Shown in pieces: positions 1 to 59,308 of a stretch of DNA of 59,308 bases. The stretch's first letter is position 1. Each line of letters starts with the position of its first letter. Origin of the DNA: Clostridia bacterium (GTDB lineage Bacteria > Bacillota > Clostridia > Oscillospirales > Acutalibacteraceae). A program made the translations under genes and the position numbers. The notes beneath the pieces are model-generated. The model saw only the letters and a program-made list of their open reading frames with translations, ran no database searches and was not told the DNA's origin. The DNA lies in NCBI GenBank assembly GCA_017415025.1, contig JAFQJH010000003.1:1-59308 (forward strand). Direction: 5' to 3'.

Positions 1-111
1 GTTACTTATTTGCTCTTTCCTACTGGCTCACCCGTAAACGGGTCGATGTACTCCTTTATGCACATCTGGTCTTGTACGTAATCCTCCTTGAGCTGATTCC
101 TTACGTACCAA
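1..111. other. Non-rRNA sequence abutting the 23S rRNA 3' fragment
   Basis: This stretch does not resemble the 23S rRNA sequence expected just before the conserved 3' domain that starts near 112. On the minus strand a frame stays open from inside the rRNA down to a TAA at 6-8. Its last residues read EYIDPFTGEPVGKSK, which looks protein-like, but I do not recognise the family. It may be the end of a gene inserted in the rRNA gene, or a chimeric join at a contig edge. Confidence 0.4.
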
Positions 112-235
112 GATAAGATATCCCATAGCGTAAGCTAGTAAGACCCCTCAAGGACTATGAGGTTGATAGGCTGCAGGTGTAAGAGTAGTGATACTTTCAG
201 CTGGGCAGTACTAATAGGTCGAGGGCTTGACCATA
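112..235 (+). rRNA. 23S rRNA, 3'-terminal fragment
   Basis: The segment carries the conserved bacterial 23S 3' end: AAGATAAGATATCCCAT, then a block with CTCAAGGACTATGAGGTTGATAGG split by a few typical changes, then TACTAATAGGTCGAGGGC near 209-225. This matches the last ~124 nt (helices around H100-H101). The rest of the gene is absent: the sequence upstream of ~112 is unrelated. The exact mature 3' end is uncertain by a few bases. No 5S or tRNA gene follows before the terminator at 333. Confidence 0.88.
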
Positions 236-332
236 AGAAATTATTGGCAAGGTAAGAAAGCGAAAAGCTACAACTCAACTTTACTATCATGTCTTTGTTC
301 AGTTTTGAAGGTGCGTAACCTATATAGAAACA

Positions 333-366
333 AAACCGTAGCAACCGCTACGGTTTATTTTTTTTG
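333..366 (+). terminator. rRNA operon terminator
   Basis: Perfect 10-bp stem (333-342 with 347-356) with an AACC loop, followed by a long T run. It lies about 100 nt after the 23S end and closes the rRNA transcription unit without a 5S gene. Confidence 0.85.
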
Positions 367-408
367 CCTGTCTTTACATTTTTAAACACTTATGTTATAT
401 TATAATTA

Positions 409-577
409 CCACATAAAACTCAAACTGAATTATTCCAAGCAGAAGTGGGCATATTTTACTTTGGTAAAAGTGCTGACTTCTAGTTCCATTTCTGCGTGGA
501 AGTGAGAGTTTTGTGTGGTAGCAAATCGAGGTCGTGCATTTTTCGGTGTGTGTGACTTCGGTTACACACACTTTTTG
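409..577 (+). promoter_or_regulatory. Long structured 5' leader with terminator-like hairpin
   Basis: The leader folds into a nested hairpin: 409-421 pairs with 506-518 (13 positions, one G-U), 433-444 pairs with 490-501 (12 positions, one mismatch), with an inner helix near 449-473. A second hairpin follows at 546-571: 11 bp with a TTCG loop and then TTTTT. The ribosome site GGAGGAG begins at 581. A TATAAT at 401-406 could be the -10 box, although no good -35 is seen. The arrangement resembles a transcription attenuator or riboswitch, but it matches no class I recognise. Its strand GTTTTGTGTGG (508-518) could also pair with the ACACACAC side of the terminator, giving two exclusive states. 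Confidence 0.55.
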
Positions 578-592
578 TTTGGAGGAGATATT

Positions 593-2386
593 ATGAAAAT
601 GAGAAAGCTTTTAGCGTTAGTTCTTACTGTAACTATGGTAATGTCAATATTATCTATGTCAGTATCAGCAGAAGACACAGTTATCCCGATTTCTGAATGT
701 GGCGGTGTGATTTCATCGAAAAAGACATATTCTATATCCACAAAAGAAGAATTTCTATTATTTGAAGAAATGAACAAGTCTTTTTCAGGTGCCACAATCG
801 TCCTTACAAACGATATAATAATTCATGATGGTATTTTTACTATTGACGAAAATCATAAACCTTTATATAACGGTACGTTCGTTTTGCCGGAATCTATTGA
901 AACAATCGACATTTTCAAAGGAACATTTGATGGGCAAGGATATACTATCAGTGGATTATACGTTAAAGGAACCTCTGATGTTGGTTTTTTTCAACAACTA
1001 ACCGGAACAGTTAAAAATCTTAATATATGCAACTCTTTGTTTATTTCTACTGATGATTATGCTAATGTCGGAACTTTTGCCGGCATAACAGGTTCAGATG
1101 GTAAGATTGCAAATTGTCTTTCCAGTTCTTATTTGATAGGATGCGAAGTTGGTGGAATTGCAGGATTAAATACCGGAAATATTAGTGACTGTTTGTTTAA
1201 TGGATTTGTTATCGCACGCAAAATTGCTGGCGGAGTAGTAGCAAGCGGAATGGGTGGTTTGGTATGCAATTCCGGAAACTCCGGAACAGTGTACAGTAAA
1301 AATTATGCAGGTGGATTTGCAGGCAGATACTTTGATGAGGCAGAATATTGTTTTAATACAGGTAAAGTATTTAGTGACTATGCCGCAGGCGGTTTTATTT
1401 GTAATGTTCTTATATCAAAAAGCCATTATGATAACCATACCAATATTAATTGTTGCTATCAGGTAGGAGAAGTAAATGCTCCAAATGCAGGTAACTTCTG
1501 TTATAATACGTCAGGCAACTTTTCGGTATTCTATGGATGTCGTTTCGTAGGGACAGCAACCGATAAAGCTGATTATAATGGTTTTATTGAGTCAAGTTTC
1601 GATAAATATTATGAGCAGGTCAAAGATCCTTTAGGTATGCCTGTTATAACCCTGGATCCTGGTGTTTACTATATAACTGATAATAATTTGAAAAGAGGCT
1701 TGTACGATTTTGTTGTTGATACAGGTAATGAAAACAACGGTTATCCCTTACCCACATCACTTCAACGCAGAACAGTTGCACCGAGCATCACAAATGTTGA
1801 ATACGAAAAGTCTTCTGAAACAAGAAACACATTTAATGTAACTGTTGAAGGCAGACCGGCAATGATTCAGTTCATCGAACCGACAGACGGCACGAGAACA
1901 TACGACAGAAACCACAAAAACGTAACTATCAAAAGCTATGATGCAGAGGGTAATGAGGTTAATTCCCTTGACCGTACAGCCGCTTATGAAGTATGGAGCA
2001 TCTATTCCAATATGATGCCAAATGTTGAAATAAGAACAAGAGCAAAGTACCTTTCAAATGCAAGATACACTTGGGACAGCGAAACCTACGATTTTTCGAT
2101 GATACTTGCAAATCCTATTGTTTCAATGAAGCTTTCTGCAACATCAGGTAAGAAAGGCCCTGTTCCCGCAACAGTTGTAGCTGACGACAAGACAGAAAAA
2201 GTGATGTTCAAGATGCCGAACGGCACTTCTGTAACAGTTGCATCAACGGAAACCGACGAAAACGGTAACAAGATATTCAAAGGTAACGCATGGATGAACG
2301 AGGACGGACTTAACGAAATCGAAGTCAAAATTTACCGCAAAAACGTTTGGAAAACCGTCGGCACACTTGAATACACAGTAGAGTAA
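593..2386 (+). CDS. Secreted GLUG-repeat surface protein
   Basis: A 597-residue exported protein. The start chosen is ATG 593, which sits 5 bp after GGAGGAG and opens with a signal peptide (MKMRKLLALVLTVTMVMS, cleavage after SVSA). An upstream in-frame codon at 515 would translate through the terminator hairpin and is rejected. Residues ~100-330 hold GLUG-type repeats of the kind GTFDGQGYTISGLYV and VGGIAGLNTGNISDC, typical of right-handed beta-helix adhesins and M26-peptidase-like proteins. The C-terminal ~200 residues look like Ig-type beta domains, but no cell-wall sorting signal is visible. The likely location is outside the cell. Function as an adhesin or glycan binder is inference. Confidence 0.75.
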   Translation: MKMRKLLALVLTVTMVMSILSMSVSAEDTVIPISECGGVISSKKTYSISTKEEFLLFEEMNKSFSGATIVLTNDIIIHDGIFTIDENHKPLYNGTFVLPESIETIDIFKGTFDGQGYTISGLYVKGTSDVGFFQQLTGTVKNLNICNSLFISTDDYANVGTFAGITGSDGKIANCLSSSYLIGCEVGGIAGLNTGNISDCLFNGFVIARKIAGGVVASGMGGLVCNSGNSGTVYSKNYAGGFAGRYFDEAEYCFNTGKVFSDYAAGGFICNVLISKSHYDNHTNINCCYQVGEVNAPNAGNFCYNTSGNFSVFYGCRFVGTATDKADYNGFIESSFDKYYEQVKDPLGMPVITLDPGVYYITDNNLKRGLYDFVVDTGNENNGYPLPTSLQRRTVAPSITNVEYEKSSETRNTFNVTVEGRPAMIQFIEPTDGTRTYDRNHKNVTIKSYDAEGNEVNSLDRTAAYEVWSIYSNMMPNVEIRTRAKYLSNARYTWDSETYDFSMILANPIVSMKLSATSGKKGPVPATVVADDKTEKVMFKMPNGTSVTVASTETDENGNKIFKGNAWMNEDGLNEIEVKIYRKNVWKTVGTLEYTVE

Positions 2387-2441
2387 AATCGTAGGGACGC
2401 ATTGTTGCGTTCAGAAAAACAGTAATAATTTAAAACAATAA

Positions 2442-2478
2442 AAGACCGACAGATTCGCAAAAGCAATCTGCCGGTCTT
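2442..2478. terminator. Hairpin after the surface-protein gene
   Basis: A 14-position stem (2442-2455 with 2465-2478, one mismatch) lies 55 bp after the stop at 2386. On the plus strand it is followed by a weak T-rich stretch. On the minus strand it is followed by TTTTATTG, so it could also stop transcription coming from mtaB. Confidence 0.6.
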
Positions 2479-2544
2479 GCTGTATTATAAATGGTTTATT
2501 ATATTTTAATTTGTCGAGCATAAAAATTAATATTCCGCTACAAA

Positions 2545-2752
2545 AGCGCCCCTGAAAGGAAATTCCCCTGTTAGGGGAAATGTCGCGTAGCGACAAAGGG
2601 GTGCCCGTTTTCGGAGAAAAAGCTGGCACGACAAAGTCGTGACTGAGGGGTTCGTTGCGAAGCAACGAGAAAAACAAGATAAATCAAAGAACTTTTTGGT
2701 CGCTGACGCTCCACCCATCCGTCCTGTCGGGCACCTTCCCTTTCAGGGAAGG
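2545..2752. repeat. Cluster of small palindromic repeats (REP-like)
   Basis: This gene-free region holds at least five short hairpins in a row: TTCCCC/GGGGAA (2563-2579), TGTCGC/GCGACA (2581-2595), CACGAC/GTCGTG (2627-2641), TCGTTGC/GCAACGA (2652-2668) and CCTTCCC/GGGAAGG (2734-2752). GGGG-type spacers such as AAAGGGGTGCCC lie between them. The style is that of dispersed palindromic repeats in gut Clostridia and resembles the ends of the element at 8808-9261. Short open frames across it are repeat artefacts. Nothing else is seen between 2387 and 2823. Confidence 0.65.
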
Positions 2753-2823
2753 CTACTTGTCTTTAGCTTGTTTCAAATTGAAGAGACATCGACAAACCCC
2801 AATTTATCACAAACTTCCCAACA

Positions 2824-4104
2824 CTATTCAACCTCTGCAACACAAAAGTCTCCGTCAACTGCCGTGATTTTTGCCGTCACAAGACGTCCGCAGGGATGCG
2901 CGCCCATAACCTTGACGGGTGTATAATTCTTGGTGTAGCCTTCAGTGAAGCTCTCGTCGTGCCTTGTCTCGAGCAGAACCTCAACCGTCTTGCCGAATTG
3001 CGAGGCAAGAAAAGCCTGTCTGATTTTTTCTGTCTCTTCAATCATAATATGACTGCGCTTTTCCTTGATGCTCTTTTCAATCTGCACCATCTTTGCGGCG
3101 CGTGTGCCCTCGCGCGGTGAATAAGGGAAAACGTGCACCTTTTCAAATCCGATTTCCTTTGCAAAATTGACGTTATCCGCAAAATCCTCTTCGCTTTCGG
3201 TCGGAAAACCGACCATAATATCGGTCGTGATTGTCGTGTCGCTGAAAGCCGAACGCAGCTTGTCGCAAAGCTCTTTGTATTCCGTGCTTGTATAATGTCT
3301 GTTCATTGCCTTGAGCGTATTGTCGCAACCGCTTTGGAGCGAAATATGGAATTGCGGACAGAATTTCCCGATTTTCGCAAGTCTGTCAATCACATCGTCC
3401 GTGATGTGGTCGGGCTCAAGTGAGCCGAGACGGATTCTCTCGAAATTCATACCTGCCGCAAGCTCAACCGCGTCGCAGATATTGAGTCCGATGTCACTGC
3501 CGTAGGATGAAAGATTGATGCCGACGAGCACAATTTCGACAAATCCCGAATCGCTCAACGCACGAAGCTCGGTTTTTAATTCGTCAATCGGCTTTGAACG
3601 CACTCTGCCCCTTGAATAGGGGATAATGCAATACGAACAGAAACGGTTACAGCCGTCTTCAATCTTAACGATTGCCCTTGTTCTGCCCTCAAAGCCCGAA
3701 ATAACGTCACCGCGGAACTTGTCTCCTGTCTCGTGGCTTTCGATTTCAACAACCCTCTGTGAACAGGAAAAGTATCGCTCAATAAGCTCGGGGAGCATTA
3801 TGTTATTCTTGTTGCCGAGTACGATATCAGCCTCCTGCAAAGCTTCGGCATCCTCGGGAAAGGCCTGAGGCATACAGCCCGTCAGCACAACGATGCTGTC
3901 GGGATTTTTTCTTTTAAATCGGCGCACGGTCTGCCTTGTTTTTCTGTCGCTTTCAGCCGTAACCGTGCAGGAATTTATAACGTAGATGTCAGCCTTTTCG
4001 TTCGGTGAAACCGTCTCAAAGCCGCATTTCGCCATTCTTTCAGCCATTGCCTGCGATTCGTATTGATTAACCTTACATCCGAGTGTAAAAAATGCAATTT
4101 TCAT
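2824..4104 (-). CDS. mtaB: tRNA t6A37 methylthiotransferase MtaB
   Basis: A 426-residue radical SAM enzyme expected to convert t6A to ms2t6A at position 37 of ANN-decoding tRNAs. The N-terminal methylthiotransferase domain has three cluster cysteines (C10 in LGCKVNQ, C46 in INSCTVT, C77 in LTGCMPQ). The radical SAM motif is CNRFCSYC (C152, C156, C159). A C-terminal TRAM-like segment begins near GKTVEVLLE. The start at 4104 is preferred because GGAGG lies 6 bp upstream. An ATG two codons earlier would sit directly on that site. MtaB is preferred over MiaB from the CKVNQYES opening and shorter length. It is transcribed alone, from a promoter at 4128-4156. Confidence 0.92.
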   Translation of the reverse strand: MKIAFFTLGCKVNQYESQAMAERMAKCGFETVSPNEKADIYVINSCTVTAESDRKTRQTVRRFKRKNPDSIVVLTGCMPQAFPEDAEALQEADIVLGNKNNIMLPELIERYFSCSQRVVEIESHETGDKFRGDVISGFEGRTRAIVKIEDGCNRFCSYCIIPYSRGRVRSKPIDELKTELRALSDSGFVEIVLVGINLSSYGSDIGLNICDAVELAAGMNFERIRLGSLEPDHITDDVIDRLAKIGKFCPQFHISLQSGCDNTLKAMNRHYTSTEYKELCDKLRSAFSDTTITTDIMVGFPTESEEDFADNVNFAKEIGFEKVHVFPYSPREGTRAAKMVQIEKSIKEKRSHIMIEETEKIRQAFLASQFGKTVEVLLETRHDESFTEGYTKNYTPVKVMGAHPCGRLVTAKITAVDGDFCVAEVE

Positions 4105-4127
4105 AAGCATCCTCCAAATACCCTTAA

Positions 4128-4156
4128 ATTATAAATCAAAATATAACCTTATGCAA
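4128..4156 (-). promoter_or_regulatory. Promoter of mtaB
   Basis: On the minus strand, TTGCAT (4151-4156) and TATAAT (4128-4133) are separated by 17 bp, upstream of the mtaB start at 4104. Confidence 0.65.
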
Positions 4157-4203
4157 GATTAAGTTTTGCACGCATATATATTAATTGAAACGGAGGTATA
4201 TTT

Positions 4204-5355
4204 ATGAAACGAATAATAGGTGTTTTATTATGCGTGGCAATGCTGATTTTACCGCTGGGTCTGTCGGCAAGCGCAGAGGGTGAAATGCCCGTCGAGGTCA
4301 AAGCGAAAGCGGCAGTCCTTATGGACGGTACAACGGGCAAGGTGCTGATGAAAATGAATGAGCACGAAAAGCTCTATCCCGCATCGGTGACGAAAATTAT
4401 GTCGCTTCTGCTCGTTATGGAGGCGATTGACAACAACAAAATCCGTCTGACGGATATCGTTACGACAAGTCCTGTTGCGGCTTCAAAGGGCGGCTCGCAG
4501 ATATGGCTCAAGGAAGGCGAAACGATGAGTGTTGACGAGCTTCTCAAGGCGACGGCGGTTTACAGCGCGAATGATGCGTGTACCGCGCTTGGTGAATACA
4601 TCGCGGGCAGTGACGAGGGCTTCGTGCAGATGATGAACGAGCGCGCACGGGAGCTCGGGATGAAGAATACCCGGTTTGATAATTGCACGGGACTTGACGA
4701 TGAAACCGAAACTCATCTCACGACCGCCTACGACATCGCGATTATGTCGCGCGAGCTGATGAAGCACGAGCTTATCAAGGAATACACAACAATCTGGATG
4801 GATTCTCTTCGTGACGGTCAGACGGAGCTTGTCAATACGAATAAGCTCGTCCGCTTTTACAACGGAGCGACGGGACTTAAAACGGGTACAACGAACAAGG
4901 CGGGGTGTTGTGTTTCCGCTACCGCAACGCGTGACGGCACAAGTCTCATTGCCGTTGTAATGGGCTCTGATAACAGCACCGACCGCTTTGAGGGGGCAAA
5001 GGCGATGCTCAATTGGGGATTCGCAAACTACGCCACGCTTACTCCGCAGGTCGATAAGTCGCTTATAACCGATGTCAACGTGCTTATGGGTGAAGAGCGT
5101 GTCCTTACACCGCAGATCCCCTCCGTGACGAGTGTGCTTGTTCCGAAGGGCAGGGAGGGGGATATCGTGCAGAATGTCGAGCTTGCGGCGAGCGTTGAAG
5201 CGCCCGTTGAGTCTAATCAGACGCTCGGAACGGTCACTGTCAGCCTCGACGGTGAGGTGCTCGGAAGGTATAATCTGACAGCACCTCACTATGTTGACCG
5301 TTTGTCATTTACAACCGTTTTTTGTCGATTATTGAGCGTTCTATGTAAGAAATGA
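4204..5355 (+). CDS. D-alanyl-D-alanine carboxypeptidase (PBP5/DacF type)
   Basis: A 383-residue low-molecular-weight penicillin-binding protein that trims the terminal D-Ala of peptidoglycan stem peptides. It has a signal peptide (cleavage near SASA, residue ~24). All three active-site motifs are present: SVTK (S61-K64), SAN (S121-N123) and KTG (K226-G228). A PBP5-type C-terminal beta domain follows. The protein ends in an amphipathic stretch (YVDRLSFTTVFCRLLSVLCKK, with the last lysines terminal), as expected for peripheral membrane anchoring. GGAGG lies 7 bp before the ATG. It is divergent from mtaB. The exact dac name (dacF, dacB, dacA) cannot be settled from sequence alone. Confidence 0.92.
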   Translation: MKRIIGVLLCVAMLILPLGLSASAEGEMPVEVKAKAAVLMDGTTGKVLMKMNEHEKLYPASVTKIMSLLLVMEAIDNNKIRLTDIVTTSPVAASKGGSQIWLKEGETMSVDELLKATAVYSANDACTALGEYIAGSDEGFVQMMNERARELGMKNTRFDNCTGLDDETETHLTTAYDIAIMSRELMKHELIKEYTTIWMDSLRDGQTELVNTNKLVRFYNGATGLKTGTTNKAGCCVSATATRDGTSLIAVVMGSDNSTDRFEGAKAMLNWGFANYATLTPQVDKSLITDVNVLMGEERVLTPQIPSVTSVLVPKGREGDIVQNVELAASVEAPVESNQTLGTVTVSLDGEVLGRYNLTAPHYVDRLSFTTVFCRLLSVLCKK

Positions 5356-5398
5356 GATGTTTTTATCAAAAAATACATTAAAAATTACTAAATAATAC

Positions 5399-5427
5399 TT
5401 GAAAAACGGGTTGTAATAGGGTAAAAT
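5399..5427 (+). promoter_or_regulatory. Promoter of pgi
   Basis: TTGAAA (5399-5404), 17-bp spacer, TAAAAT (5422-5427). It lies 45 bp before the pgi start. Confidence 0.6.
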
Positions 5428-5472
5428 ATATCTAAATAATCGGTATCTATACATCGGAGGCACTTAATTACA

Positions 5473-6810
5473 ATGGCAGTAAAACTTAACTCAAAGTATA
5501 TCGCATCGTTTTTACCCGAGGGAGCACTTGAAAGCATTAAGCCTGAGGTTGAAGCGGCGCACAACGCATTAAATAACGGTACGGGTAAGGGCAGTGACTT
5601 TTTAGGCTGGCTCACTCTTCCCGAAAACTACGATAAGGAAGAATTTGCTGAAATCAAAAAAGCGGCTGAAAAAATCCGCAACGATTCAGAGGTTCTTGTT
5701 GTAATAGGTATCGGCGGCTCATATCTCGGAGCACGTGCCGCTATCGAATTTATCAAATCCCAGAATTACAACCTTCTTCGCAAGGGCGCACCCGAAATCT
5801 ACTTCGCAGGTAACACAATCAGCTCCGATTCACTCAACGAGCTTGTTGAAATTATCGGTGACAGAGATTTCTCCGTGAATATCATCTCAAAATCAGGCAC
5901 AACAACCGAGCCTGCTGTCGCATTCAGAATTTTCCGCGATATGCTTGAGAAGAAATACGGCAAGGACGGTGCTGCACAGCGTATCTACGCTACAACAGAT
6001 GCAAGAAAGGGTACACTCAAATCCCTTTCCGATACACTCGGCTATAAGACGTTCGTTGTTCCCGATGATGTCGGCGGCCGTTATTCCGTGCTCACAGCCG
6101 TCGGACTTCTTCCGATTGCCGTTGCAGGTATCGACATTGATGCAATTATGCTCGGCGCACAGGATGCTATGAAGGCATATTCCGTTGCAGATCTTGACAG
6201 TAACGATTGCTATAAATATGCCGCATACAGAAACATCCTTTACAGAAACGGCAAAAAGTTCGAAATGATGGTCAGCTACGAGCCGGCGTTCACAATGATG
6301 AACGAATGGTTCAAGCAGCTTTTCGGCGAGAGTGAGGGCAAGGACGGCAAGGGTATTTTCCCTGCATCGGCAGTTTTCTCGACCGACCTTCATTCACTCG
6401 GTCAGTATATTCAGGAGGGTGAAAGAACTCTCTTTGAAACCGTTGTTGTTTTTGACAAGTCAAAGACAGAGGTTGAAATCAAGGAAGAGGCTGGCGACTT
6501 TGACGGTCTTAACTTCCTTGCAGGCAAGAAGCTTTCCTTCGTCAACGAAAAGGCTTATGAGGGAACAGTTCTTGCTCATACGGACGGCAACGTTCCCAAC
6601 ATCGTTCTCGAGGTTGAAAAGATGGACGAATATAACCTCGGATATCTTATTTATTTCTTCGAGAAGGCTTGTGCTGTCAGCGGTTACGTGCTTGGTGTCA
6701 ATCCCTTTGACCAGCCGGGCGTTGAAAGCTACAAGAAAAATATGTTTGCTCTTCTGGGCAAACCCGGTTACGAGGACCGCAAGGCAGACCTCGAAGCAAG
6801 ATTAGGTTAA
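5473..6810 (+). CDS. pgi: Glucose-6-phosphate isomerase
   Basis: A 445-residue cytoplasmic enzyme interconverting glucose 6-phosphate and fructose 6-phosphate in glycolysis. Characteristic blocks are visible: [18 protein letters not shown], the sugar-phosphate loop [45 protein letters not shown], and the C-terminal [16 protein letters not shown]. Length matches the short bacterial Pgi form of Firmicutes (~450 aa). The GGAGG is 11 bp upstream of the ATG, which is slightly long. It is followed 50 bp later by a small P-loop gene that may be co-transcribed. Confidence 0.97.
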
Positions 6811-6860
6811 AATTTCGTGAAATCCACGGATTTTAAAATACACAAAGGAGGATATATTTT

Positions 6861-7283
6861 ATGGTATCTCTTATTTTAGGCAAAAAAGGTTCAGGAAAGA
6901 CAAAGCGTTTGATTGAAAAAGTCAACGAGGCTATTGAAAAGTCAAACGGCAACGTAGTATGCGTTGAGAAGCAGCCGAAGCTCACTTATGACGTTAACTA
7001 CCGTGCACGTCTTATTGATACAGACCACTACTGCGTAAGCGGTTATGATGCATTTTACGGTTTCCTTTGCGGTATCTGCGCAGGTGACCACGACATTACA
7101 GACGTACTTATCGACGCAACTCTCCGTATCGGTTCACGCGATTACAACGAGCTTGCAGTATTCCTTAAGAAGGTTGATGAGCTCAGCAAGAATCACGTTG
7201 AGGAGAAGAACTTCGTCTTCACAATTTCTGCTGATGAAGCAGAGCTTCCGACAGAAATCTTCGATTTCTGCAAAAAGCTTTAA
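6861..7283 (+). CDS. Small P-loop ATP-binding protein, unknown role
   Basis: A 140-residue protein with an N-terminal Walker A motif (LGKKGSGKT, residues 6-14) and no recognised accessory domain. A possible Walker B is VLIDATL, around residue 81, though it is weak. It has no signal peptide or membrane segment. A strong AAAGGAGG precedes the ATG. It sits between pgi and a terminator, so it is probably the last gene of the pgi unit. I do not recognise a characterised family, although it resembles conserved clostridial proteins annotated only as ATP-binding or hypothetical. Confidence 0.8.
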   Translation: MVSLILGKKGSGKTKRLIEKVNEAIEKSNGNVVCVEKQPKLTYDVNYRARLIDTDHYCVSGYDAFYGFLCGICAGDHDITDVLIDATLRIGSRDYNELAVFLKKVDELSKNHVEEKNFVFTISADEAELPTEIFDFCKKL

Positions 7284-7301
7284 TCGACAACACTCAAACC
7301 C

Positions 7302-7337
7302 TACGGACTTGTTGAAAGGCAAGTCCGTAATCTTTTA
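7302..7337 (+). terminator. Terminator of the pgi unit
   Basis: Perfect 10-bp stem (7302-7311 with 7320-7329) followed by ATCTTTT, 19 bp after the stop of the small P-loop gene. Confidence 0.75.
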
Positions 7338-7375
7338 AAAGAGGAAAAATAAGCATAAAAAATTAAAAAACACTG

Positions 7376-7404
7376 TTGACAAATCACCTCAAACACTATA
7401 TAAT
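7376..7404 (+). promoter_or_regulatory. Promoter of yceD-rpmF
   Basis: Exact consensus: TTGACA (7376-7381), 17-bp spacer, TATAAT (7399-7404). CACCTCAAA in the spacer (7385-7393) is the inverse of TTTGAGGTG (7420-7428) in the leader, which includes the possible ribosome site. Confidence 0.85.
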
Positions 7405-7439
7405 AATCGGTGCATGACATTTGAGGTGAAGGGTAATCT

Positions 7440-7943
7440 ATGTTTTTTATTGAGCTTGAACCTGTCTTTAATAATGAAGGCTTTTCCCGCAGTGTGGACT
7501 TCACACTCGATATGAGCGATTGTTACTTCAACGGCGGTTTCCCGTTTAAGGATCCTGTTCATATCAGCGGCGAGGTTAAAAACTCAACTGACATTGTCAG
7601 CCTTGTTGTTAAGGCGGAATTTACCTTAAACCTTACCTGCGACCGATGTGCCGCTGATTTCAGCCGTACATTTTCGATACCTTTGGAGCACGTGCTGGTC
7701 ACTGAACTTAATGATGACGACAATGACGATTTTATCGTTATTGATTCGTTCCATTACGATGTTGAACCGCTGTTGAGGGAGGATGTTCTTCTCTCGTTGC
7801 CGATGAAGGTGCTTTGCAGGGAGGACTGTGTCGGTATGTGTCACCGATGCGGTAAAGACTTGAATGACGGCCCCTGTGACTGCGGCAGGGAATATGACCC
7901 GAGATGGGACGCTTTGCAGCAGTTGCTGGAGGATGACCGGTAA
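7440..7943 (+). CDS. yceD: YceD/DUF177 family protein
   Basis: A 167-residue cytoplasmic protein of the DUF177 family. In E. coli the homologue YceD is linked to 23S rRNA accumulation, and the gene is almost always next to rpmF, as here (32 bp apart). Cysteine pairs are visible: LTCDRCAADF in the middle and CREDCVGMCHRCG plus CDCG near the C-terminus, which look like metal-binding clusters. The acidic run NDDDNDDF is typical of the family. Ribosome sites before the ATG are GAGGTG and AAGGG. A consensus promoter lies 36 bp upstream. Confidence 0.88.
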   Translation: MFFIELEPVFNNEGFSRSVDFTLDMSDCYFNGGFPFKDPVHISGEVKNSTDIVSLVVKAEFTLNLTCDRCAADFSRTFSIPLEHVLVTELNDDDNDDFIVIDSFHYDVEPLLREDVLLSLPMKVLCREDCVGMCHRCGKDLNDGPCDCGREYDPRWDALQQLLEDDR

Positions 7944-7975
7944 AACTATTATTAGCAATAAGGAGGCGCTGAAAA

Positions 7976-8158
7976 ATGGCAGTACCCAAGAGAAGAGTTT
8001 CTAAAGCCAGAAGAGACAAGAGACGTTCAAACGTATGGAAGATGAGTGCACCTGAGCTTGTAAAGTGCTCACAGTGCGGCGAGTTCAAGAGAACTCACAG
8101 AGTATGCGCAGCTTGCGGTTATTACAACGGTAAGCTCGTAGTAAAGAAGGACGCATAA
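7976..8158 (+). CDS. rpmF: 50S ribosomal protein L32
   Basis: A 60-residue basic ribosomal protein. The N-terminus MAVPKRRVSKARRDKRRS is diagnostic. A four-cysteine zinc ribbon is intact (CSQCG and CAACG), so this is the zinc-containing form. AAGGAGG precedes the ATG. It follows yceD and ends at a terminator. The plsX gene that often follows rpmF in Firmicutes is not present here. Because a zur-znu operon lies in the same window, one might expect a zinc-free L32 paralogue elsewhere, but none is seen. Confidence 0.98.
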   Translation: MAVPKRRVSKARRDKRRSNVWKMSAPELVKCSQCGEFKRTHRVCAACGYYNGKLVVKKDA

Positions 8159-8185
8159 GTCTGTTCTTTTCAATGAAACGGCGAA

Positions 8186-8224
8186 AGGTAGAGATGGACC
8201 GCAAAGTCCTTTCTCTGCCTTTTT
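8186..8224 (+). terminator. Terminator after rpmF
   Basis: GGTAGAGA pairs with TCTCTGCC (one G-U), with an inner GGAC/GTCC, followed by TTTTT. It starts about 28 bp after the rpmF stop. Confidence 0.7.
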
Positions 8225-8275
8225 GACTTTTTAGAGGGAAAAACCGTTAATTTTTAATTTGCGGAGTTCAAAATT

Positions 8276-8773
8276 ATGAAAATACACATTATTGGCTGTA
8301 GTGGTTCCGGTAAAACATATTTAGCAACAGCACTTTCGAAGAAATATAACATTCCTCATTTTGATTTGGACGATATACAATGGGACAATAATGCTCAAGG
8401 TTATGGTGTGAAAATGCCTGTTGAAAAAAGAAATGCATTGTTGCAAGAGATATTGGCTAATGATGAATGGATAATCGAGGGTGTATATTACGCATGGGTA
8501 CAACAGAGCTTTGAAGAAGCTGATAAAATCTATGTTTTAGATATGCCAAAGTATTTATATATAAGCAGAATTATTATAAGGTCTATAAAAAGGAAATTAG
8601 GAATACAAAAAGGTAAAAAAGAAACTTTAAAGTCGGTATATAACCTTCTTAGATGGACAGAAACTTTTCAGAATAATAATTTAAAAGAAATAAAGAGTAT
8701 TTTAGATAAGCATAACAGCAAAGTTATTTGGATTACCAATAAAAAAGATATACAAAAAATTATTGAAGAATAA
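8276..8773 (+). CDS. FlaR-like P-loop nucleotide kinase
   Basis: A 165-residue P-loop protein resembling the adenylate-kinase-like family annotated as DNA topology modulation protein FlaR. Walker A is IIGCSGSGKT (residues 4-13). Next comes the family-like HFDLDDIQWD, then WIIEGVYYAW and a basic lid region (RSIKRKLGIQKGKKE). The substrate is unknown and the topology name is historical. Codon use is clearly more A+T-rich than in neighbouring housekeeping genes. It lies alone between the rpmF terminator and a small mobile element, suggesting horizontal acquisition. Confidence 0.75.
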   Translation: MKIHIIGCSGSGKTYLATALSKKYNIPHFDLDDIQWDNNAQGYGVKMPVEKRNALLQEILANDEWIIEGVYYAWVQQSFEEADKIYVLDMPKYLYISRIIIRSIKRKLGIQKGKKETLKSVYNLLRWTETFQNNNLKEIKSILDKHNSKVIWITNKKDIQKIIEE

Positions 8774-8807
8774 AATCTCTGATAATTTTTAAGTTTCGCA
8801 CAAATAA

Positions 8808-9261
8808 AAGCCTCCCTTGCCTAAAGGGAGGTGGCTTTTGCGAAGCAAAAGACGGAGGGATACAGTGGAAAGAAAACACAACACCTCACTGACTGAAAAC
8901 GCGAAAACTTTAAGAAAAAATATGACCAAGGAAGAACGACATCTTTGGTATGATTTCCTGAAAACTTACCCCGTTCGTTTTCTCCGTCAAAAAGTAATTG
9001 ATAATTATATTGTAGATTTCTATTGCCACCAAGCAAGGCTTATAATTGAACTTGACGGTTCACAACACTATGAAAAAGTTGGTTTGTTGAAAGATAAGAT
9101 AAGAACCGAAAAAATTGAAAACAGAAATCTGACTGTTATCCGTATACCCAATAATGAAATAAACGGCAATTTTTATGGAGTTTGCGAGTATATTGATATG
9201 CTTGTCAAGCAATCCCTCCACCGCTGACGCGGTCCCCCTCCCTTTAGGGCAAGGGAGGCTT
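8808..9261 (+). mobile_element. 454-bp palindrome-bounded element carrying a DUF559 gene
   Basis: The ends are near-perfect inverted repeats: AAGCCTCCCTTGCC continuing TAAAGGGAG at 8808-8830, and its reverse complement at 9238-9261, differing by one extra C. Each end is itself palindromic (CCTCCCT/AGGGAGG). Subterminal hairpins follow: GCTTTTGC/GCAAAAG near 8834-8850 and CCGC/GCGG near 9221-9232. The inner GGAGGGAT on the left is mirrored by ATCCCTCC on the right. A single DUF559 gene fills the middle. No transposase and no obvious target duplication are seen. Mobility is inferred from structure. Confidence 0.65.
8865..9227 (+). CDS. DUF559 endonuclease-like protein
   Basis: A 120-residue protein of the DUF559 family, which has a Vsr/PD-(D/E)XK-type nuclease fold. 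Visible family features are AKTLRKNMTKEERHLWYDF, then FLRQKVIDNYIVDFYCHQA and LIIELDGSQH. The D of IVDFYC and the E-L-D of LIIELDG fit the metal-binding positions, and Q of RQKV is typical. The GTG start at 8865 is chosen because GGAGGGA, part of the element's left repeat, lies 5 bp upstream. An in-frame TTG at 8817 lies within the end palindrome. The gene has no partner gene. Nuclease activity and a role in moving the element are inferences. Confidence 0.8.
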   Translation: MERKHNTSLTENAKTLRKNMTKEERHLWYDFLKTYPVRFLRQKVIDNYIVDFYCHQARLIIELDGSQHYEKVGLLKDKIRTEKIENRNLTVIRIPNNEINGNFYGVCEYIDMLVKQSLHR

Positions 9262-9297
9262 ACAAACATTCGATTGTATAAAATTGGGGGCAACACT

Positions 9298-10617
9298 ATG
9301 TCTGTAAAAATCTCATCAGTAAAACCGCATTCACCTGCTTCGAGACATTTTATCAAAGCGGGCAGTAAGCTCATATCCGTCAACGGTCATGAAATCCGCG
9401 ATGTGCTTGACTATCAGTTTTATATTGATGAGGATGTGCTCGACCTTGTTATCAAAAAGCCGAACGGTAAAAAGCGCAATGTAAGACTTAAGCACTGCTA
9501 CGGCGAAACAGGACTTGAATTTGAAACCTACCTTATGGATAAACAGCGTCCCTGTGCCAATAACTGCATTTTCTGCTTTATTGACCAGATGCCCAAGGGT
9601 ATGCGCGAAAGCCTTTATTTCAAAGATGACGATGCGCGTCTTTCCTTTCTTTTCGGTAACTATATCACGCTGACAAACCTCGGCGACAAGGACATTGACC
9701 GCATTATTGAAATGCATATCAGCCCCGTAAATATCTCCGTTCATACTATGAACCCCGACCTCCGCGTAAAAATGATGGGTAACAACCGTGCAGGCAAGGT
9801 GCTCGGCTATCTCAAACGCCTTGCGGATGCAGGAATCAAGCTCAATACCCAGCTTGTGCTGTGTCCGGGCTATAACGACGGCGACGAGCTGACCTATTCT
9901 CTCGAGGAGCTGGGCAAGCTTTATCCCGCCGTTCAGAGCATTGCGGCTGTCCCCGTGGGGCTTACCTGTCACCGTGACGGCTTAACTAACTTAAATCCTT
10001 TCACAAAAGAGCAATCTTTGGACGTAATTTTTAGAATAGATAGTTACAATTCTTCTTTTTTGTGTTATAATAATATGAATATTGCTTTTGCGGCTGATGA
10101 ATTCTACCTCAATGCAGGCTTACCTCTGCCCGACGTCGAGCGCTACGGCGAATTTCCGCAGCTCGAAAACGGTGTCGGAATGTGGTCTCTGCTCAAAAAA
10201 GAGTTTGACGATGCGGTGAAGGAACTGCCCGAATCATATTCTTTAGCATCGGAACGCAAGGTTACAATTGCAACAGGTGTTGCCGCTTATGAGCTTATGA
10301 AATATATTGCGGACACCGTGCAGTCAAAGGTGAAAAATATCCGCATCAATGTGGTTAAAATAGAAAACAAGCTCTTCGGTGACACAATCACCGTTGCAGG
10401 ACTCCTCTGCGGTAACGATATTCTGGGTGCACTGCAGAAGGAAGAGCTTTTTGATGAGGTGCTTATCCCTGCCGTATCTCTCCGCAGAGAAGGCGACCTC
10501 TTCCTTGATGATATGAGCATTGAGGAGCTCAACGAAAAATTAAAAGTAAAAGTCACTCCCGTTGAAAGTGACGGGTATATACTACTCCAAAGAATTTTAG
10601 GTGAGGAGGAAGAATAA
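9298..10617 (+). CDS. DUF512 radical SAM protein with PDZ domain
   Basis: A 439-residue protein common in Clostridia. A PDZ-like N-terminus (SVKPHSPASRHFIKAGSKL, then SVNGHEI) precedes a radical SAM core with the cluster motif CANNCIFC at residues ~86-93, and a C-terminal DUF512 region. The molecular function is not established. The ATG at 9298 follows GGGGG and begins the PDZ sequence. The in-frame extension to 9175 reads through the inverted repeat of the upstream element and is rejected. The stop is 3 bp before der, an arrangement often conserved, so co-transcription with der is likely. Confidence 0.88.
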   Translation: MSVKISSVKPHSPASRHFIKAGSKLISVNGHEIRDVLDYQFYIDEDVLDLVIKKPNGKKRNVRLKHCYGETGLEFETYLMDKQRPCANNCIFCFIDQMPKGMRESLYFKDDDARLSFLFGNYITLTNLGDKDIDRIIEMHISPVNISVHTMNPDLRVKMMGNNRAGKVLGYLKRLADAGIKLNTQLVLCPGYNDGDELTYSLEELGKLYPAVQSIAAVPVGLTCHRDGLTNLNPFTKEQSLDVIFRIDSYNSSFLCYNNMNIAFAADEFYLNAGLPLPDVERYGEFPQLENGVGMWSLLKKEFDDAVKELPESYSLASERKVTIATGVAAYELMKYIADTVQSKVKNIRINVVKIENKLFGDTITVAGLLCGNDILGALQKEELFDEVLIPAVSLRREGDLFLDDMSIEELNEKLKVKVTPVESDGYILLQRILGEEEE

Positions 10618-10620
10618 AAT

Positions 10621-11952
10621 ATGGCAAGACCTATCGTAGCGGTTGTCGGCAGACCGAATGTCGGCAAATCAACGCTTTTTAATAAGCTTTGCGGTCAGCG
10701 CCTTTCAATTGTTGACGACACCCCGGGTGTTACGCGCGACAGAATCTACGGCGACTGCGAATGGCTTAATTATAATTTTCTGCTTGTTGATACGGGCGGT
10801 ATCGAGCCTCATTCGGACGATATCATCCTTTCACAGATGCGCCGTCAGGCACAGCTTGCTATTGACAGCGCGGACGTTATCGTTATGGTAACGGATATGA
10901 CAACGGGTGTTGTTGCAACTGATGAGGAGGTTGCGGCAATGCTTCAGCGCAGCGGAAAGCCGGTTGTGCTTTGTGTCAATAAGTGCGACAGAGTCGGTGA
11001 GCCTCCGCTTGAGTTTTACGAGTTTTATAACCTCTGCCTCGGTGACCCGATTCAGGTTTCCGCCGTTCACGGCCACGGAACGGGCGATTTGCTCGACGAG
11101 GTTGTGAAATATTTCCCCGAAGAGGAAGGAAATGCAGAGGATGACGACAAGATAAAGGTTGCTGTTATCGGTAAGCCGAATGTCGGCAAATCTTCACTCA
11201 TCAACGCTATCGCGGGTGAGGAGCGCGTTATCGTTTCAAATATCGCAGGCACAACCCGAGATGCAACAGACACAATTATCGAAAACAAGCACGGCAGCTT
11301 TGTTTTTATTGATACTGCAGGTATCAGACGAAAGAGCAAGATTGACGAGGCTATTGAAAAATACAGCGTTATCCGAGCAAGAATGGCTGTCGAGCGTGCG
11401 ACTGTATGTGTTATTATGATTGATGCACAGGAGGGCTTTACCGAGCAGGACTCCAAGGTTGCAGGTATTGCGCACGACCTCGGCAAGGCTTGCATTATTG
11501 CGGTCAACAAGTGGGATGCGGTTGAAAAAGACGGCAAAACAATGGACTCATACCGCAAAAAGCTTATGGACGATTTCTCATTTATGTCCTACGCACCGAT
11601 TATTTTCATTTCCGCAAAAACGGGTCAGCGACTTGACAGACTTTTTGAGCTTATCAAGTATGTTGACGAGCAGAACGCAATGCGAATTTCCACAGGAAAG
11701 CTCAACGACGTCCTTGCGGAAGCAACGGCTAGAGTACAGCCCCCGACGGATAAGGGCAGACGCCTCAAGATTTACTATATGACTCAGGCTTCAACCCGTC
11801 CGCCGACATTCGTTTGCTTTGTCAACAGAAAAGACCTTTTCCATTACAGCTATCAGCGTTATCTCGATAATCAGATTCGTGAGGTTTTCGGTCTTGAAGG
11901 CACACCGACGAAGATGATTGTCCGTGAAAGAGAGTCAAAGAACGATAAATAA
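10621..11952 (+). CDS. der: Ribosome biogenesis GTPase Der (EngA)
   Basis: A 443-residue double-GTPase that helps 50S subunit assembly. The first G domain starts VAVVGRPNVGKST (G1), followed by DTPGVTRDR, DTGG and NKCD. The second starts VAVIGKPNVGKSS, followed by GTTRDA, DTAG and NKWD. The KH-like C-terminal domain has RPPTFVCFVN. Length and domain order match the family. GAGGAGG precedes the ATG. In many Clostridia plsY and gpsA follow; here an unknown small exported protein and ruvC follow instead. Confidence 0.98.
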   Translation: MARPIVAVVGRPNVGKSTLFNKLCGQRLSIVDDTPGVTRDRIYGDCEWLNYNFLLVDTGGIEPHSDDIILSQMRRQAQLAIDSADVIVMVTDMTTGVVATDEEVAAMLQRSGKPVVLCVNKCDRVGEPPLEFYEFYNLCLGDPIQVSAVHGHGTGDLLDEVVKYFPEEEGNAEDDDKIKVAVIGKPNVGKSSLINAIAGEERVIVSNIAGTTRDATDTIIENKHGSFVFIDTAGIRRKSKIDEAIEKYSVIRARMAVERATVCVIMIDAQEGFTEQDSKVAGIAHDLGKACIIAVNKWDAVEKDGKTMDSYRKKLMDDFSFMSYAPIIFISAKTGQRLDRLFELIKYVDEQNAMRISTGKLNDVLAEATARVQPPTDKGRRLKIYYMTQASTRPPTFVCFVNRKDLFHYSYQRYLDNQIREVFGLEGTPTKMIVRERESKNDK

Positions 11953-11961
11953 GGTGATTGT

Positions 11962-12444
11962 ATGAAGAAGAAAATCATAGCAATTATTCTTGCAGTGGTT
12001 TTGATTTCAGCCGTGGCTGCTGGTGTTGTCTTCGGCGATGACATTTTAGCTGTTATTACGCACCGTGAAATTGTCGATGCTTATGATGATTATCCGCTTC
12101 AGACTAAAGAACGGGGCAACTATATACTTGTAAGCACAAGGCAGGAAGCTGACGACGGTGTTGTCGTATACAGTTTTGTGATAAAAGATAAAAACTCCGA
12201 AGAAATTGTTTTTAAATGTCCGGGTGCCTGGCGTTCGTGGGATTTAAAATATATCGGTTTTATCGATGACGGACTTGATATCCTTGTAGCTTCGGGTGAT
12301 ATGGGTAATACCTGTTACAGCTACGCAGACGGCGAATGGACAGAAATCTATAATCCCGAAAAAACAGATTATTCACAGTTAAGTGAAGATAAAGCGGTTT
12401 TTATCTCTGATGATTATCAGGACTATTTTGATATGATTTCTTAA
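11962..12444 (+). CDS. Exported or membrane-anchored protein, unknown function
   Basis: A 160-residue protein with an N-terminal hydrophobic segment (MKKKIIAIILAVVLISAVAA), which is either an uncleaved anchor or a signal peptide, followed by a soluble, acidic, beta-rich-looking domain. No lipobox, catalytic motif or known domain was recognised. It is preceded by AAGGTG and lies 9 bp after der and 18 bp before ruvC, so it should be co-transcribed with housekeeping genes. Its conservation at this position was not testable here. Confidence 0.7.
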   Translation: MKKKIIAIILAVVLISAVAAGVVFGDDILAVITHREIVDAYDDYPLQTKERGNYILVSTRQEADDGVVVYSFVIKDKNSEEIVFKCPGAWRSWDLKYIGFIDDGLDILVASGDMGNTCYSYADGEWTEIYNPEKTDYSQLSEDKAVFISDDYQDYFDMIS

Positions 12445-12462
12445 AAGAAAGGAGTACCGTAA

Positions 12463-12963
12463 ATGATTATTCTCGGAATTGACCCGGGCTACGCTATTGT
12501 CGGCTACGGTATTCTTGAATACAGCAACAACCACTTTACGGTTATGCACTACGGTGCGGTCACTACCCCTGCGGGTATGCCGTTCAACCGCAGATTACAG
12601 ATTATTTACGACGAGCTTGACGTGATTATTTCCAAATACAAGCCCGACGTTATGGCGATCGAAAAGCTGTTTTACAATACCAACGCGAAAACGGTTATTG
12701 ATGTTGCACAGGCGAGGGGAGTTATTGTCCTTGCGGCACAGAAACACGGCCTGGAGATTGCCGAATATACACCGCTTCAGGTCAAGCAGAGCGTTGTCGG
12801 CTACGGCAGAGCCGAGAAAAAGCAGGTGCAGGAAATGATGCGTATGATGCTCAAGCTCGACAAGGTGCCGAAGCCCGACGATACCGCAGATGCCTTGGCT
12901 ATGGCTATCTGCCACGCTCATACAAGCGGCTCGCTCGTCGGCAGACTTAAAAAGTATTATTGA
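12463..12963 (+). CDS. ruvC: Holliday junction resolvase RuvC
   Basis: A 166-residue endonuclease that cuts four-way DNA junctions during recombinational repair. Catalytic acidic residues are visible: D7 in LGIDPGY, E67 in MAIEKLF, and the C-terminal pair in KPDDTADALAMAICH. AAAGGAG precedes the ATG. It leads a ruvC-ruvA-ruvB block with gaps of 13 and 12 bp, so all three act and are expressed together. Confidence 0.97.
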   Translation: MIILGIDPGYAIVGYGILEYSNNHFTVMHYGAVTTPAGMPFNRRLQIIYDELDVIISKYKPDVMAIEKLFYNTNAKTVIDVAQARGVIVLAAQKHGLEIAEYTPLQVKQSVVGYGRAEKKQVQEMMRMMLKLDKVPKPDDTADALAMAICHAHTSGSLVGRLKKYY

Positions 12964-12976
12964 GAGGTGAGAAACG

Positions 12977-13573
12977 ATGATATATTCATTATCGGGAGAA
13001 ATAATAACTGTTGAACCTAACGGCTTTGCCGTTCAGTGCGGCGGCGTTGCGTTTTTCTGTTTTTCGACTATGAACACCCTGCAGAAGGTAGGTCAGAAGG
13101 GAACGCAGGCAACAGTTTTTACCTACCTCAATGTTCGTGAAGATGCAATGGAGCTTTACGGCTTTTACACTAAAAACGAGCTTGATGCCTTTAAGCAGCT
13201 TATCACCGTTTCAGGTGTCGGCCCGAAGGCGGCGCTTGCAATTCTCTCTGTTATGACCCCCGATCAGCTTGCATTGAGTATCGCATCGGGTGACGTTAAA
13301 GCAATAACAAAGGCGCAGGGCGTCGGTGCAAAGATTGCACAGCGAATTGTGCTTGAACTTAAAAATAAATTTTCAACAGACCTTACGGCAGAGCAGTCGG
13401 ATGTCGTTGCCGCCATTCAGTCGGCAGACACCTCCGCAGACCTTTCCGAGGCAATCGAAGCTCTTATTCAGCTCGGTTACAGCCGTTCGGAGGCAGCCGC
13501 CGCGGTCGGCAAGCTTGACAAGTCACTTCCCGTTGAAGAGCTTATCCGCCTTGCACTAAAATCACTTATTTAA
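12977..13573 (+). CDS. ruvA: Holliday junction DNA helicase subunit RuvA
   Basis: A 198-residue junction-binding protein that tetramerises on four-way DNA and loads RuvB. It shows the N-terminal OB-fold (MIYSLSGEII), the helix-hairpin-helix sequences LITVSGVGPKAALAIL and ITKAQGVGAKIAQRIVLELK, and a C-terminal RuvB-binding domain (EALIQLGYSRSEAAAA). GAGAGGTG precedes the ATG. It lies directly between ruvC and ruvB. Confidence 0.97.
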   Translation: MIYSLSGEIITVEPNGFAVQCGGVAFFCFSTMNTLQKVGQKGTQATVFTYLNVREDAMELYGFYTKNELDAFKQLITVSGVGPKAALAILSVMTPDQLALSIASGDVKAITKAQGVGAKIAQRIVLELKNKFSTDLTAEQSDVVAAIQSADTSADLSEAIEALIQLGYSRSEAAAAVGKLDKSLPVEELIRLALKSLI

Positions 13574-13585
13574 GGAGGTATTCGT

Positions 13586-14656
13586 ATGGACGAAATGGAT
13601 TATGAAAGCAGAATAGTCGCTCCCGAATATCTCGATATGGATTCCGATGTTGAGCGTCAGCTTCGTCCGAGGACGATTGACGAATACATAGGACAGTCAA
13701 AAGTAAAGGAAAATCTTTCGATTTATATCGAAGCGGCAAGAAACAGAGGCGAAGCCCTTGACCACGTTTTGCTTTACGGTCCTCCGGGTCTCGGTAAAAC
13801 AACGCTTGCAGGTATTATTGCAAACGAAATGGGTGTCAGCTTCCGTGTAACCTCAGGTCCCGCGATTGAAAAGCCGAAGGATCTGGCGGCACTTCTTACC
13901 AACCTTAACGAAGGCGATGTTCTTTTTATCGACGAAATCCACCGTATGAACAGAAGTGTTGAAGAGGTTTTGTACCCCGCAATGGAGGACAATGCTCTCG
14001 ACATCATCATCGGTCAGGGCCCGTCGGCAAGAAGTATTCGTATAGATCTGCCGAAATTTACGCTCGTCGGTGCAACTACCCGTGCAGGACAGTTGAGTGC
14101 ACCGCTCCGAGACCGTTTCGGTGTTGTGCTTCGTCTTGAGCTTTACTCTCCCGAGGAGCTGTCAAGCATTGTAAAACGAAGCGCGGGAATTTTGAAAATT
14201 GATATCGACGAAGAGGGTGCGTTGCAGATTGCCTCGCGTTCAAGAGGTACACCGCGAATTGCCAACCGACTTTTAAAGCGTGCGCGCGACTTTGCGCAGG
14301 TGCTTGCGGACGGTGTAATCACGGGTGAGAGTGCTGACCTTGCGCTTAACCGACTTGAGGTTGACCCCCTCGGACTTGACTCCATTGACAGGCTTCTTCT
14401 TACCTCAATGATAAGGAATTATAACGGAGGCCCTGTCGGACTTGAAACAATCGCCGCGGCAATCGGCGAGGAAGCAATAACAATAGAGGACGTATGCGAG
14501 CCCTATCTTATGCAGATAGGTTTCCTTTCAAGAACACCGCGAGGCAGAATGGTAACGCCTGCCGCTTATAAGCATCTCGGCTTACCGATTCCCACGCAGT
14601 GCGGTGCATCAACAAATCCGATACCTTTGGCTGAACAGCAAAAGCTTGATTTATAA
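13586..14656 (+). CDS. ruvB: Holliday junction branch migration ATPase RuvB
   Basis: A 356-residue AAA+ motor that drives branch migration with RuvA. It opens with the family sequence [14 protein letters not shown]. Walker A is GPPGLGKT (residues 65-72), Walker B is LFIDEIHR, and sensor 1 is [10 protein letters not shown] winged-helix C-terminal domain has [16 protein letters not shown] and [10 protein letters not shown] perfect AAGGAGG ribosome site precedes the ATG. It ends 15 bp before glmM. Confidence 0.98.
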
Positions 14657-14671
14657 TTAAGGAGATTTGTT

Positions 14672-16024
14672 ATGGGCAGATTATTCGGCACAGACGGTGC
14701 AAGAGGTGTTGCAAACTCCGAGCTTACCTGTGAGCTTGCAATGCAGATAGGACGTGCAACGGCAATGGTTCTCATTGACGGGAAGAAAAAACGACCGAAA
14801 GTAATGATTGGTATGGATACGAGGATTTCCTCCAATATGCTCGCCTCTGCGATAACGGCAGGTCTTTGCTCTGTCGGCGCGGATGTTATGCAGCTGGGTG
14901 TAATCCCCACTCCTGCAGTTGCTTTTCTTGTAAAGAAGTATGAATATGATGCGGCGGTAATGATTACCGCTTCACACAACCCTTGTGAATATAACGGAAT
15001 TAAAATTTTTCAGGCGGACGGCTACAAATTACCCGACGAGCTTGAAGAAAAAATCGAAGCAATTATCCTTGACGGCGTAACACAGCCGCCCGTTAAAATC
15101 GGCGCTGATGTCGGCAGACTCCGCACGTCGGAAATGCCCGTTTTTGATTATGTCTGTCATCTTATTTCAACCGTTGAAGGTATTGATTTTTCGGGCTGTA
15201 AGGTTGCTCTGGACTGTGCGAACGGTGCGGCAAGCGTTACTGCTCCCGACCTTTTTACTCAGCTTGGTGTGGATTGTCATATCAAGTCATCAATCCCCAA
15301 CGGCATCAACATCAACCGTGATTGCGGGTCAACGTGCCTTAACGGACTTCAACACTTTGTTAAGGAATACAAGTGCGACGTCGGCTTTGCCTTTGACGGC
15401 GATGCGGACAGAATGCTGGCTGTTGACGAAAACGGCGAGGTCGTGGACGGCGATAAGGTCATCGCAATCTGCGCAAAGGATATGAAAAAACGGGGCGTTC
15501 TAACCTCCGACACGGCAGTTGTGACCGTTATGAGCAATATGGGATTCTTTGAATTCTGTAAAGATAACGGTATTAACGTTGAAACAACAAAGGTCGGCGA
15601 CAGGTACGTCCTCGAAAATATGAAAGAAAACAATTATAAAATCGGCGGAGAACAGTCAGGTCACGTTATTTTCTTCGATTTTGCGTCAACGGGTGACGGT
15701 CAGCTTACAGCCTTACAGCTTCTTGCAGTTATGAAGCGCACGGGTAAAAAGCTTTCCGAGCTTGCGGCGGAAATGACTGTATTTCCGCAGGTGCTTATCA
15801 ATGTGCGTGTTTCGCAGATGGGTAAGGCAAGATATAATAACGATATTGAAATAAAAAAGGCAATCGAAAGTGCCAAGCGTGAGCTTGGTGACAGCGGCAG
15901 GGTGCTTGTCCGTGTTTCGGGAACTGAGCCGCTTGTCCGCGTAATGCTTGAGGGTAAGGATGAGGAAAAAATCAGAATTCTTGCCGAAGAGATTGCCGAG
16001 GTTGTAAAAGAAAGACTTATTTAA
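14672..16024 (+). CDS. glmM: Phosphoglucosamine mutase
   Basis: A 450-residue enzyme that converts glucosamine 6-phosphate to glucosamine 1-phosphate for UDP-GlcNAc and peptidoglycan. It starts with the family signature MGRLFGTDGARGVAN. The phosphoserine loop is TASHNP (S101), the metal loop FDGDADR, the sugar loop GGEQSGHVIF and the phosphate loop RVSGTEPLVRVM. Length is typical. AAGGAG precedes the ATG. It is 15 bp downstream of ruvB and 20 bp upstream of a methyltransferase gene. Confidence 0.98.
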   Translation: MGRLFGTDGARGVANSELTCELAMQIGRATAMVLIDGKKKRPKVMIGMDTRISSNMLASAITAGLCSVGADVMQLGVIPTPAVAFLVKKYEYDAAVMITASHNPCEYNGIKIFQADGYKLPDELEEKIEAIILDGVTQPPVKIGADVGRLRTSEMPVFDYVCHLISTVEGIDFSGCKVALDCANGAASVTAPDLFTQLGVDCHIKSSIPNGININRDCGSTCLNGLQHFVKEYKCDVGFAFDGDADRMLAVDENGEVVDGDKVIAICAKDMKKRGVLTSDTAVVTVMSNMGFFEFCKDNGINVETTKVGDRYVLENMKENNYKIGGEQSGHVIFFDFASTGDGQLTALQLLAVMKRTGKKLSELAAEMTVFPQVLINVRVSQMGKARYNNDIEIKKAIESAKRELGDSGRVLVRVSGTEPLVRVMLEGKDEEKIRILAEEIAEVVKERLI

Positions 16025-16044
16025 AATAAAAAGGAGTTGTCAAA

Positions 16045-16908
16045 ATGAGAATTGCGGACGGTTGGAAGGATTATGAACTGCTCGATTGCTCGGACGGAGA
16101 AAAGCTCGAGCGCTGGGGCAATATTATACTCATTCGTCCCGACCCGCAGGTAATCTGGCAGACTCCTAAAAAGCATCCGCTGTGGAAGAATGCCCACGCG
16201 CGCTATAACCGCTCGTCTTCGGGCGGCGGTCATTGGGAGGTGCTCAAAAAAACTCCCGATGCGTGGCGTATAAATTACGGAGATTTAAGCTTCAACGTTA
16301 AGACAATGGGCTTCAAGCACACGGGACTTTTCCCCGAGCAGGCAGTCAATTGGGATTATACCGCCGAGCTTATCAGAAATGCAGGCAGACCGATAAAGGT
16401 GCTCAACCTTTTCTCATATACGGGCGGAGCAACCGTTGCTTGTCTTAAAGCGGGGGCACAGGTTGTCCACGTTGATGCCTCAAAGGGTATGGTAGCGTGG
16501 GCGAAGGAAAATGCCGTTGCATCGGGTGTCAGTGACAAGCCCGTAAGGTGGATTGTTGATGACTGCATAAAGTTCGTTCAGCGTGAAATCCGCAGAGGCA
16601 ATAAGTACGATGTCATCATTATGGACCCGCCGTCTTACGGCAGAGGCCCGGGCGGTGAGGTATGGAAGCTTGAGGACGAGATTTACGACTTTGTTGATCT
16701 GTGCTCGAACGTGCTTTCCGATGACCCGCTTATGGTGCTCATCAATTCGTATACAACGGGACTTTCTCCCGCGGTTATGGAATATATTTTAGGCTCAATC
16801 ATCACCCCGAAATTCGGCGGCAAGCTTTCCTGCAGTGAAATCGGCTTGCCCGTAAAACAGACGGGAATGGTGCTCCCGTGCGGAGCTTCGGCAATCTGGC
16901 AGAGGTAA
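16045..16908 (+). CDS. Class I SAM-dependent methyltransferase (RlmI/RlmK-like)
   Basis: A 287-residue Rossmann methyltransferase similar to the catalytic half of 23S rRNA m5C/m7G enzymes. The SAM-binding motif I is [19 protein letters not shown] (about residue 119), with an acidic residue in [18 protein letters not shown]. The catalytic-type motif is [11 protein letters not shown]. No PUA domain is present, so RNA binding must use another region. The rRNA target is not deducible. AAAGGAG precedes the ATG. The stop is 2 bp before ecfA1, so the genes are probably co-transcribed. Confidence 0.82.
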
Positions 16909-16910
16909 TT

Positions 16911-17771
16911 ATGGAAGATAAAATTATCATAAAATTTGATAATGTTTCGTTTGCCTATGAGGCAGGCGAGGAGGATACGGCCGCCACCCAAGTTGTGGAC
17001 GGCTTTAACCTGTGTGTACCCGAAGGTCAGTTCCTTGCAGTTTTGGGTCATAACGGATGCGGAAAGTCGACCGTTGCAAAGCTTATCAACGGCATCCTTG
17101 TGCCGTCCTCGGGCAAGGTTACGGTTGACGGTCTTGATACCTCTGACGATGACAGAGTAACGGATGTGCGCCGTACCGTCGGTATGGTTTTCCAAAATCC
17201 CGATAATCAGATTGTTGCAACGATCGTTGAGGATGACGTTGCTTTCGGTCCCGAAAATCTCGGTGTTCCTCCGCACGAAATCCGCAAGCGCGTTGACGAT
17301 GCACTCAAGGCTGTCGGTATGTACAAATTCCGCGGTCGCGAGCCTCACCGTCTTTCGGGCGGACAGAAGCAGCGCGTTGCAATTGCGGGCATTATCGCGA
17401 TGAATACAAAATGTATTGTTATGGATGAGCCGACCGCAATGCTTGACCCTCACGGCAGGCAGGAGGTTATGGACACCATTCAGATGCTTAATAAGGAGCG
17501 CGGAATTACCGTTATTCTCATTACTCACTATATGGACGAGGCTGTCAAGGCTGACCGCGTTGTGGTTATGGATAAGGGTGAAATCGTCCTTGACGGTGTA
17601 CCGCGTGATGTATTTAAAAATGTTGAAAAATTAAAATCGCTCGGTCTTGATGTTCCGCAGGCGACCGAGCTTGCATACAGATTACGAAAAGCAGGAATGG
17701 ATATTCCCGATAACATTCTTGACGAAAAAGAATGTGCGGCGGCAATTCTGTCTGCATTGGAGGTGAAGTGA
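16911..17771 (+). CDS. ecfA1: ECF transporter ATPase EcfA1
   Basis: A 286-residue ATPase of the energy-coupling-factor module that powers uptake of vitamins or metals through interchangeable S components. Walker A is [10 protein letters not shown]-loop [10 protein letters not shown], signature RLSGGQKQR and Walker [14 protein letters not shown]. The ATG at 16911 follows GAGGTAATT. The longer in-frame start at 16878 overlaps the methyltransferase and has no ribosome site. The TGA overlaps the ATG of ecfA2 by one base, indicating translational coupling. Confidence 0.93.
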
Positions 17772-18625
17772 TGCCGATACTTTGTGCAAAGGGCGTTACT
17801 CATCTTTACAATAAGGGAACGCCCAGCCAGTCAAAGGCTATTTATGATATAAACGTTGAAATCGAAGAGGGCGAGCTTGTCGGACTTATCGGTCATACAG
17901 GCTCGGGTAAGAGTACTCTCGTTCAGCACTTCAACGGAATTTTAAAGCCCGATGAGGGTCAGATAATTGTTGACGGAAAGGATATCTGGGAGGATAAAAA
18001 AGCAACACGCGAAGCGCGCTTCAAGGTCGGTCTTTGCTTCCAATATCCCGAATATCAGCTTTTTGAAGAAACAGTTTATAAGGACATTTCCTTCGGTCCT
18101 AAAAATATGGGACTTTCCGAGGACGAAATAAACAAACGGGTTCTCCTTGCCGCCGAATATGTCGGACTTAAAAAGGAGCTGCTCGAAAAATCACCCTTCG
18201 ACCTTTCGGGCGGTGAAAAGCGCCGTGCCGCGATCGCAGGTGTTATCGCAATGCAGCCCAAGGTTCTCATTCTTGATGAGCCCACCGCAGGCCTTGACCC
18301 GAAGGGCAGGGATAAAATCCTCGATATGATTAAGTCCTACCGTGAAAGAACGGGCAGTACGGTTCTGCTTGTTTCTCACAGTATGGAGGACGTTGCAAAA
18401 ATCGCAACAAAGGTACTTGTTATGAACAATTCCCGCGTGGAAATGTACGGAACGGTTGATGAGGTTTATTCGCACAGCGAGGAGCTTCGCAAAATCGGAC
18501 TTAACATACCGCAGGTTTCGAAGGTTTTTGAGCTTTTAAAACAAAACGGCTGTGATTTAGGTTCAGCCTACACCGTTGAAAAAGCGGCAGAAATAATCCT
18601 CAGACGAGGAGGTGTCGGTGTATGA
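17771..18625 (+). CDS. ecfA2: ECF transporter ATPase EcfA2
   Basis: A 284-residue partner ATPase. Walker A is GHTGSGKST, Q-loop GLCFQYPEYQLFEE, signature DLSGGEKRR and Walker B VLILDEPTAGLDP. The ATG at 17771 is preceded by GGAGGTGAAG. An in-frame start at 17732 is rejected because it lies inside ecfA1. The 3' end overlaps ecfT by 4 bp (ATGA). The SGGEKRR variant and position mark it as the A2 subunit of the heterodimer. Confidence 0.93.
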   Translation: MPILCAKGVTHLYNKGTPSQSKAIYDINVEIEEGELVGLIGHTGSGKSTLVQHFNGILKPDEGQIIVDGKDIWEDKKATREARFKVGLCFQYPEYQLFEETVYKDISFGPKNMGLSEDEINKRVLLAAEYVGLKKELLEKSPFDLSGGEKRRAAIAGVIAMQPKVLILDEPTAGLDPKGRDKILDMIKSYRERTGSTVLLVSHSMEDVAKIATKVLVMNNSRVEMYGTVDEVYSHSEELRKIGLNIPQVSKVFELLKQNGCDLGSAYTVEKAAEIILRRGGVGV

Positions 18626-19443
18626 TTAAGGATATAACCATCGGTCAGTATTTCATCGGCAACTCCATTCTTCACAGACTTGATGCGAGAATGAAGATAA
18701 TTCTCACACTTGCGTTTATTGTCTCAATTTTTATCTGCAAGAGCTTTCCTGCGCTTGCACTTATGGTTGTTTTCACCTTTGCTGTTGTGCTTATTTCAAA
18801 AGTGCCCGTCAAAATGGTGCTCAAGAGTATAAAGCCGATTGCGATTATCGTTGCTTTTACATCAATACTTAATATTTTCTATGTCAAAGGCGGAACACCG
18901 CTTATTGATTGGAAGTTTATTCACATCACATCAAACGGCGTGTTTACCGCGTTGTTTATGGCTGTCAGAATTGTCTGCCTCGTTGTTATCAGCTCAATGC
19001 TTACCTACACAACAACCCCGACAATGCTGACTGATGCTATTGAAAAATTACTTTCACCCCTTAAAATTTTCAAAATTCCCGTCTCAACTCTTGCAATGAT
19101 GATGACTCTTGCGTTAAGATTTATTCCGACTCTTATCGACGAGATTGACCGCATCACAAACGCACAGAAGGCGAGAGGAGCAAACCTTGACGACGGTAAT
19201 TTTATCGAAAGAATAAAGGCACTTGTTCCTATTATCGTACCGCTTTTCGTTTCGTCAATCCGCCGTGCATACGAGCTTGCGGATGCAATGGACTGCCGTT
19301 GCTATACGGGCGGTCCGGGCAGAACGAGAATGAAGCAGATGAAGCTCCACGTGCGCGATTTTATCGCTTTGGGAGTTGTAGCATTGCTTATTGCAGGTAT
19401 TATCGTTCTTAATATATACTTCAAGGCGGTGCTTGTCAGATGA
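18622..19443 (+). CDS. ecfT: ECF transporter transmembrane subunit EcfT
   Basis: A 273-residue integral membrane protein that joins the two ATPases to an S component. It has about five hydrophobic helices, the N-terminal GNSILHRLDARMKI typical of EcfT, and cytoplasmic coupling motifs with the Ala-Arg-Gly pattern (AQKARGANLDD and the DAMDCRCYTGG region). It overlaps both ecfA2 and truA by 4 bp. No S component is visible in the window, so this should be the shared housekeeping module. Confidence 0.94.
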   Translation: MIKDITIGQYFIGNSILHRLDARMKIILTLAFIVSIFICKSFPALALMVVFTFAVVLISKVPVKMVLKSIKPIAIIVAFTSILNIFYVKGGTPLIDWKFIHITSNGVFTALFMAVRIVCLVVISSMLTYTTTPTMLTDAIEKLLSPLKIFKIPVSTLAMMMTLALRFIPTLIDEIDRITNAQKARGANLDDGNFIERIKALVPIIVPLFVSSIRRAYELADAMDCRCYTGGPGRTRMKQMKLHVRDFIALGVVALLIAGIIVLNIYFKAVLVR

Positions 19444-20183
19444 GGAATCTGCTTTTACGTCTTATGTATGACGGCTCACACTACCACGGCTGGCAGGTGC
19501 AGCCCAACGGAATCACTGTGCAGGAGACACTGCAGGATGCGATTGAGCAGATTCTCGGTGTACGCGAAAATGTTACCGGATGCAGCCGTACGGATGCAGG
19601 TGTCCACGCAAACGATTTCTGTTGCAATATCCGAACAGAGAACGAAATTGACTGCTACCGCCTTCAGGGTGCGCTCAATGCAGTTTTACCTGAAAGCATA
19701 AGTGTCAAATCTGTCAGTGAGGTTGAGCTTGATTTTCACGCGAGATACAACTGTGTTACAAAGCAGTATGTTTACAGGGTCTGGAACGCAAGCTACAAAA
19801 ATCCTTTTCTTGTGAACAGAGCGTGGCATTATAAAAATAAAATAGATGAGAATTTTCTTAACGGGCAGGCACAGGCATATATCGGCACTCACGATTTTAA
19901 AGCCTTCTGCTCGGCAGGAAGTACGGTGGAGGATACCGTGCGTACGGTGAAGAGCTTTTCTGTCACAAGAGACGGCGAAGAGGTTCTGTTTACTGTCGAA
20001 GCTGACGGGTTTCTTTACAATATGGTGCGCATAATGGTTGGCTCGTTAATAGAAATTTCAGAAAATAAGATAGAAAAAGACAAACTTAGTGCTATAATAG
20101 AAAGTAAGGACAGAGCACTTGCGGGCAGAACAGCGCCGGCACAGGGTCTCTTTCTCAATAAAGTAAAATACGGGGAGGTTTGA
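19440..20183 (+). CDS. truA: tRNA pseudouridine(38-40) synthase TruA
   Basis: A 247-residue enzyme that makes pseudouridine in the anticodon arm. The catalytic aspartate is D52 in GCSRTDAGVHA. Other family blocks are LMYDGSHYHGWQVQP at the start, DFHARYNCVTKQYVYR, and FLYNMVRIMVGSLIE near the end. It overlaps ecfT by ATGA. Adjacency of ecfA-ecfA-ecfT-truA is common in Firmicutes. Confidence 0.97.
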   Translation: MRNLLLRLMYDGSHYHGWQVQPNGITVQETLQDAIEQILGVRENVTGCSRTDAGVHANDFCCNIRTENEIDCYRLQGALNAVLPESISVKSVSEVELDFHARYNCVTKQYVYRVWNASYKNPFLVNRAWHYKNKIDENFLNGQAQAYIGTHDFKAFCSAGSTVEDTVRTVKSFSVTRDGEEVLFTVEADGFLYNMVRIMVGSLIEISENKIEKDKLSAIIESKDRALAGRTAPAQGLFLNKVKYGEV

Positions 20184-20190
20184 TGCAGTA

Positions 20191-21345
20191 TTGAAAAAAA
20201 TAAGGCTTAATAAACAGTCGAAGCTTATAATTTCGGTTGTGCTTGCCATTGTTTCTGTTCTGCTTATTGTTTTTACGGCGGCGCAGAGTCTCGGCAATAT
20301 GACAATAAGCTCAATGGCTGACAGTGTAAAATCATATTTCCTCAGCCTCGGTGCAGGAGACGGCTTCCCCTATGACCTTGATTCAACAAGTGTCAAGGAT
20401 ATAAAAATTGATAATTCCAACATACATCTTTTACTTAACACCAAAACAACGGTGCTCAATCAGACGGCAAAGGAAATTATGCCGAAGCCCCATTCATATT
20501 CAAATCCCGCGATGAAATCGAAGGGTTCAAAATTCATTGTTTATGACCTTGATTCTGCCCGCTTCCGCCTGCAGAACGGCTCGGATATCATCCACGACGG
20601 CGAAGCGAAGAGCAGAATTATTGCGGCGGCGCTCGGCAAGAGCGGCAATTATGCGCTTGCAACTTATTCGGACAGCGTGCAGTCCGTGCTCACGGTTTAC
20701 AACACCCGCAACGAAGAGGTCTTTGTCTGGGACTTCAAGTCCGAAAGAGTAATTGATATCACACTTTCTGATAACGGAAAATTTGCGGCAGTCGCAACTG
20801 TTGATGCCTTCAACGGTGAGGTCAGTTCAAAGGTTTACGTTTTCAACTTCAAGTCCGATAAAGCCGTTTCGGAATTTGATTATAAGGGTACGACCGTTGT
20901 CAAGGTTGACTACGTCAAGGGCGACAATATAATCGTTATGGGCGATAACATCCGTTCTTATATCAAGAATAATACCAAGCGAAACGACGACATCAATTTC
21001 GGCTCGGATATACTTTATAAGTACTGTATCACCGATTCGGGCAGAAGCGCGGTTGTTCTTTCTCAATACGGAAGCACATCGCTTTCAAAGCTTTCGGTTT
21101 ATACCAATAACGGCAAGGAGCAGTTTACGGTCAGCTTTAATAAGGAAATGAAGTGGGTTGACTGTGACGAAAAATATACGGCTGTCCTTTTTGAAAATGA
21201 GGTCAGAACCTTCAATAAAAAGGGTAAGCAGATCGGCAGTATTTCATTTACGGGTGAGCCTGTAAGAGTGGCGGTTGACGGGTCGCGTACCTATGTCCTT
21301 ACAACCTCGGGTCTGCAGTGCTGTGATACCCGCGGAACAGATTGA
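20191..21345 (+). CDS. DUF5711-like membrane-anchored beta-propeller protein
   Basis: A 384-residue protein with a short basic N-terminus, one transmembrane segment (residues ~10-32) and a large extracytoplasmic domain. The domain has repeated blades of the kind GKSGNYALATYSD, LSDNGKFAAVATVD and ITDSGRSAVVLSQYG, suggesting a beta-propeller, and matches what is usually labelled DUF5711. Function is unknown. The start is TTG at 20191, 12 bp after GGGGAGG. An ATG at 20183 opens only a three-codon frame. It is followed 12 bp later by a CvpA-like gene that is probably a partner in the same transcript. Confidence 0.7.
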   Translation: MKKIRLNKQSKLIISVVLAIVSVLLIVFTAAQSLGNMTISSMADSVKSYFLSLGAGDGFPYDLDSTSVKDIKIDNSNIHLLLNTKTTVLNQTAKEIMPKPHSYSNPAMKSKGSKFIVYDLDSARFRLQNGSDIIHDGEAKSRIIAAALGKSGNYALATYSDSVQSVLTVYNTRNEEVFVWDFKSERVIDITLSDNGKFAAVATVDAFNGEVSSKVYVFNFKSDKAVSEFDYKGTTVVKVDYVKGDNIIVMGDNIRSYIKNNTKRNDDINFGSDILYKYCITDSGRSAVVLSQYGSTSLSKLSVYTNNGKEQFTVSFNKEMKWVDCDEKYTAVLFENEVRTFNKKGKQIGSISFTGEPVRVAVDGSRTYVLTTSGLQCCDTRGTD

Positions 21346-21357
21346 TGAGGTGATATT

Positions 21358-21861
21358 TTGGAACAGTATATTATTGACATAATTTTAGCGGCAATTTTTC
21401 TTGCCCTGACTATCAAATATTTCACTAAAGGCTTTGCAAAAACAATCCTCAATTTCGTTGCCTTCTTCCTTTCTATTGTGCTTTCAAAAAGCGTATCGGG
21501 CACGGTCACGGATTGGGTTTTCAGTAATACAAAGCTTTTTACAGGCACGGAACGTTACATAGCACAGCTCATTATAACAGTACTTTGCTTCGTTGTTCTT
21601 TCAGTGCTTCTGAATTGGGCTGTTACTCTGGTCAATAAGTTTTTCAAAGTCCCGGTTCTTAAGCAGGCGAATAAGCTTCTCGGCGGACTTCTCGGTGCGT
21701 TGTGCGGATTGATGATTGTCATCGTTCTCTGCCATATGCTGCAGTTCTGCTCGCATATCATCTATAACGCACAGTTTGTCAATGCCGTAGAAAGCTCAAA
21801 AATTGTTCAGCTTGTCCTTTCGGATGAAAAAGTCCTTGAAGGAATAGCCGCATTAAAGTAA
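21358..21861 (+). CDS. CvpA family membrane protein
   Basis: A 167-residue protein with about four hydrophobic helices, including ILAAIFLALTIKYFTKGF and VLCFVVLSVLLNWAVTLV. The GLLGALCGLMIVIVLCHML segment near the C-terminus is characteristic of CvpA-like proteins, which are linked to colicin V production or envelope homeostasis in other bacteria. The start is TTG at 21358, placed 6 bp after GAGGTGA. It lies between the DUF5711-like gene and pgsA. The precise role is unknown. Confidence 0.75.
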   Translation: MEQYIIDIILAAIFLALTIKYFTKGFAKTILNFVAFFLSIVLSKSVSGTVTDWVFSNTKLFTGTERYIAQLIITVLCFVVLSVLLNWAVTLVNKFFKVPVLKQANKLLGGLLGALCGLMIVIVLCHMLQFCSHIIYNAQFVNAVESSKIVQLVLSDEKVLEGIAALK

Positions 21862-21875
21862 AGGAGTAATAAGTT

Positions 21876-22493
21876 ATGTTCAAAGATTTATTTAAAAATT
21901 GGAATACAATTCCTAACTGGATTTCATTTGCACGAATTATTATGATACCCATTTTCGGTGTATTGTTTTATAAAAACGAGGTCGTATGGTCAGTTGTAGT
22001 ACTTTTCCTTTCCGGTTTCTCGGATTTCATTGACGGCAAAATCGCACGTAAGTTCAATCAGGTCAGCGACCTCGGCAAGATGCTTGACCCCGTTGCCGAT
22101 AAGCTTACACAGGTTACTATCGCGGTTTTACTCTATATTAAATTCAGTTCAAGCGACGTTGAGCTTGTAAAGACCTTCAGCTGGATTTTCCTTATTTTTA
22201 TCGTTAAGGAAATCGTAATGGTTCTCTTCGGTGCCTTTATGGTTGCTATCGGTCTTCGTCCGTCAGCGGCTGAAATCTGGGGCAAGGCTTCGACCTTTGT
22301 GTTCTACGCAGTTATGATTCTTCTTTTTGCGTTTGCTCCCGATGTCGGCGCCTTCAACTCACTCTGGACAATTCCCGAAACGCTTCTTGTAATTCTTGTG
22401 GCAGTTTCTGCAGTTCTTACCGTAATTGCATTTGTAAGCTATCTGCCCACAACCTTCAGACAGTTCAAGGAAAAGTATTTCGATAAGAAGTAA
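21876..22493 (+). CDS. pgsA: CDP-diacylglycerol-glycerol-3-phosphate 3-phosphatidyltransferase
   Basis: A 205-residue membrane enzyme making phosphatidylglycerol phosphate, the first committed step to phosphatidylglycerol. The full CDP-alcohol phosphotransferase motif D-x2-DG-x2-AR-x8-G-x3-D-x3-D is present, from DFIDGKIARKF to GKMLDPVAD. The N-terminal WNTIPNWISFARI is typical. AAAGGAG precedes the ATG. It has about six hydrophobic stretches. Confidence 0.95.
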   Translation: MFKDLFKNWNTIPNWISFARIIMIPIFGVLFYKNEVVWSVVVLFLSGFSDFIDGKIARKFNQVSDLGKMLDPVADKLTQVTIAVLLYIKFSSSDVELVKTFSWIFLIFIVKEIVMVLFGAFMVAIGLRPSAAEIWGKASTFVFYAVMILLFAFAPDVGAFNSLWTIPETLLVILVAVSAVLTVIAFVSYLPTTFRQFKEKYFDKK

Positions 22494-22528
22494 ACAGCAA
22501 AAAGTCAGCAAAATTTTAGGAGAAAAAT

Positions 22529-24814
22529 ATGAAACAAATTATGTGCAGCAAATGCGGCATAAGACCTGCCGTGATTTTTATGACCCGTATGGAGGGTGAT
22601 AAGAGCTCAAAGCAGGAGGGCTTGTGCCTTAAATGTGCAATGGAATCCACGGGTCCCATTAAGCAGATGATGGAAAATATGGGCATCACCGAGGATGACT
22701 ATGAGGCAATGAGCGAGCAGTTCGGCGCTATGATGGGAATGGGCGATAACGGTGAAGGCTTTGAGCCCGGCGGAGTTCCGACCTTCCCGTTTATGCAGAA
22801 CTTTATGCCCAAAGCTGAGGACGACGGCAAGCAGTTCACGGACGTTGACGAAGAGCCGACAGAAAATAAGTCCAAAAAGAAAAAGGGCGAAAAGAACAAC
22901 AAAAAAAGAAAGTTCCTTCCGCTGTATTGCACAAATCTTACACAGAAAGCACGCGACGGCAAAATTGACAGAATCATCGGCAGAGATAACGAAATCTACC
23001 GTGCAATCCAGATTCTTTGCCGACGTTCAAAAAATAATCCCTGCCTTATCGGTGAACCAGGTGTCGGTAAAACCGCTATCGCAGAGGGACTTGCATTAAG
23101 AATTGCGAGTGGTGACGTTCCCGCAAAGCTCGCTAACAAGGAAATTCACCTTCTTGACCTTACCTCACTCGTTGCGGGTACACAGTTCCGCGGTCAGTTT
23201 GAGGGCAGAGTCAAGGGACTTGTTGAAGAGGTCAAGAGCGAGGGCAATATCATCCTCTTTATCGACGAGGTGCATAACCTTGTCGGTACGGGCGGTGACT
23301 CCGAGGGTGCGATGAATGCCGCAAATATCTTAAAGCCTGCCCTTTCAAGAGGCGAGGTGCAGATTATCGGTGCAACCACCTTCACCGAATACAGAAAGCA
23401 TATCGAAAAGGATGCCGCACTCGAAAGACGACTTCAGCCCGTCAAGGTCGAGGAGCCTTCGATTGAGGACACCTACAATATGCTCCTCGGCATCAAGAGC
23501 TATTATGAGGACTATCATAAGGTGCAGATAAGCGACCACCTTGTTTATACAACCGTAACGCTTTCCGAACGCTTTATCAACGACAGATTTTTGCCCGACA
23601 AGGCAATTGACCTTCTTGATGAGGCTTGCACCTGTGCAAACCTTCGCAACAAGAATATCAGCGAATACGAGAAAAAGCTCGACGAAAAGGCTGACCTTAT
23701 CATCCGCGAGCAGACTCTTATGGAGGAGACCGAAAATCCCGATTACGAGGCTATCGCAAAGGTCAAGGCGGAGCTTATTCAGTGCGATACACGCATCAAC
23801 CAGCTCGTTCCGCTTGTCGAGAATTCACCCGTAACAGAGGAGGATCTCGCACGCGTTATTCAGCTCTGGACAGGCATTCCCGCACAGAAGATTGTCGAAA
23901 GCGACCTTCGCCGACTTGCCGACCTTGACAAGAAGCTCAAGGCAAAAATCATCGGTCAGGATGAGGCTGTTGACGTTGTTTCAATGGCAATCCGCCGCGG
24001 CAGAATACAGATAAGTCCGCGCCGCAGACCGTCGTCATTCATCTTTGTCGGTCCGACGGGTGTCGGTAAAACCGAGCTTGTAAAGCAGCTTGCAAACGAG
24101 CTTTTTGACACTCCCGAAACACTCATCCGTCTCGATATGTCCGAGTTTATGGAAAAGCACTCTGTTTCCAGAATCATCGGCTCGCCTCCGGGCTATGTAG
24201 GCTATGACGAAGCAGGTCAGCTTACAGAAAAGGTACGCCGTAAGCCTTATTCAGTCCTTCTTTTTGACGAGATTGAAAAGGCACATCCCGACGTTATGAA
24301 TATCCTTCTTCAGATTCTCGATGAAGGCAAAATCAACGATGCACAGGGCAGAACGGTCAGCTTTGAAAACACGGTTATCGTTATGACCTCCAACGCAGGC
24401 AGCAGCCGCGGAGAGGGTGCACTCGGCTTCGGTAAGACAAAGACCGATGCAAGTAAGGACAGAGCTATGAAGGCACTCAAAGAGTTCCTGCGTCCCGAAT
24501 TCCTCGGCAGAGTTGACGAGATTGTTGTGTTCAACGACCTCAATGAGGATGCATTTAAAAAGATTGCCGTACTTATGCTCGACGAATTCAAGGGTCCGAT
24601 GCAGGACAAGTCTATCAGCTTCTCGTACACGGATGAGGCCGTCAGCTTCCTTGCTGAAAAATCTGTCGGCGGCACAAGAGGCGCAAGAGATTTGCGTAAC
24701 GAAATCCGCCGCAGGGTAGAGGATAAGATAGCGACAAAGATTATCGACAGCATCGACAACCCCGTAACCTCAATCACGGTTGATGTCGAAAATGATGATA
24801 TTGTTCTTAAATAA
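22529..24814 (+). CDS. ClpE-like AAA+ unfoldase with N-terminal zinc finger
   Basis: A 761-residue HSP100 ATPase. The N-terminus has a four-cysteine zinc finger (C6, C9, C33, C36) as in ClpE, then a charged linker rich in lysine ([15 protein letters not shown]). AAA domain 1 has GEPGVGKT and [13 protein letters not shown] domain 2 has [22 protein letters not shown] and the ALGFGK loop that could bind ClpP. The M-domain is short. Its likely role is protein quality control with ClpP. No mcsA/mcsB/ctsR genes or CtsR box are seen here. AGGAG precedes the ATG and a terminator follows, so it ends the long plus-strand run. Confidence 0.87.
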
Positions 24815-24819
24815 AACTG

Positions 24820-24850
24820 ATCCCGTCACATTTTGTGGCGGGATTTTTTC
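24820..24850 (+). terminator. Terminator after the ClpE-like gene
   Basis: An 11-bp stem (24820-24830 with 24834-24844, one G-U) followed by TTTTTT. Confidence 0.88.
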
Positions 24851-24859
24851 TGCAAACTG

Positions 24860-24915
24860 TTGACAAAACACCTCCGAAACAGTAAAATATGAAATTGAGT
24901 TTCAATTTCATATTT
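24860..24915 (+). promoter_or_regulatory. zur-znuACB promoter with palindromic operator
   Basis: TTGACA (24860-24865), 17-bp spacer and TAAAAT (24883-24888). A perfect inverted repeat with 14-bp arms (24885-24898 and 24902-24915) around a 3-bp centre overlaps the -10 and the start region. Its core TGAAATT...AATTTCA is Fur-family-like. Binding there would block RNA polymerase. Assignment to the downstream Zur is inference. Confidence 0.8.
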
Positions 24916-24941
24916 ATCAATTATGTTTTGAGGTGCTGATT

Positions 24942-25358
24942 TTGGAAAATTCATATAACACAAAACAAGGCGAGCTTATTCTGAATATATTAAAAAATGC
25001 GGCGGGTGAGCACTTCACCGCCGACGATATCATCCGTCTCTCCGAGCAGGAGGGCAGAAAGGTCGGCAAGGCAACCGTTTACCGCCATCTCGATAAGCTT
25101 ATCCGTTCGGGTAAGGTCAGAAAATATATTGTTGAAGAGGGGATGTCCGCTTGCTTCGAATATGTCGGAGCATCTCATTCCTGCCATTCGCACTATCATC
25201 TCAAATGTTCTTCGTGCGGTGAGCTTCTTCACGTTAAATGCGACTTTCTTGATGAGGTTTCCTCTCATATTTTCGGTCATCACGGCTTTGAAATAAAGCC
25301 CGAAAAAACCGTGCTTTACGGCATCTGTAAAAATTGCAGGGAGGCAGAAAATGTTTAA
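24942..25358 (+). CDS. zur: Fur-family regulator, probably zinc-responsive Zur
   Basis: A 138-residue winged-helix repressor. The DNA-recognition region contains VGKATVYRHLDKLI, followed by the Fur-family metal region with HSCHSHYHLKC and the structural zinc pairs CSSC (C89, C92) and CKNC (C129, C132). Zinc sensing is inferred from the znu genes directly downstream. The TTG start at 24942 lies 6 bp after GAGGTG. A GTG at 24933 would overlap that site. The 3' end overlaps znuA by 8 bp. A palindromic operator sits in the promoter, implying self-regulation. Confidence 0.87.
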   Translation: MENSYNTKQGELILNILKNAAGEHFTADDIIRLSEQEGRKVGKATVYRHLDKLIRSGKVRKYIVEEGMSACFEYVGASHSCHSHYHLKCSSCGELLHVKCDFLDEVSSHIFGHHGFEIKPEKTVLYGICKNCREAENV

Positions 25359-26286
25359 GAAAATACTGTCAATCCTGCTGTCGGCCGTGCTTTTGTGCCT
25401 GCTTTTTTCAGGCTGTGCCGTAAAACAGCCTGTTGGCGACGGCAGACTCACGGTCGTCACTACAATCTTTGCCCCGTACGATTTTGTACGTCAGATTGTC
25501 GGCGACAGAGCGCGTGTGATTATGCTTCTTCCGCCGGGAGTTGAAAGTCATTCCTACGAGCCGACACCGTCGGATATTATAGAAATAGAAAACGCCGACC
25601 TTTTCTTTTATGTCAGCGAGCACACGGAAACGTGGGTGGAGCAGATACTGTCATCACTCAAAAACGAGCAGGTTGAAAAGGTTAATATCGCCGAGGGTAT
25701 CGGAGTCGAAATCCACGCCCACAATCATTCGCACCACGAGGAGCACAACGAGGAATGTGAAACTGATGAGCATATCTGGACAAACCTTTCTTACTCTGCA
25801 AAGATGATTGATTTCATCGCAGAAAAACTCAGCGAAAAAGACGGCGAAAACGCGGATTTCTACCGTGCTAATGCCAAAAAATATGCCGACGAAATTTTAA
25901 ATCTCCGACAGGATTTTGTTTCGATGATTTCTTCTTCAAAGCGTTCGGAGATTGTATCGGGCTCGCGCTTTGCAATGAAAAATTTTACAACAGACCTTGG
26001 TCTTGGTTTCACCGCGGCTTTTGACTCCTGTGTTGATAACACCGAGCCGAGCGCGGCTGTAATGGCAAAAATAATTGACAAAATCAAAACGGACAGCATC
26101 CCCGTAATTTTTTATGAGGAGCTGACCGAACCCAAAATTGCGCGTGCCGTTTCACTTGAAACGGGTGCAAAAATGTTTCTTCTTCACTCGTGCCACAATG
26201 TTTCGGCAGACGAGCTCAAAAAGGGAGAAACCTATCTTTCTCTGATGAAGCAGAACTATTTTAATTTAAAGGAGGCGCTGAACTGA
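25351..26286 (+). CDS. znuA: Zinc ABC transporter substrate-binding lipoprotein
   Basis: A 311-residue lipoprotein of the cluster A-I metal-binding family. The lipobox is LLFSGC (C22). Metal ligands are expected from the H of PPGVESHSYEP, the E/H of SEHTETW, and later H and D/E residues. A histidine- and acid-rich loop (HAHNHSHHEEHNEE, around residue 122) is typical of zinc rather than manganese binders. It overlaps zur, and its stop overlaps the znuC start. Confidence 0.9.
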   Translation: MFKKILSILLSAVLLCLLFSGCAVKQPVGDGRLTVVTTIFAPYDFVRQIVGDRARVIMLLPPGVESHSYEPTPSDIIEIENADLFFYVSEHTETWVEQILSSLKNEQVEKVNIAEGIGVEIHAHNHSHHEEHNEECETDEHIWTNLSYSAKMIDFIAEKLSEKDGENADFYRANAKKYADEILNLRQDFVSMISSSKRSEIVSGSRFAMKNFTTDLGLGFTAAFDSCVDNTEPSAAVMAKIIDKIKTDSIPVIFYEELTEPKIARAVSLETGAKMFLLHSCHNVSADELKKGETYLSLMKQNYFNLKEALN

Positions 26287-26990
26287 TGAGTATGATTTCC
26301 TGCGAAAAGGTTTATATGAATTATGACTCGACAAAGGCGGTCAACGGTGTTTCGTTCAGCGTCGAAAAGGGCGATTTCCTCTGTATCGTCGGAGAAAACG
26401 GAACGGGCAAAAGTACATTGCTAAAAGGCATTTTAGGGCTTCAGAAGCTCAATTCGGGCACGATAGTATTCTCGGGCATAACCAACCGCGAAATCGGATA
26501 TCTGCCGCAGAGAACGGTTGTGCAGAAGGATTTCCCCGCCAGCGTGCGCGAGGTCGTCCTGAGCGGAAGACAGACCAAGGGCTTCCGTCTTTTCTATACA
26601 CCGACAGACAGAAAAATCGCACAGCAGAATATTGAGCTTATGGGTATTGAGCATATCCGCAACAAGCCGTTCAACGAGCTTTCGGGCGGTCAGCAGCAGC
26701 GTGTTTTACTCGCACGCGCCTTGTGCGCAACGCAGAAGCTTCTGCTTCTCGATGAGCCGACAACGGGGCTTGACCCCTTTGTTACGGCGGAGCTTTACAG
26801 TCTTATTTCAAAGCTCAACCGAGAGCACGGAGTTACGGTTATTATGGTTACTCACGATATCAGAAATTCTGTTGAATATGCTGATAAAATTCTTTCTATG
26901 GAGCAGGACGGTGATTTCTTCGGCACGACAGCCGAGTATATGAAAACCGATGCCGCAAGGCGCATTTTCGGAGGTGGTACAAATGCTTGA
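26286..26990 (+). CDS. znuC: Zinc ABC transporter ATPase
   Basis: A 234-residue ABC ATPase. Walker A is GENGTGKST, Q-loop GYLPQRTVVQ, signature ELSGGQQQR and Walker B LLLDEPTTGLDP, with the switch histidine in MVTHDI. It starts at an ATG overlapping the znuA stop, with AGGAGG 9 bp upstream. It should work with ZnuA and ZnuB for high-affinity zinc uptake. Confidence 0.92.
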   Translation: MSMISCEKVYMNYDSTKAVNGVSFSVEKGDFLCIVGENGTGKSTLLKGILGLQKLNSGTIVFSGITNREIGYLPQRTVVQKDFPASVREVVLSGRQTKGFRLFYTPTDRKIAQQNIELMGIEHIRNKPFNELSGGQQQRVLLARALCATQKLLLLDEPTTGLDPFVTAELYSLISKLNREHGVTVIMVTHDIRNSVEYADKILSMEQDGDFFGTTAEYMKTDAARRIFGGGTNA

Positions 26991-27807
26991 AACCTTCCTT
27001 CAGATGTTTGAATACGATTTTATGCTTCGTGCAATCATAGTCGGCGCGCTCGTGGCACTCTGCTCCGCACTTCTCGGCGTAACTCTCGTATTAAAGCGTT
27101 ATTCAATGATAGGTGACGGACTTTCTCACGTCGGCTTCGGCGCACTGTGTATCGCACTCGCGATGAACGTTGCACCGCTTGCTGTTTCCGTTCCGGTTGT
27201 TGTAATTGCCGCTTTTCTGCTTCTGCAGATAAGTGAAAACAGCAAAATCAAGGGCGATGCCGCCATTGCCCTTATTTCAAGCACCGCACTTGCCGTGGGA
27301 GTTATTGTAACGTCAATGACAACGGGTATAAATTCCGACGTCAACGGCTATATGTTCGGCAGTATTCTTGCAATGAGCGACACGGATGTTCTTGTAAGCA
27401 TCATTCTTTCCGTTGCGGTACTTGTGCTTTACGTTGTTTTTTACAACAAGATTTTCTCTGTCACCTTCGACGAGAGCTTTGCACGCGCCACGGGAACAAG
27501 AACTAAAACCTATAACACGCTCATTTCTCTTCTGACAGCAATCACAATCGTTATAGGTATGCGCATTATGGGTGCAATGCTCATTTCGAGCCTTGTCATT
27601 TTCCCTGCACTTACGTCAATGCGCGTTTGCCGTTCGTTCAAAAGGGTAGTTATCACATCGGCAATTGTGTCCGTTGTGTGCTTCTTTGTCGGACTTTTTG
27701 TTTCCTTTGCATATTCAATGCCCGCGGGTGCAAGCGTTGTCGCTGTCAATGCCGTGGCGTTCCTCGGCTTCTCACTTGTGGGAATGATTAAAAGAAAAAC
27801 AGCATAA
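26983..27807 (+). CDS. znuB: Zinc ABC transporter permease
   Basis: A 274-residue integral membrane protein of the ABC-3 permease family with about eight hydrophobic helices. Family features are VLKRYSMIGDGLSHVGFGAL near the N-terminus and MGAMLISSLVIFPALTS. The ATG at 26983 has GGAGGTGG 9 bp upstream and overlaps the znuC end by 8 bp. The earlier in-frame start at 26950 lacks a ribosome site. It is the last gene of the zinc operon. Confidence 0.93.
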   Translation: MLETFLQMFEYDFMLRAIIVGALVALCSALLGVTLVLKRYSMIGDGLSHVGFGALCIALAMNVAPLAVSVPVVVIAAFLLLQISENSKIKGDAAIALISSTALAVGVIVTSMTTGINSDVNGYMFGSILAMSDTDVLVSIILSVAVLVLYVVFYNKIFSVTFDESFARATGTRTKTYNTLISLLTAITIVIGMRIMGAMLISSLVIFPALTSMRVCRSFKRVVITSAIVSVVCFFVGLFVSFAYSMPAGASVVAVNAVAFLGFSLVGMIKRKTA

Positions 27808-27826
27808 GCTTTTTTGAGGTGATAGT

Positions 27827-28321
27827 ATGAAAGAAATTAATATAAGAGATGTCAAAGATAATCTTGTAAAAATGATTTCCGATGATTGGGCACTTGTTTC
27901 TGCCGCTGATGGTGAGAATTGGAACACAATGACAATCAGCTGGGGCGGTGTAGGTGAGCTGTGGGGCAAGGACGTTGTTTTTGCTTTCATCCGTCCGCAG
28001 AGATATACAAAGGAATTTATGGATAAGAGTGATTATTTTACTGTCAGCTTCTTTGATGAAGAGTACAAAGATGCTCTTAAAATCTGCGGTACAAAGTCCG
28101 GCAGGGATTGTGATAAAATAAATCTCGCAGGTCTTTCAGCACAGTTTGACGGCGAGGCAGTTTATCCCGCCGAAGCAAAACTTGTTATAAAATGCCGTAA
28201 AATCGCCGTGCAGAAGATGGATAATACAGGCTTTATCGACCCGTCAATCGAATCAAATTACAAGTCGGGGGACTATCATTTTATCTACGTTGGTGAGATA
28301 GAAAAGGTTCTCGAAAAATAA
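27827..28321 (+). CDS. Flavin reductase family protein
   Basis: A 164-residue FMN-binding split-barrel protein of the flavin reductase/flavoredoxin type. Visible family sequences are WNTMTISWGGVGELWGKDV, FIRPQRYTKEFMD, YFTVSFFDEEYKDAL and CGTKSGRDCDK. The cofactor is probably FMN, and the electron partner is unknown. GAGGTGA precedes the ATG. It follows znuB by 20 bp, so read-through from the zinc operon is possible. A 5S rRNA promoter begins 24 bp after its stop. Confidence 0.85.
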   Translation: MKEINIRDVKDNLVKMISDDWALVSAADGENWNTMTISWGGVGELWGKDVVFAFIRPQRYTKEFMDKSDYFTVSFFDEEYKDALKICGTKSGRDCDKINLAGLSAQFDGEAVYPAEAKLVIKCRKIAVQKMDNTGFIDPSIESNYKSGDYHFIYVGEIEKVLEK

Positions 28322-28344
28322 TTTAAAAAATTTCAAAAAAAGTG

Positions 28345-28373
28345 TTGACAAAGCAGGAAAGCTGGTATATAAT
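28345..28373 (+). promoter_or_regulatory. Promoter of the stand-alone 5S rRNA gene
   Basis: Exact consensus: TTGACA (28345-28350), 17-bp spacer, TATAAT (28368-28373). It lies about 35 bp before the mature 5S start. Confidence 0.9.
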
Positions 28374-28407
28374 AGTCAAGCGTTCGAGAGTGAATGAGCT
28401 CTCAACA

Positions 28408-28525
28408 GTCGGTGTTTATGGCGAAGAGGGTCCACCCGTTCCCATACCGAACACGGTAGTTAAGCTCTTCTGTGCTGAAAATACTTGGCGGGCAGCCGCC
28501 CGGGAAGATAAGGCGATGCCGACAT
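28408..28525 (+). rRNA. 5S rRNA, not linked to 16S/23S
   Basis: About 118 nt. The ends GTCGGTGT (28408-28415) and ATGCCGAC (28516-28523) form helix I with G-U pairs. The conserved core GTTCCCATACCGAACACGG (28438-28456) followed by AGTTAAGCTC is diagnostic. No other rRNA or tRNA gene is near. It has its own promoter and terminator. Ends are estimated to within a few bases. Confidence 0.96.
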
Positions 28526-28531
28526 AATGTA

Positions 28532-28565
28532 ACGACCATCCGAAATATCGGGTGGTTGTTTTTTT
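28532..28565 (+). terminator. Terminator of the 5S rRNA gene
   Basis: A 12-position stem (28532-28543 with 28548-28559, some G-U pairs) followed by a seven-base T run. Confidence 0.85.
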
Positions 28566-28567
28566 GT

Positions 28568-28605
28568 ATAAAAAATCTGCGCCTTACGATTGTTTCGTAA
28601 GGCGC
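28568..28605 (-). terminator. Terminator of the secreted hydrolase gene
   Basis: A perfect 11-bp stem (28579-28589 with 28595-28605). On the minus strand it is followed by AGATTTTTTATAC, just after the stop at 28612. Confidence 0.8.
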
Positions 28606-28611
28606 TTGAGC

Positions 28612-30180
28612 TTATTTAATTATACTTGCAAAAATATCATTTACTATTTTAAAGATAACTACCGTAATCTTTTCAAGTACATTAAAGATGATATCAGCCG
28701 TTGTCGGAGCAACCGATTCTTCTGTCAGCGGCATCAGCTTTGCGTTGTCGTAATCGTAGGTCATAAACTGCGGATACTGCTCGTTGTTATAAACAGTTAG
28801 CTGTTCTTCGCTTGTTGCAAGCCACATAATAAAATCTGTGCTCTCGCCGTAGGGGTAATCAACGTGTCCCATATCGCGGAAGAACCAGGTCTGCTCGGGG
28901 AGCATACAGGTTGAAGCATCAATCTGATTGTCGGGAGAAACGTGGTTGTGTCCGTCATTTTCAGCCTGAACGTAACCGTCGCCGAGTGTTTCTCCGAGGA
29001 GTGCGCTCGTTGCGCCGCCGCTTGCGTATTCAACGTCAATAAGGTTATCCGTGTTGCTTACGGAAACGCTTTCGCTTATCGGAAGTGAAGGCCAGTTGTA
29101 CTGTGCAAGAACATAAACGTTCGTGTCCTTCATAGCGTCCTTAAGGAGCTTTTCAGCCTTGCACTGTACGTTATAGTGGTATTCGTCAATTCTGTCAACA
29201 AGCTTCTGACTTTCTGTACCGTTCAGCATACAAGCCTTCGCGTCCGCATAATTCACGTCGGGAACAAGTGCCCAGAGTCCGGGCATACGTCCGAAAATCG
29301 GAATAAGAAGCTCATCATAAATTCTGCCCTTGAGGTTATCCGTAATCGAATTTGCAAAGCTCTCAAGACCGCCGTTAATTCCGGATTCCTCAAGAATAAC
29401 GTCAAGATAATCAATAACGTTTGTCCAGATATTTTCGCGTGTAAGAAGAGCGAGTCGGTGCCAGAGTGCGGAAAGAGTAAGGCTGAAATCTGCCGAGAAA
29501 AGACTGCCTACGCAAGATGTACCCTGGAATGCCGTTGAACACATAATGATTGTATCAAGGTCATCACTGCCGTATTTATAAAGGTAAGAGCAGGTGACGG
29601 TACCGCCCATACTGAATGCGGCAAGAGCGATTCTGTCATAGTCGCCCTCTTTCTTGATGTTTTTGATGAATGTATTAAGTCTGTCAGCGTGAACAAGGGG
29701 ATCCTTACGCCAGTCATAGTTGAAGAAATATGTATTTTCAAGACCGAAGGTGTCGATACCTGCACGCACTGTTGCAAATTCGTTTGATTCGCCTGCAAGG
29801 AACGGCTCCTCTTTGCCTACGAGTGAGCAGTCGAAAAGTGTTCCGTCAATGTCTTCAACGGAATCGCCGTTCTCATCAAATGCAAGAGCACCGAACATAC
29901 CCTCAAGAGGAGGGAAGATCCCGTCTGCAAGAGCATCGTAATCGTTCGTTAAAAGGAATGAAAGCACGGGAGGAATGACCTGCAGAACCATCGGAGTGAT
30001 GGTGTCCGAAGTTGGCGGGAATGCCTGCTCACCGTCACTGTATCTGAGCGGAAAGGTATTCATACCGCTGACGACTATGAAAGCGGTCTTTTCTTCGCTT
30101 GCAAAAGCGGGAATACAGACCGCAAAAATCATCGCAACAGATAAAATAATGCTGATGATTGTCTTAAAAGTTTTTTTCAT
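28612..30180 (-). CDS. Secreted alpha/beta-hydrolase, lipase/LCAT-like
   Basis: A 522-residue exported protein with a signal peptide (MKKTFKTIISIILSVAMIFA, cleavage near AFAS). The nucleophile elbow reads AAFSMGGT, so the first glycine of GxSxG is replaced by alanine. Further features are an oxyanion-type VVSGMNTFP near the N-terminus, NYDWRKDP as in LCAT-like lipases, and a C-terminal DMGHVDYP carrying a candidate catalytic histidine. It ends in a hydrophobic or amphipathic helix (VFKIVNDIF-like). An acyl ester substrate outside the cell is inferred. It is transcribed alone, divergent from a BMP lipoprotein gene. The ribosome site is AAGGAGAT. Confidence 0.72.
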   Translation of the reverse strand: MKKTFKTIISIILSVAMIFAVCIPAFASEEKTAFIVVSGMNTFPLRYSDGEQAFPPTSDTITPMVLQVIPPVLSFLLTNDYDALADGIFPPLEGMFGALAFDENGDSVEDIDGTLFDCSLVGKEEPFLAGESNEFATVRAGIDTFGLENTYFFNYDWRKDPLVHADRLNTFIKNIKKEGDYDRIALAAFSMGGTVTCSYLYKYGSDDLDTIIMCSTAFQGTSCVGSLFSADFSLTLSALWHRLALLTRENIWTNVIDYLDVILEESGINGGLESFANSITDNLKGRIYDELLIPIFGRMPGLWALVPDVNYADAKACMLNGTESQKLVDRIDEYHYNVQCKAEKLLKDAMKDTNVYVLAQYNWPSLPISESVSVSNTDNLIDVEYASGGATSALLGETLGDGYVQAENDGHNHVSPDNQIDASTCMLPEQTWFFRDMGHVDYPYGESTDFIMWLATSEEQLTVYNNEQYPQFMTYDYDNAKLMPLTEESVAPTTADIIFNVLEKITVVIFKIVNDIFASIIK

Positions 30181-30268
30181 AATATCATCTCCTTAGTGCC
30201 ATTTTACCATATATTTCGTCAAATGCAAATAAAAATCGTTGTAAATATCCACTATTTAAAAAAATACC

Positions 30269-30297
30269 TTGATTTTCCTTTTGAAATACTCTATAAT
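30269..30297 (+). promoter_or_regulatory. Promoter of the BMP lipoprotein gene
   Basis: TTGATT (30269-30274), 17-bp spacer, TATAAT (30292-30297), 36 bp before the ATG. Confidence 0.7.
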
Positions 30298-30333
30298 GAT
30301 ATACATAATATTGTGGTCAAGGAGGCCTATACA

Positions 30334-31365
30334 ATGAAAAACTTTAAAAGAATTTTCGCTATTGTGCTTGCAGCGGTTATGCTTATGAGCCTTGCTTCTT
30401 GTTCACTCATGCCTGAGACCGAAACTGACATCACCAACGACAACATCAAAATCGGTGTTCTTCTCAGCGGTGCAAAGGATTCAACCACAGGTATGTCAGG
30501 TGCAACTATGACAGCTCTCAACGAGCTTATGAGTGTCGGCTATGGTATCAATGACGAAAAGTTCAGATATGCTGAAAATGCTGACCCCAACAACGCTGAC
30601 GCTGCAGCAGAGGCTATCCAGTCTCTTCTCAACTTCGAGTGCAACCTTGTTATTGCTTCTGATGCTGAATTCCTTGATGATATTCAGAAGAAGGCTGCTG
30701 AGGAAGAGAACGCTGCTGTCAAGTTCCTTGTTTACGGTGCAGAGAATGACGGCAAAAACATCTACGGCTATAATGCAAACATCACAGGTGCCGACTATCT
30801 TGCAGGTATCGTTGCAGGTATGAAGGCTGCAGAGCTCAATGTTCCCCAGCTTGGCTACCTTGTAAAGGATGCGGCTGACCTTACAAATCTCAATGCTTTT
30901 GCAATGGGTGCAAAGTCAGTTTATGCTGACGTTAAGGTTGCTGCTGTTGCAGGTACAGACGCTGCTTCAGGCGTTGCCGCTCTTATCAAGGACGGCGCAG
31001 TTGTTATCGCTTCCGACTATGAGGATGAAGCAATCGCAACAGCTTGCACAGACAGCAAGATCTTCTTCTGCGGCTTCGGTTCAGAGACATACAAGGATGC
31101 TGAAACCTTCCTTTGCGCTCCCGTTTACAACTTTACACAGTTCTATATCAATGCTATCAAGGCTATTGTTGACGATAAGGAGCCTGCAGCATTTGAGGGT
31201 GGCTATGTAACGGGCGAAACATATCTTTCAGATATCAACGAGAACAATGTAGCAAAGGGCACACAGGAGGCTGTCAATAAGGCGGCAGAAGCTATTGCTG
31301 ACGGTTCACTCGGTTTGACAGTTACAGTTGACACACCGGCTGAAAACGTTACAATCGCAAAATAA
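30334..31365 (+). CDS. BMP-family (PnrA/Med-like) substrate-binding lipoprotein
   Basis: A 343-residue lipoprotein. The lipobox is LMSLASC (C23). The mature part resembles BMP-family nucleoside-binding proteins: IKIGVLLSGAKDSTTG, CNLVIASDAEFLDDI, YNANITGADYLAGIVAGMKA and a late KAIVDDKEPAAFEGGYVTG. Codon use is highly biased, with many GCT/GTT codons, suggesting strong expression. AAGGAGG lies 8 bp before the ATG. The upstream in-frame extension to 30196 is rejected because it crosses the promoter. No permease or ATPase gene is adjacent, so its transporter partner must be elsewhere. The ligand is unknown. Confidence 0.85.
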   Translation: MKNFKRIFAIVLAAVMLMSLASCSLMPETETDITNDNIKIGVLLSGAKDSTTGMSGATMTALNELMSVGYGINDEKFRYAENADPNNADAAAEAIQSLLNFECNLVIASDAEFLDDIQKKAAEEENAAVKFLVYGAENDGKNIYGYNANITGADYLAGIVAGMKAAELNVPQLGYLVKDAADLTNLNAFAMGAKSVYADVKVAAVAGTDAASGVAALIKDGAVVIASDYEDEAIATACTDSKIFFCGFGSETYKDAETFLCAPVYNFTQFYINAIKAIVDDKEPAAFEGGYVTGETYLSDINENNVAKGTQEAVNKAAEAIADGSLGLTVTVDTPAENVTIAK

Positions 31366-31381
31366 ACCTACATAAATAATT

Positions 31382-31416
31382 TACGGTCAGTTCAAATCGA
31401 ACTGACCGTATTTTTT
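31382..31416 (+). terminator. Terminator of the BMP gene
   Basis: Perfect 12-bp stem (31382-31393 with 31399-31410) followed by TTTTTT. The complementary strand has fewer Ts, so it mainly serves the plus strand, though it abuts the stop of the convergent acyl-CoA synthetase gene. Confidence 0.9.
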
Positions 31417-33109
31417 ATTTCTTATATTCGTTGATTTTGCCTGCAACCGTTTCCGTTGTTTCCTTAATGAAACGCTTGATTTTGTTTGAGCTTGTTTTCG
31501 GGAATTCGCTGTCTCGGATGATAACCTTTGAAATCTGCTTGTAAATCGGAAGCTCAACGCAGGCGGCCTTGATGTTTTTAAGCACCTCTGCGGGTGTCTT
31601 CTTTTCCTCGAGGAAAACCTCGGCTGTCAGCGAGCTTTCGTTACCGTCCTCGTCCTTTTCTCCGCTTACAACAACCTCATTGACATATTCAATATCCTGA
31701 ATGTATCCTTCGATTTCCTCAGGGTAAACATTTTTACCGTTGTTAAGAACGATAACGTTCTTCTTTCGGCCTGAAATAACAAGCTGGTCGTTTTCGTTGA
31801 TGTAGCCGTAGTCGCCTGTGTAGAACCAGCCGTCCTTGAGCACCTCTGCGGTCAGCTCAGGCTTCTTGTAGTAGCCCATCATAACGATGTCGCCCTTAAC
31901 GCAGATTTCGCCGATGCCCTCATCGTTGGGCTCGTCAATTCTCCATTCAATACACGGCAGCTTGATACCGACCGTGCGGAAGTCGTTATACATATCGTGG
32001 TTAGCGCAGACGAGAGGTGAGCATTCCGTAATGCCGTAGCCGTTGATAAGGTCAAAGCCGATGTCATCAAAGAATTTTGCAACCTCGGGGCGGATAGGTG
32101 CACCGCCGCAGACGATTTTTTTCAGCTTTCCGCCGAACTGCTGATGAATAAAGCCGAAATAGTCGTGTCTCTTGTCGATGCCCTGTGCGCGGAGCTCGTT
32201 GCTCTTTTCAACCATCGCGTTGAACTGCTCTTCCATACCTTCCTTGCGGATGTTACGCATAATACGCTTGTAAATTGATTCTGCAATCGCAGGAACAACG
32301 TAAACGTAGGAGGGCTTATAGATAACAAGATTTTTAAGAATTGCTGTCAGACTCTCATTGATGCAGAGTGTTGAATGGTGGTGGAAGGAAACGAGAATGT
32401 CGCTTACTGCCTCATAGGTATGATGATAGGGGAGCAATGAAAGTCCCGTGTCGTAAACCGTGGAAACCATAAGACCGTAGTAAACGCTCGAAACAAGATT
32501 ATGCTCAGAGAGCATAACGCCCTTTGAGGCACCCGTTGTGCCCGAGGTGTAAACAAGGAGCTTGAGCTCGTCGGGATTGCTTTCCTCTGCAAGGAAAGCC
32601 TCGCGGTCAAGAGTCTGACCCGTTGCGAGTGCCCAATGGAAGGAGCGGAATCGGCCTTCATTGTCAAGTCTGTCAAAGCCGATGAAATATTTGATGTTCG
32701 TCAGCTCGTCAGCATGGCTTTTGAAAAGCTCCTCATACTTTGCGTCGTAGAAAACAACGCTTGTTTCGCTGTCCTTTAAAATGTTGATAATATCATTTCC
32801 GGGCATTTCCTTATCAATAGGGACAAAAACACCCTTACTGCGCAGTGCGGTCATATATGCAACAATCCAATTGTATGAATTTGCACCGATGCACGCAATA
32901 TGCTTGTCTGAAAGCTCTTCCTTGTTAAGAAAAGCACCCAGAGCAGTGACAGTGTCAACAAATTTTGAAAAAGTAACCTCTTTGATTTCCTCACCGTCTT
33001 TATATTTGTATGCGATTTTATCTCCTGCATCCCTGACGGCAAGCTCAATCATCTCTTTTATGGAAGAAAAGGGTTGTACTTCGTAAAGCGGATATTCATT
33101 GTTCTTCAA
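31415..33109 (-). CDS. AMP-forming long-chain acyl-CoA synthetase
   Basis: A 564-residue ANL-superfamily enzyme that activates fatty acids via an acyl adenylate. The P-loop-like motif is YTSGTTGASKGVMLS (around residue 190), followed by GYGITECSPLV, the hinge GWFYTGDYGYI and the C-terminal GRKKNVIVLNNGKNVYPEEIE. The latter closely matches bacterial FadD-like long-chain ligases. A terminal lysine region (SSNKIKRF) fits the catalytic lysine. The exact acyl chain is not deducible. It is transcribed alone from a promoter at 33171-33199. Confidence 0.9.
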   Translation of the reverse strand: MKNNEYPLYEVQPFSSIKEMIELAVRDAGDKIAYKYKDGEEIKEVTFSKFVDTVTALGAFLNKEELSDKHIACIGANSYNWIVAYMTALRSKGVFVPIDKEMPGNDIINILKDSETSVVFYDAKYEELFKSHADELTNIKYFIGFDRLDNEGRFRSFHWALATGQTLDREAFLAEESNPDELKLLVYTSGTTGASKGVMLSEHNLVSSVYYGLMVSTVYDTGLSLLPYHHTYEAVSDILVSFHHHSTLCINESLTAILKNLVIYKPSYVYVVPAIAESIYKRIMRNIRKEGMEEQFNAMVEKSNELRAQGIDKRHDYFGFIHQQFGGKLKKIVCGGAPIRPEVAKFFDDIGFDLINGYGITECSPLVCANHDMYNDFRTVGIKLPCIEWRIDEPNDEGIGEICVKGDIVMMGYYKKPELTAEVLKDGWFYTGDYGYINENDQLVISGRKKNVIVLNNGKNVYPEEIEGYIQDIEYVNEVVVSGEKDEDGNESSLTAEVFLEEKKTPAEVLKNIKAACVELPIYKQISKVIIRDSEFPKTSSNKIKRFIKETTETVAGKINEYKK

Positions 33110-33170
33110 AATAAAGCCTCCTTTATCTATATGAAATTTTTACCTTTTTATATATTGAATATACATTAAA

Positions 33171-33199
33171 ATTATCACACAAAGTTATTTCTTTGTCAA
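33171..33199 (-). promoter_or_regulatory. Promoter of the acyl-CoA synthetase gene
   Basis: On the minus strand, TTGACA (33194-33199) and GATAAT (33171-33176) with a 17-bp spacer. The 200-bp divergent gap to the patatin gene also holds a weaker plus-strand candidate (TTGATT at 33258, TATGAT at 33280). Confidence 0.65.
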
Positions 33200-33309
33200 T
33201 AATACAGTAAAGATTGTTTATGAATAAAAAATCAACAAACTGTAAAAAATACCCTTTTTGATTGATTTGAAGCAATTCGTATGATAATATTCTATGGGGT
33301 GATTACTAT

Positions 33310-34161
33310 ATGTCAAAAACAGGTCTTGTGGTTGAGGGCGGAGGAATGCGCGGTGTTTACGGCTGCGGAGTTCTCGATGCTTTTCTTGAAAACAATATCA
33401 CATTTCCTTACAGCATCGGCGTTTCTGCAGGCTCGGCAAATATGGCATCGTTTATAACCGAACAGCACGGCAGAAATTACAGATTTTATACCAACTATTC
33501 CTTTGACGAAAGATATATGAGCCTGAAAAACTTTGTAAGAACAGGTTCGTTTTTCGGTATGGATTATATTTACACCGAGCTTACGGAGGATGTTGACCCG
33601 ATAAATTTTGAAAAGCTTATCAATACTGATATGGAGTACTTTGTAGTTGCTACGGATGCGGTTACGGGCAAGGCTGTTTATTTTGATAAGTCTGACGTTG
33701 CAAAGCACAGAGGCGATGTTTTTAAGGCTTCAAGTGCAGTTCCTGCAATGTGCAGACCTATCGAAATTGACGGCAGGATATATTTTGACGGCGGTGTTGC
33801 GGATTCAATTCCCGTCAAGCGTGCTTTGAGTGACGGCTGCGACAAAATCGTAGCGGTGCTGACACAGCCGAGAGGCTATGTCAAAAAGCCTGAAATGGGC
33901 AAAAAGCTGTATACGGAAATGCTACGCGATTATCCTGTAATTGCAAAAGCGATGAATGTCCGCCATTATGTTTATAATCATACTCTGGAGTATCTCCATA
34001 AGCTTGAGGAGGAGGGCAGAGCATTCCTTTTCTGTCCCGATAATCTCGATAAAGTAACAATCATAACCCGCAACAAAGAAGAGCTTATAACACTTTATAA
34101 CGAGGGTGTGCTTGATGCCGAAACGCGTATGGATGAGCTTAAGGCGTTTTTGAATGAATAA
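33310..34161 (+). CDS. Patatin-like phospholipase
   Basis: A 283-residue protein of the bacterial patatin (RssA/YjjU-like) family. The oxyanion loop is EGGGMRGVYGCGVLDAF. The nucleophile elbow is GVSAGS (S39), and the catalytic dyad aspartate is in YFDGGVADSIPV (about residue 160). It has no signal peptide, so it acts in the cytoplasm or at the inner membrane face. GGGGTGA precedes the ATG. A sulfatase gene follows 14 bp later, so they are probably co-transcribed. The lipid substrate is unknown. Confidence 0.9.
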   Translation: MSKTGLVVEGGGMRGVYGCGVLDAFLENNITFPYSIGVSAGSANMASFITEQHGRNYRFYTNYSFDERYMSLKNFVRTGSFFGMDYIYTELTEDVDPINFEKLINTDMEYFVVATDAVTGKAVYFDKSDVAKHRGDVFKASSAVPAMCRPIEIDGRIYFDGGVADSIPVKRALSDGCDKIVAVLTQPRGYVKKPEMGKKLYTEMLRDYPVIAKAMNVRHYVYNHTLEYLHKLEEEGRAFLFCPDNLDKVTIITRNKEELITLYNEGVLDAETRMDELKAFLNE

Positions 34162-34175
34162 AGCGGAGGTTATCT

Positions 34176-35474
34176 ATGAAGCCTAATATAATATTCTATT
34201 TTTCCGACCAGCAACGGTGGGATACTCTTAATGAAACGCTGATGCCGAATGTATGGGATATGGCTGAGGAGGGAGTTCTTTTTGAAAATTCCTTTACCTG
34301 TCAGCCGGTGTGCGGTCCTGCACGTGCGTGCCTTCAGACGGGTCAGTATGCCACGCAGAACAAATGCTATTGGAACGGCATAGCATTGCCCGAGGATACT
34401 CATACCCTTGCCGATATTTTTAACGAAAATGGCTATGATACAGCTTATATCGGTAAGTGGCATCTTGCGTCCGACCGTTATCCCTTGGTAGGTGTCCATT
34501 GTGAAAAAACTGCGGTGCCCGAAAGCCGCAGGGGCGGTTATAAGTATTGGCGCGCCGCAGATGTTCTCGAATTTACATCTCACGGTTATGACGGATATGT
34601 TTTTGACGAGAATAATAACCGTATTGATTTTACAGGCTATCGCGCGGACTGTATCAACGATTTTGCGGTTGAATACGTTGAAAAGCATAACGGAGAAAAT
34701 CCGTTTTTTATGTTTGTTTCACAGCTTGAGCCGCATCATCAGAATGACCGTAACCGCTTTGAAGGTCCGACAGACACAGTTGAAAGCTACCGTGATTATC
34801 CCTTGCCTGAGGATTTGACCTTCCTCAAGGGTAACTATAAGGAAGAATATCCCGACTACGTTGCGGCGATTAATTCTCTCGATAAAAACGTCGGCAGACT
34901 TATTGCATCGCTTAAGACTAAAGGGATTTACGACAATACAATTATCATCTATACGAGTGATCACGGCTGTCATTTCAAAACTCGTAATGAGGAGTATAAG
35001 CGAAGCTGTCACGAGTCGAGTATACATACACCGCTCGTCTTTGGCGGAGGTGCGGTTAAAAAGGCGGAGAATATCGAAAACCTCGTCAGCCTTATCGACC
35101 TGCCTCCTACACTTCTTGCTCTTGCAGGTATAGAGATTCCTAAAAGTTATTCGGGTAACGTCCTTCCCGTAAACAACCTTGAAGCACCTGAAAGGGACTG
35201 CGTTTTTGTGCAGATAAGCGAATCTCACATCGGCAGAGCTGTCCGCACAAAGGATTGGAAGTATTCCGCGCGTGCGAAAGGCTCGGGCTGGGTAAAGCAT
35301 TCCGCCGTGCAGTATTATGACGATTTTCTCTATGATTTGAAAAATGACCCGCACGAAAAAAACAACCTTGTCGGCGATGAAAAATATGAAGATATACTTT
35401 TGAAAATGAGAGCCTTACTTTCGAGTGAAATGATGAATGCAGGCGAAAAGAAACCGAAATTTAATAAGAAATAA
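34176..35474 (+). CDS. Type I sulfatase-family hydrolase
   Basis: A 432-residue member of the alkaline phosphatase/sulfatase superfamily. The formylglycine motif C-x-P-x-R is present as CGPAR (C46-R50) followed by ACLQTG. Metal-binding residues appear in YFSDQQRWD and IYTSDHGCHF, with GKWHL also typical. No signal peptide is seen, so it is probably cytoplasmic. Activity needs conversion of C46, and no clear sulfatase-maturating enzyme is in the window. It could alternatively be a phosphonate monoester hydrolase relative. GGAGG precedes the ATG. It shares a unit with the patatin gene. Confidence 0.87.
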   Translation: MKPNIIFYFSDQQRWDTLNETLMPNVWDMAEEGVLFENSFTCQPVCGPARACLQTGQYATQNKCYWNGIALPEDTHTLADIFNENGYDTAYIGKWHLASDRYPLVGVHCEKTAVPESRRGGYKYWRAADVLEFTSHGYDGYVFDENNNRIDFTGYRADCINDFAVEYVEKHNGENPFFMFVSQLEPHHQNDRNRFEGPTDTVESYRDYPLPEDLTFLKGNYKEEYPDYVAAINSLDKNVGRLIASLKTKGIYDNTIIIYTSDHGCHFKTRNEEYKRSCHESSIHTPLVFGGGAVKKAENIENLVSLIDLPPTLLALAGIEIPKSYSGNVLPVNNLEAPERDCVFVQISESHIGRAVRTKDWKYSARAKGSGWVKHSAVQYYDDFLYDLKNDPHEKNNLVGDEKYEDILLKMRALLSSEMMNAGEKKPKFNKK

Positions 35475-35475
35475 A

Positions 35476-35509
35476 ACAAAGAAGCTGTCCCGAGGGTCAG
35501 CTTCTTTGT
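35476..35509. terminator. Hairpin after the sulfatase gene
   Basis: Perfect 12-bp stem (35476-35487 with 35498-35509). The plus side has only a short T run, while the minus side reads TTTTATTTC, so it may act in both directions. Confidence 0.6.
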
Positions 35510-35575
35510 TTGAAGGGGATGTATGAAAAAGACAATCGTGTAATCAGATTACGTTTGTATTATATCATCGTAATA

Positions 35576-35624
35576 TTAAAAAATATGCAAGCCGTGATGA
35601 ACAAATTGTTAATTCGGCTTGCAT
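35576..35624 (-). terminator. Terminator of recG unit
   Basis: Stem ATGCAAGCCG/CGGCTTGCAT (35585-35594 with 35615-35624). On the minus strand it is followed by ATTTTTTAATATT. It starts 5 bp after the recG stop. Confidence 0.75.
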
Positions 35625-35628
35625 AATT

Positions 35629-37656
35629 TCAGTTCATAACATATTCGCCCGAGAACAGGTGAGCGATTCCTTCGCGGAGATTTTTATTTTCTTCCTTTTC
35701 AAAATCGGGGTCGTCCGTAATAATTTCACGCGCAAAGCGGTTTGCTTCGTTGAGAAGTGCCGTGTCCGTCAGCATCGCAATCTTCATTTCGGGAAGTCCG
35801 TGCTGGCGCGAGCCGAAGAAATCACCCGGGCCGCGCATCTTGAGGTCCTCGTCCGCGATTTTAAAGCCGTCCGTGGTGCTCGTCATAATCTTCATCCGCT
35901 TTTTCGCGGCATTGTTCTGCGCATCCGTTATCAGAATACAGGTTGATTTGTACTGCCCTCTGCCGATACGTCCGCGGAGCTGATGAAGCTGTGAAAGACC
36001 GAAGCGCTCGGCATTTTCAATAACCATAATAACAGAATTAGGTACGTCAACACCGACCTCTATAACCGTGGTGGAAACGAGAAGCTTGATTTCGCCCGAA
36101 ACAAAACGAGCCATAACCTCTTCCTTTTCCTTGGGTTTCATCTTGCCGTGAAGAAGACCTACCGTATAGCCGCTGAAAAAGCCTCTTGCTATGTTTTCGG
36201 AATATTCCTGCGCCGCCGCAAGGTCGGTTTCACCCTCTTCAACGAGCGGACATACGATATAGCCCTGCCGTCCCTCGTCGAGGTGTTTTTTGACGTAATT
36301 GAATGCGCGGTGACGCTTCTGCGTGTCTATGGCGTAGGTTTCAATCGGCTGTCTGCCGGGAGGTAGTTCGTCAAGAATCGAAACGTCAAGGTCGCCGTAA
36401 AGCATCAGCGCGAGTGTCCTCGGAATCGGTGTTGCGGACATAACGAGTGTATGCGGTCTGTTGCCCTTACTGCTGAGTGCGCCTCTGTGCTTAACGCCGA
36501 AGCGGTGCTGCTCGTCCGTGATGACAAGACCGAGCTTGTTGAATTCGACATCATCCTGTATGAGTGCGTGCGTGCCGACGATAAGCTGTGTCTCACCGCT
36601 TTTAAGCTTCGCCTTAACCTCACGCTTTTTGGCTGCCGTAACCGAGCCCGTGAGAAGCGAAACGTTTATATCCGTGCCCTCAAAAAACTTAAGGCAGGTT
36701 TTGTAATGCTGCTGTGCGAGAATTTCCGTCGGAGCCATAAACGCGCATTGATATCCGTTCTTTACTACTGTATAAATCAGCGCCGCGGCAACCGCCGTCT
36801 TACCCGAGCCGACGTCACCCTGAAGCAGTCTGTTCATCGTGTATTGCGATGTCATTTGTCCGATGCTCTCTCTGACTGCACGGCTCTGCGCACCTGTCAG
36901 CGTAAAGGGGAGAGATGCGAGAAATTCGTCCGTGAAGTCCTTTTCGACCGTTACGGGAGTACTCTCCTTGCGGTTACCCTTGAGCTTCATCAGACCGAGC
37001 TGAAAAATGAAAAGCTCTTCGAAAATTAGTCTGCGCCTTGCCTCGGCAACCATATCCTCATTCGTGGGAAAATGAAGCTCGTAAATCGCTCGGTTTACCT
37101 CCATAAGGCAGAGCTTATCGCGCAGAGATTGCGGAATATAGTCAGTAAAATAGTCTTTTCTTATCTCGTAAGCCTGACGCACGAGCTTTTCGATTGCCTT
37201 CGAGTTTATGCCTGCACTCTGATGATAAATGGGGCGTATACGAAGTCCGTTTTCGACGGGAGAAATCATCGGCGACGTCATTTCGCGTCTGCGTAAATTA
37301 CCTCCTACCTTACCGTAGAAAAGATATTCTCCGCCTGCTTCAAGGCTTTCAGCCGCATATTTGTTGTTGAATATCGTAATATCCATCAGCGCTTCGCCGT
37401 CAGTTGCAACGGTTTTGTAAATTGTCATACCCTTGCGCACCTTTGCGCCCCTGGGCTTGTGGTTGACTACTGCTCTGATACAGCAATTCGCATCAAACGG
37501 CGCACCTGTAATTGACGTCGTCTTGCTCCAATCCATATAGTCACGGGGATAAAAGCGCAAAAGGTCACCGACGGTGAAAATATCGAGCTTGTTGAGTATC
37601 TTCGCTCTTTTTTCACCGACACCCTTAAGATATTGAATATTGGTGTTGATATCCAT
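35629..37656 (-). CDS. recG: ATP-dependent DNA helicase RecG
   Basis: A 675-residue superfamily 2 helicase that remodels stalled replication forks and recombination intermediates. The N-terminal wedge/OB region includes LLRFYPRDYMDWS. Helicase motifs are GDVGSGKTAVAAAL (Walker A), TDEQHRFGV (DEQH box), MSATPIPRTLAL, and the C-terminal TTVIEVGVDVPN and QLRGRIGRG. Length is typical. Its ATG overlaps the stop of the upstream lipoprotein gene (TAATG), showing translational coupling to an apparently unrelated gene. Confidence 0.97.
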   Translation of the reverse strand: MDINTNIQYLKGVGEKRAKILNKLDIFTVGDLLRFYPRDYMDWSKTTSITGAPFDANCCIRAVVNHKPRGAKVRKGMTIYKTVATDGEALMDITIFNNKYAAESLEAGGEYLFYGKVGGNLRRREMTSPMISPVENGLRIRPIYHQSAGINSKAIEKLVRQAYEIRKDYFTDYIPQSLRDKLCLMEVNRAIYELHFPTNEDMVAEARRRLIFEELFIFQLGLMKLKGNRKESTPVTVEKDFTDEFLASLPFTLTGAQSRAVRESIGQMTSQYTMNRLLQGDVGSGKTAVAAALIYTVVKNGYQCAFMAPTEILAQQHYKTCLKFFEGTDINVSLLTGSVTAAKKREVKAKLKSGETQLIVGTHALIQDDVEFNKLGLVITDEQHRFGVKHRGALSSKGNRPHTLVMSATPIPRTLALMLYGDLDVSILDELPPGRQPIETYAIDTQKRHRAFNYVKKHLDEGRQGYIVCPLVEEGETDLAAAQEYSENIARGFFSGYTVGLLHGKMKPKEKEEVMARFVSGEIKLLVSTTVIEVGVDVPNSVIMVIENAERFGLSQLHQLRGRIGRGQYKSTCILITDAQNNAAKKRMKIMTSTTDGFKIADEDLKMRGPGDFFGSRQHGLPEMKIAMLTDTALLNEANRFAREIITDDPDFEKEENKNLREGIAHLFSGEYVMN

Positions 37657-39221
37657 TATTCAACCGTCCATTCGTTGATATTGAAGAAATAGTCGCTGAT
37701 GATTGTTGAGGTTTTGGTTTTGATTTTTTCGTTTCTTACGGTAAGTCCCTTGCGGTATGCGAGGGGGATAAACGGCAGGTCATCGGCAAAGGTGTCGAGG
37801 AATTCCTGCATCGTGATGTCACTTTCTTCAAAGCTGTTATATTTAACAGCCGTTGCACATTCGGAATCAATACCGTAACCGAGTGCACCGTCCTCTGAGA
37901 AAAACACGCTAAGGTCAAAGCTGTTGGTAAGCTTTGCTTCGCCGATGTAAAGGTCGTAAGCACCCGATTCAACAGCATCGATATATCTTGAATAGCTGAG
38001 CTCCTTGAGCACAACGCGGATGTCAGCCTTGGCGAGTGCCTGCTGAATATTTCTTGCCATCGCGAGCTTGAAGCTGTTGTCCTTGTTGACAAGAAGCCGA
38101 AGCTCAAGCTTGCCTTGGTTTGAAGAGGAATATCTTATTCCGATTTCGCTGACAATGTCAAAGCCTGCCTCTTCAAGAAGACCGACAGCGGCATTTTTAT
38201 CGAATTTCATCGGCGGAAGAGTACAGCCGTCCAGTGCATAAAAAGACGGATTGAACGGGGTTGATGTCGCAACGCCGAAGCCTGCAAAGGAAACGGAGGC
38301 AAGGTCGTTTCTGTTTATAAGAAGCGCGATTGCACGGCGCACCTTGCTTTCCTGCAGAACTCTAGTGTTGGCATTGATGCCGAGGTATGTCAGGTTTGTT
38401 GTTTCATAAGTACCGCTTTCGCCCGAAAATCTTTTGTAAATACCGTCGGAAAAGCTTTCTGTATAAAAATCAATTTCGCCAAGCGAGAAAAGATTGGGGA
38501 TTGAAGAAACCTCGGTAATATCCTTAAGACCGATGATGTTATATTTCGGGTGATAGCCTCCGAGCCGTGCTTTGTTGACGTGCAGAGCTTTGCCTGATTT
38601 ATCGTCCTTGATAAAGTAGCGTCCGCTGCCTGACGGAAGCTCGGCTGAATAGCTGTCCGAGCTGTCGGAATCCTTGTCGCTGTCACTTTTTATAATAGGG
38701 AAAATCAGATTTGCCGTTTCGTAGGGGTTGGCATCTCTCAATGTGAAAACAACACTTCCGATACCGTTTACCTGCGCATCTGTGATGTTTTTAAGATATG
38801 CCGAATAATAATTATTGCCCTTTGCGAGCACGAAGGAATAAACAACGTCAGCGGGAGAAAGAGTACTGCCGTCCGAAAATTTAACGTCGCTTTTAAGTGT
38901 GACTGTCAGCGTGTTTTCTGTAAGAATATAGCTGTTTGCGATAACGCTCTCAACCTTGAAATCATTGTTGACACTGAAAAGTGAATCGTAGATAAGTGTC
39001 ATAATATTTCTGTTTGTTTCAGATTCGCATTTGTAAGGATTAAGAGAATCCGTGCGAAGATAGGGGAGAGTGTATCCGACTTCGTCAATGCCCGGGTCGG
39101 GCTCGGGATTCTGTATCTCATTTATTGTATCCTTCACCTTGTCCGTTACGTTACAGCCCGAAAAGCAGGTGATAAGCATCATAACGCACAAAATGCAGGC
39201 AAGTATTCTTTTTAAAGTCAT
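37656..39221 (-). CDS. Peptide-type ABC substrate-binding lipoprotein (SBP_bac_5)
   Basis: A 521-residue lipoprotein with lipobox CFSGC (C23). The mature protein resembles family 5 solute-binding proteins: a SDGSTLSPADVVYSFVLAK-type opening, VRRAIALLINRNDLASVSF, and a LELRLLVNKDNSFKLAMARN-like segment before the C-terminal lobe. Oligopeptides or nickel complexes are the usual ligands, but none can be chosen here. There are no permease or ATPase genes nearby. It is the first of a two-gene overlap with recG and lies 13 bp after ymdB in the same direction. Confidence 0.85.
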   Translation of the reverse strand: MTLKRILACILCVMMLITCFSGCNVTDKVKDTINEIQNPEPDPGIDEVGYTLPYLRTDSLNPYKCESETNRNIMTLIYDSLFSVNNDFKVESVIANSYILTENTLTVTLKSDVKFSDGSTLSPADVVYSFVLAKGNNYYSAYLKNITDAQVNGIGSVVFTLRDANPYETANLIFPIIKSDSDKDSDSSDSYSAELPSGSGRYFIKDDKSGKALHVNKARLGGYHPKYNIIGLKDITEVSSIPNLFSLGEIDFYTESFSDGIYKRFSGESGTYETTNLTYLGINANTRVLQESKVRRAIALLINRNDLASVSFAGFGVATSTPFNPSFYALDGCTLPPMKFDKNAAVGLLEEAGFDIVSEIGIRYSSSNQGKLELRLLVNKDNSFKLAMARNIQQALAKADIRVVLKELSYSRYIDAVESGAYDLYIGEAKLTNSFDLSVFFSEDGALGYGIDSECATAVKYNSFEESDITMQEFLDTFADDLPFIPLAYRKGLTVRNEKIKTKTSTIISDYFFNINEWTVE

Positions 39222-39234
39222 TTTTTCACCCCGA

Positions 39235-40008
39235 TTACATTACGGAAATCGGCTCTGCGCTTGTGCAAAGCCCTGTCTTTTCGTCAATTTCAAATATACA
39301 GCCGTCAAGCTTTATGTTGCTCTCGGCGGCTTTGAATCTCGTCGGAAGTCCCGTTCTGAGTGCCTTAATAACGCACTCACTCTCAACGCCGAGAACGGAA
39401 TCGGCAGAGCCGCACATTCCGAGGTCGGTGATGTAGCCCGTGCCTCCGGGAAGAATCTGTGCATCCGCGGTCTGCACGTGAGTATGCGTACCGAAAAATA
39501 CGGAGACGCGCGAATCTGCATAAATTCCGAGTGCACGCTTTTCGCCCGTTGACTCCGCATGGAAATCAACAATTTTAATTCTGCAATCCTTGATTTCCTC
39601 GAGTGCCTTGTCAAGGGAATCAAACGGGTTTGCAAAGCTTGCATTCATATATGCTGTACCCATAAGATTGATAACTCCGATTTTATATGAGCGCATATCA
39701 ATTATACCGACACCCTTACCGGGTACACTTCGGTGCATATTGTACGGACGTATGATGTCTTCGCGTTCATCAATATAATCTTGAATTTCACTTCTGCGGA
39801 AAACGTGATTGCCCGTCGTGATAAAATCAACACCGCTTGCAAAAAGATGGTCGGCGGAGTAGGGGAGGATTCCGTTACCCGTAGCCGAATTTTCGCCGTT
39901 GGCAATACAGACATCAATGCCGTAGTGCTTTTTGATTGAAGGGAGCTTCTTACGGATAAATTCGCATCCGCCGTTGCCTACAACATCACCCAGCACAAGT
40001 AACTTCAT
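39235..40008 (-). CDS. ymdB: YmdB-family metallophosphoesterase
   Basis: A 257-residue calcineurin-like phosphoesterase of the TIGR00282/YmdB family. In Bacillus subtilis YmdB hydrolyses 2',3'-cyclic nucleotides and affects motility and biofilm choices. Metal-binding motifs are LVLGDVVGNGG, IANGENSATGNG, TTGNHVFRR, IVDFHAESTGEK and FGTHTHVQTAD. The start at 40008 has AAAGGAG 7-10 bp upstream. The longer frame to 40050 lies inside the MATE gene. It overlaps the end of the MATE gene by 23 bp. Confidence 0.93.
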   Translation of the reverse strand: MKLLVLGDVVGNGGCEFIRKKLPSIKKHYGIDVCIANGENSATGNGILPYSADHLFASGVDFITTGNHVFRRSEIQDYIDEREDIIRPYNMHRSVPGKGVGIIDMRSYKIGVINLMGTAYMNASFANPFDSLDKALEEIKDCRIKIVDFHAESTGEKRALGIYADSRVSVFFGTHTHVQTADAQILPGGTGYITDLGMCGSADSVLGVESECVIKALRTGLPTRFKAAESNIKLDGCIFEIDEKTGLCTSAEPISVM

Positions 40009-41362
40009 TTTCTTTACTCCTTTTAATAATTTTTCTGAAGGTAACAGCATACATAACCAGAAGAACTGCGCCCGTCACAGCCCAAGACACAGGGTATGAA
40101 AGGTAAAGCACCTCCATTGAACGGTATGCCTGAAAAACCGTATAAACCCACAAAATTCGCAGTCCGCATACACCTGCCATAGTTACGATCATCGGCGTTA
40201 CGGATTTTCCGAGTCCGCGCATCTGTCCTGTTGTAACGTCAAGTAAGCTGTTGAGAACGTATGTTACAGCAAAAAGCTTCATTCTGATAAGACCCATTTC
40301 GATAACGGCAGGGTCTGTTGAAAATACGCCGAGCACCTGCGTACCGAAGGTCAGCAGGAATGCACAGCATATAGCTGCGATAACCACCGTAAAGCCTACG
40401 CAGTTAAAGTATATGCGGCGGATTCTCTTTATCTGTCCTGCACCGTAGTTCTGCGAGGTAAATGTAGTCGCCGTCTGAGAAACGGAGTTGCAGCAGATGT
40501 GGATAATACTATCGATATTGCTTGATGCCGTATTACCTGCAATCGCGGCGGCACCGAAGCTGTTGATTGATGATTGGATAATAACGTTTGAAAGGGAGAA
40601 AAGCGAGCCCTGAATACCCATCGGCACACCGATTTTTATAATGTCGATAAGCTCTTCCTTATAAAAACGAAGCTTTCTGACAGAAAGGTGTATAACGCTG
40701 TTTGCGTTAATGAGAATGTAAATAACAAGCACGGCCGATACAAACTGAGAAATTATGGTCGCAAGAGCAACGCCTGCAACATTCATTTTAAAAATTATAA
40801 CAAAAATAAGGTTCAGCACAACGTTTATGATGCCTGAAAAGGTGAGAATATAAAGCGGTCGCTTGCTGTCGCCTGTTGCGCGAAGCATTGCCGCGCCGAA
40901 GTTATAAAGCATACTTGCGGGTGTACCGAGGAAGAAAATCTGCAGATACGTTACGGAAAACGGAAAAACATCGTCGGGGATATCCATAGCTTGGAGTGCA
41001 AAGGGGGAGAGTAGAACTCCGACAGCCGCGATAAAAATACCGCTGATAACTGCAAGGAGCATTGAAGTATGTACCGTGCGGTGAACACTTGCACCGTTGC
41101 CTGCACCGATATGCTTTGCCGCAACAACACCCGAGCCTGTTGCAAGGCCGAGGAAAATGTTGAGTGAAAGGTGAACAAGACTCGATGTCGCACCGACGGC
41201 GGCAAGGGAAAGACTTCCCGCAAATCTGCCGACAACCATAACGTCGGCGGCGTTATAAACAATCTGAAGAAGACCTGTCAGCATCAGCGGAATTGTAAAG
41301 CTGATAATCTTCGGCAAAAGCGCGCCTGTTGTCATATCAATACTGTATCTGTTCTTTGCCAT
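39986..41362 (-). CDS. MATE family efflux transporter
   Basis: A 458-residue membrane protein with about twelve hydrophobic helices, matching the Na+/H+-coupled multidrug and toxic compound extrusion family (NorM/DinF-like). Family-like segments are LPKIISFTIPLMLTGLLQIV, ADVMVVGRFAGSLSLAAVG and GLATGSGVVAAKHIGAGN, with FINSFGAAAIAGNT-like sequence in the second half. The ATG at 41362 has AAAGGA upstream. An in-frame TTG seven codons earlier overlaps that site. The substrate is unknown. Its 3' end overlaps ymdB, so the MATE-ymdB-lipoprotein-recG genes may form one minus-strand unit. Confidence 0.92.
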   Translation of the reverse strand: MAKNRYSIDMTTGALLPKIISFTIPLMLTGLLQIVYNAADVMVVGRFAGSLSLAAVGATSSLVHLSLNIFLGLATGSGVVAAKHIGAGNGASVHRTVHTSMLLAVISGIFIAAVGVLLSPFALQAMDIPDDVFPFSVTYLQIFFLGTPASMLYNFGAAMLRATGDSKRPLYILTFSGIINVVLNLIFVIIFKMNVAGVALATIISQFVSAVLVIYILINANSVIHLSVRKLRFYKEELIDIIKIGVPMGIQGSLFSLSNVIIQSSINSFGAAAIAGNTASSNIDSIIHICCNSVSQTATTFTSQNYGAGQIKRIRRIYFNCVGFTVVIAAICCAFLLTFGTQVLGVFSTDPAVIEMGLIRMKLFAVTYVLNSLLDVTTGQMRGLGKSVTPMIVTMAGVCGLRILWVYTVFQAYRSMEVLYLSYPVSWAVTGAVLLVMYAVTFRKIIKRSKENEVTCAG

Positions 41363-41444
41363 AGTATTTGTTCCTTTCGCCAAACTTATCTAAATTACAT
41401 TATATCAAAATCCTTTTCAAATGTACAGAAAAATCAAATAAATG

Positions 41445-41473
41445 TTGACATATAATGATAAAAATATTAAAAT
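41445..41473 (+). promoter_or_regulatory. Promoter of the Big_2 protein gene
   Basis: TTGACA (41445-41450), 17-bp spacer, TAAAAT (41468-41473), 34 bp before the ATG. Confidence 0.7.
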
Positions 41474-41507
41474 TATAGGGCAAAAAATATTTAAAGGAGT
41501 ATGTCTG

Positions 41508-42278
41508 ATGCGTACTGTAAAAAAACTTCTGGCAACCGTGCTTGCCGTACTTACAATTTTTTCTGTTTGTGTCTTTTCGGCTTCGGCTGTTTCCGCTCCC
41601 GAATTCAAGGTAACTCTTGTTTCCGAGACTGCAACAACAGCAACTATCCGTTTCAGCCTCGTTAAGGGCTCGTTCAATTCCTTGGATGCGACTTTCTCAA
41701 AGTCCTCCGACCTTACCGAGTGCACTGCAATCACTCCGACAACAGCGTTCAGCAAGGTTGCAACAGCAACCACAAACAGCAAAACGGGAATGATTTCCTG
41801 TATCGCAATTTCCTCAGTCAAAGCACCGATGGACGTTTGTGAGCTCACCTTTAAAAAGAAGAGCTCCGCTTCCGTAGATGAAAGAGATTTCGGTGTTGTT
41901 GTTACAAGCTGTTCAGTCACCGTCAATTCAGGTGTCAGCGGTGCCGATAATGTTGAGGTCGGCGATGACGTAACCGTAAAAATTGATTTCGGCTCATTTA
42001 ATCTGAATCAGGATTCAATTCAGATGAACTACAAGCAGACGGTTAAGGTTGACTACACTACGAATTATAAGGCAGAGGACCTTACCTGGACTTCTTCTAA
42101 CGAGAAGGTTGCAACCGTTGACGAGGACGGCAACGTTTATGCATCAGGCAAGGGTAATGCTACAATCACGGTAAAAAGTGCTGACGGTAAGGTAAACGAA
42201 ACTGTCAACGTCACTGTTTCCTACACGGTTCTTCAGTGGATTATAATTATCGTTCTCTTCGGTTGGATTTGGTACTAA
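41508..42278 (+). CDS. Exported Big_2 protein with possible cohesin-like domain and hydrophobic tail
   Basis: A 256-residue protein. The signal peptide (MRTVKKLLATVLAVLTIFSV) is cleaved near ASAVSA. Residues ~28-145 form a beta-rich domain (FKVTLVSETATTATIRFSL to VCELTFKK) that resembles cohesin-type sandwiches, but only weakly. A bacterial Ig-like group 2 domain follows (LTWTSSNEKVATVDEDG, GKGNATITVKS). The protein ends with VLQWIIIIVLFGWIWY, a hydrophobic C-terminus without a positive tail. The ATG at 41508 has AAAGGAG upstream. An in-frame start at 41442 crosses the promoter. A membrane-tethered surface role is inferred. Confidence 0.68.
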   Translation: MRTVKKLLATVLAVLTIFSVCVFSASAVSAPEFKVTLVSETATTATIRFSLVKGSFNSLDATFSKSSDLTECTAITPTTAFSKVATATTNSKTGMISCIAISSVKAPMDVCELTFKKKSSASVDERDFGVVVTSCSVTVNSGVSGADNVEVGDDVTVKIDFGSFNLNQDSIQMNYKQTVKVDYTTNYKAEDLTWTSSNEKVATVDEDGNVYASGKGNATITVKSADGKVNETVNVTVSYTVLQWIIIIVLFGWIWY

Positions 42279-42283
42279 AATCG

Positions 42284-42315
42284 ACGGACTTTCGAAAGAA
42301 AGTCCGTTATTTTTT
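42284..42315 (+). terminator. Terminator of the Big_2 protein gene
   Basis: Stem ACGGACTTT/AAAGTCCGT (42284-42292 with 42299-42307) followed by TATTTTTTA, just after the stop. Confidence 0.85.
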
Positions 42316-42326
42316 ATGTATATTTA

Positions 42327-42355
42327 TTGACAAAAAAATCGTATTTTTATACAAT
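42327..42355 (+). promoter_or_regulatory. Promoter of the alpha-mannosidase gene
   Basis: TTGACA (42327-42332), 17-bp spacer, TACAAT (42350-42355). Confidence 0.78.
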
Positions 42356-42391
42356 TAAATAAATGCTTTAAAGCGCAAAAGGAGGGTCTTT

Positions 42392-45300
42392 ATGCAGACA
42401 ACAATGGCATCAATTATGGGCAACCTTATTAAACACGTTGAACGTAAGATTATTATGGAATCTCTGCCTATTACCGAGTGGGAAAGCTATACAGGCTGGC
42501 ACCATAAGGCAGGCGAGTTTACTTATGACGATATGCCCCGACAGATTATGAAAATAGGAGACCGCTGGAGTGTCGGCTATGACGGCACACGTTGGTTCAA
42601 GGCGACAGTTACCGTTCCCGAATCAATGGACGGTAAAAAGCTCTATCTTTATGCAGGCTTCGGCGGCGAGGCACTTGTCCGCATCAACGGCAGGATTGTC
42701 GGCGCATTTTCCGATGAAGCGGGCTGGCAGGACAGAACGGTAGTTATTGTTGAAGATAACAAGGCGGGCGACGTGCTCAATATTGAGCTTGAGGCAACCG
42801 TCAACTGCGGATGCTTCTGTGACGAGGCTATGGCAGGCGCAAAGGACCATACGTACACAATGAAATTTGCGCATCTTTCTGCTATCAATCTCGAAACGCA
42901 GAAATATTGGTATGATATAAAGTCAGCGTATGACAGCCTTGAGCAGATTGATAACAAGGTTATCTACGATATGGTCTACAAAGCAATCGACGAGTCACTG
43001 CACGTGCTTGATTTCGACTTTGACGACGAAACCTTCTACAAGAGCGTGCCTGCCGCAAATGAGCTTCTTATAAAGATGCTTTCCGAAATTCCCGATGCAA
43101 AGCAGGGAACGCTTCATATGCTCGGCCATTCGCACCTTGACGTTGCGTGGCTGTGGACAACACGCGAGCTTGTCAGAAAAACTGCAAGAACCTTCTCTAA
43201 CAACCTTGCAATGATGCGCGAATATCCCGACTTTAAGTTCACGCAGAGTCAGGCTATCGTTTACGATTATATGAAAAAATACTATCCCGAAATCTTTGAG
43301 CAGGTCAAGCAGGCTGTCAAGGACGGAAAATGGGAAATCGTCGGTAACACCTGGTGCGAGGCTGATACAAACCTTGCGAGCGGTGAGTCGCTTGTCCGTC
43401 AGCTTCTCTACGGACGCGAGTATTTCCTCAAGGAGTTCGGTGTTTCATCAGATACATATTGGCTTCCCGACTGCTTCGGCTTCACGTGGGCACTTCCGCA
43501 GGTTATCAAGCGTTCGGGTATGAAGTATTTTTATACTGCAAAGCTTTATTTCAACGCAACTCACAAGTTCCCGTATTCCGTATTCAATTGGCGTTCACAT
43601 TCGGGTGATGAGGTTATTGCCTGCGTTCAGCAGCAGCACTATCAGGGCGAATGCGATGCCCATTATATCAAGGATAATTGGGAGCGCACGAATCAGAAGA
43701 ATATTACAGGCAAATCTGTCGGTACCTTTGGCTACGGTGACGGCGGCGGCGGTGTAACAATCGGTCAGATTGAACGCTCAAAGCGTTATGAGAATATGCC
43801 GGGTATGCCGAGCGCAAAGAACACCTTTGTTGCAGATTTCTTCAACGGCACGGAGGAACACAGGGACGAGCTTCCGACCTTCAATGATGAGCTCGTTTAC
43901 GAAAACCACCGCGGCACCTTTACAAGTCAGGCATTCATTAAAAAGAACAACCGCCGCGGCGAGTTCCTTTTCAGAAATGCAGAGTTTGTAAACGTTCTTT
44001 CACAGAAGCTTCTCGGAGATGAATATCCCAAGGATAAAATGGAAGAGGGCTGGAAGCTTCTTCTTACCAATCAGTTCCACGATATCCTCCCGGGTACTTC
44101 AATCCACGAGGCTATGGAAATGACCCGTGAGGAGTACGTTCAGATGAACGAAATCGGCAACGGACTTCTTTCAACAGCGGTTGAGCATCTTAACAAGAAC
44201 ATCAACGTAACAACTGACGGCATTATCGTCTGGAACTTCAACTCAATGCCGATAACGGGCACGGTCAGCGTTGAAATGAATCTTGAAAATGCAAAAATCG
44301 TTGATGAAAACGGAAACGATTGCCGCTTCGTCAAGGATGGCAATAAGGTAATGTTCATCGCAAAGGATGTCCCGCAGATGGGCTTCCGTGTTTATAAAAT
44401 CGAAAAAGGCGAGAACACATTTGACAAGGTTACAGCAACCGCAACTCTTCTTGAAAACGCAAAGCTCAAGGTAGTTCTTGATGAAAATGCGGAGCTTGCA
44501 AGCGTCTATGATAAGATAAATGACCGCGAGGTTCTCACAGACAAGGGTAATGCTCTTACAATCTTCCAGGATAAGCCTATCCACGAAAGCGCATGGAATC
44601 TCGAGCTTAACTATCAGAAAAAGCGCTGGGACCTTAAAAAGGCAGATAAGATTGAGGTTGTCTGTGCGGACGAGGTCAAGGGCGTTGTAAGAGTTACACG
44701 AAGCTTCAATAAATCAACAATCACTCAGGATATCATTCTCTACGCAGATGCCGACTATATCGACTTTGATACAAAGGTCGATTGGTATGAGACTGAAAAG
44801 GTGCTCAAGGCAGCATTCCCTGTCAGCGTAATCAATACTCACGCAACATACGAAATCGCGCACGGCTCAATTGACCGTCCGACCCATTGGAATTACAGCA
44901 CGGACCTTGTGCGCTTTGAGGTCTGCGGACATAAGTGGGCTGACCTTTCCGAGGGTGACTACGGTGTCAGCATCATAAACGATTGCAAATACGGCTATGA
45001 TATAAAGGACAGCCTTATGCGTATCACTCTTATGCGCGCACCTATCTGTCCCGACCCTGTGGGTGACAAGGGTGTCAGCACCTTTGTTTACCGTCTCTAT
45101 CCGCACGCAGGCAATTGGTCACAGGCAGATACTGTCAAGTATGCATTCGAGCTCAATCAGCCTCTCAAGGGCTTCAGCACGGCGGCACAGAACGGCACAC
45201 TCGGCACAGAAAAATCCTTCATTGAGGTCAGCCGAAGAAACATCGCTGTTGATGCAGTCAAGCCCGCACAGGACGGCAACGGAATTATTCTCCGTATGTA

Positions 45301-45475
45301 CGAGGCAGGCAAGTCAAGAGGTAAGGTCAAGGTGAAATTAAATCTTGCTGAAGTTAAGAAGGTTATCGAATGTAACCTTATGGAGGTTGACGAAGCCGAG
45401 CTCGAGTTCAGTAACAACGAGTTCGAGTTTGACATCACACCCAACCAGGTAAGAACATTCAGAGTTATTGTATAA
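42392..45475 (+). CDS. GH38 alpha-mannosidase
   Basis: A 1027-residue glycoside hydrolase of family 38, which removes alpha-mannose from N-glycans or related oligosaccharides. A jelly-roll N-terminal domain precedes the catalytic core. Core motifs are GHSHLDVAWLWTTRE (zinc-binding His and Asp near residue 250), GNTWCEADTNLASGESLVRQ and YWLPDCFGFTWALPQ, whose aspartate near residue 360 is the expected nucleophile. NQFHDILPGTSIHEA is also diagnostic. C-terminal beta domains follow. There is no signal peptide, so it is cytoplasmic and acts on imported oligosaccharides. GGAGGG precedes the ATG. The nearby GPH symporters could supply substrate. Confidence 0.94.
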   Translation: MQTTMASIMGNLIKHVERKIIMESLPITEWESYTGWHHKAGEFTYDDMPRQIMKIGDRWSVGYDGTRWFKATVTVPESMDGKKLYLYAGFGGEALVRINGRIVGAFSDEAGWQDRTVVIVEDNKAGDVLNIELEATVNCGCFCDEAMAGAKDHTYTMKFAHLSAINLETQKYWYDIKSAYDSLEQIDNKVIYDMVYKAIDESLHVLDFDFDDETFYKSVPAANELLIKMLSEIPDAKQGTLHMLGHSHLDVAWLWTTRELVRKTARTFSNNLAMMREYPDFKFTQSQAIVYDYMKKYYPEIFEQVKQAVKDGKWEIVGNTWCEADTNLASGESLVRQLLYGREYFLKEFGVSSDTYWLPDCFGFTWALPQVIKRSGMKYFYTAKLYFNATHKFPYSVFNWRSHSGDEVIACVQQQHYQGECDAHYIKDNWERTNQKNITGKSVGTFGYGDGGGGVTIGQIERSKRYENMPGMPSAKNTFVADFFNGTEEHRDELPTFNDELVYENHRGTFTSQAFIKKNNRRGEFLFRNAEFVNVLSQKLLGDEYPKDKMEEGWKLLLTNQFHDILPGTSIHEAMEMTREEYVQMNEIGNGLLSTAVEHLNKNINVTTDGIIVWNFNSMPITGTVSVEMNLENAKIVDENGNDCRFVKDGNKVMFIAKDVPQMGFRVYKIEKGENTFDKVTATATLLENAKLKVVLDENAELASVYDKINDREVLTDKGNALTIFQDKPIHESAWNLELNYQKKRWDLKKADKIEVVCADEVKGVVRVTRSFNKSTITQDIILYADADYIDFDTKVDWYETEKVLKAAFPVSVINTHATYEIAHGSIDRPTHWNYSTDLVRFEVCGHKWADLSEGDYGVSIINDCKYGYDIKDSLMRITLMRAPICPDPVGDKGVSTFVYRLYPHAGNWSQADTVKYAFELNQPLKGFSTAAQNGTLGTEKSFIEVSRRNIAVDAVKPAQDGNGIILRMYEAGKSRGKVKVKLNLAEVKKVIECNLMEVDEAELEFSNNEFEFDITPNQVRTFRVIV

Positions 45476-45496
45476 ATAAAATCGGGGGTGATTTTT

Positions 45497-45958
45497 TTGG
45501 AGTTCAAATTTATAGATAAAACTTTTTACGACGAAATTGCTCCGATAAGTCTGGAATTAGCTATACTTCACGCAAAAAGCAGAACGGATTTATTCTTCGA
45601 ACCGGTCCTGATGACTAAAAAGGATTTTAGAGAAAGAATAAAAATTAAAGGCTTCGTCGGCATAGCTGCGTATGAAAACGATGTGTTGGTCGGCTATTGC
45701 TTTTGCAGAATTAAAAGCTTTAAGTCACAAGAAAATGCCAACAGTAAAAGTCTATGGATAGATGAACTGTTCGTTTGCCCCGAATACCGCCGTTCAGGTT
45801 ACGGGACGGAAATTTTTACAAAGCTTAAAGAAATAGCAAAAGAAAATGATTGCTTTATCATTGAATTTGATGTATGGCAATTAAACGATACGGCGCAGAG
45901 CTTTTACGATTCACTGGGGTGTAAGACTCAAAAGGTTACAAAAGAGCTTATATTATGA
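45497..45958 (+). CDS. GNAT family N-acetyltransferase
   Basis: A 153-residue acetyl-CoA-dependent transferase. The conserved core is LWIDELFVCPEYRRSGYGTEIF, of which RRSGYGT is the acetyl-CoA pyrophosphate loop, followed by FEFDVWQLND-like and FYDSLGC motifs typical of the fold. The substrate is unknown. The TTG start at 45497 lies 6 bp after GGGGGTG. A GTG at 45488 would overlap that site. It begins 21 bp after the mannosidase stop, so they may share a transcript, though a functional link is not evident. A bidirectional terminator follows. Confidence 0.85.
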   Translation: MEFKFIDKTFYDEIAPISLELAILHAKSRTDLFFEPVLMTKKDFRERIKIKGFVGIAAYENDVLVGYCFCRIKSFKSQENANSKSLWIDELFVCPEYRRSGYGTEIFTKLKEIAKENDCFIIEFDVWQLNDTAQSFYDSLGCKTQKVTKELIL

Positions 45959-45964
45959 TAAAAA

Positions 45965-46000
45965 CCGTTGGTGAGCTTCCAATTCACCAACGGCTTTTTT
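45965..46000. terminator. Bidirectional terminator between GNAT and SGNH genes
   Basis: Perfect 10-bp stem CCGTTGGTGA/TCACCAACGG (45965-45974 with 45984-45993), flanked by a T run on the plus strand and AAAA on the other side. Confidence 0.85.
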
Positions 46001-46655
46001 ATCTGTTATTCATTTTTTCAAGCACACATTCTTTCCAGCGTTTTGTAATCAGCCAATGACCGCCGGTGGTCGGATGAACTCCGTCCCAGAGCAATTTGAA
46101 AATATCTGTGTGCTTTGCCTGCTCGTCAAAAACGTCCTGTAAAGGCACAAAAACGGCGTTATATTCCTCGGCTACCTTTCTTGCCTGAGCGGCAAAGTCG
46201 CCGATATGCGCACGCATATAATCGTTATATGGCTTTTCCTTGGAAACGCCGAAAAACGGCTCCATAATAACAAGCATTGTGTCAGGATTGACCGCAAGCA
46301 CCTTGTCAAGTAAGGTGCGGTATGTCCTTGCATATTCCTGCGCATCCGAATCGGGATTGTGAAGAAAATTATAATTAAGGTCATTTACCCCGACAAGAAT
46401 ACTCAGCACCGTCGGCTTCAGCTTAAGGCAGTCCTCATCCCAACGCGCAAGCAGGTCAGCAATTCTGTTACCGCTTATTCCTCGGTTGATGATCTCAATG
46501 TTCTTGTCAAAATTATCCGCGTACATTTCAGAAGCGAGAATGTATTGATATCCGTGTCCGTGGATATGGTTAAGGTCGGCGTTTCTGCCTCTGTTGCCGT
46601 CGGTTATGGAATCTCCCTGAAAAAGAATAATGTCGTTTTCTTTTAGTCTGAACAT
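45999..46655 (-). CDS. SGNH/GDSL-family hydrolase
   Basis: A 218-residue esterase-like protein. Block I has the catalytic serine in FQGDSITDG, block II has GNRIADL, block III has VGVNDLNY (asparagine of the oxyanion hole), and block V has DGVHPTTGGHW, which holds the Asp-His pair. No signal peptide is present, so it is cytoplasmic. Carbohydrate deacetylation is a common role for such proteins in glycan-degrading bacteria, but this is inference. The ATG at 46655 has GGGTGA upstream. It is transcribed alone, convergent with the GNAT gene. Confidence 0.9.
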   Translation of the reverse strand: MFRLKENDIILFQGDSITDGNRGRNADLNHIHGHGYQYILASEMYADNFDKNIEIINRGISGNRIADLLARWDEDCLKLKPTVLSILVGVNDLNYNFLHNPDSDAQEYARTYRTLLDKVLAVNPDTMLVIMEPFFGVSKEKPYNDYMRAHIGDFAAQARKVAEEYNAVFVPLQDVFDEQAKHTDIFKLLWDGVHPTTGGHWLITKRWKECVLEKMNNR

Positions 46656-46671
46656 AATATCACCCAACGGA

Positions 46672-46701
46672 ATTATATCACGCAGGTCATTTGTTTTGCA
46701 A
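46672..46701 (-). promoter_or_regulatory. Promoter of the SGNH hydrolase gene
   Basis: On the minus strand, TTGCAA (46696-46701) and TATAAT (46672-46677) with an 18-bp spacer. Confidence 0.55.
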
Positions 46702-46780
46702 TAAAATCTTTCTTTACTTTATGAGTAAAATGTGGTAGCATATTAAAAACTAATTTGGCGACAGTTGAACAGGTGATTTT

Positions 46781-47092
46781 ATGCTTTTTAAAAGAAAACC
46801 TAAGGAACCTAAAAATGTAAAAATTGCAGACCTCGCATTCCTCACTCCCGAGGCGAAGGAAGCCTTCCGAGTGCTCGAGATTGAAGAGACCGCACAGCTT
46901 CGCGACAAGGAAGCGGATAATTTCTACCTCGACTACTGTGTTGAGAGCGGGGGAGTTGCGGATCGCGTTATTCTTTATGAAATGCGCGCCGCAGTATACT
47001 TTGCAAATACTGTCAAGCCCGACGAAAAGAAGCTGCGTTGGTGGTTCTGGAAGGATACAATAGCAAATCAGGATTTGGATGAAGATGAATAA
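46781..47092 (+). CDS. Small hypothetical protein
   Basis: A 103-residue acidic, helix-rich, soluble protein, with no recognised domain. It begins with a basic patch (MLFKRKPKEPK) and ends NQDLDEDE. A tryptophan-rich stretch (LRWWFWKD) lies near the end. AGGTGAT precedes the ATG. Its 3' end overlaps the following MFS gene by 14 bp, so the two are translationally coupled and may work together. Confidence 0.65.
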   Translation: MLFKRKPKEPKNVKIADLAFLTPEAKEAFRVLEIEETAQLRDKEADNFYLDYCVESGGVADRVILYEMRAAVYFANTVKPDEKKLRWWFWKDTIANQDLDEDE

Positions 47093-48281
47093 AAAATATA
47101 CCTCAACAAAAATCGCCTGCTACACGGGATATTTCGTGCAGGCGATTATCAATAATTTAGCACCGCTGTTTTATGTAATTTTTCAGGAAGAATTCGGCAT
47201 AAATTACACTAAAATAAGCTGGCTGATAATGCTCAATTTCATCACACAGCTTGTGGTGGATGTTTTATCTGTCAAGGTTATTGCAAAGCTCGGTTACCGC
47301 ACCTCAATAGTGCTTGCCCACGTTTTCAGTGCTGTGGGGCTTTTCCTGCTCGGTAACCTGCCGCGCGCTATGGATAACCACTATCTCGGTCTTGTGATAC
47401 CGATTATAATCTATGCAACGGGCTCGGGACTTATCGAGGTTCTCGTCAGTCCGATAGTCGAGGGCTTGCCACTTCAAAATAAGTCGGGCGAAATGAGCCT
47501 GCTACATTCGTTCTACTGCTGGGGACAGATGTCGGTTGTTTTGCTCACAACAATTGCAATAAAGTTCGCAGGCGGCGAAAATTGGGTTTATGCTCCGATG
47601 CTATGGGCGATAATTCCCTTTGTCAATATGTTCGCATTTATGCGAGTGCCGATTTTTCCTCCCGTACCCGAGGGCGAGGACGAGATGAAGGTCGGTGAGC
47701 TTTTCAGAAACGGAACCTTCATTCTTCTTGGCGTGCTTATGCTCTGCTCGGGAGCAAGCGAGCTTGCAATGTCACAGTGGGCGTCAACCTTTGCTGAAAA
47801 GAGTCTTGGCGTTGATAAGCTCACGGGTGACCTGCTAGGACCGTGCCTCTTTGCATTACTGATGGCATCTGCGAGGGTTGCGTTCGGCCTCCTCGGTGAC
47901 AGAATAGATATCCGCAAGGTGCTTGCCTTCAGTGCCGCTCTTTGTGTTACGGCTTATCTTTTGGCAACACTGTCAAGTGCACCGATAGCCTCGCTCATCG
48001 GCTGCGGCTTGTGCGGTCTTTCCGTCGCAACAATGTGGCCCAGTGTTTTCAGCTTTGCGGCAAAGCTTTTCCCGCGCGGCGGTACGGCACTTTTTGCAAT
48101 GCTTGCCGTTTTCGGCGATTTCGGCTGTGCATTCGGACCGTGGCTTGCAGGTGTTGTTTCTGACGTAGTCAAAGCATCGTCAATCACTTTTGATTCGCTT
48201 AAATTCGGCTTACTTACGTCTGTGCTTTTCCCTGTGACAATGCTCATAACAATTTGGCGTTTATCAAGAAAAAAGGTATAA
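47079..48281 (+). CDS. MFS transporter
   Basis: A 400-residue protein with about twelve hydrophobic helices, of the major facilitator superfamily. The sequence from YTGYFVQAIINNLAPLFYV through INYTKISWLIMLNF resembles fucose-permease-like MFS members. A loop GDRIDIRKV in the second half corresponds to the MFS loop motif. Either ATG 47079 or ATG 47085 could be used, and both lie within the end of the upstream small gene. The substrate is not deducible. A strong bidirectional hairpin follows. Confidence 0.85.
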   Translation: MKMNKKYTSTKIACYTGYFVQAIINNLAPLFYVIFQEEFGINYTKISWLIMLNFITQLVVDVLSVKVIAKLGYRTSIVLAHVFSAVGLFLLGNLPRAMDNHYLGLVIPIIIYATGSGLIEVLVSPIVEGLPLQNKSGEMSLLHSFYCWGQMSVVLLTTIAIKFAGGENWVYAPMLWAIIPFVNMFAFMRVPIFPPVPEGEDEMKVGELFRNGTFILLGVLMLCSGASELAMSQWASTFAEKSLGVDKLTGDLLGPCLFALLMASARVAFGLLGDRIDIRKVLAFSAALCVTAYLLATLSSAPIASLIGCGLCGLSVATMWPSVFSFAAKLFPRGGTALFAMLAVFGDFGCAFGPWLAGVVSDVVKASSITFDSLKFGLLTSVLFPVTMLITIWRLSRKKV

Positions 48282-48285
48282 CAAA

Positions 48286-48312
48286 AACGGAGGCAATCAG
48301 ATTGCCTCCGTT
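48286..48312. terminator. Bidirectional terminator between MFS and GPH genes
   Basis: Perfect 12-bp stem AACGGAGGCAAT/ATTGCCTCCGTT (48286-48297 with 48301-48312). AAAA lies on the left, giving a T run on the minus strand. On the plus strand the T run is weak. Confidence 0.75.
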
Positions 48313-48331
48313 AATTTATGCTTTAAGTTGT

Positions 48332-49846
48332 TTAAGCGTCGGTGTTATTGTTTACGGGAAGGTTGGCTTCAACCTCTTTCATCTGGTCAATAACAGCCTG
48401 TCTGCGTTCAGCAAGCTCGCGGTACATTCTTTCCTTCTTCTCGCCTGAAAGGTCATAGAAGAACTTGGGAATAAGACCGAAGATGCCTGTAACAGTCGGG
48501 AGAAGAGTACACATCATAAAGAGATAGTACTCTGTCTTTGCAGACTGGTTACCGAAGCCTGCGCCCTCCTTATAGCCGATGCTTGCAAGGATTGCTGACT
48601 TGATAGTAGAACCGAGCGTGCTTACGAGCTTTCTTGAAAGGTCTTTTGCAACACCTGTAATACCTTCGGTTCTGTAACCGTTCTTCCACTCACCGTAGTC
48701 GATGGTTTCGTTACGCATTTCCTCGGGGATAACGTTCTTGATGCCCCAGAAGAACATCCAGATTGTTTCTCTGAGCATAAATGCAGGAATCATAACTGCG
48801 AGCTTCTTGTAGTTCTTGTTGATTGAACCTACAGCGAATACACCCAACATAAGCACGTCGCTGATGTGTGAGCTTGCAATCCAGAGAGTTCTTGTTGAGA
48901 ACTTCTCGCGTGCCTTTGTAACAAAAGCAAAGCTCGTGGGGGATACGAATGCGCCGGGGATACCAACGACCGTAGTCATCGAAGCAAAACCGAGAACGTT
49001 TATGTAGTAGTAGTTCATACCGGTATCCATACTGAATGCGGAAAGGAATTCCGTAAGAGTGAGGATAAGCAGAGGCTTGTTGTTGAAGATTGACTTGAAG
49101 CCCTGAAGAACACTCGGCTTTTCGTTACGCTGAAGGATTCTTTCCTTGGTCACGAACACGAAGAAAAGTCCCATTGCACTCGAAACCGCTGTGGTAAAGA
49201 CACCTGCGGAAACATACAAGCTCTTCATCGGTATCTTGATAACGCCGTGGTTAATAAGGTCGATGAGAAGACCCATAAGAATTTCCGGAGCCTTTTCAAC
49301 AAAGCCGGAGAGAAGCTGTGCCTGTGTAATCAGTCGGGTTCGCTCAATAATGTTCGGTGTGATTGTTGAAAGCATACCGGTTCTTGAGATAGCGTTGATG
49401 GTTCCTATAACCTCATTTATAATGTGGAAAAGAAGATAGAAAACCAATTTGCCGACATTATACGGGCCTGTGTTCGCAAAAATCAGCGGAAGGAGCCAGT
49501 AAATGATTGACATAAAAAATCCGGGACCGGCAGCGAAAAGGAGCCAGGGTCTGAATTTACCCAAACGGGTTCTTGTTCTGTCAACAAGTGCGGCAAGGAA
49601 AATGTCGTTGATAACGTCCCATATACCGTTTATGAAGGTAACGAGTGTCTGAAATTTAAGACCGACCTGAACAATATCAGTGATGAAAATGTCCTGGTAC
49701 TTGTTTATGTTAAAGCTTTGTGCAATATCATAAACAACGTAAGCAACGGTCTCTTTTGAGCCGACATATCGCCGGTTATTGGATATGGTGCGACCGGCTA
49801 CTTGCTCTTGCTCCAGCTGCTGAGCAGTTGCTGTACTTTCAGCCAT
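48332..49846 (-). CDS. GPH-family sugar:cation symporter, copy 1
   Basis: A 504-residue membrane protein of the glycoside-pentoside-hexuronide:cation symporter family (MelB-like). The family signature WDVINDIFLAALVDRTRTR followed by LGKFRPWLL is visible near residue 95. There are about twelve hydrophobic helices, and the C-terminus is soluble and charged (ERRQAVIDQMKEVE). It is closely similar along its whole length to the next gene upstream, pointing to a tandem duplication. It has its own promoter at 49875-49903. The substrate is unknown. Proximity to a GH38 mannosidase suggests a glycoside. Confidence 0.88.
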   Translation of the reverse strand: MAESTATAQQLEQEQVAGRTISNNRRYVGSKETVAYVVYDIAQSFNINKYQDIFITDIVQVGLKFQTLVTFINGIWDVINDIFLAALVDRTRTRLGKFRPWLLFAAGPGFFMSIIYWLLPLIFANTGPYNVGKLVFYLLFHIINEVIGTINAISRTGMLSTITPNIIERTRLITQAQLLSGFVEKAPEILMGLLIDLINHGVIKIPMKSLYVSAGVFTTAVSSAMGLFFVFVTKERILQRNEKPSVLQGFKSIFNNKPLLILTLTEFLSAFSMDTGMNYYYINVLGFASMTTVVGIPGAFVSPTSFAFVTKAREKFSTRTLWIASSHISDVLMLGVFAVGSINKNYKKLAVMIPAFMLRETIWMFFWGIKNVIPEEMRNETIDYGEWKNGYRTEGITGVAKDLSRKLVSTLGSTIKSAILASIGYKEGAGFGNQSAKTEYYLFMMCTLLPTVTGIFGLIPKFFYDLSGEKKERMYRELAERRQAVIDQMKEVEANLPVNNNTDA

Positions 49847-49874
49847 GCAATCATCCTTTCAAAGTTTTTATATC

Positions 49875-49903
49875 ATTATAGCATCATATAAAAGCTTTTT
49901 CAA
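49875..49903 (-). promoter_or_regulatory. Promoter of GPH copy 1
   Basis: On the minus strand, TTGAAA (49898-49903) and TATAAT (49875-49880) with a 17-bp spacer. Confidence 0.72.
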
Positions 49904-49935
49904 TAATAAAAAAAGAAAAAGGAAAATAAAAAAGA

Positions 49936-49962
49936 AAACGGAGACAATTTCTGCCTCCGTTT
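49936..49962 (-). terminator. Terminator of GPH copy 2
   Basis: Stem AAACGGAG/CTCCGTTT (49936-49943 with 49955-49962). On the minus strand it runs into TTTTCTTTTTTATTTTCC. It resembles the hairpin after copy 1 (CGGAGGCAAT), consistent with duplication including the terminator. Confidence 0.7.
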
Positions 49963-49983
49963 AAACACTATGAGTTTTTGGGA

Positions 49984-51504
49984 TTAAGCGTCAGTTTCGT
50001 CAATCGGCTTGTCACCGTCAACCACCTTCATATGGTTGATAACGCTCTGACGGCGTTCGGTAAGCTCGCGGTACATTCTCTCTCTCTTCTCACCCGAAAG
50101 GTCATAGAAGAACTTAGGAATAAGACCGAAGATACCTGTAACAGTCGGGAGAAGTGTACTCATCATAAAGAGAAGGTACTCTGTCTTAGCTGACTGGTTG
50201 CCAAAGCCTGCACCCTCCTTGTAGCCGATGCTTGCAAGGATTGCTGACTTGATTGTACCGCCGAGAGTACCGACAAGCTTCTGTGCAAGGTTCTTTGCAA
50301 CACCTGTCATACCTTCAGTTCGGTAACCGTTCTTCCACTCACCGTAGTCGATAGCCTCGTTACGCATTTCCTCGGGAATAACGCTCTTGATACCCCAGAA
50401 GAACATCCAGATTGTTTCTCTGAGCATAAATGCGGGAATCATAACAGCAAGCTTCTTGTAGTTCTTGTTGATTGAACCGACTGCAAATACACCGAGCATA
50501 AGCACGTCGCTGATATGCGAGCTTGCAATCCAGAGCGTTCTTGTTGAGAACTTCTCGCGTGCCTTTGTAACGAAAGCGTAGCTTGCAGGGGATACGAATG
50601 CGCCGGGAATGCCGACAACCGTGCTCATTGAAGCAAAGCCGAGAACGTTGATGTAGTAATAGTTAAGACCTGTGTTAAGACCGAAAGCTGAAAGGAACTC
50701 TGTCAATGTGAGGATCAACAACGGCTTGTTATTGAAGATTGACTTGAAGCCCTGAAGAATACTCGGCTTTTCCGTACGCTGAAGAACTCTTTCCTTTGTT
50801 GAGAAAACGAAGAAGAGTCCCATTGCACTTACGACTGCTGAGGTGAAGACACCCGCAGTAACGTAAAGCGATTTCATCGGAATCTTGATTGCACCGTGAT
50901 TTACGAGGTCGATAAGAAGACCCATAAGAATTTCGGGTGCCTTTTCAATGAAGCCTGAGAACAAGCTTGCCTGCGTGATAAGTCGGGTTCTTTCAATAAC
51001 GTTCGGTGTGATTGTTGAAAGCATACCTGTTCTTGAGATTGCATTCAACGAGCCGTTCAGGTTGTTGATAAGCTGGAATATCATATAGAACGCCAGCTTG
51101 CCTGCGTGGTAGGGGCTTGTTCCGGCAAAAAGCACCGGTAGAAGCCAATAAACGAGAGAAAGTAAAAATCCCGGTCCTGCAGCTACGAGAAGCCACGGTC
51201 TGAATTTACCTAATCTTGTTCTTGTTCTGTCAACGATAGCAGCAAGGAAAACGTCATTAATAACGTCCCAGATACCGATAACGAATGTAACGAGGGTCTG
51301 GAAGCTCAAACCAATCTGAACAATATCCGTAATGAAAACATCCTGATACTTGTTTATGTTAAAACTCTGTGAGATGTCATAAACAACATAGGCAATTGTT
51401 TCTTTGGAGCCAACATAACGTCGGCTGTTGGATATGGTACGTCCGGCTTTAATTTCATCCTGTTCCGTCGTCTGATTTTGTACGGATACAGCACTTTCTG
51501 CCAT
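49984..51504 (-). CDS. GPH-family sugar:cation symporter, copy 2
   Basis: A 506-residue paralogue of the downstream gene. Long blocks are identical between the copies, for example SGEKRERMYREL versus SGEKKERMYREL. The largest differences are at the extreme N-terminus (MAESAVSVQNQTTEQDEIK) and the last residues (DGDKPIDETDA). The signature WDVINDVFLAAIVDRTRTR is intact. The ATG at 51504 has AAAGGAG upstream. An in-frame ATG at 51525 precedes that site and is less likely. It has its own promoter at 51536-51564 and its own terminator, so the two copies can be regulated separately. Confidence 0.88.
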   Translation of the reverse strand: MAESAVSVQNQTTEQDEIKAGRTISNSRRYVGSKETIAYVVYDISQSFNINKYQDVFITDIVQIGLSFQTLVTFVIGIWDVINDVFLAAIVDRTRTRLGKFRPWLLVAAGPGFLLSLVYWLLPVLFAGTSPYHAGKLAFYMIFQLINNLNGSLNAISRTGMLSTITPNVIERTRLITQASLFSGFIEKAPEILMGLLIDLVNHGAIKIPMKSLYVTAGVFTSAVVSAMGLFFVFSTKERVLQRTEKPSILQGFKSIFNNKPLLILTLTEFLSAFGLNTGLNYYYINVLGFASMSTVVGIPGAFVSPASYAFVTKAREKFSTRTLWIASSHISDVLMLGVFAVGSINKNYKKLAVMIPAFMLRETIWMFFWGIKSVIPEEMRNEAIDYGEWKNGYRTEGMTGVAKNLAQKLVGTLGGTIKSAILASIGYKEGAGFGNQSAKTEYLLFMMSTLLPTVTGIFGLIPKFFYDLSGEKRERMYRELTERRQSVINHMKVVDGDKPIDETDA

Positions 51505-51535
51505 TCTACCGCTCCTTTCAAACATAATTTTATAA

Positions 51536-51564
51536 ATTATACCACACTATATAATAAATTTCAA
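51536..51564 (-). promoter_or_regulatory. Promoter of GPH copy 2
   Basis: On the minus strand, TTGAAA (51559-51564) and TATAAT (51536-51541) with a 17-bp spacer. It is almost the same design as the promoter of copy 1. Confidence 0.75.
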
Positions 51565-51597
51565 TCAAAATTAGTATTTTTTAGTAAAAAAACAAGA

Positions 51598-51626
51598 TTG
51601 TATCTTTTTGGCAAGTGTGATATACT
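51598..51626 (+). promoter_or_regulatory. Promoter of the small membrane protein gene
   Basis: TTGTAT (51598-51603), 17-bp spacer, TATACT (51621-51626). Confidence 0.5.
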
Positions 51627-51657
51627 CAACCTGAACACTGACTTGCGAGGTGACACT

Positions 51658-51825
51658 ATGAAAAACACAACAAAATTCAGTCTTATCTTTGCCGTGGTCG
51701 GTCTTATAGTCGGTGCCGTTATGTCTTTTATTATTGACGGCAATATCGTTATAGATATGATAATAGGCACCCTTGCGGGTGCCGTGGTCGGTTATTTTCT
51801 TAATTCGTTTGTACTGAAGAAATAA
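51658..51825 (+). CDS. Small two-helix membrane protein
   Basis: A 55-residue protein with two hydrophobic helices (FSLIFAVVGLIVGAVMSFII and IIGTLAGAVVGYFLNSFVL), both with glycine-zipper spacing. The ATG at 51658 follows GAGGTGACACT. The longer frame starting at 51478 runs through the GPH copy 2 start region and is rejected. Its stop lies inside ybaK on the other strand: the two genes overlap tail-to-tail by 26 bp. Function is unknown. Confidence 0.7.
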   Translation: MKNTTKFSLIFAVVGLIVGAVMSFIIDGNIVIDMIIGTLAGAVVGYFLNSFVLKK

Positions 51826-52300
51826 TGTCGGCTGTTCTGCCGTTTACGAGTCGAATGAGCTTGTCGGGTTCAACCTCAATCTGTGCTCCGACCTTACCTG
51901 CACTTACGGCAACGGTTTCAAGAGTAGCAATATCGGAATGAAAAGTAGTTTTAAAAAGCTTTTTCATCCCGACGGGACTGCATCCGCCGTGAATGTAGCC
52001 CGTAAGGGGCAGAAGCTCATCCTGCCTTATCATTTCGATTGATTTTTCACCGACAGCCTTTGCCGCCTTCTTCAAATCAAGATGCTCGGCAACGGGAATG
52101 ACAAAAACATAATAATTTTTACTTGCCGAGCGTGTAACCAGCGTTTTGTAAACGGATTTAACGTCCTTGCCTACAAAATTTGCCACGGTCACACCGTCGG
52201 TCGGAATACCCTCGCCGTGCGGATAGAAATGCGGTGTGTAGGGTATTTTTTTCTGCTCTAAAATCCGCATAACGTTTGTTTTTTCTGTTTTCTGCGCCAT
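51800..52300 (-). CDS. ybaK: Cys-tRNA(Pro) deacylase YbaK/EbsC
   Basis: A 166-residue trans-editing enzyme that clears tRNA(Pro) mischarged with cysteine. Family motifs are KTNVMRILEQKKIPY at the start, VYKTLVTRSASKNYYVFVIP with the conserved lysine, and TGYIHGGCSPVGMKK. The last 26 bp overlap the end of the opposing small membrane protein gene. It lies 4 bp downstream of alr on the same strand, so it is probably co-transcribed with alr. Confidence 0.94.
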   Translation of the reverse strand: MAQKTEKTNVMRILEQKKIPYTPHFYPHGEGIPTDGVTVANFVGKDVKSVYKTLVTRSASKNYYVFVIPVAEHLDLKKAAKAVGEKSIEMIRQDELLPLTGYIHGGCSPVGMKKLFKTTFHSDIATLETVAVSAGKVGAQIEVEPDKLIRLVNGRTADIISSVQTN

Positions 52301-52304
52301 AATA

Positions 52305-53486
52305 TCACTCTAAATAGTCAACTATTTTCTTTGTTTTTCCGTTACGGATGTAAACTCTGGGCACTCTTCTTGTGATACAGCAAAGGAATTCATAATTGAA
52401 TCTGCCCGAAATCTCGCCGATTTCCTCACAGGTTATGCACTCATCACCGTCAGCGCCCACAAGCGTTACGTTGTCGCCGATAAGTACGTCGGGAATGTCA
52501 GTAACGTCAACCATAAACTGATCCATACAGACTCTTCCGACTATTTTTGCCCTTCTGCCGTGAATGAGAACACTGCCCTTATTGGAAAGCTGTCGGGGAT
52601 AGCCGTCCGCATATCCGACGGGGATAGTAGCAATAACCGTAGGCTTTTCTGCAACATAGGTCGAGCCGTAGCTCACCGTATCGCCCTTATTAATTGTTTT
52701 AACGTTGATAACAACGCTGTGCATTTCCATTGCGGGTTTAATGTCAAGATTTTCCTTGTTGACCTCTTCGGAAGGGAAAAGACCGTATGTGATAATACCG
52801 CTTCTGACCATATTCAGGAAATTATCCTGCATATCAATAATTGCCGCACTGTTGCAGACGTGCTTAACGGGAATGGCAACGCCTAAAGCCTCAAGCTTGC
52901 CTACAAAATTCCTGAATCGTTCAAGCTGTGCGTTCATTGAGCTCTTGTCAGCGGAGTCGGCGCAGGCGAAATGAGTGAAAATACCGTCAATCTCAATGTT
53001 GGAAAGCTCGGATATTTTTCTGATTTCCTCCACGCTCTCGTCATTCGGGATGTAACCGATTCTGCCCATACCCGTATCGACCTTAAGGTGGATATGTGCC
53101 GTCGTGCCCATCTGAATTGCCGCCTCGTTAAGGCTTTTTGCAATACCGTATTGGAAAACGGTCAGCATAATATCGTTTCTTATGATTGTTTCAAACTGAT
53201 TCGGGAAAACGAAGTCGAGAATAAGTATCGGCTTCGTGATACCTGCACGTCTTAAAGCGAGTGCTTCACCGACGGTTGCAACGGCAAAGCCGTAGGTGCC
53301 GATTTCGCTGAGAGCTTTTGTTACCTCAATCGCACCGTGGCCGTAGGCATCAGCCTTTACAACGGGCATTACGCGCGTGCCGGCACCAACCTTTTTTATG
53401 ACCTCCTGCACGTTTGCGCAGATTCTGTCAAGGTCAACGCGAAGATATACTCTGTTAAGATAGTCAAGACTGCTCAATTTAAGCAC
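52305..53486 (-). CDS. alr: Alanine racemase
   Basis: A 393-residue PLP enzyme making D-alanine for peptidoglycan. The PLP lysine is K44 in VVKADAYGHG. The C-terminal domain carries the second catalytic base region SYGSTY and MDQFMVDVTDIPD. The N-terminus (YLRVDLDRICANV) is typical of the TIM barrel opening. It lies 3 bp downstream of a cyclophilin gene and 4 bp upstream of ybaK in transcription order, forming a tight minus-strand unit. It fits functionally with the D,D-carboxypeptidase at 4204 only in a broad sense. Confidence 0.96.
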   Translation of the reverse strand: MLKLSSLDYLNRVYLRVDLDRICANVQEVIKKVGAGTRVMPVVKADAYGHGAIEVTKALSEIGTYGFAVATVGEALALRRAGITKPILILDFVFPNQFETIIRNDIMLTVFQYGIAKSLNEAAIQMGTTAHIHLKVDTGMGRIGYIPNDESVEEIRKISELSNIEIDGIFTHFACADSADKSSMNAQLERFRNFVGKLEALGVAIPVKHVCNSAAIIDMQDNFLNMVRSGIITYGLFPSEEVNKENLDIKPAMEMHSVVINVKTINKGDTVSYGSTYVAEKPTVIATIPVGYADGYPRQLSNKGSVLIHGRRAKIVGRVCMDQFMVDVTDIPDVLIGDNVTLVGADGDECITCEEIGEISGRFNYEFLCCITRRVPRVYIRNGKTKKIVDYLE

Positions 53487-53489
53487 CTC

Positions 53490-54089
53490 TTAGTCAATTA
53501 CTTTAATTGTTTCAATTATCGGCTGTTCACTTCTAGGAAGACAGTCGGATTCGGGAGTGTTTGCACACAAATCATCAATAACGTCCATACCGTCGGTTAC
53601 ATAGCCGAAGGCTGCATACTGTCCGTCAAGAATGCCTGCTGTCATGTCGTTTAGGCAAATAAAAAACTGTGATGTTCCGCTGTCATACTCGGGAGTACGC
53701 GCCATAGATATAACGCCGCGTTTGTGCTTGATGTCATTCTGAACACCGTTTGCGGCAAATTCACCCTTGATAGGCTTATCCGAACCGCCGTATCCGTCAC
53801 CGTCGGGGTCTCCGCCCTGAAGAACAAAGCTTTTGTCAAGTCTGTGGAAACCTATTCCGTCATAAAAACCGCTTTCCGCAAGAGAAAGGAAGTTCTCAAC
53901 CGTAATCGGTGCTTCATCAGCGTTGAGCTCGAGCTTTACCGTACCGTAATCCTTGATTACCATTTCAACGTGGTGAAGACCGCTTGTTATGTCTGACGGC
54001 TTGTCGGTGTTTGTATCATTGTTACCGCAAGCAGTAAATCCGACACAAATCATAAGTAAGCATAACAAAGAACAAATAAATTTTTTCAT
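53490..54089 (-). CDS. Cyclophilin-type peptidyl-prolyl isomerase lipoprotein
   Basis: A 199-residue secreted lipoprotein with lipobox GFTAC (C21). The cyclophilin core is complete, with GIGFHRLDKSFVLQGGDPDGDG, the SMARTPEYDSGTSQFFICL block and a C-terminal YAAFGYVTDGMDVID. It should assist folding of exported proteins at the cell surface. It is the first gene of the cyclophilin-alr-ybaK unit and lies 19 bp downstream of the four-helix-bundle gene. Confidence 0.93.
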   Translation of the reverse strand: MKKFICSLLCLLMICVGFTACGNNDTNTDKPSDITSGLHHVEMVIKDYGTVKLELNADEAPITVENFLSLAESGFYDGIGFHRLDKSFVLQGGDPDGDGYGGSDKPIKGEFAANGVQNDIKHKRGVISMARTPEYDSGTSQFFICLNDMTAGILDGQYAAFGYVTDGMDVIDDLCANTPESDCLPRSEQPIIETIKVID

Positions 54090-54108
54090 AGTTTTTCTCC
54101 TCTGGTTT

Positions 54109-54453
54109 TTAACTGTTATTTTTTGCGGTAGTTACAGAAGCTATAAGTTTTCTTCTGATTGTACCGCTTTTATTGATTAATTTTTCGTATGTGCTTTTGT
54201 CTATTGAATTAACCCTGTAAAGTATTTCCAACCAATATTCAGTTTCGTAACATTCCTTTAAAGCGATTTCAAGTTTATGAATGAAATCGGCTCGGCTTTG
54301 TGCATATCTTGCTTCGTGAGAGTTTGCACCGATTGAAGAGCAAAAACGCAATAATTGATTTTTAAAAACACTTCTGTCTTTGATTGTGTCACAAATAGCG
54401 GTTGTTTCTACAGTAAGTTCTATTGCCAATTCTTTAATGGTTTTTTCATTCAT
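54109..54453 (-). CDS. Four-helix-bundle protein (23S rRNA IVS-protein/bAvd-like)
   Basis: A 114-residue, all-helical, charged protein of the TIGR02436 type, a fold shared by proteins encoded in 23S rRNA intervening sequences and by accessory proteins of diversity-generating retroelements. Typical pieces are FKNQLLRFCSSIGANSHEA and FIHKLEIALKECYETEYWLE. The ATG at 54453 is chosen because AGGAAG lies about 9 bp upstream. The longer frame to 54585 translates the palindromic array at 54468-54648 and is judged an artefact. No reverse transcriptase or rRNA gene is adjacent. The biological role is unknown. Confidence 0.78.
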   Translation of the reverse strand: MNEKTIKELAIELTVETTAICDTIKDRSVFKNQLLRFCSSIGANSHEARYAQSRADFIHKLEIALKECYETEYWLEILYRVNSIDKSTYEKLINKSGTIRRKLIASVTTAKNNS

Positions 54454-54467
54454 AAAAAACACTTCCT

Positions 54468-54648
54468 GCGATATACTCGCTGTTACTCGTGCGATATATT
54501 TGTTGCACAAATGCGATATAACCTCAATTGCTTCGGTTGCGATATAATATAAATTCTTGTATTCCGTCCCGCAGGGACATATCACATCACACGGTGATAT
54601 ATCGCGCCTTTCAGGTATATCGCAAATTCTTCCAAGAATTTATATCGC
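54468..54648 (-). repeat. Array of inverted GCGATATA/TATATCGC motifs
   Basis: On the plus strand there are four GCGATATA copies (54468, 54491, 54513, 54539) and then three TATATCGC copies (54598, 54616, 54641), spaced about 18-26 bp apart except for the 50-bp centre. Spacers are small hairpins, for example TTTGTTGCACAAAT (54499-54512) and GTCCC/GGGAC in the centre. The outer part of the inner pair is extended: AAATTCTTG near 54551 mirrors CAAGAATTT near 54634. The array forms the leader of the four-helix-bundle gene. It is not a CRISPR array because spacers are palindromic and motifs invert. Confidence 0.8.
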
Positions 54649-54690
54649 TGAATTCGCGATGCAAATTCAATATATTACAATAATAAATTC

Positions 54691-54719
54691 ATTATATCAC
54701 ATCAATATCACATAGACAA
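54691..54719 (-). promoter_or_regulatory. Promoter reading into the array and four-helix-bundle gene
   Basis: On the minus strand, TTGTCT (54714-54719) and TATAAT (54691-54696) with a 17-bp spacer. Its -35 overlaps that of the divergent promoter. Confidence 0.65.
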
Positions 54720-54741
54720 GAAAATTTTTAAGTGTTATAAT
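54713..54741 (+). promoter_or_regulatory. Promoter of the PflX-like radical SAM gene
   Basis: TAGACA (54713-54718), 17-bp spacer, TATAAT (54736-54741), 22 bp before the ATG. Confidence 0.65.
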
Positions 54742-54763
54742 AAACACAGAGGTGAAATAGTTT

Positions 54764-55639
54764 ATGTTTATTTGCAATTCCTGCCCGAGAAAATGCAATA
54801 TCGACCGAACGGAAAAATTTGGTGTCTGCGGTGTGCCGTCGGAATATAAAATCGCACGTGCCGCTCTGCATTTCTGGGAAGAACCGTGCATCAGCGGCGA
54901 AAGAGGAAGCGGAACGGTTTTCTTTTCGGGCTGTTCGCTCAAGTGTGTCTACTGCCAGAATTATGAAATCAGCAAGGAGTGCAAGGGCAAAGTTATTTCA
55001 GAGGACAGACTTATCGAAATCTTTAAGGAATTGGAAGGTCAGGGAGCGCATAACATAAATCTTGTCAATCCGACTCATTATTCACTTCGGCTTTTTGAAA
55101 CTCTGAAAAAATACAAGCCCACCGTGCCGGTTGTGTGGAATACGGGCGGTTACGACCTTGCGGAAACTCTTAAAAAAGGCGAGGGACTTGCGGACGTTTA
55201 TCTCACCGACATTAAATATGTAAGCGCGAAGGTCTCCAAAAAGTACAGCGGTGCAGAGGATTATTTTTCCGTCGCATCCGAAGCTGTGCTTGAAATGCAA
55301 CGTCAGGTCGGCGGAAATCTTTTTGATGATAACGGAATAATGCAGAAGGGTCTCATCGTCCGACACCTTGTTCTGCCGGGCAATGTCAGCCAGGCTATGG
55401 GAGTTATGGATTGGATAAAAGCTAACCTTCCCGAGGATACAATTATCAGCCTTATGAGTCAGTACACTCCCTGCGGAAAGGCGGGCGAGTATCCGACGAT
55501 TAACCGCAGGCTTTCCGAACGTGAATATGATATCGTCCTCAATCACGCTGAAAAGCTCGGACTCGAAAATGTTTTTATTCAGGAGCTTGATTCCTCAACG
55601 ACGGATTTTATTCCGCCCTTTGACCTGAGCGGAGTATAA
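54764..55639 (+). CDS. PflX-like radical SAM protein
   Basis: A 291-residue radical SAM protein similar to those annotated as putative pyruvate formate-lyase activating enzymes (PflX-like). An N-terminal cysteine cluster (CNSCPRKCNIDR and GVCGV) precedes the radical SAM motif CSLKCVYC (about residues 63-70), then NPTHYSL and IRHLVLPG-like core elements (IVRHLVLPGNVSQ). No pyruvate formate-lyase gene is nearby, so the substrate is unknown. GAGGTGA precedes the ATG. It is transcribed alone. Confidence 0.86.
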   Translation: MFICNSCPRKCNIDRTEKFGVCGVPSEYKIARAALHFWEEPCISGERGSGTVFFSGCSLKCVYCQNYEISKECKGKVISEDRLIEIFKELEGQGAHNINLVNPTHYSLRLFETLKKYKPTVPVVWNTGGYDLAETLKKGEGLADVYLTDIKYVSAKVSKKYSGAEDYFSVASEAVLEMQRQVGGNLFDDNGIMQKGLIVRHLVLPGNVSQAMGVMDWIKANLPEDTIISLMSQYTPCGKAGEYPTINRRLSEREYDIVLNHAEKLGLENVFIQELDSSTTDFIPPFDLSGV

Positions 55640-55645
55640 TTTTAT

Positions 55646-55674
55646 TTGACATTCGGCAATATAAATATTATAAT
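55646..55674 (+). promoter_or_regulatory. Promoter of the dockerin protein gene
   Basis: Exact consensus: TTGACA (55646-55651), 17-bp spacer, TATAAT (55669-55674). Confidence 0.88.
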
Positions 55675-55705
55675 AAATTAGTTAAATGTTAAGGAGGAAA
55701 CCGAA

Positions 55706-56380
55706 ATGAAAATTATCAAAAGAACAACATCACTGCTTCTTGCACTTATTATGATGCTCTCGCTGTTTGCAGTCAACGGCTCTGCCACATCAATCAAAAA
55801 AATTGAAATTGTTGAGCTTCCCGACAAAACAACCTTTGTAAAAGGAACGGATTGGGACTACGGCTATTGGCAGTTCCCCGAGGGTGACGGCTTCGGCAAA
55901 TTCATCAAGAGAGACGGACTTATATCCTTTATGCACCGCGGCGGATACTTCTCCTATTATCAGGACAGAGGAATGCTCAATATGAACGGCCTTGTTGTTA
56001 AGGTAACCTACAGCGACGGCAAAACGAAGAATATCGCTTATAAGGAAACGCTCAATTCAAACGGCGTTGTTGAGCAGAATATTTATGCATCCCCCAAGGG
56101 CGGCGAATATAAGCTCGGCGAAAATACAATCGAGATTTATTTCCTTGAAAACTATAACGTTTACACTTCTTATAAAATCTACATCGTTGATGTAAAGAAG
56201 GGTGACCTCAATTCTGACGGAAGAATCAATTCGACGGATGCCCTTATCGTCCTCAACTACAGCGTTCAGAATATAACCCTCAATGCACAGCAGAAGGCTG
56301 CAGCAGATATGAACGGCGACGGTAAAATCAATTCCGTGGATGCTCTTAAAATTCTCCGCACGAGTGTGGGCATCGAATAA
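55706..56380 (+). CDS. Secreted dockerin protein with Ig-like domain
   Basis: A 224-residue exported protein with a signal peptide (cleavage near GSATS). Residues ~28-165 look like a Big_3-type Ig domain (VELPDKTTFVKG, LVVKVTYSDGKTKNI, GGEYKLGENTIEIYF) with a tyrosine- and glycine-rich insert. The C-terminus is a complete type I dockerin with two calcium loops: GDLNSDGRINSTDALIVL and ADMNGDGKINSVDALKIL. Dockerins bind cohesins, so the protein is probably recruited to a cell-surface scaffold. It has no catalytic domain, which is unusual. AAGGAGG precedes the ATG. Its own promoter and terminator make it monocistronic. Confidence 0.88.
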   Translation: MKIIKRTTSLLLALIMMLSLFAVNGSATSIKKIEIVELPDKTTFVKGTDWDYGYWQFPEGDGFGKFIKRDGLISFMHRGGYFSYYQDRGMLNMNGLVVKVTYSDGKTKNIAYKETLNSNGVVEQNIYASPKGGEYKLGENTIEIYFLENYNVYTSYKIYIVDVKKGDLNSDGRINSTDALIVLNYSVQNITLNAQQKAAADMNGDGKINSVDALKILRTSVGIE

Positions 56381-56393
56381 TTTTTGGCTTTTA

Positions 56394-56429
56394 ACAGTGT
56401 GTCGGCTTTGGTTGGCACACTGTTTTTTT
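56394..56429 (+). terminator. Terminator of the dockerin gene
   Basis: Stem ACAGTGTG/CACACTGT (56394-56401 with 56416-56423) followed by seven Ts. Confidence 0.87.
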
Positions 56430-56442
56430 GTCAAAAAAAGAA

Positions 56443-56471
56443 TTGACGAGATCTTATTTCTGATTTATAAT
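56443..56471 (+). promoter_or_regulatory. Promoter of the DUF362-radical SAM pair
   Basis: TTGACG (56443-56448), 17-bp spacer, TATAAT (56466-56471). Confidence 0.75.
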
Positions 56472-56517
56472 TTTTTATAAGAATATTGTTTCGAAATATA
56501 AAATAAGGTTGTTTGTT

Positions 56518-57645
56518 ATGAATACTTTTGCGGTTTTAAAAACTGAAAATTATGATGATGAAACGCTTTATACGGCTGTAAAAAAGCACCTTGAAATTCA
56601 CAATATCAAGGATGAAGTTTCGAAAAATGCAAGGGTGCTGCTCAAGCCTAATCTCGTAACCGATAAGGAGGCGGCCTTTTCCGTTACGACAAATCCTCGT
56701 TTTGTCTTCGCGGTTATCAGATGTCTTTATGATATCGGTGTAAAAAATATCACCGTTGCCGATTGTCCCGGCGGTGCACTGCTTGTTTTTTCACAGATTC
56801 AGGAGGTTTACGAAAAAACGGGATATTCCTTCCTCGCTGATTACGCTTATCTGAATACGGATTTTACGGGAATTGATGTTAATTCTCCCGACGGTTTTGT
56901 GAACAAAAAATTCAACATCATCAAGGCTGTCAGTGAGGCTGATTATATAATCAATCTGCCGAAGTTCAAAACCCACAATATTACGGGAATAACCGCAGGT
57001 GTAAAAAATCTTTTCGGTACTGTTCCGGGACTGCAGAAGCCTGCCTTCCACGCAAAATACCCGCTGGCAAAGGACTTTTCAAATATGCTCGTCGAGCTTG
57101 CCGCGGTGGTGAAGCCGAATTTTACCATTGTTGATGCGGTCGATATTATGGAGGGCAACGGCCCGACAAACGGAAAAAAGCGATACCTCGGTCTTACCTT
57201 TTCGGGTAAGGATGTCTTTACCCTTGACAGTTTTATTGCAAAAACGCTGGGAATTGCTCAGGAGACTGTGCCGACAATTACTGCTGCAAAGGCAAAAGGC
57301 TTTGTTGATGAAAAATATCTGACGGCAGGGGATACGGATTTTGCGACAGACACTCCGATTCTGCTCTCCGAGCTAACCCGCGCCGATACCGCAGGCGGCA
57401 AAATTGCCGCAAGAATCAGTACTCTTCTTGATAAAGCTCTGGATGCTGTTTTTATGCAGTATCCGCAGATGAACGATAAATGTATTCTTTGTAAGAAATG
57501 TATCGTGACCTGTCCGAAAAAGGCATTGAGCATCCGCGAAAAACGCGTTGTTCTTGACAGGAAAAAGTGCATCGGCTGTCTTTGCTGTGACGAGGTCTGT
57601 ACTAACGGCGCAGTTGATATCAGAAAGAAATTGAAAACGAGATGA
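56518..57645 (+). CDS. DUF362 protein with 2[4Fe-4S] ferredoxin domain
   Basis: A 375-residue cytoplasmic protein. Residues ~1-300 are a DUF362 domain (RVLLKPNLVTDKEAAF, VADCPGGALL, NLPKFKTHNITGITAGVKN, NGPTNGKKRYLG). The C-terminus has two ferredoxin-type clusters: CILCKKCIVTCPKKA and CIGCLCCDEVCTNGA. The protein probably transfers electrons to an unknown substrate or partner. The ATG at 56518 has only a weak AAGG site. An in-frame TTG at 56509 is possible. The B12-binding radical SAM gene starts 4 bp after its stop, making a functional pair likely. Confidence 0.87.
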   Translation: MNTFAVLKTENYDDETLYTAVKKHLEIHNIKDEVSKNARVLLKPNLVTDKEAAFSVTTNPRFVFAVIRCLYDIGVKNITVADCPGGALLVFSQIQEVYEKTGYSFLADYAYLNTDFTGIDVNSPDGFVNKKFNIIKAVSEADYIINLPKFKTHNITGITAGVKNLFGTVPGLQKPAFHAKYPLAKDFSNMLVELAAVVKPNFTIVDAVDIMEGNGPTNGKKRYLGLTFSGKDVFTLDSFIAKTLGIAQETVPTITAAKAKGFVDEKYLTAGDTDFATDTPILLSELTRADTAGGKIAARISTLLDKALDAVFMQYPQMNDKCILCKKCIVTCPKKALSIREKRVVLDRKKCIGCLCCDEVCTNGAVDIRKKLKTR

Positions 57646-57649
57646 TTTT

Positions 57650-59134
57650 ATGAAAATTCTATTTGTTCAGCCGTCAGCAGGATTCCTTATGAGGGGAACA
57701 ACCTATCCTGTCTGCCGGAGCATAATGGTAACGGCATCATATATGAAATCTCTCGGTAACGAGGTGCTCGTTTTTGACCGTTGTATTGATTTTCGTGATG
57801 CTCAAAAGGTTATAAAGGCTTTTAAACCCGATGCGGCAATGCTTTACATTCCGCCGACAGCCTCCGTCAAGGATGCGATTTCGGTTTCCGCTGTCGCGAA
57901 AGAAAATGGCGCCGTAGTTATCTGGGGTGAGGTTGTTGCCGCCGCATTTGCCGAGCAGATTGTCGGGGGAGGCTATGCTGATTTTGTTCTGACGGGTGAA
58001 ACGGAGACAAAACTGCGAAAGCTTCTTGAAGAGTACAGTGGCTCAAAGAATTATTCTTCGGTCAACGGACTTACTTATCTTGAAAACGGAAAAGCGGTTT
58101 CAACGCCCAATATCAACGATGCCGAGCTTGAAGCCTTGCCCGAAATTGATTGGGATTTGATAGACGTCAAAAAATGCTTCCGTCAGTTTCCTCACTGCAA
58201 GCGTATGCTTTATATGTATACCTCGCGCGGCTGTCCTTTTAAGTGTACCTATTGCTACAACACAATGTTTTATAACTCACAGCACAGAAAACGCCCTATC
58301 GGTTATGTGCTCAATGAGATTAAATATCTTGAAAAAAAATACGGGCTTGACGGTGTCAATTTTTCCGACGAGCTTCTTCTGCTGACGGACGATGAGGTTG
58401 AAGAAATCCGCACCTTCCGCGAAAAAAATAATCTTAAATTCTTCTGGGGTGCGGAAACAAGAGCCGATACCTACAAGGATATTGAAAAGCTCCGCAGGAT
58501 GTATGATGCAGGCTGTCGCTGGCTGATGCTCGGACTCGAAACAGGCAGTCCCGAAACGCGTGAAAAAATCAGCAAGCCGATGGATCATACGCTTATCCGC
58601 AGGTTTGTCGATATGTGTACCGAGGTCGGCATAACCACTTTCGGCTCTTTTATCATCGGCTTTCATAATGAAACGCCCGAACAGCTCCGAGAGACGGTTG
58701 CCTTCGCGCAGAGCCTCAACGTCGATGCGTTTTTGTTCAATTATTATGTAGTTATCCCGAAAACTCCGATGGGCAATGATGTTGTAAGGGATAACAATCT
58801 TAGCCTTGATGAAATTTTCCTTCAATCAAAGGCATCATCGCAGATTCAGAGTCTGTCAAAAAATTATTCGTACATTCCCGACAGAGATCTGCTCGTTGTC
58901 AAAAGCTGTTTTGATTGGATGACCTTTACGCGCAAGAAAAAGGAAGCCTCGCAGAAAAATATGTTTCTCAACAAAGCGCTTGATGTTCTTGCTCACTTTG
59001 CCGAGGGCGGTGTAAAAAACGCAGTATCAAATGTATTTGATGCAGGTAAAACTTTTGTAACTGTTGTTTTTTATTCTCACGCTTTCCCGAAGATAAGGAA
59101 AAAGTACGGCATTAAAAACGTTAATAAAAAATAA
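57650..59134 (+). CDS. B12-binding domain radical SAM protein
   Basis: A 494-residue protein. The N-terminal ~135 residues have a Rossmann-like cobalamin-binding type fold (FKPDAAMLYIPPTASVKDA, GAVVIWGEVVAAAFAE, YADFVLTGETETKL), but the classical DxHxxG histidine motif is not evident. The radical SAM motif is CPFKCTYC (about residues 195-202) within YTSRGCPF. Later parts include WGAETRADTY, GCRWLMLGLETGS and FGSFIIGFHNETPEQ, typical of methylthiotransferase-like or class B methylase SPASM-free enzymes. The substrate is unknown. It is coupled to the DUF362 ferredoxin gene. A strong terminator follows. Confidence 0.87.
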   Translation: MKILFVQPSAGFLMRGTTYPVCRSIMVTASYMKSLGNEVLVFDRCIDFRDAQKVIKAFKPDAAMLYIPPTASVKDAISVSAVAKENGAVVIWGEVVAAAFAEQIVGGGYADFVLTGETETKLRKLLEEYSGSKNYSSVNGLTYLENGKAVSTPNINDAELEALPEIDWDLIDVKKCFRQFPHCKRMLYMYTSRGCPFKCTYCYNTMFYNSQHRKRPIGYVLNEIKYLEKKYGLDGVNFSDELLLLTDDEVEEIRTFREKNNLKFFWGAETRADTYKDIEKLRRMYDAGCRWLMLGLETGSPETREKISKPMDHTLIRRFVDMCTEVGITTFGSFIIGFHNETPEQLRETVAFAQSLNVDAFLFNYYVVIPKTPMGNDVVRDNNLSLDEIFLQSKASSQIQSLSKNYSYIPDRDLLVVKSCFDWMTFTRKKKEASQKNMFLNKALDVLAHFAEGGVKNAVSNVFDAGKTFVTVVFYSHAFPKIRKKYGIKNVNKK

Positions 59135-59137
59135 TTT

Positions 59138-59172
59138 CAGCGTGCTTTACGTTCTGTAAAGCACGCTGTTTT
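59138..59172 (+). terminator. Terminator of the DUF362-radical SAM unit
   Basis: Perfect 13-bp stem (59138-59150 with 59156-59168) with a GTTCT loop and then TTTTA. Confidence 0.92.
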
Positions 59173-59194
59173 ATGGCTTTAGCCAGTTGAGGGA

Positions 59195-59308
59195 GGAACG
59201 ACCGAAACAGACAACCACCCGCTATGCGGGTGGGGAATAAAAGTTATACAAAAATTCTCCAATCTAGTAGAATAAGGGTGTTCAGGTCTTATTGAAAAAG
59301 AAAGGAGA
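59195..59308 (+). mobile_element. Possible left end of an IS200/IS605-type element (cut by window end)
   Basis: A perfect hairpin CCACCCGC/GCGGGTGG (59215-59222 with 59226-59233, loop TAT) is followed by about 60 bp of A+T-rich leader. The window ends on GAAAGGAGA, a ribosome binding site for a gene starting just outside. Subterminal hairpins ahead of a transposase gene are typical of IS200/IS605 left ends. No coding part is visible, so the call is tentative. Confidence 0.4.

Follow-up and report, generated by a model that had tools for sequence, protein, structure and literature searches.

Background

Several described systems share part of their plan with the locus reported here. A REPIN/RAYT system combines palindromic copies, non-autonomous and scattered through the genome, with a single cognate gene, group IIC introns insert behind terminator hairpins, and the DGR accessory protein bAvd has a helix-bundle fold that we take to be related to that of IVP. 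The nearest relative found in print is the intervening sequence (IVS) of Coxiella, for which an S23p ORF of the IVP family within helix 45 of the 23S rRNA is described and which is called selfish and possibly once mobile (PMC4990558). Mobility of the IVP family has been suspected since this rRNA IVS work (PMC4990558). A second published record is Gut-1 (RF01706), catalogued as a stand-alone noncoding RNA and marked in its source as certainly RNA, probably not cis-regulatory and present in human gut samples only (PMC2864571).

The sequence analysed here, referred to as the window, is a stretch of DNA of 59,308 nt. The element in it shares with the 23S rRNA IVSs of Coxiella and Leptospira the protein family, terminal inverted repeats and a seat in a hairpin (PMC4990558). 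It differs from them in lying outside rRNA, in its 4+4 motif/hairpin array, in its many dispersed gene-free copies and in its proteins, which in this sub-clade are mostly of a GANxxEA type, whereas a sample of the wider phylum was mostly NxxEG. Dispersed palindromic non-autonomous copies and one cognate gene are a plan held in common with REPIN/RAYT, but the cognate protein here is a four-helix bundle and not a Y1 transposase. The likeness to group IIC introns lies in the orientation-specific position behind terminator hairpins; Rfam gave no intron RNA in the window, and RVT_1 had no match in the window's assembly (83.6 % complete), which also sets the locus apart from a DGR. The match to Gut-1 covers the left half of the array, and this half belongs here to a longer element that is linked to IVP and whose stems are DNA-like. 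No earlier report of the element was found in a literature search that covered few subscription journals and no bioRxiv preprints. None of the known families tested was found here with its defining features as a system; on this footing the element is rated as new. Its mechanism is offered as a proposal. It probably represents (at a rough probability of 0.6) an undescribed family of mobile DNA elements of Oscillospirales-type Clostridia, whose helix-bundle protein would recognise its own array.

The window locus

The gene behind the array belongs to the 23S_rRNA_IVP family, and the IVS-like four-helix bundle named in an initial annotation of this DNA was borne out by both PF05635 (72.6 bits, cut-off 33.8) and TIGR02436 (81 bits, cut-off 24), each over its curated cut-off when scored on a 158-aa reading of the ORF. 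That longer reading was rejected, its start falling inside the array; the start codon is likely the ATG at 54453, behind AGGAAG, and the same ATG is used in close relatives. The sole PDB sequence match of a profile of 32 relatives was 2rld (E 8e-37). The neighbours of the gene are a cyclophilin gene and a radical-SAM gene. The window element is not inside a 23S rRNA gene, Rfam rRNA matches being confined to positions 1-234 and 28408-28524 of the window, and RVT_1 had no match in the assembly (G000; 2.09 Mb), in agreement with the earlier remark that neither an rRNA gene nor a reverse transcriptase is nearby. G000 has six PF05635 genes and one weak Y1_Tnp match. Another of its PF05635 genes (L008, G000:C4:92689) is flanked by long direct repeats holding GCAGAACGCAGAGTGC or a near copy.

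The array lies 5' of the IVP gene and in the gene's own orientation (minus strand). Counted as exact words on the forward strand, GCGATATA starts at 54468, 54491, 54513 and 54539 and TATATCGC at 54598, 54616 and 54641, giving seven copies within 181 nt. A diverged eighth, the inverse copy CATATCAC at 54578-54585, completes a 4+4 array, a layout shared by many relatives, and the spacers can be read as small hairpins; the roughly symmetric set of four and three motifs with tiny hairpins described at the outset is thus made up of exact copies and gains one more member. Both strands of the whole window held 8 motif matches against 1.63 expected, and at least 8 were found in none of 100 shuffles. 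Chance or low-complexity repeats as the origin of the array were ruled out by these shuffles and by those of upstream regions given below. The 13-nt inverted repeat listed in Table 1 connects the first unit of the array with its centre, and in one relative (L034) both of its arms are changed in a matched way (GAGATAAATTCC / GGAATTTATCTC).

By-eye comparison with element-free relatives places the right end of the element at approximately 54104, between the IVP stop codon and the cyclophilin ribosome site, so that this copy measures about 0.57 kb. Sequence matching 54691..54719 precedes the cyclophilin gene in element-free relatives, e.g. L125 and L127 (again by eye). Since the element separates the promoter of the cyclophilin gene from the ribosome site of that gene, IVP would now head the cyclophilin transcript.

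Table 1 Features of the element and its surroundings in the window (all on the minus strand; sequences in gene sense unless stated)
Feature	Position	Strand	Basis or remark
Cyclophilin promoter-like TTGTCT - 17 nt - TATAAT	54691..54719	-	Now ahead of the inserted element
Hairpin TGAATTTGC-ATC-GCGAATTCA, one T.G pair	54649..54669	-	Flush with first left motif; by eye; paired in fold
Array left half, Gut-1-like (RF01706)	54574..54650	-	33.8 bits, E 4.9e-5; gathering score 50
Left motif copies GCGATATA	54641-54648, 54616-54623, 54598-54605	-	
Diverged left motif copy GTGATATG	54578-54585	-	
Perfect inverted repeat, 13 nt	arms 54547-54559 and 54633-54645	-	Can close left half
Central hairpin GTCCC-TGC-GGGAC (plus strand GTCCC-GCA-GGGAC)	54566..54578	-	Sequence; paired in fold
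Array right half	54468..54546	-	Four TATATCGC units, hairpins between; likewise upstream of relatives
Ribosome-binding site AGGAAG	54462..54467	-	Immediately 3' of the last array motif; by eye
Four-helix-bundle (23S_rRNA_IVP) gene, 114 aa, ATG start	54109..54453	-	PF05635, TIGR02436
Downstream cyclophilin ribosome site	54097..54103	-	By-eye comparison with element-free relatives

Array and protein in related genomes

Relatives were the best 80 of 517 from a scan of genome contigs, in assemblies titled Clostridia, Oscillospiraceae, Clostridiales, Ruminococcus and similar. Arrays were scored with a detector for a 6-mer followed by its inverse copies in order within 350 nt upstream of the gene (threshold score at least 6), and L051 and L092 were left out for their short upstream sequence. 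The threshold was reached upstream of 64 of the 78 remaining IVP genes, against 0/73 control regions at 700-1050 nt upstream and 1/70 equivalent regions downstream, and by no shuffled upstream region (20 shuffles for each of the 78 loci). Occurrence of the array with this protein family elsewhere, which the initial annotation had made the test of its reading, was therefore found. The other 14 upstream regions scored below a full array, and those printed were mostly half or reduced arrays, with the left half alone at L047, L050, L055, L058 and L077 and the right half alone at L056 and L072; no array was seen in the upstream regions of L039 and L066. A sample drawn by means of the PF05635 profile comprised 35 loci, of which 19 scored at least 6 (17 upstream and two, L012 and L208, downstream of the gene), the highest control score being 4 or less.

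At seven loci (L026, L029, L030, L035, L072, L080, L082) a partial left half appears again soon after the IVP gene, and looks like a second copy begun and then broken off. Upstream of L046, right-half units are tandemly duplicated along with the start of the IVP gene.

The association does not extend to PF05635 in general. In the wider phylum, 57 of 299 genomes were PF05635-positive. The array was absent from all 30 loci retrieved there, most of them NxxEG in type, which rules out its generality to the whole family; as sampled, the array is restricted to the sub-clade of mostly GANxxEA proteins. Three wider-phylum loci (L305, L311, L320) have tandem direct repeats of about 6-9 nt before the IVP gene, e.g. 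AACTAGT and GGAGTCA, which recall the GACAGAT heptamers described ahead of the S23p ORF in Coxiella (PMC4990558). At L328 the IVP gene lies directly 3' of apparent 23S rRNA sequence and is probably an rRNA IVS. Phage cargo is an unlikely explanation, only 4 relatives (L301-L304) having been found in viral contigs.

The motif itself varies among array-bearing loci. Near relatives have TGCGATATA, and others have TCGATATA, GTGAAATA, ATGAAATA, TGAAGTA, TGATGT, GTTATAT and more, with unchanged architecture. When 13 motif classes, assigned by our own patterns, were placed on a tree of 83 proteins (113 columns), 16 changes were needed (minimum 12), against a shuffled mean of 39.8 with 0/200 as low; a tree of 80 rows, which omits three rows with broken frames (L068, L218, L232), again needed 16 (shuffled mean 37.9, 0/200 as low). 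The trees are short and many of their forks are open, so the result shows clustering and not an exact history. The three scoring PF05635 loci of G000 differ in motif (GCGATATA in the window, GATGAAATC at L010, ATGAAATA at L012), and this, together with the clustering on the tree, indicates that the motif follows the protein and not the host. These trees show joint inheritance of motif and protein. That the protein recognises the array, as first suggested, is kept as the best inference because the motif follows the protein; the RNA or RNP basis given for it is not supported.

Gut-1 and dispersed copies

The window's left half falls below the Gut-1 gathering score (Table 1), which was passed at the same position upstream of IVP in 3 of the 20 loci scanned (L069, 68.9 bits; L071, 76.2; L090, 52.0). 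The Gut-1 consensus starts with the CA that bounds the element. By this match, the left half of the array is the orphan Gut-1 RNA of Rfam. Gut-1 matches at E <= 0.001 were present in 37 of 60 related genomes (29 above the gathering score), with up to 48 per genome (G059) and 21 in the window's genome, and 14 control genomes gave one match (E. coli), below the cut-off.

The surroundings were read for 36 of the 84 Gut-1 matches in three genomes (G000, G010, G059). No IVP match was found at 31 of the 36 loci, of which 8 have less than 500 nt after the match; at the loci in full view, with at least 500 nt after the match, 23 of 28 have no adjoining IVP gene. The IVP gene stands right behind the array at L247, L266 and L267 and before it at L243, and at L259 an IVP gene ends about 500 nt before the Gut-1 array. 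Two copies that lie behind different tRNA genes, L245 and L246, share 98 % identity across 200 nt. Among 52 compared copy pairs the likeness starts at the boundary or at most 10 nt before it in 38, extends 24-72 nt further in 11 and begins inside the element in 3. A hairpin is common to the element copies in the pairs L255/L256, L261/L266 and L265/L269, and by these pairs the flush hairpin moves together with the element in some families.

A family consisting of left halves only was seen in G000 and G010 (L236, L237, L238, L240, L242, L248, L250, L251), and most of its copies end alike on the right, in a GTTAAGGGxCTGCGxCGC-like sequence. Copies of different families (L245, L246, L252, L257, L258, L260) carry AAATCGTTA-type repeats on their right side, and similar words occur near the element-free sites L274 and L280.

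Insertion sites

The left boundary of the element commonly adjoins a hairpin. For the 36 Gut-1 loci the boundary was set where the match to the Gut-1 model starts; a hairpin score of at least 7 was found there at 28 loci, compared with 37 of 1440 random positions. Upstream of IVP genes, a flush hairpin scoring at least 9 was found at 40 of 71 left ends against 14 of 1420 controls, the best of up to three positions being used for loci and controls alike; several rows of score 7 in this test are the element's own first hairpin, and 12 of the 71 left ends have no flush hairpin of score 6. Loci with no recognised left motif were left out (L035, L046, L049, L051, L056, L066, L073, L083, L092).

Elements are located at the terminators of tRNA genes and one tmRNA, at the 3' ends of rumA-like genes (L020, L022, L024, L026, L041, L050, L061) and of GGGtGRT-type genes (L065, L070, L075, L087, L146), both named by our own reading and not by family search, and just behind promoter-like sequences, the window included. 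At L041, a short loop comes after the host codons TCGAGACAGTA, then their inverted copy TACTGTCTCGA and then the array. Site comparison was made on the fetched genes that fitted peptide patterns (10 of 30 GGGtGRT-type, 7 of 30 rumA-like). An exact inverted copy of the coding end, at least 8 nt long, was present in 4 of 5 GGGtGRT-type genes with the element (not in L146) and 0 of 9 without it, and, among rumA-like genes, in all 6 that have the element and 0 of 7 that lack it, a count in which L050 is not included and in which the inverted copy of L020 is far off, its near hairpin being imperfect. As inverted copies occur only with the element, the hairpin at these gene ends arose with or after insertion, which contradicts a pre-existing hairpin as the sole target. 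A pre-existing hairpin does fit the tRNA terminators: G000 and G010 have different elements flush behind the terminator of tRNA-Ser, and at L272, L274, L275 and L280 the terminator is present and the element absent.

Element-free orthologous sites were found at the GGGtGRT-type, rumA-like and tRNA-Ser loci and also at the window locus, where the comparison of empty sites called for initially could be made. In eight of 17 other genomes of the same genus (L125-L131, L134) a divergent cyclophilin-like gene is kept no more than 700 nt from the radical-SAM gene and the element is absent, and in the remaining nine the neighbours differ or the sequence is too short; GCGATATA / GTGAAAT words, in either orientation, occur in none of the 17 in the 420 nt before the radical-SAM gene. 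The mobile element postulated in the initial annotation can thus be inferred from dispersed copies and element-free orthologous sites, though not in the RNP form proposed there.

Folding of the array

RNA stems tolerate G-U pairs, and the internal stem pairs of the spacer hairpins were therefore counted, alignment-free, in four motif classes. Left halves of linked arrays gave 334 Watson-Crick, 0 G.T and 5 A.C pairs, right halves 491 Watson-Crick, 11 G.T, 9 A.C and 109 G.A/A.G, and the stems of the 36 Gut-1 loci 448 Watson-Crick, 6 G.T and 4 A.C. The pooled ratio of 17 G.T to 18 A.C stands against 377 Watson-Crick, 21 G.T and 1 A.C in the tRNA acceptor stems of the fetched loci (p 1.8e-4). Left halves overall had 1 G.T beside 561 Watson-Crick internal pairs, and right-half stems lean to G.T (16 G.T, 11 A.C). 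Of 62 arrays, 49 fold better as the gene-sense strand than as its complement under DNA parameters, and 47 do so under RNA parameters. Among 50 right halves taken alone, the sense strand is the better one in 29 under DNA parameters and in 15 under RNA parameters, where the antisense is thus favoured.

The strongest rival explanation is a structured RNA or RNP, in which the array is a noncoding RNA or an mRNA leader that binds IVP and its dispersal is secondary or retro-mediated. The array is indeed the leader of the IVP gene, its sense strand out-folds the complement with RNA parameters as just given, and Gut-1 is an Rfam RNA family whose marking as certainly RNA stands in the source table (PMC2864571). 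Against this, the stems have no excess of G-U over A-C, unlike the tRNAs of the same loci, an indirect argument by which DNA folding fits better than the RNP proposed initially, and RVT_1 had no match in 16 of the 22 genomes with at least 8 Gut-1 matches or in the window's genome. We regard the RNA explanation as unlikely; folding of the array as gene-sense single-stranded DNA fits these pair counts better, and the perfect stems could alternatively be kept by recent copying of the arms.

Mobilisation and the proposed element

Across the 60 genomes the number of Gut-1 matches rises with the PF05635 count (Spearman rho 0.74 with p 1e-11; Fisher p 0.001 for presence), p-values that are optimistic because genomes and copies share ancestry, several genomes also being incomplete. 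Eight of the 37 Gut-1-positive genomes had no PF05635 match and 8 of the 37 PF05635-positive genomes no Gut-1. The number was uncorrelated with Y1_Tnp (rho -0.03) or RVT_1 (0.06), and the 22 genomes with at least 8 Gut-1 matches comprised 22 with PF05635, 12 with Y1_Tnp, 6 with RVT_1 and 8 with neither of the latter two. A reverse transcriptase or Y1 transposase acting in trans was rejected on these grounds, both being uncorrelated with Gut-1 number and absent from many high-copy genomes; the Y1 mobiliser that characterises REPIN/RAYT had no match in 10 of the 22.

These counts also bear on a regulatory explanation, in which IVP represses its own gene through the array as operator, slippage or passive duplication having caused the array to spread. 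It would account for the position of the window array between promoter and start codon and for a motif that follows the protein on the tree, but it leaves the full-view Gut-1 loci with no IVP gene in view (23 of 28) and the scaling of Gut-1 number with IVP count unaccounted for, and we consider it very unlikely. It is likewise very unlikely that the array is a passive, REPIN-like repeat which an unrelated transposase moves and which IVP accompanies as a passenger: dispersed palindromic gene-free copies are as in REPINs and Y1_Tnp occurs in 12 of the 22 high-copy genomes, but the count of Y1_Tnp, the one transposase family searched for, shows no relation to Gut-1 number, and IVP is present in all 22, 8 of which have neither Y1_Tnp nor RVT_1.

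We return to the proposed mobile DNA element, whose helix-bundle protein would recognise its own array. Genome comparison establishes that array and gene are linked, that motif and protein are co-inherited, that copies are dispersed, many of them gene-free, that some orthologous sites have no element and that copies lie flush behind hairpins; the steps of movement are proposed from these. A full element would comprise, in order, the flush hairpin, four motif copies with hairpins, a central stem, four inverted copies with hairpins, and the IVP gene. An IVP oligomer would bind its own motif array in the folded gene-sense DNA strand and bring it to hairpin-bearing target sites, and it may act in trans to mobilise the gene-free copies, as REPINs are mobilised by RAYT proteins. 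Cutting and joining would be carried out by IVP itself or by a host enzyme; we know of no catalytic residue in IVP.

Taken together, the observations allow a broader reading that we put forward tentatively, as possible but doubtful in its entirety. The locus would exemplify a new minimal class of mobile DNA element that has neither a recognised transposase nor a reverse transcriptase. A helix bundle of 110 residues would recognise its co-evolving motif in a folded array of single-stranded DNA, insert the array flush behind DNA hairpins and mobilise gene-free copies in trans. At a coding end, insertion would leave host codons copied in inverted form, and this copy would make up the 3' arm of the hairpin. 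Gut-1 would be one half of such elements, and rRNA IVSs would be a specialised branch that targets rRNA hairpins.

Conclusions

On this reading an orphan Rfam RNA, Gut-1, gains a genomic explanation, and the widespread S23/IVP four-helix bundle, a family of unknown function, gains a testable role in mobility. Because motif classes are matched to protein clades, the specificity of that role is directly testable. The findings point to a mobile element with no recognised transposase that may mark terminators and gene ends in many gut Clostridia.
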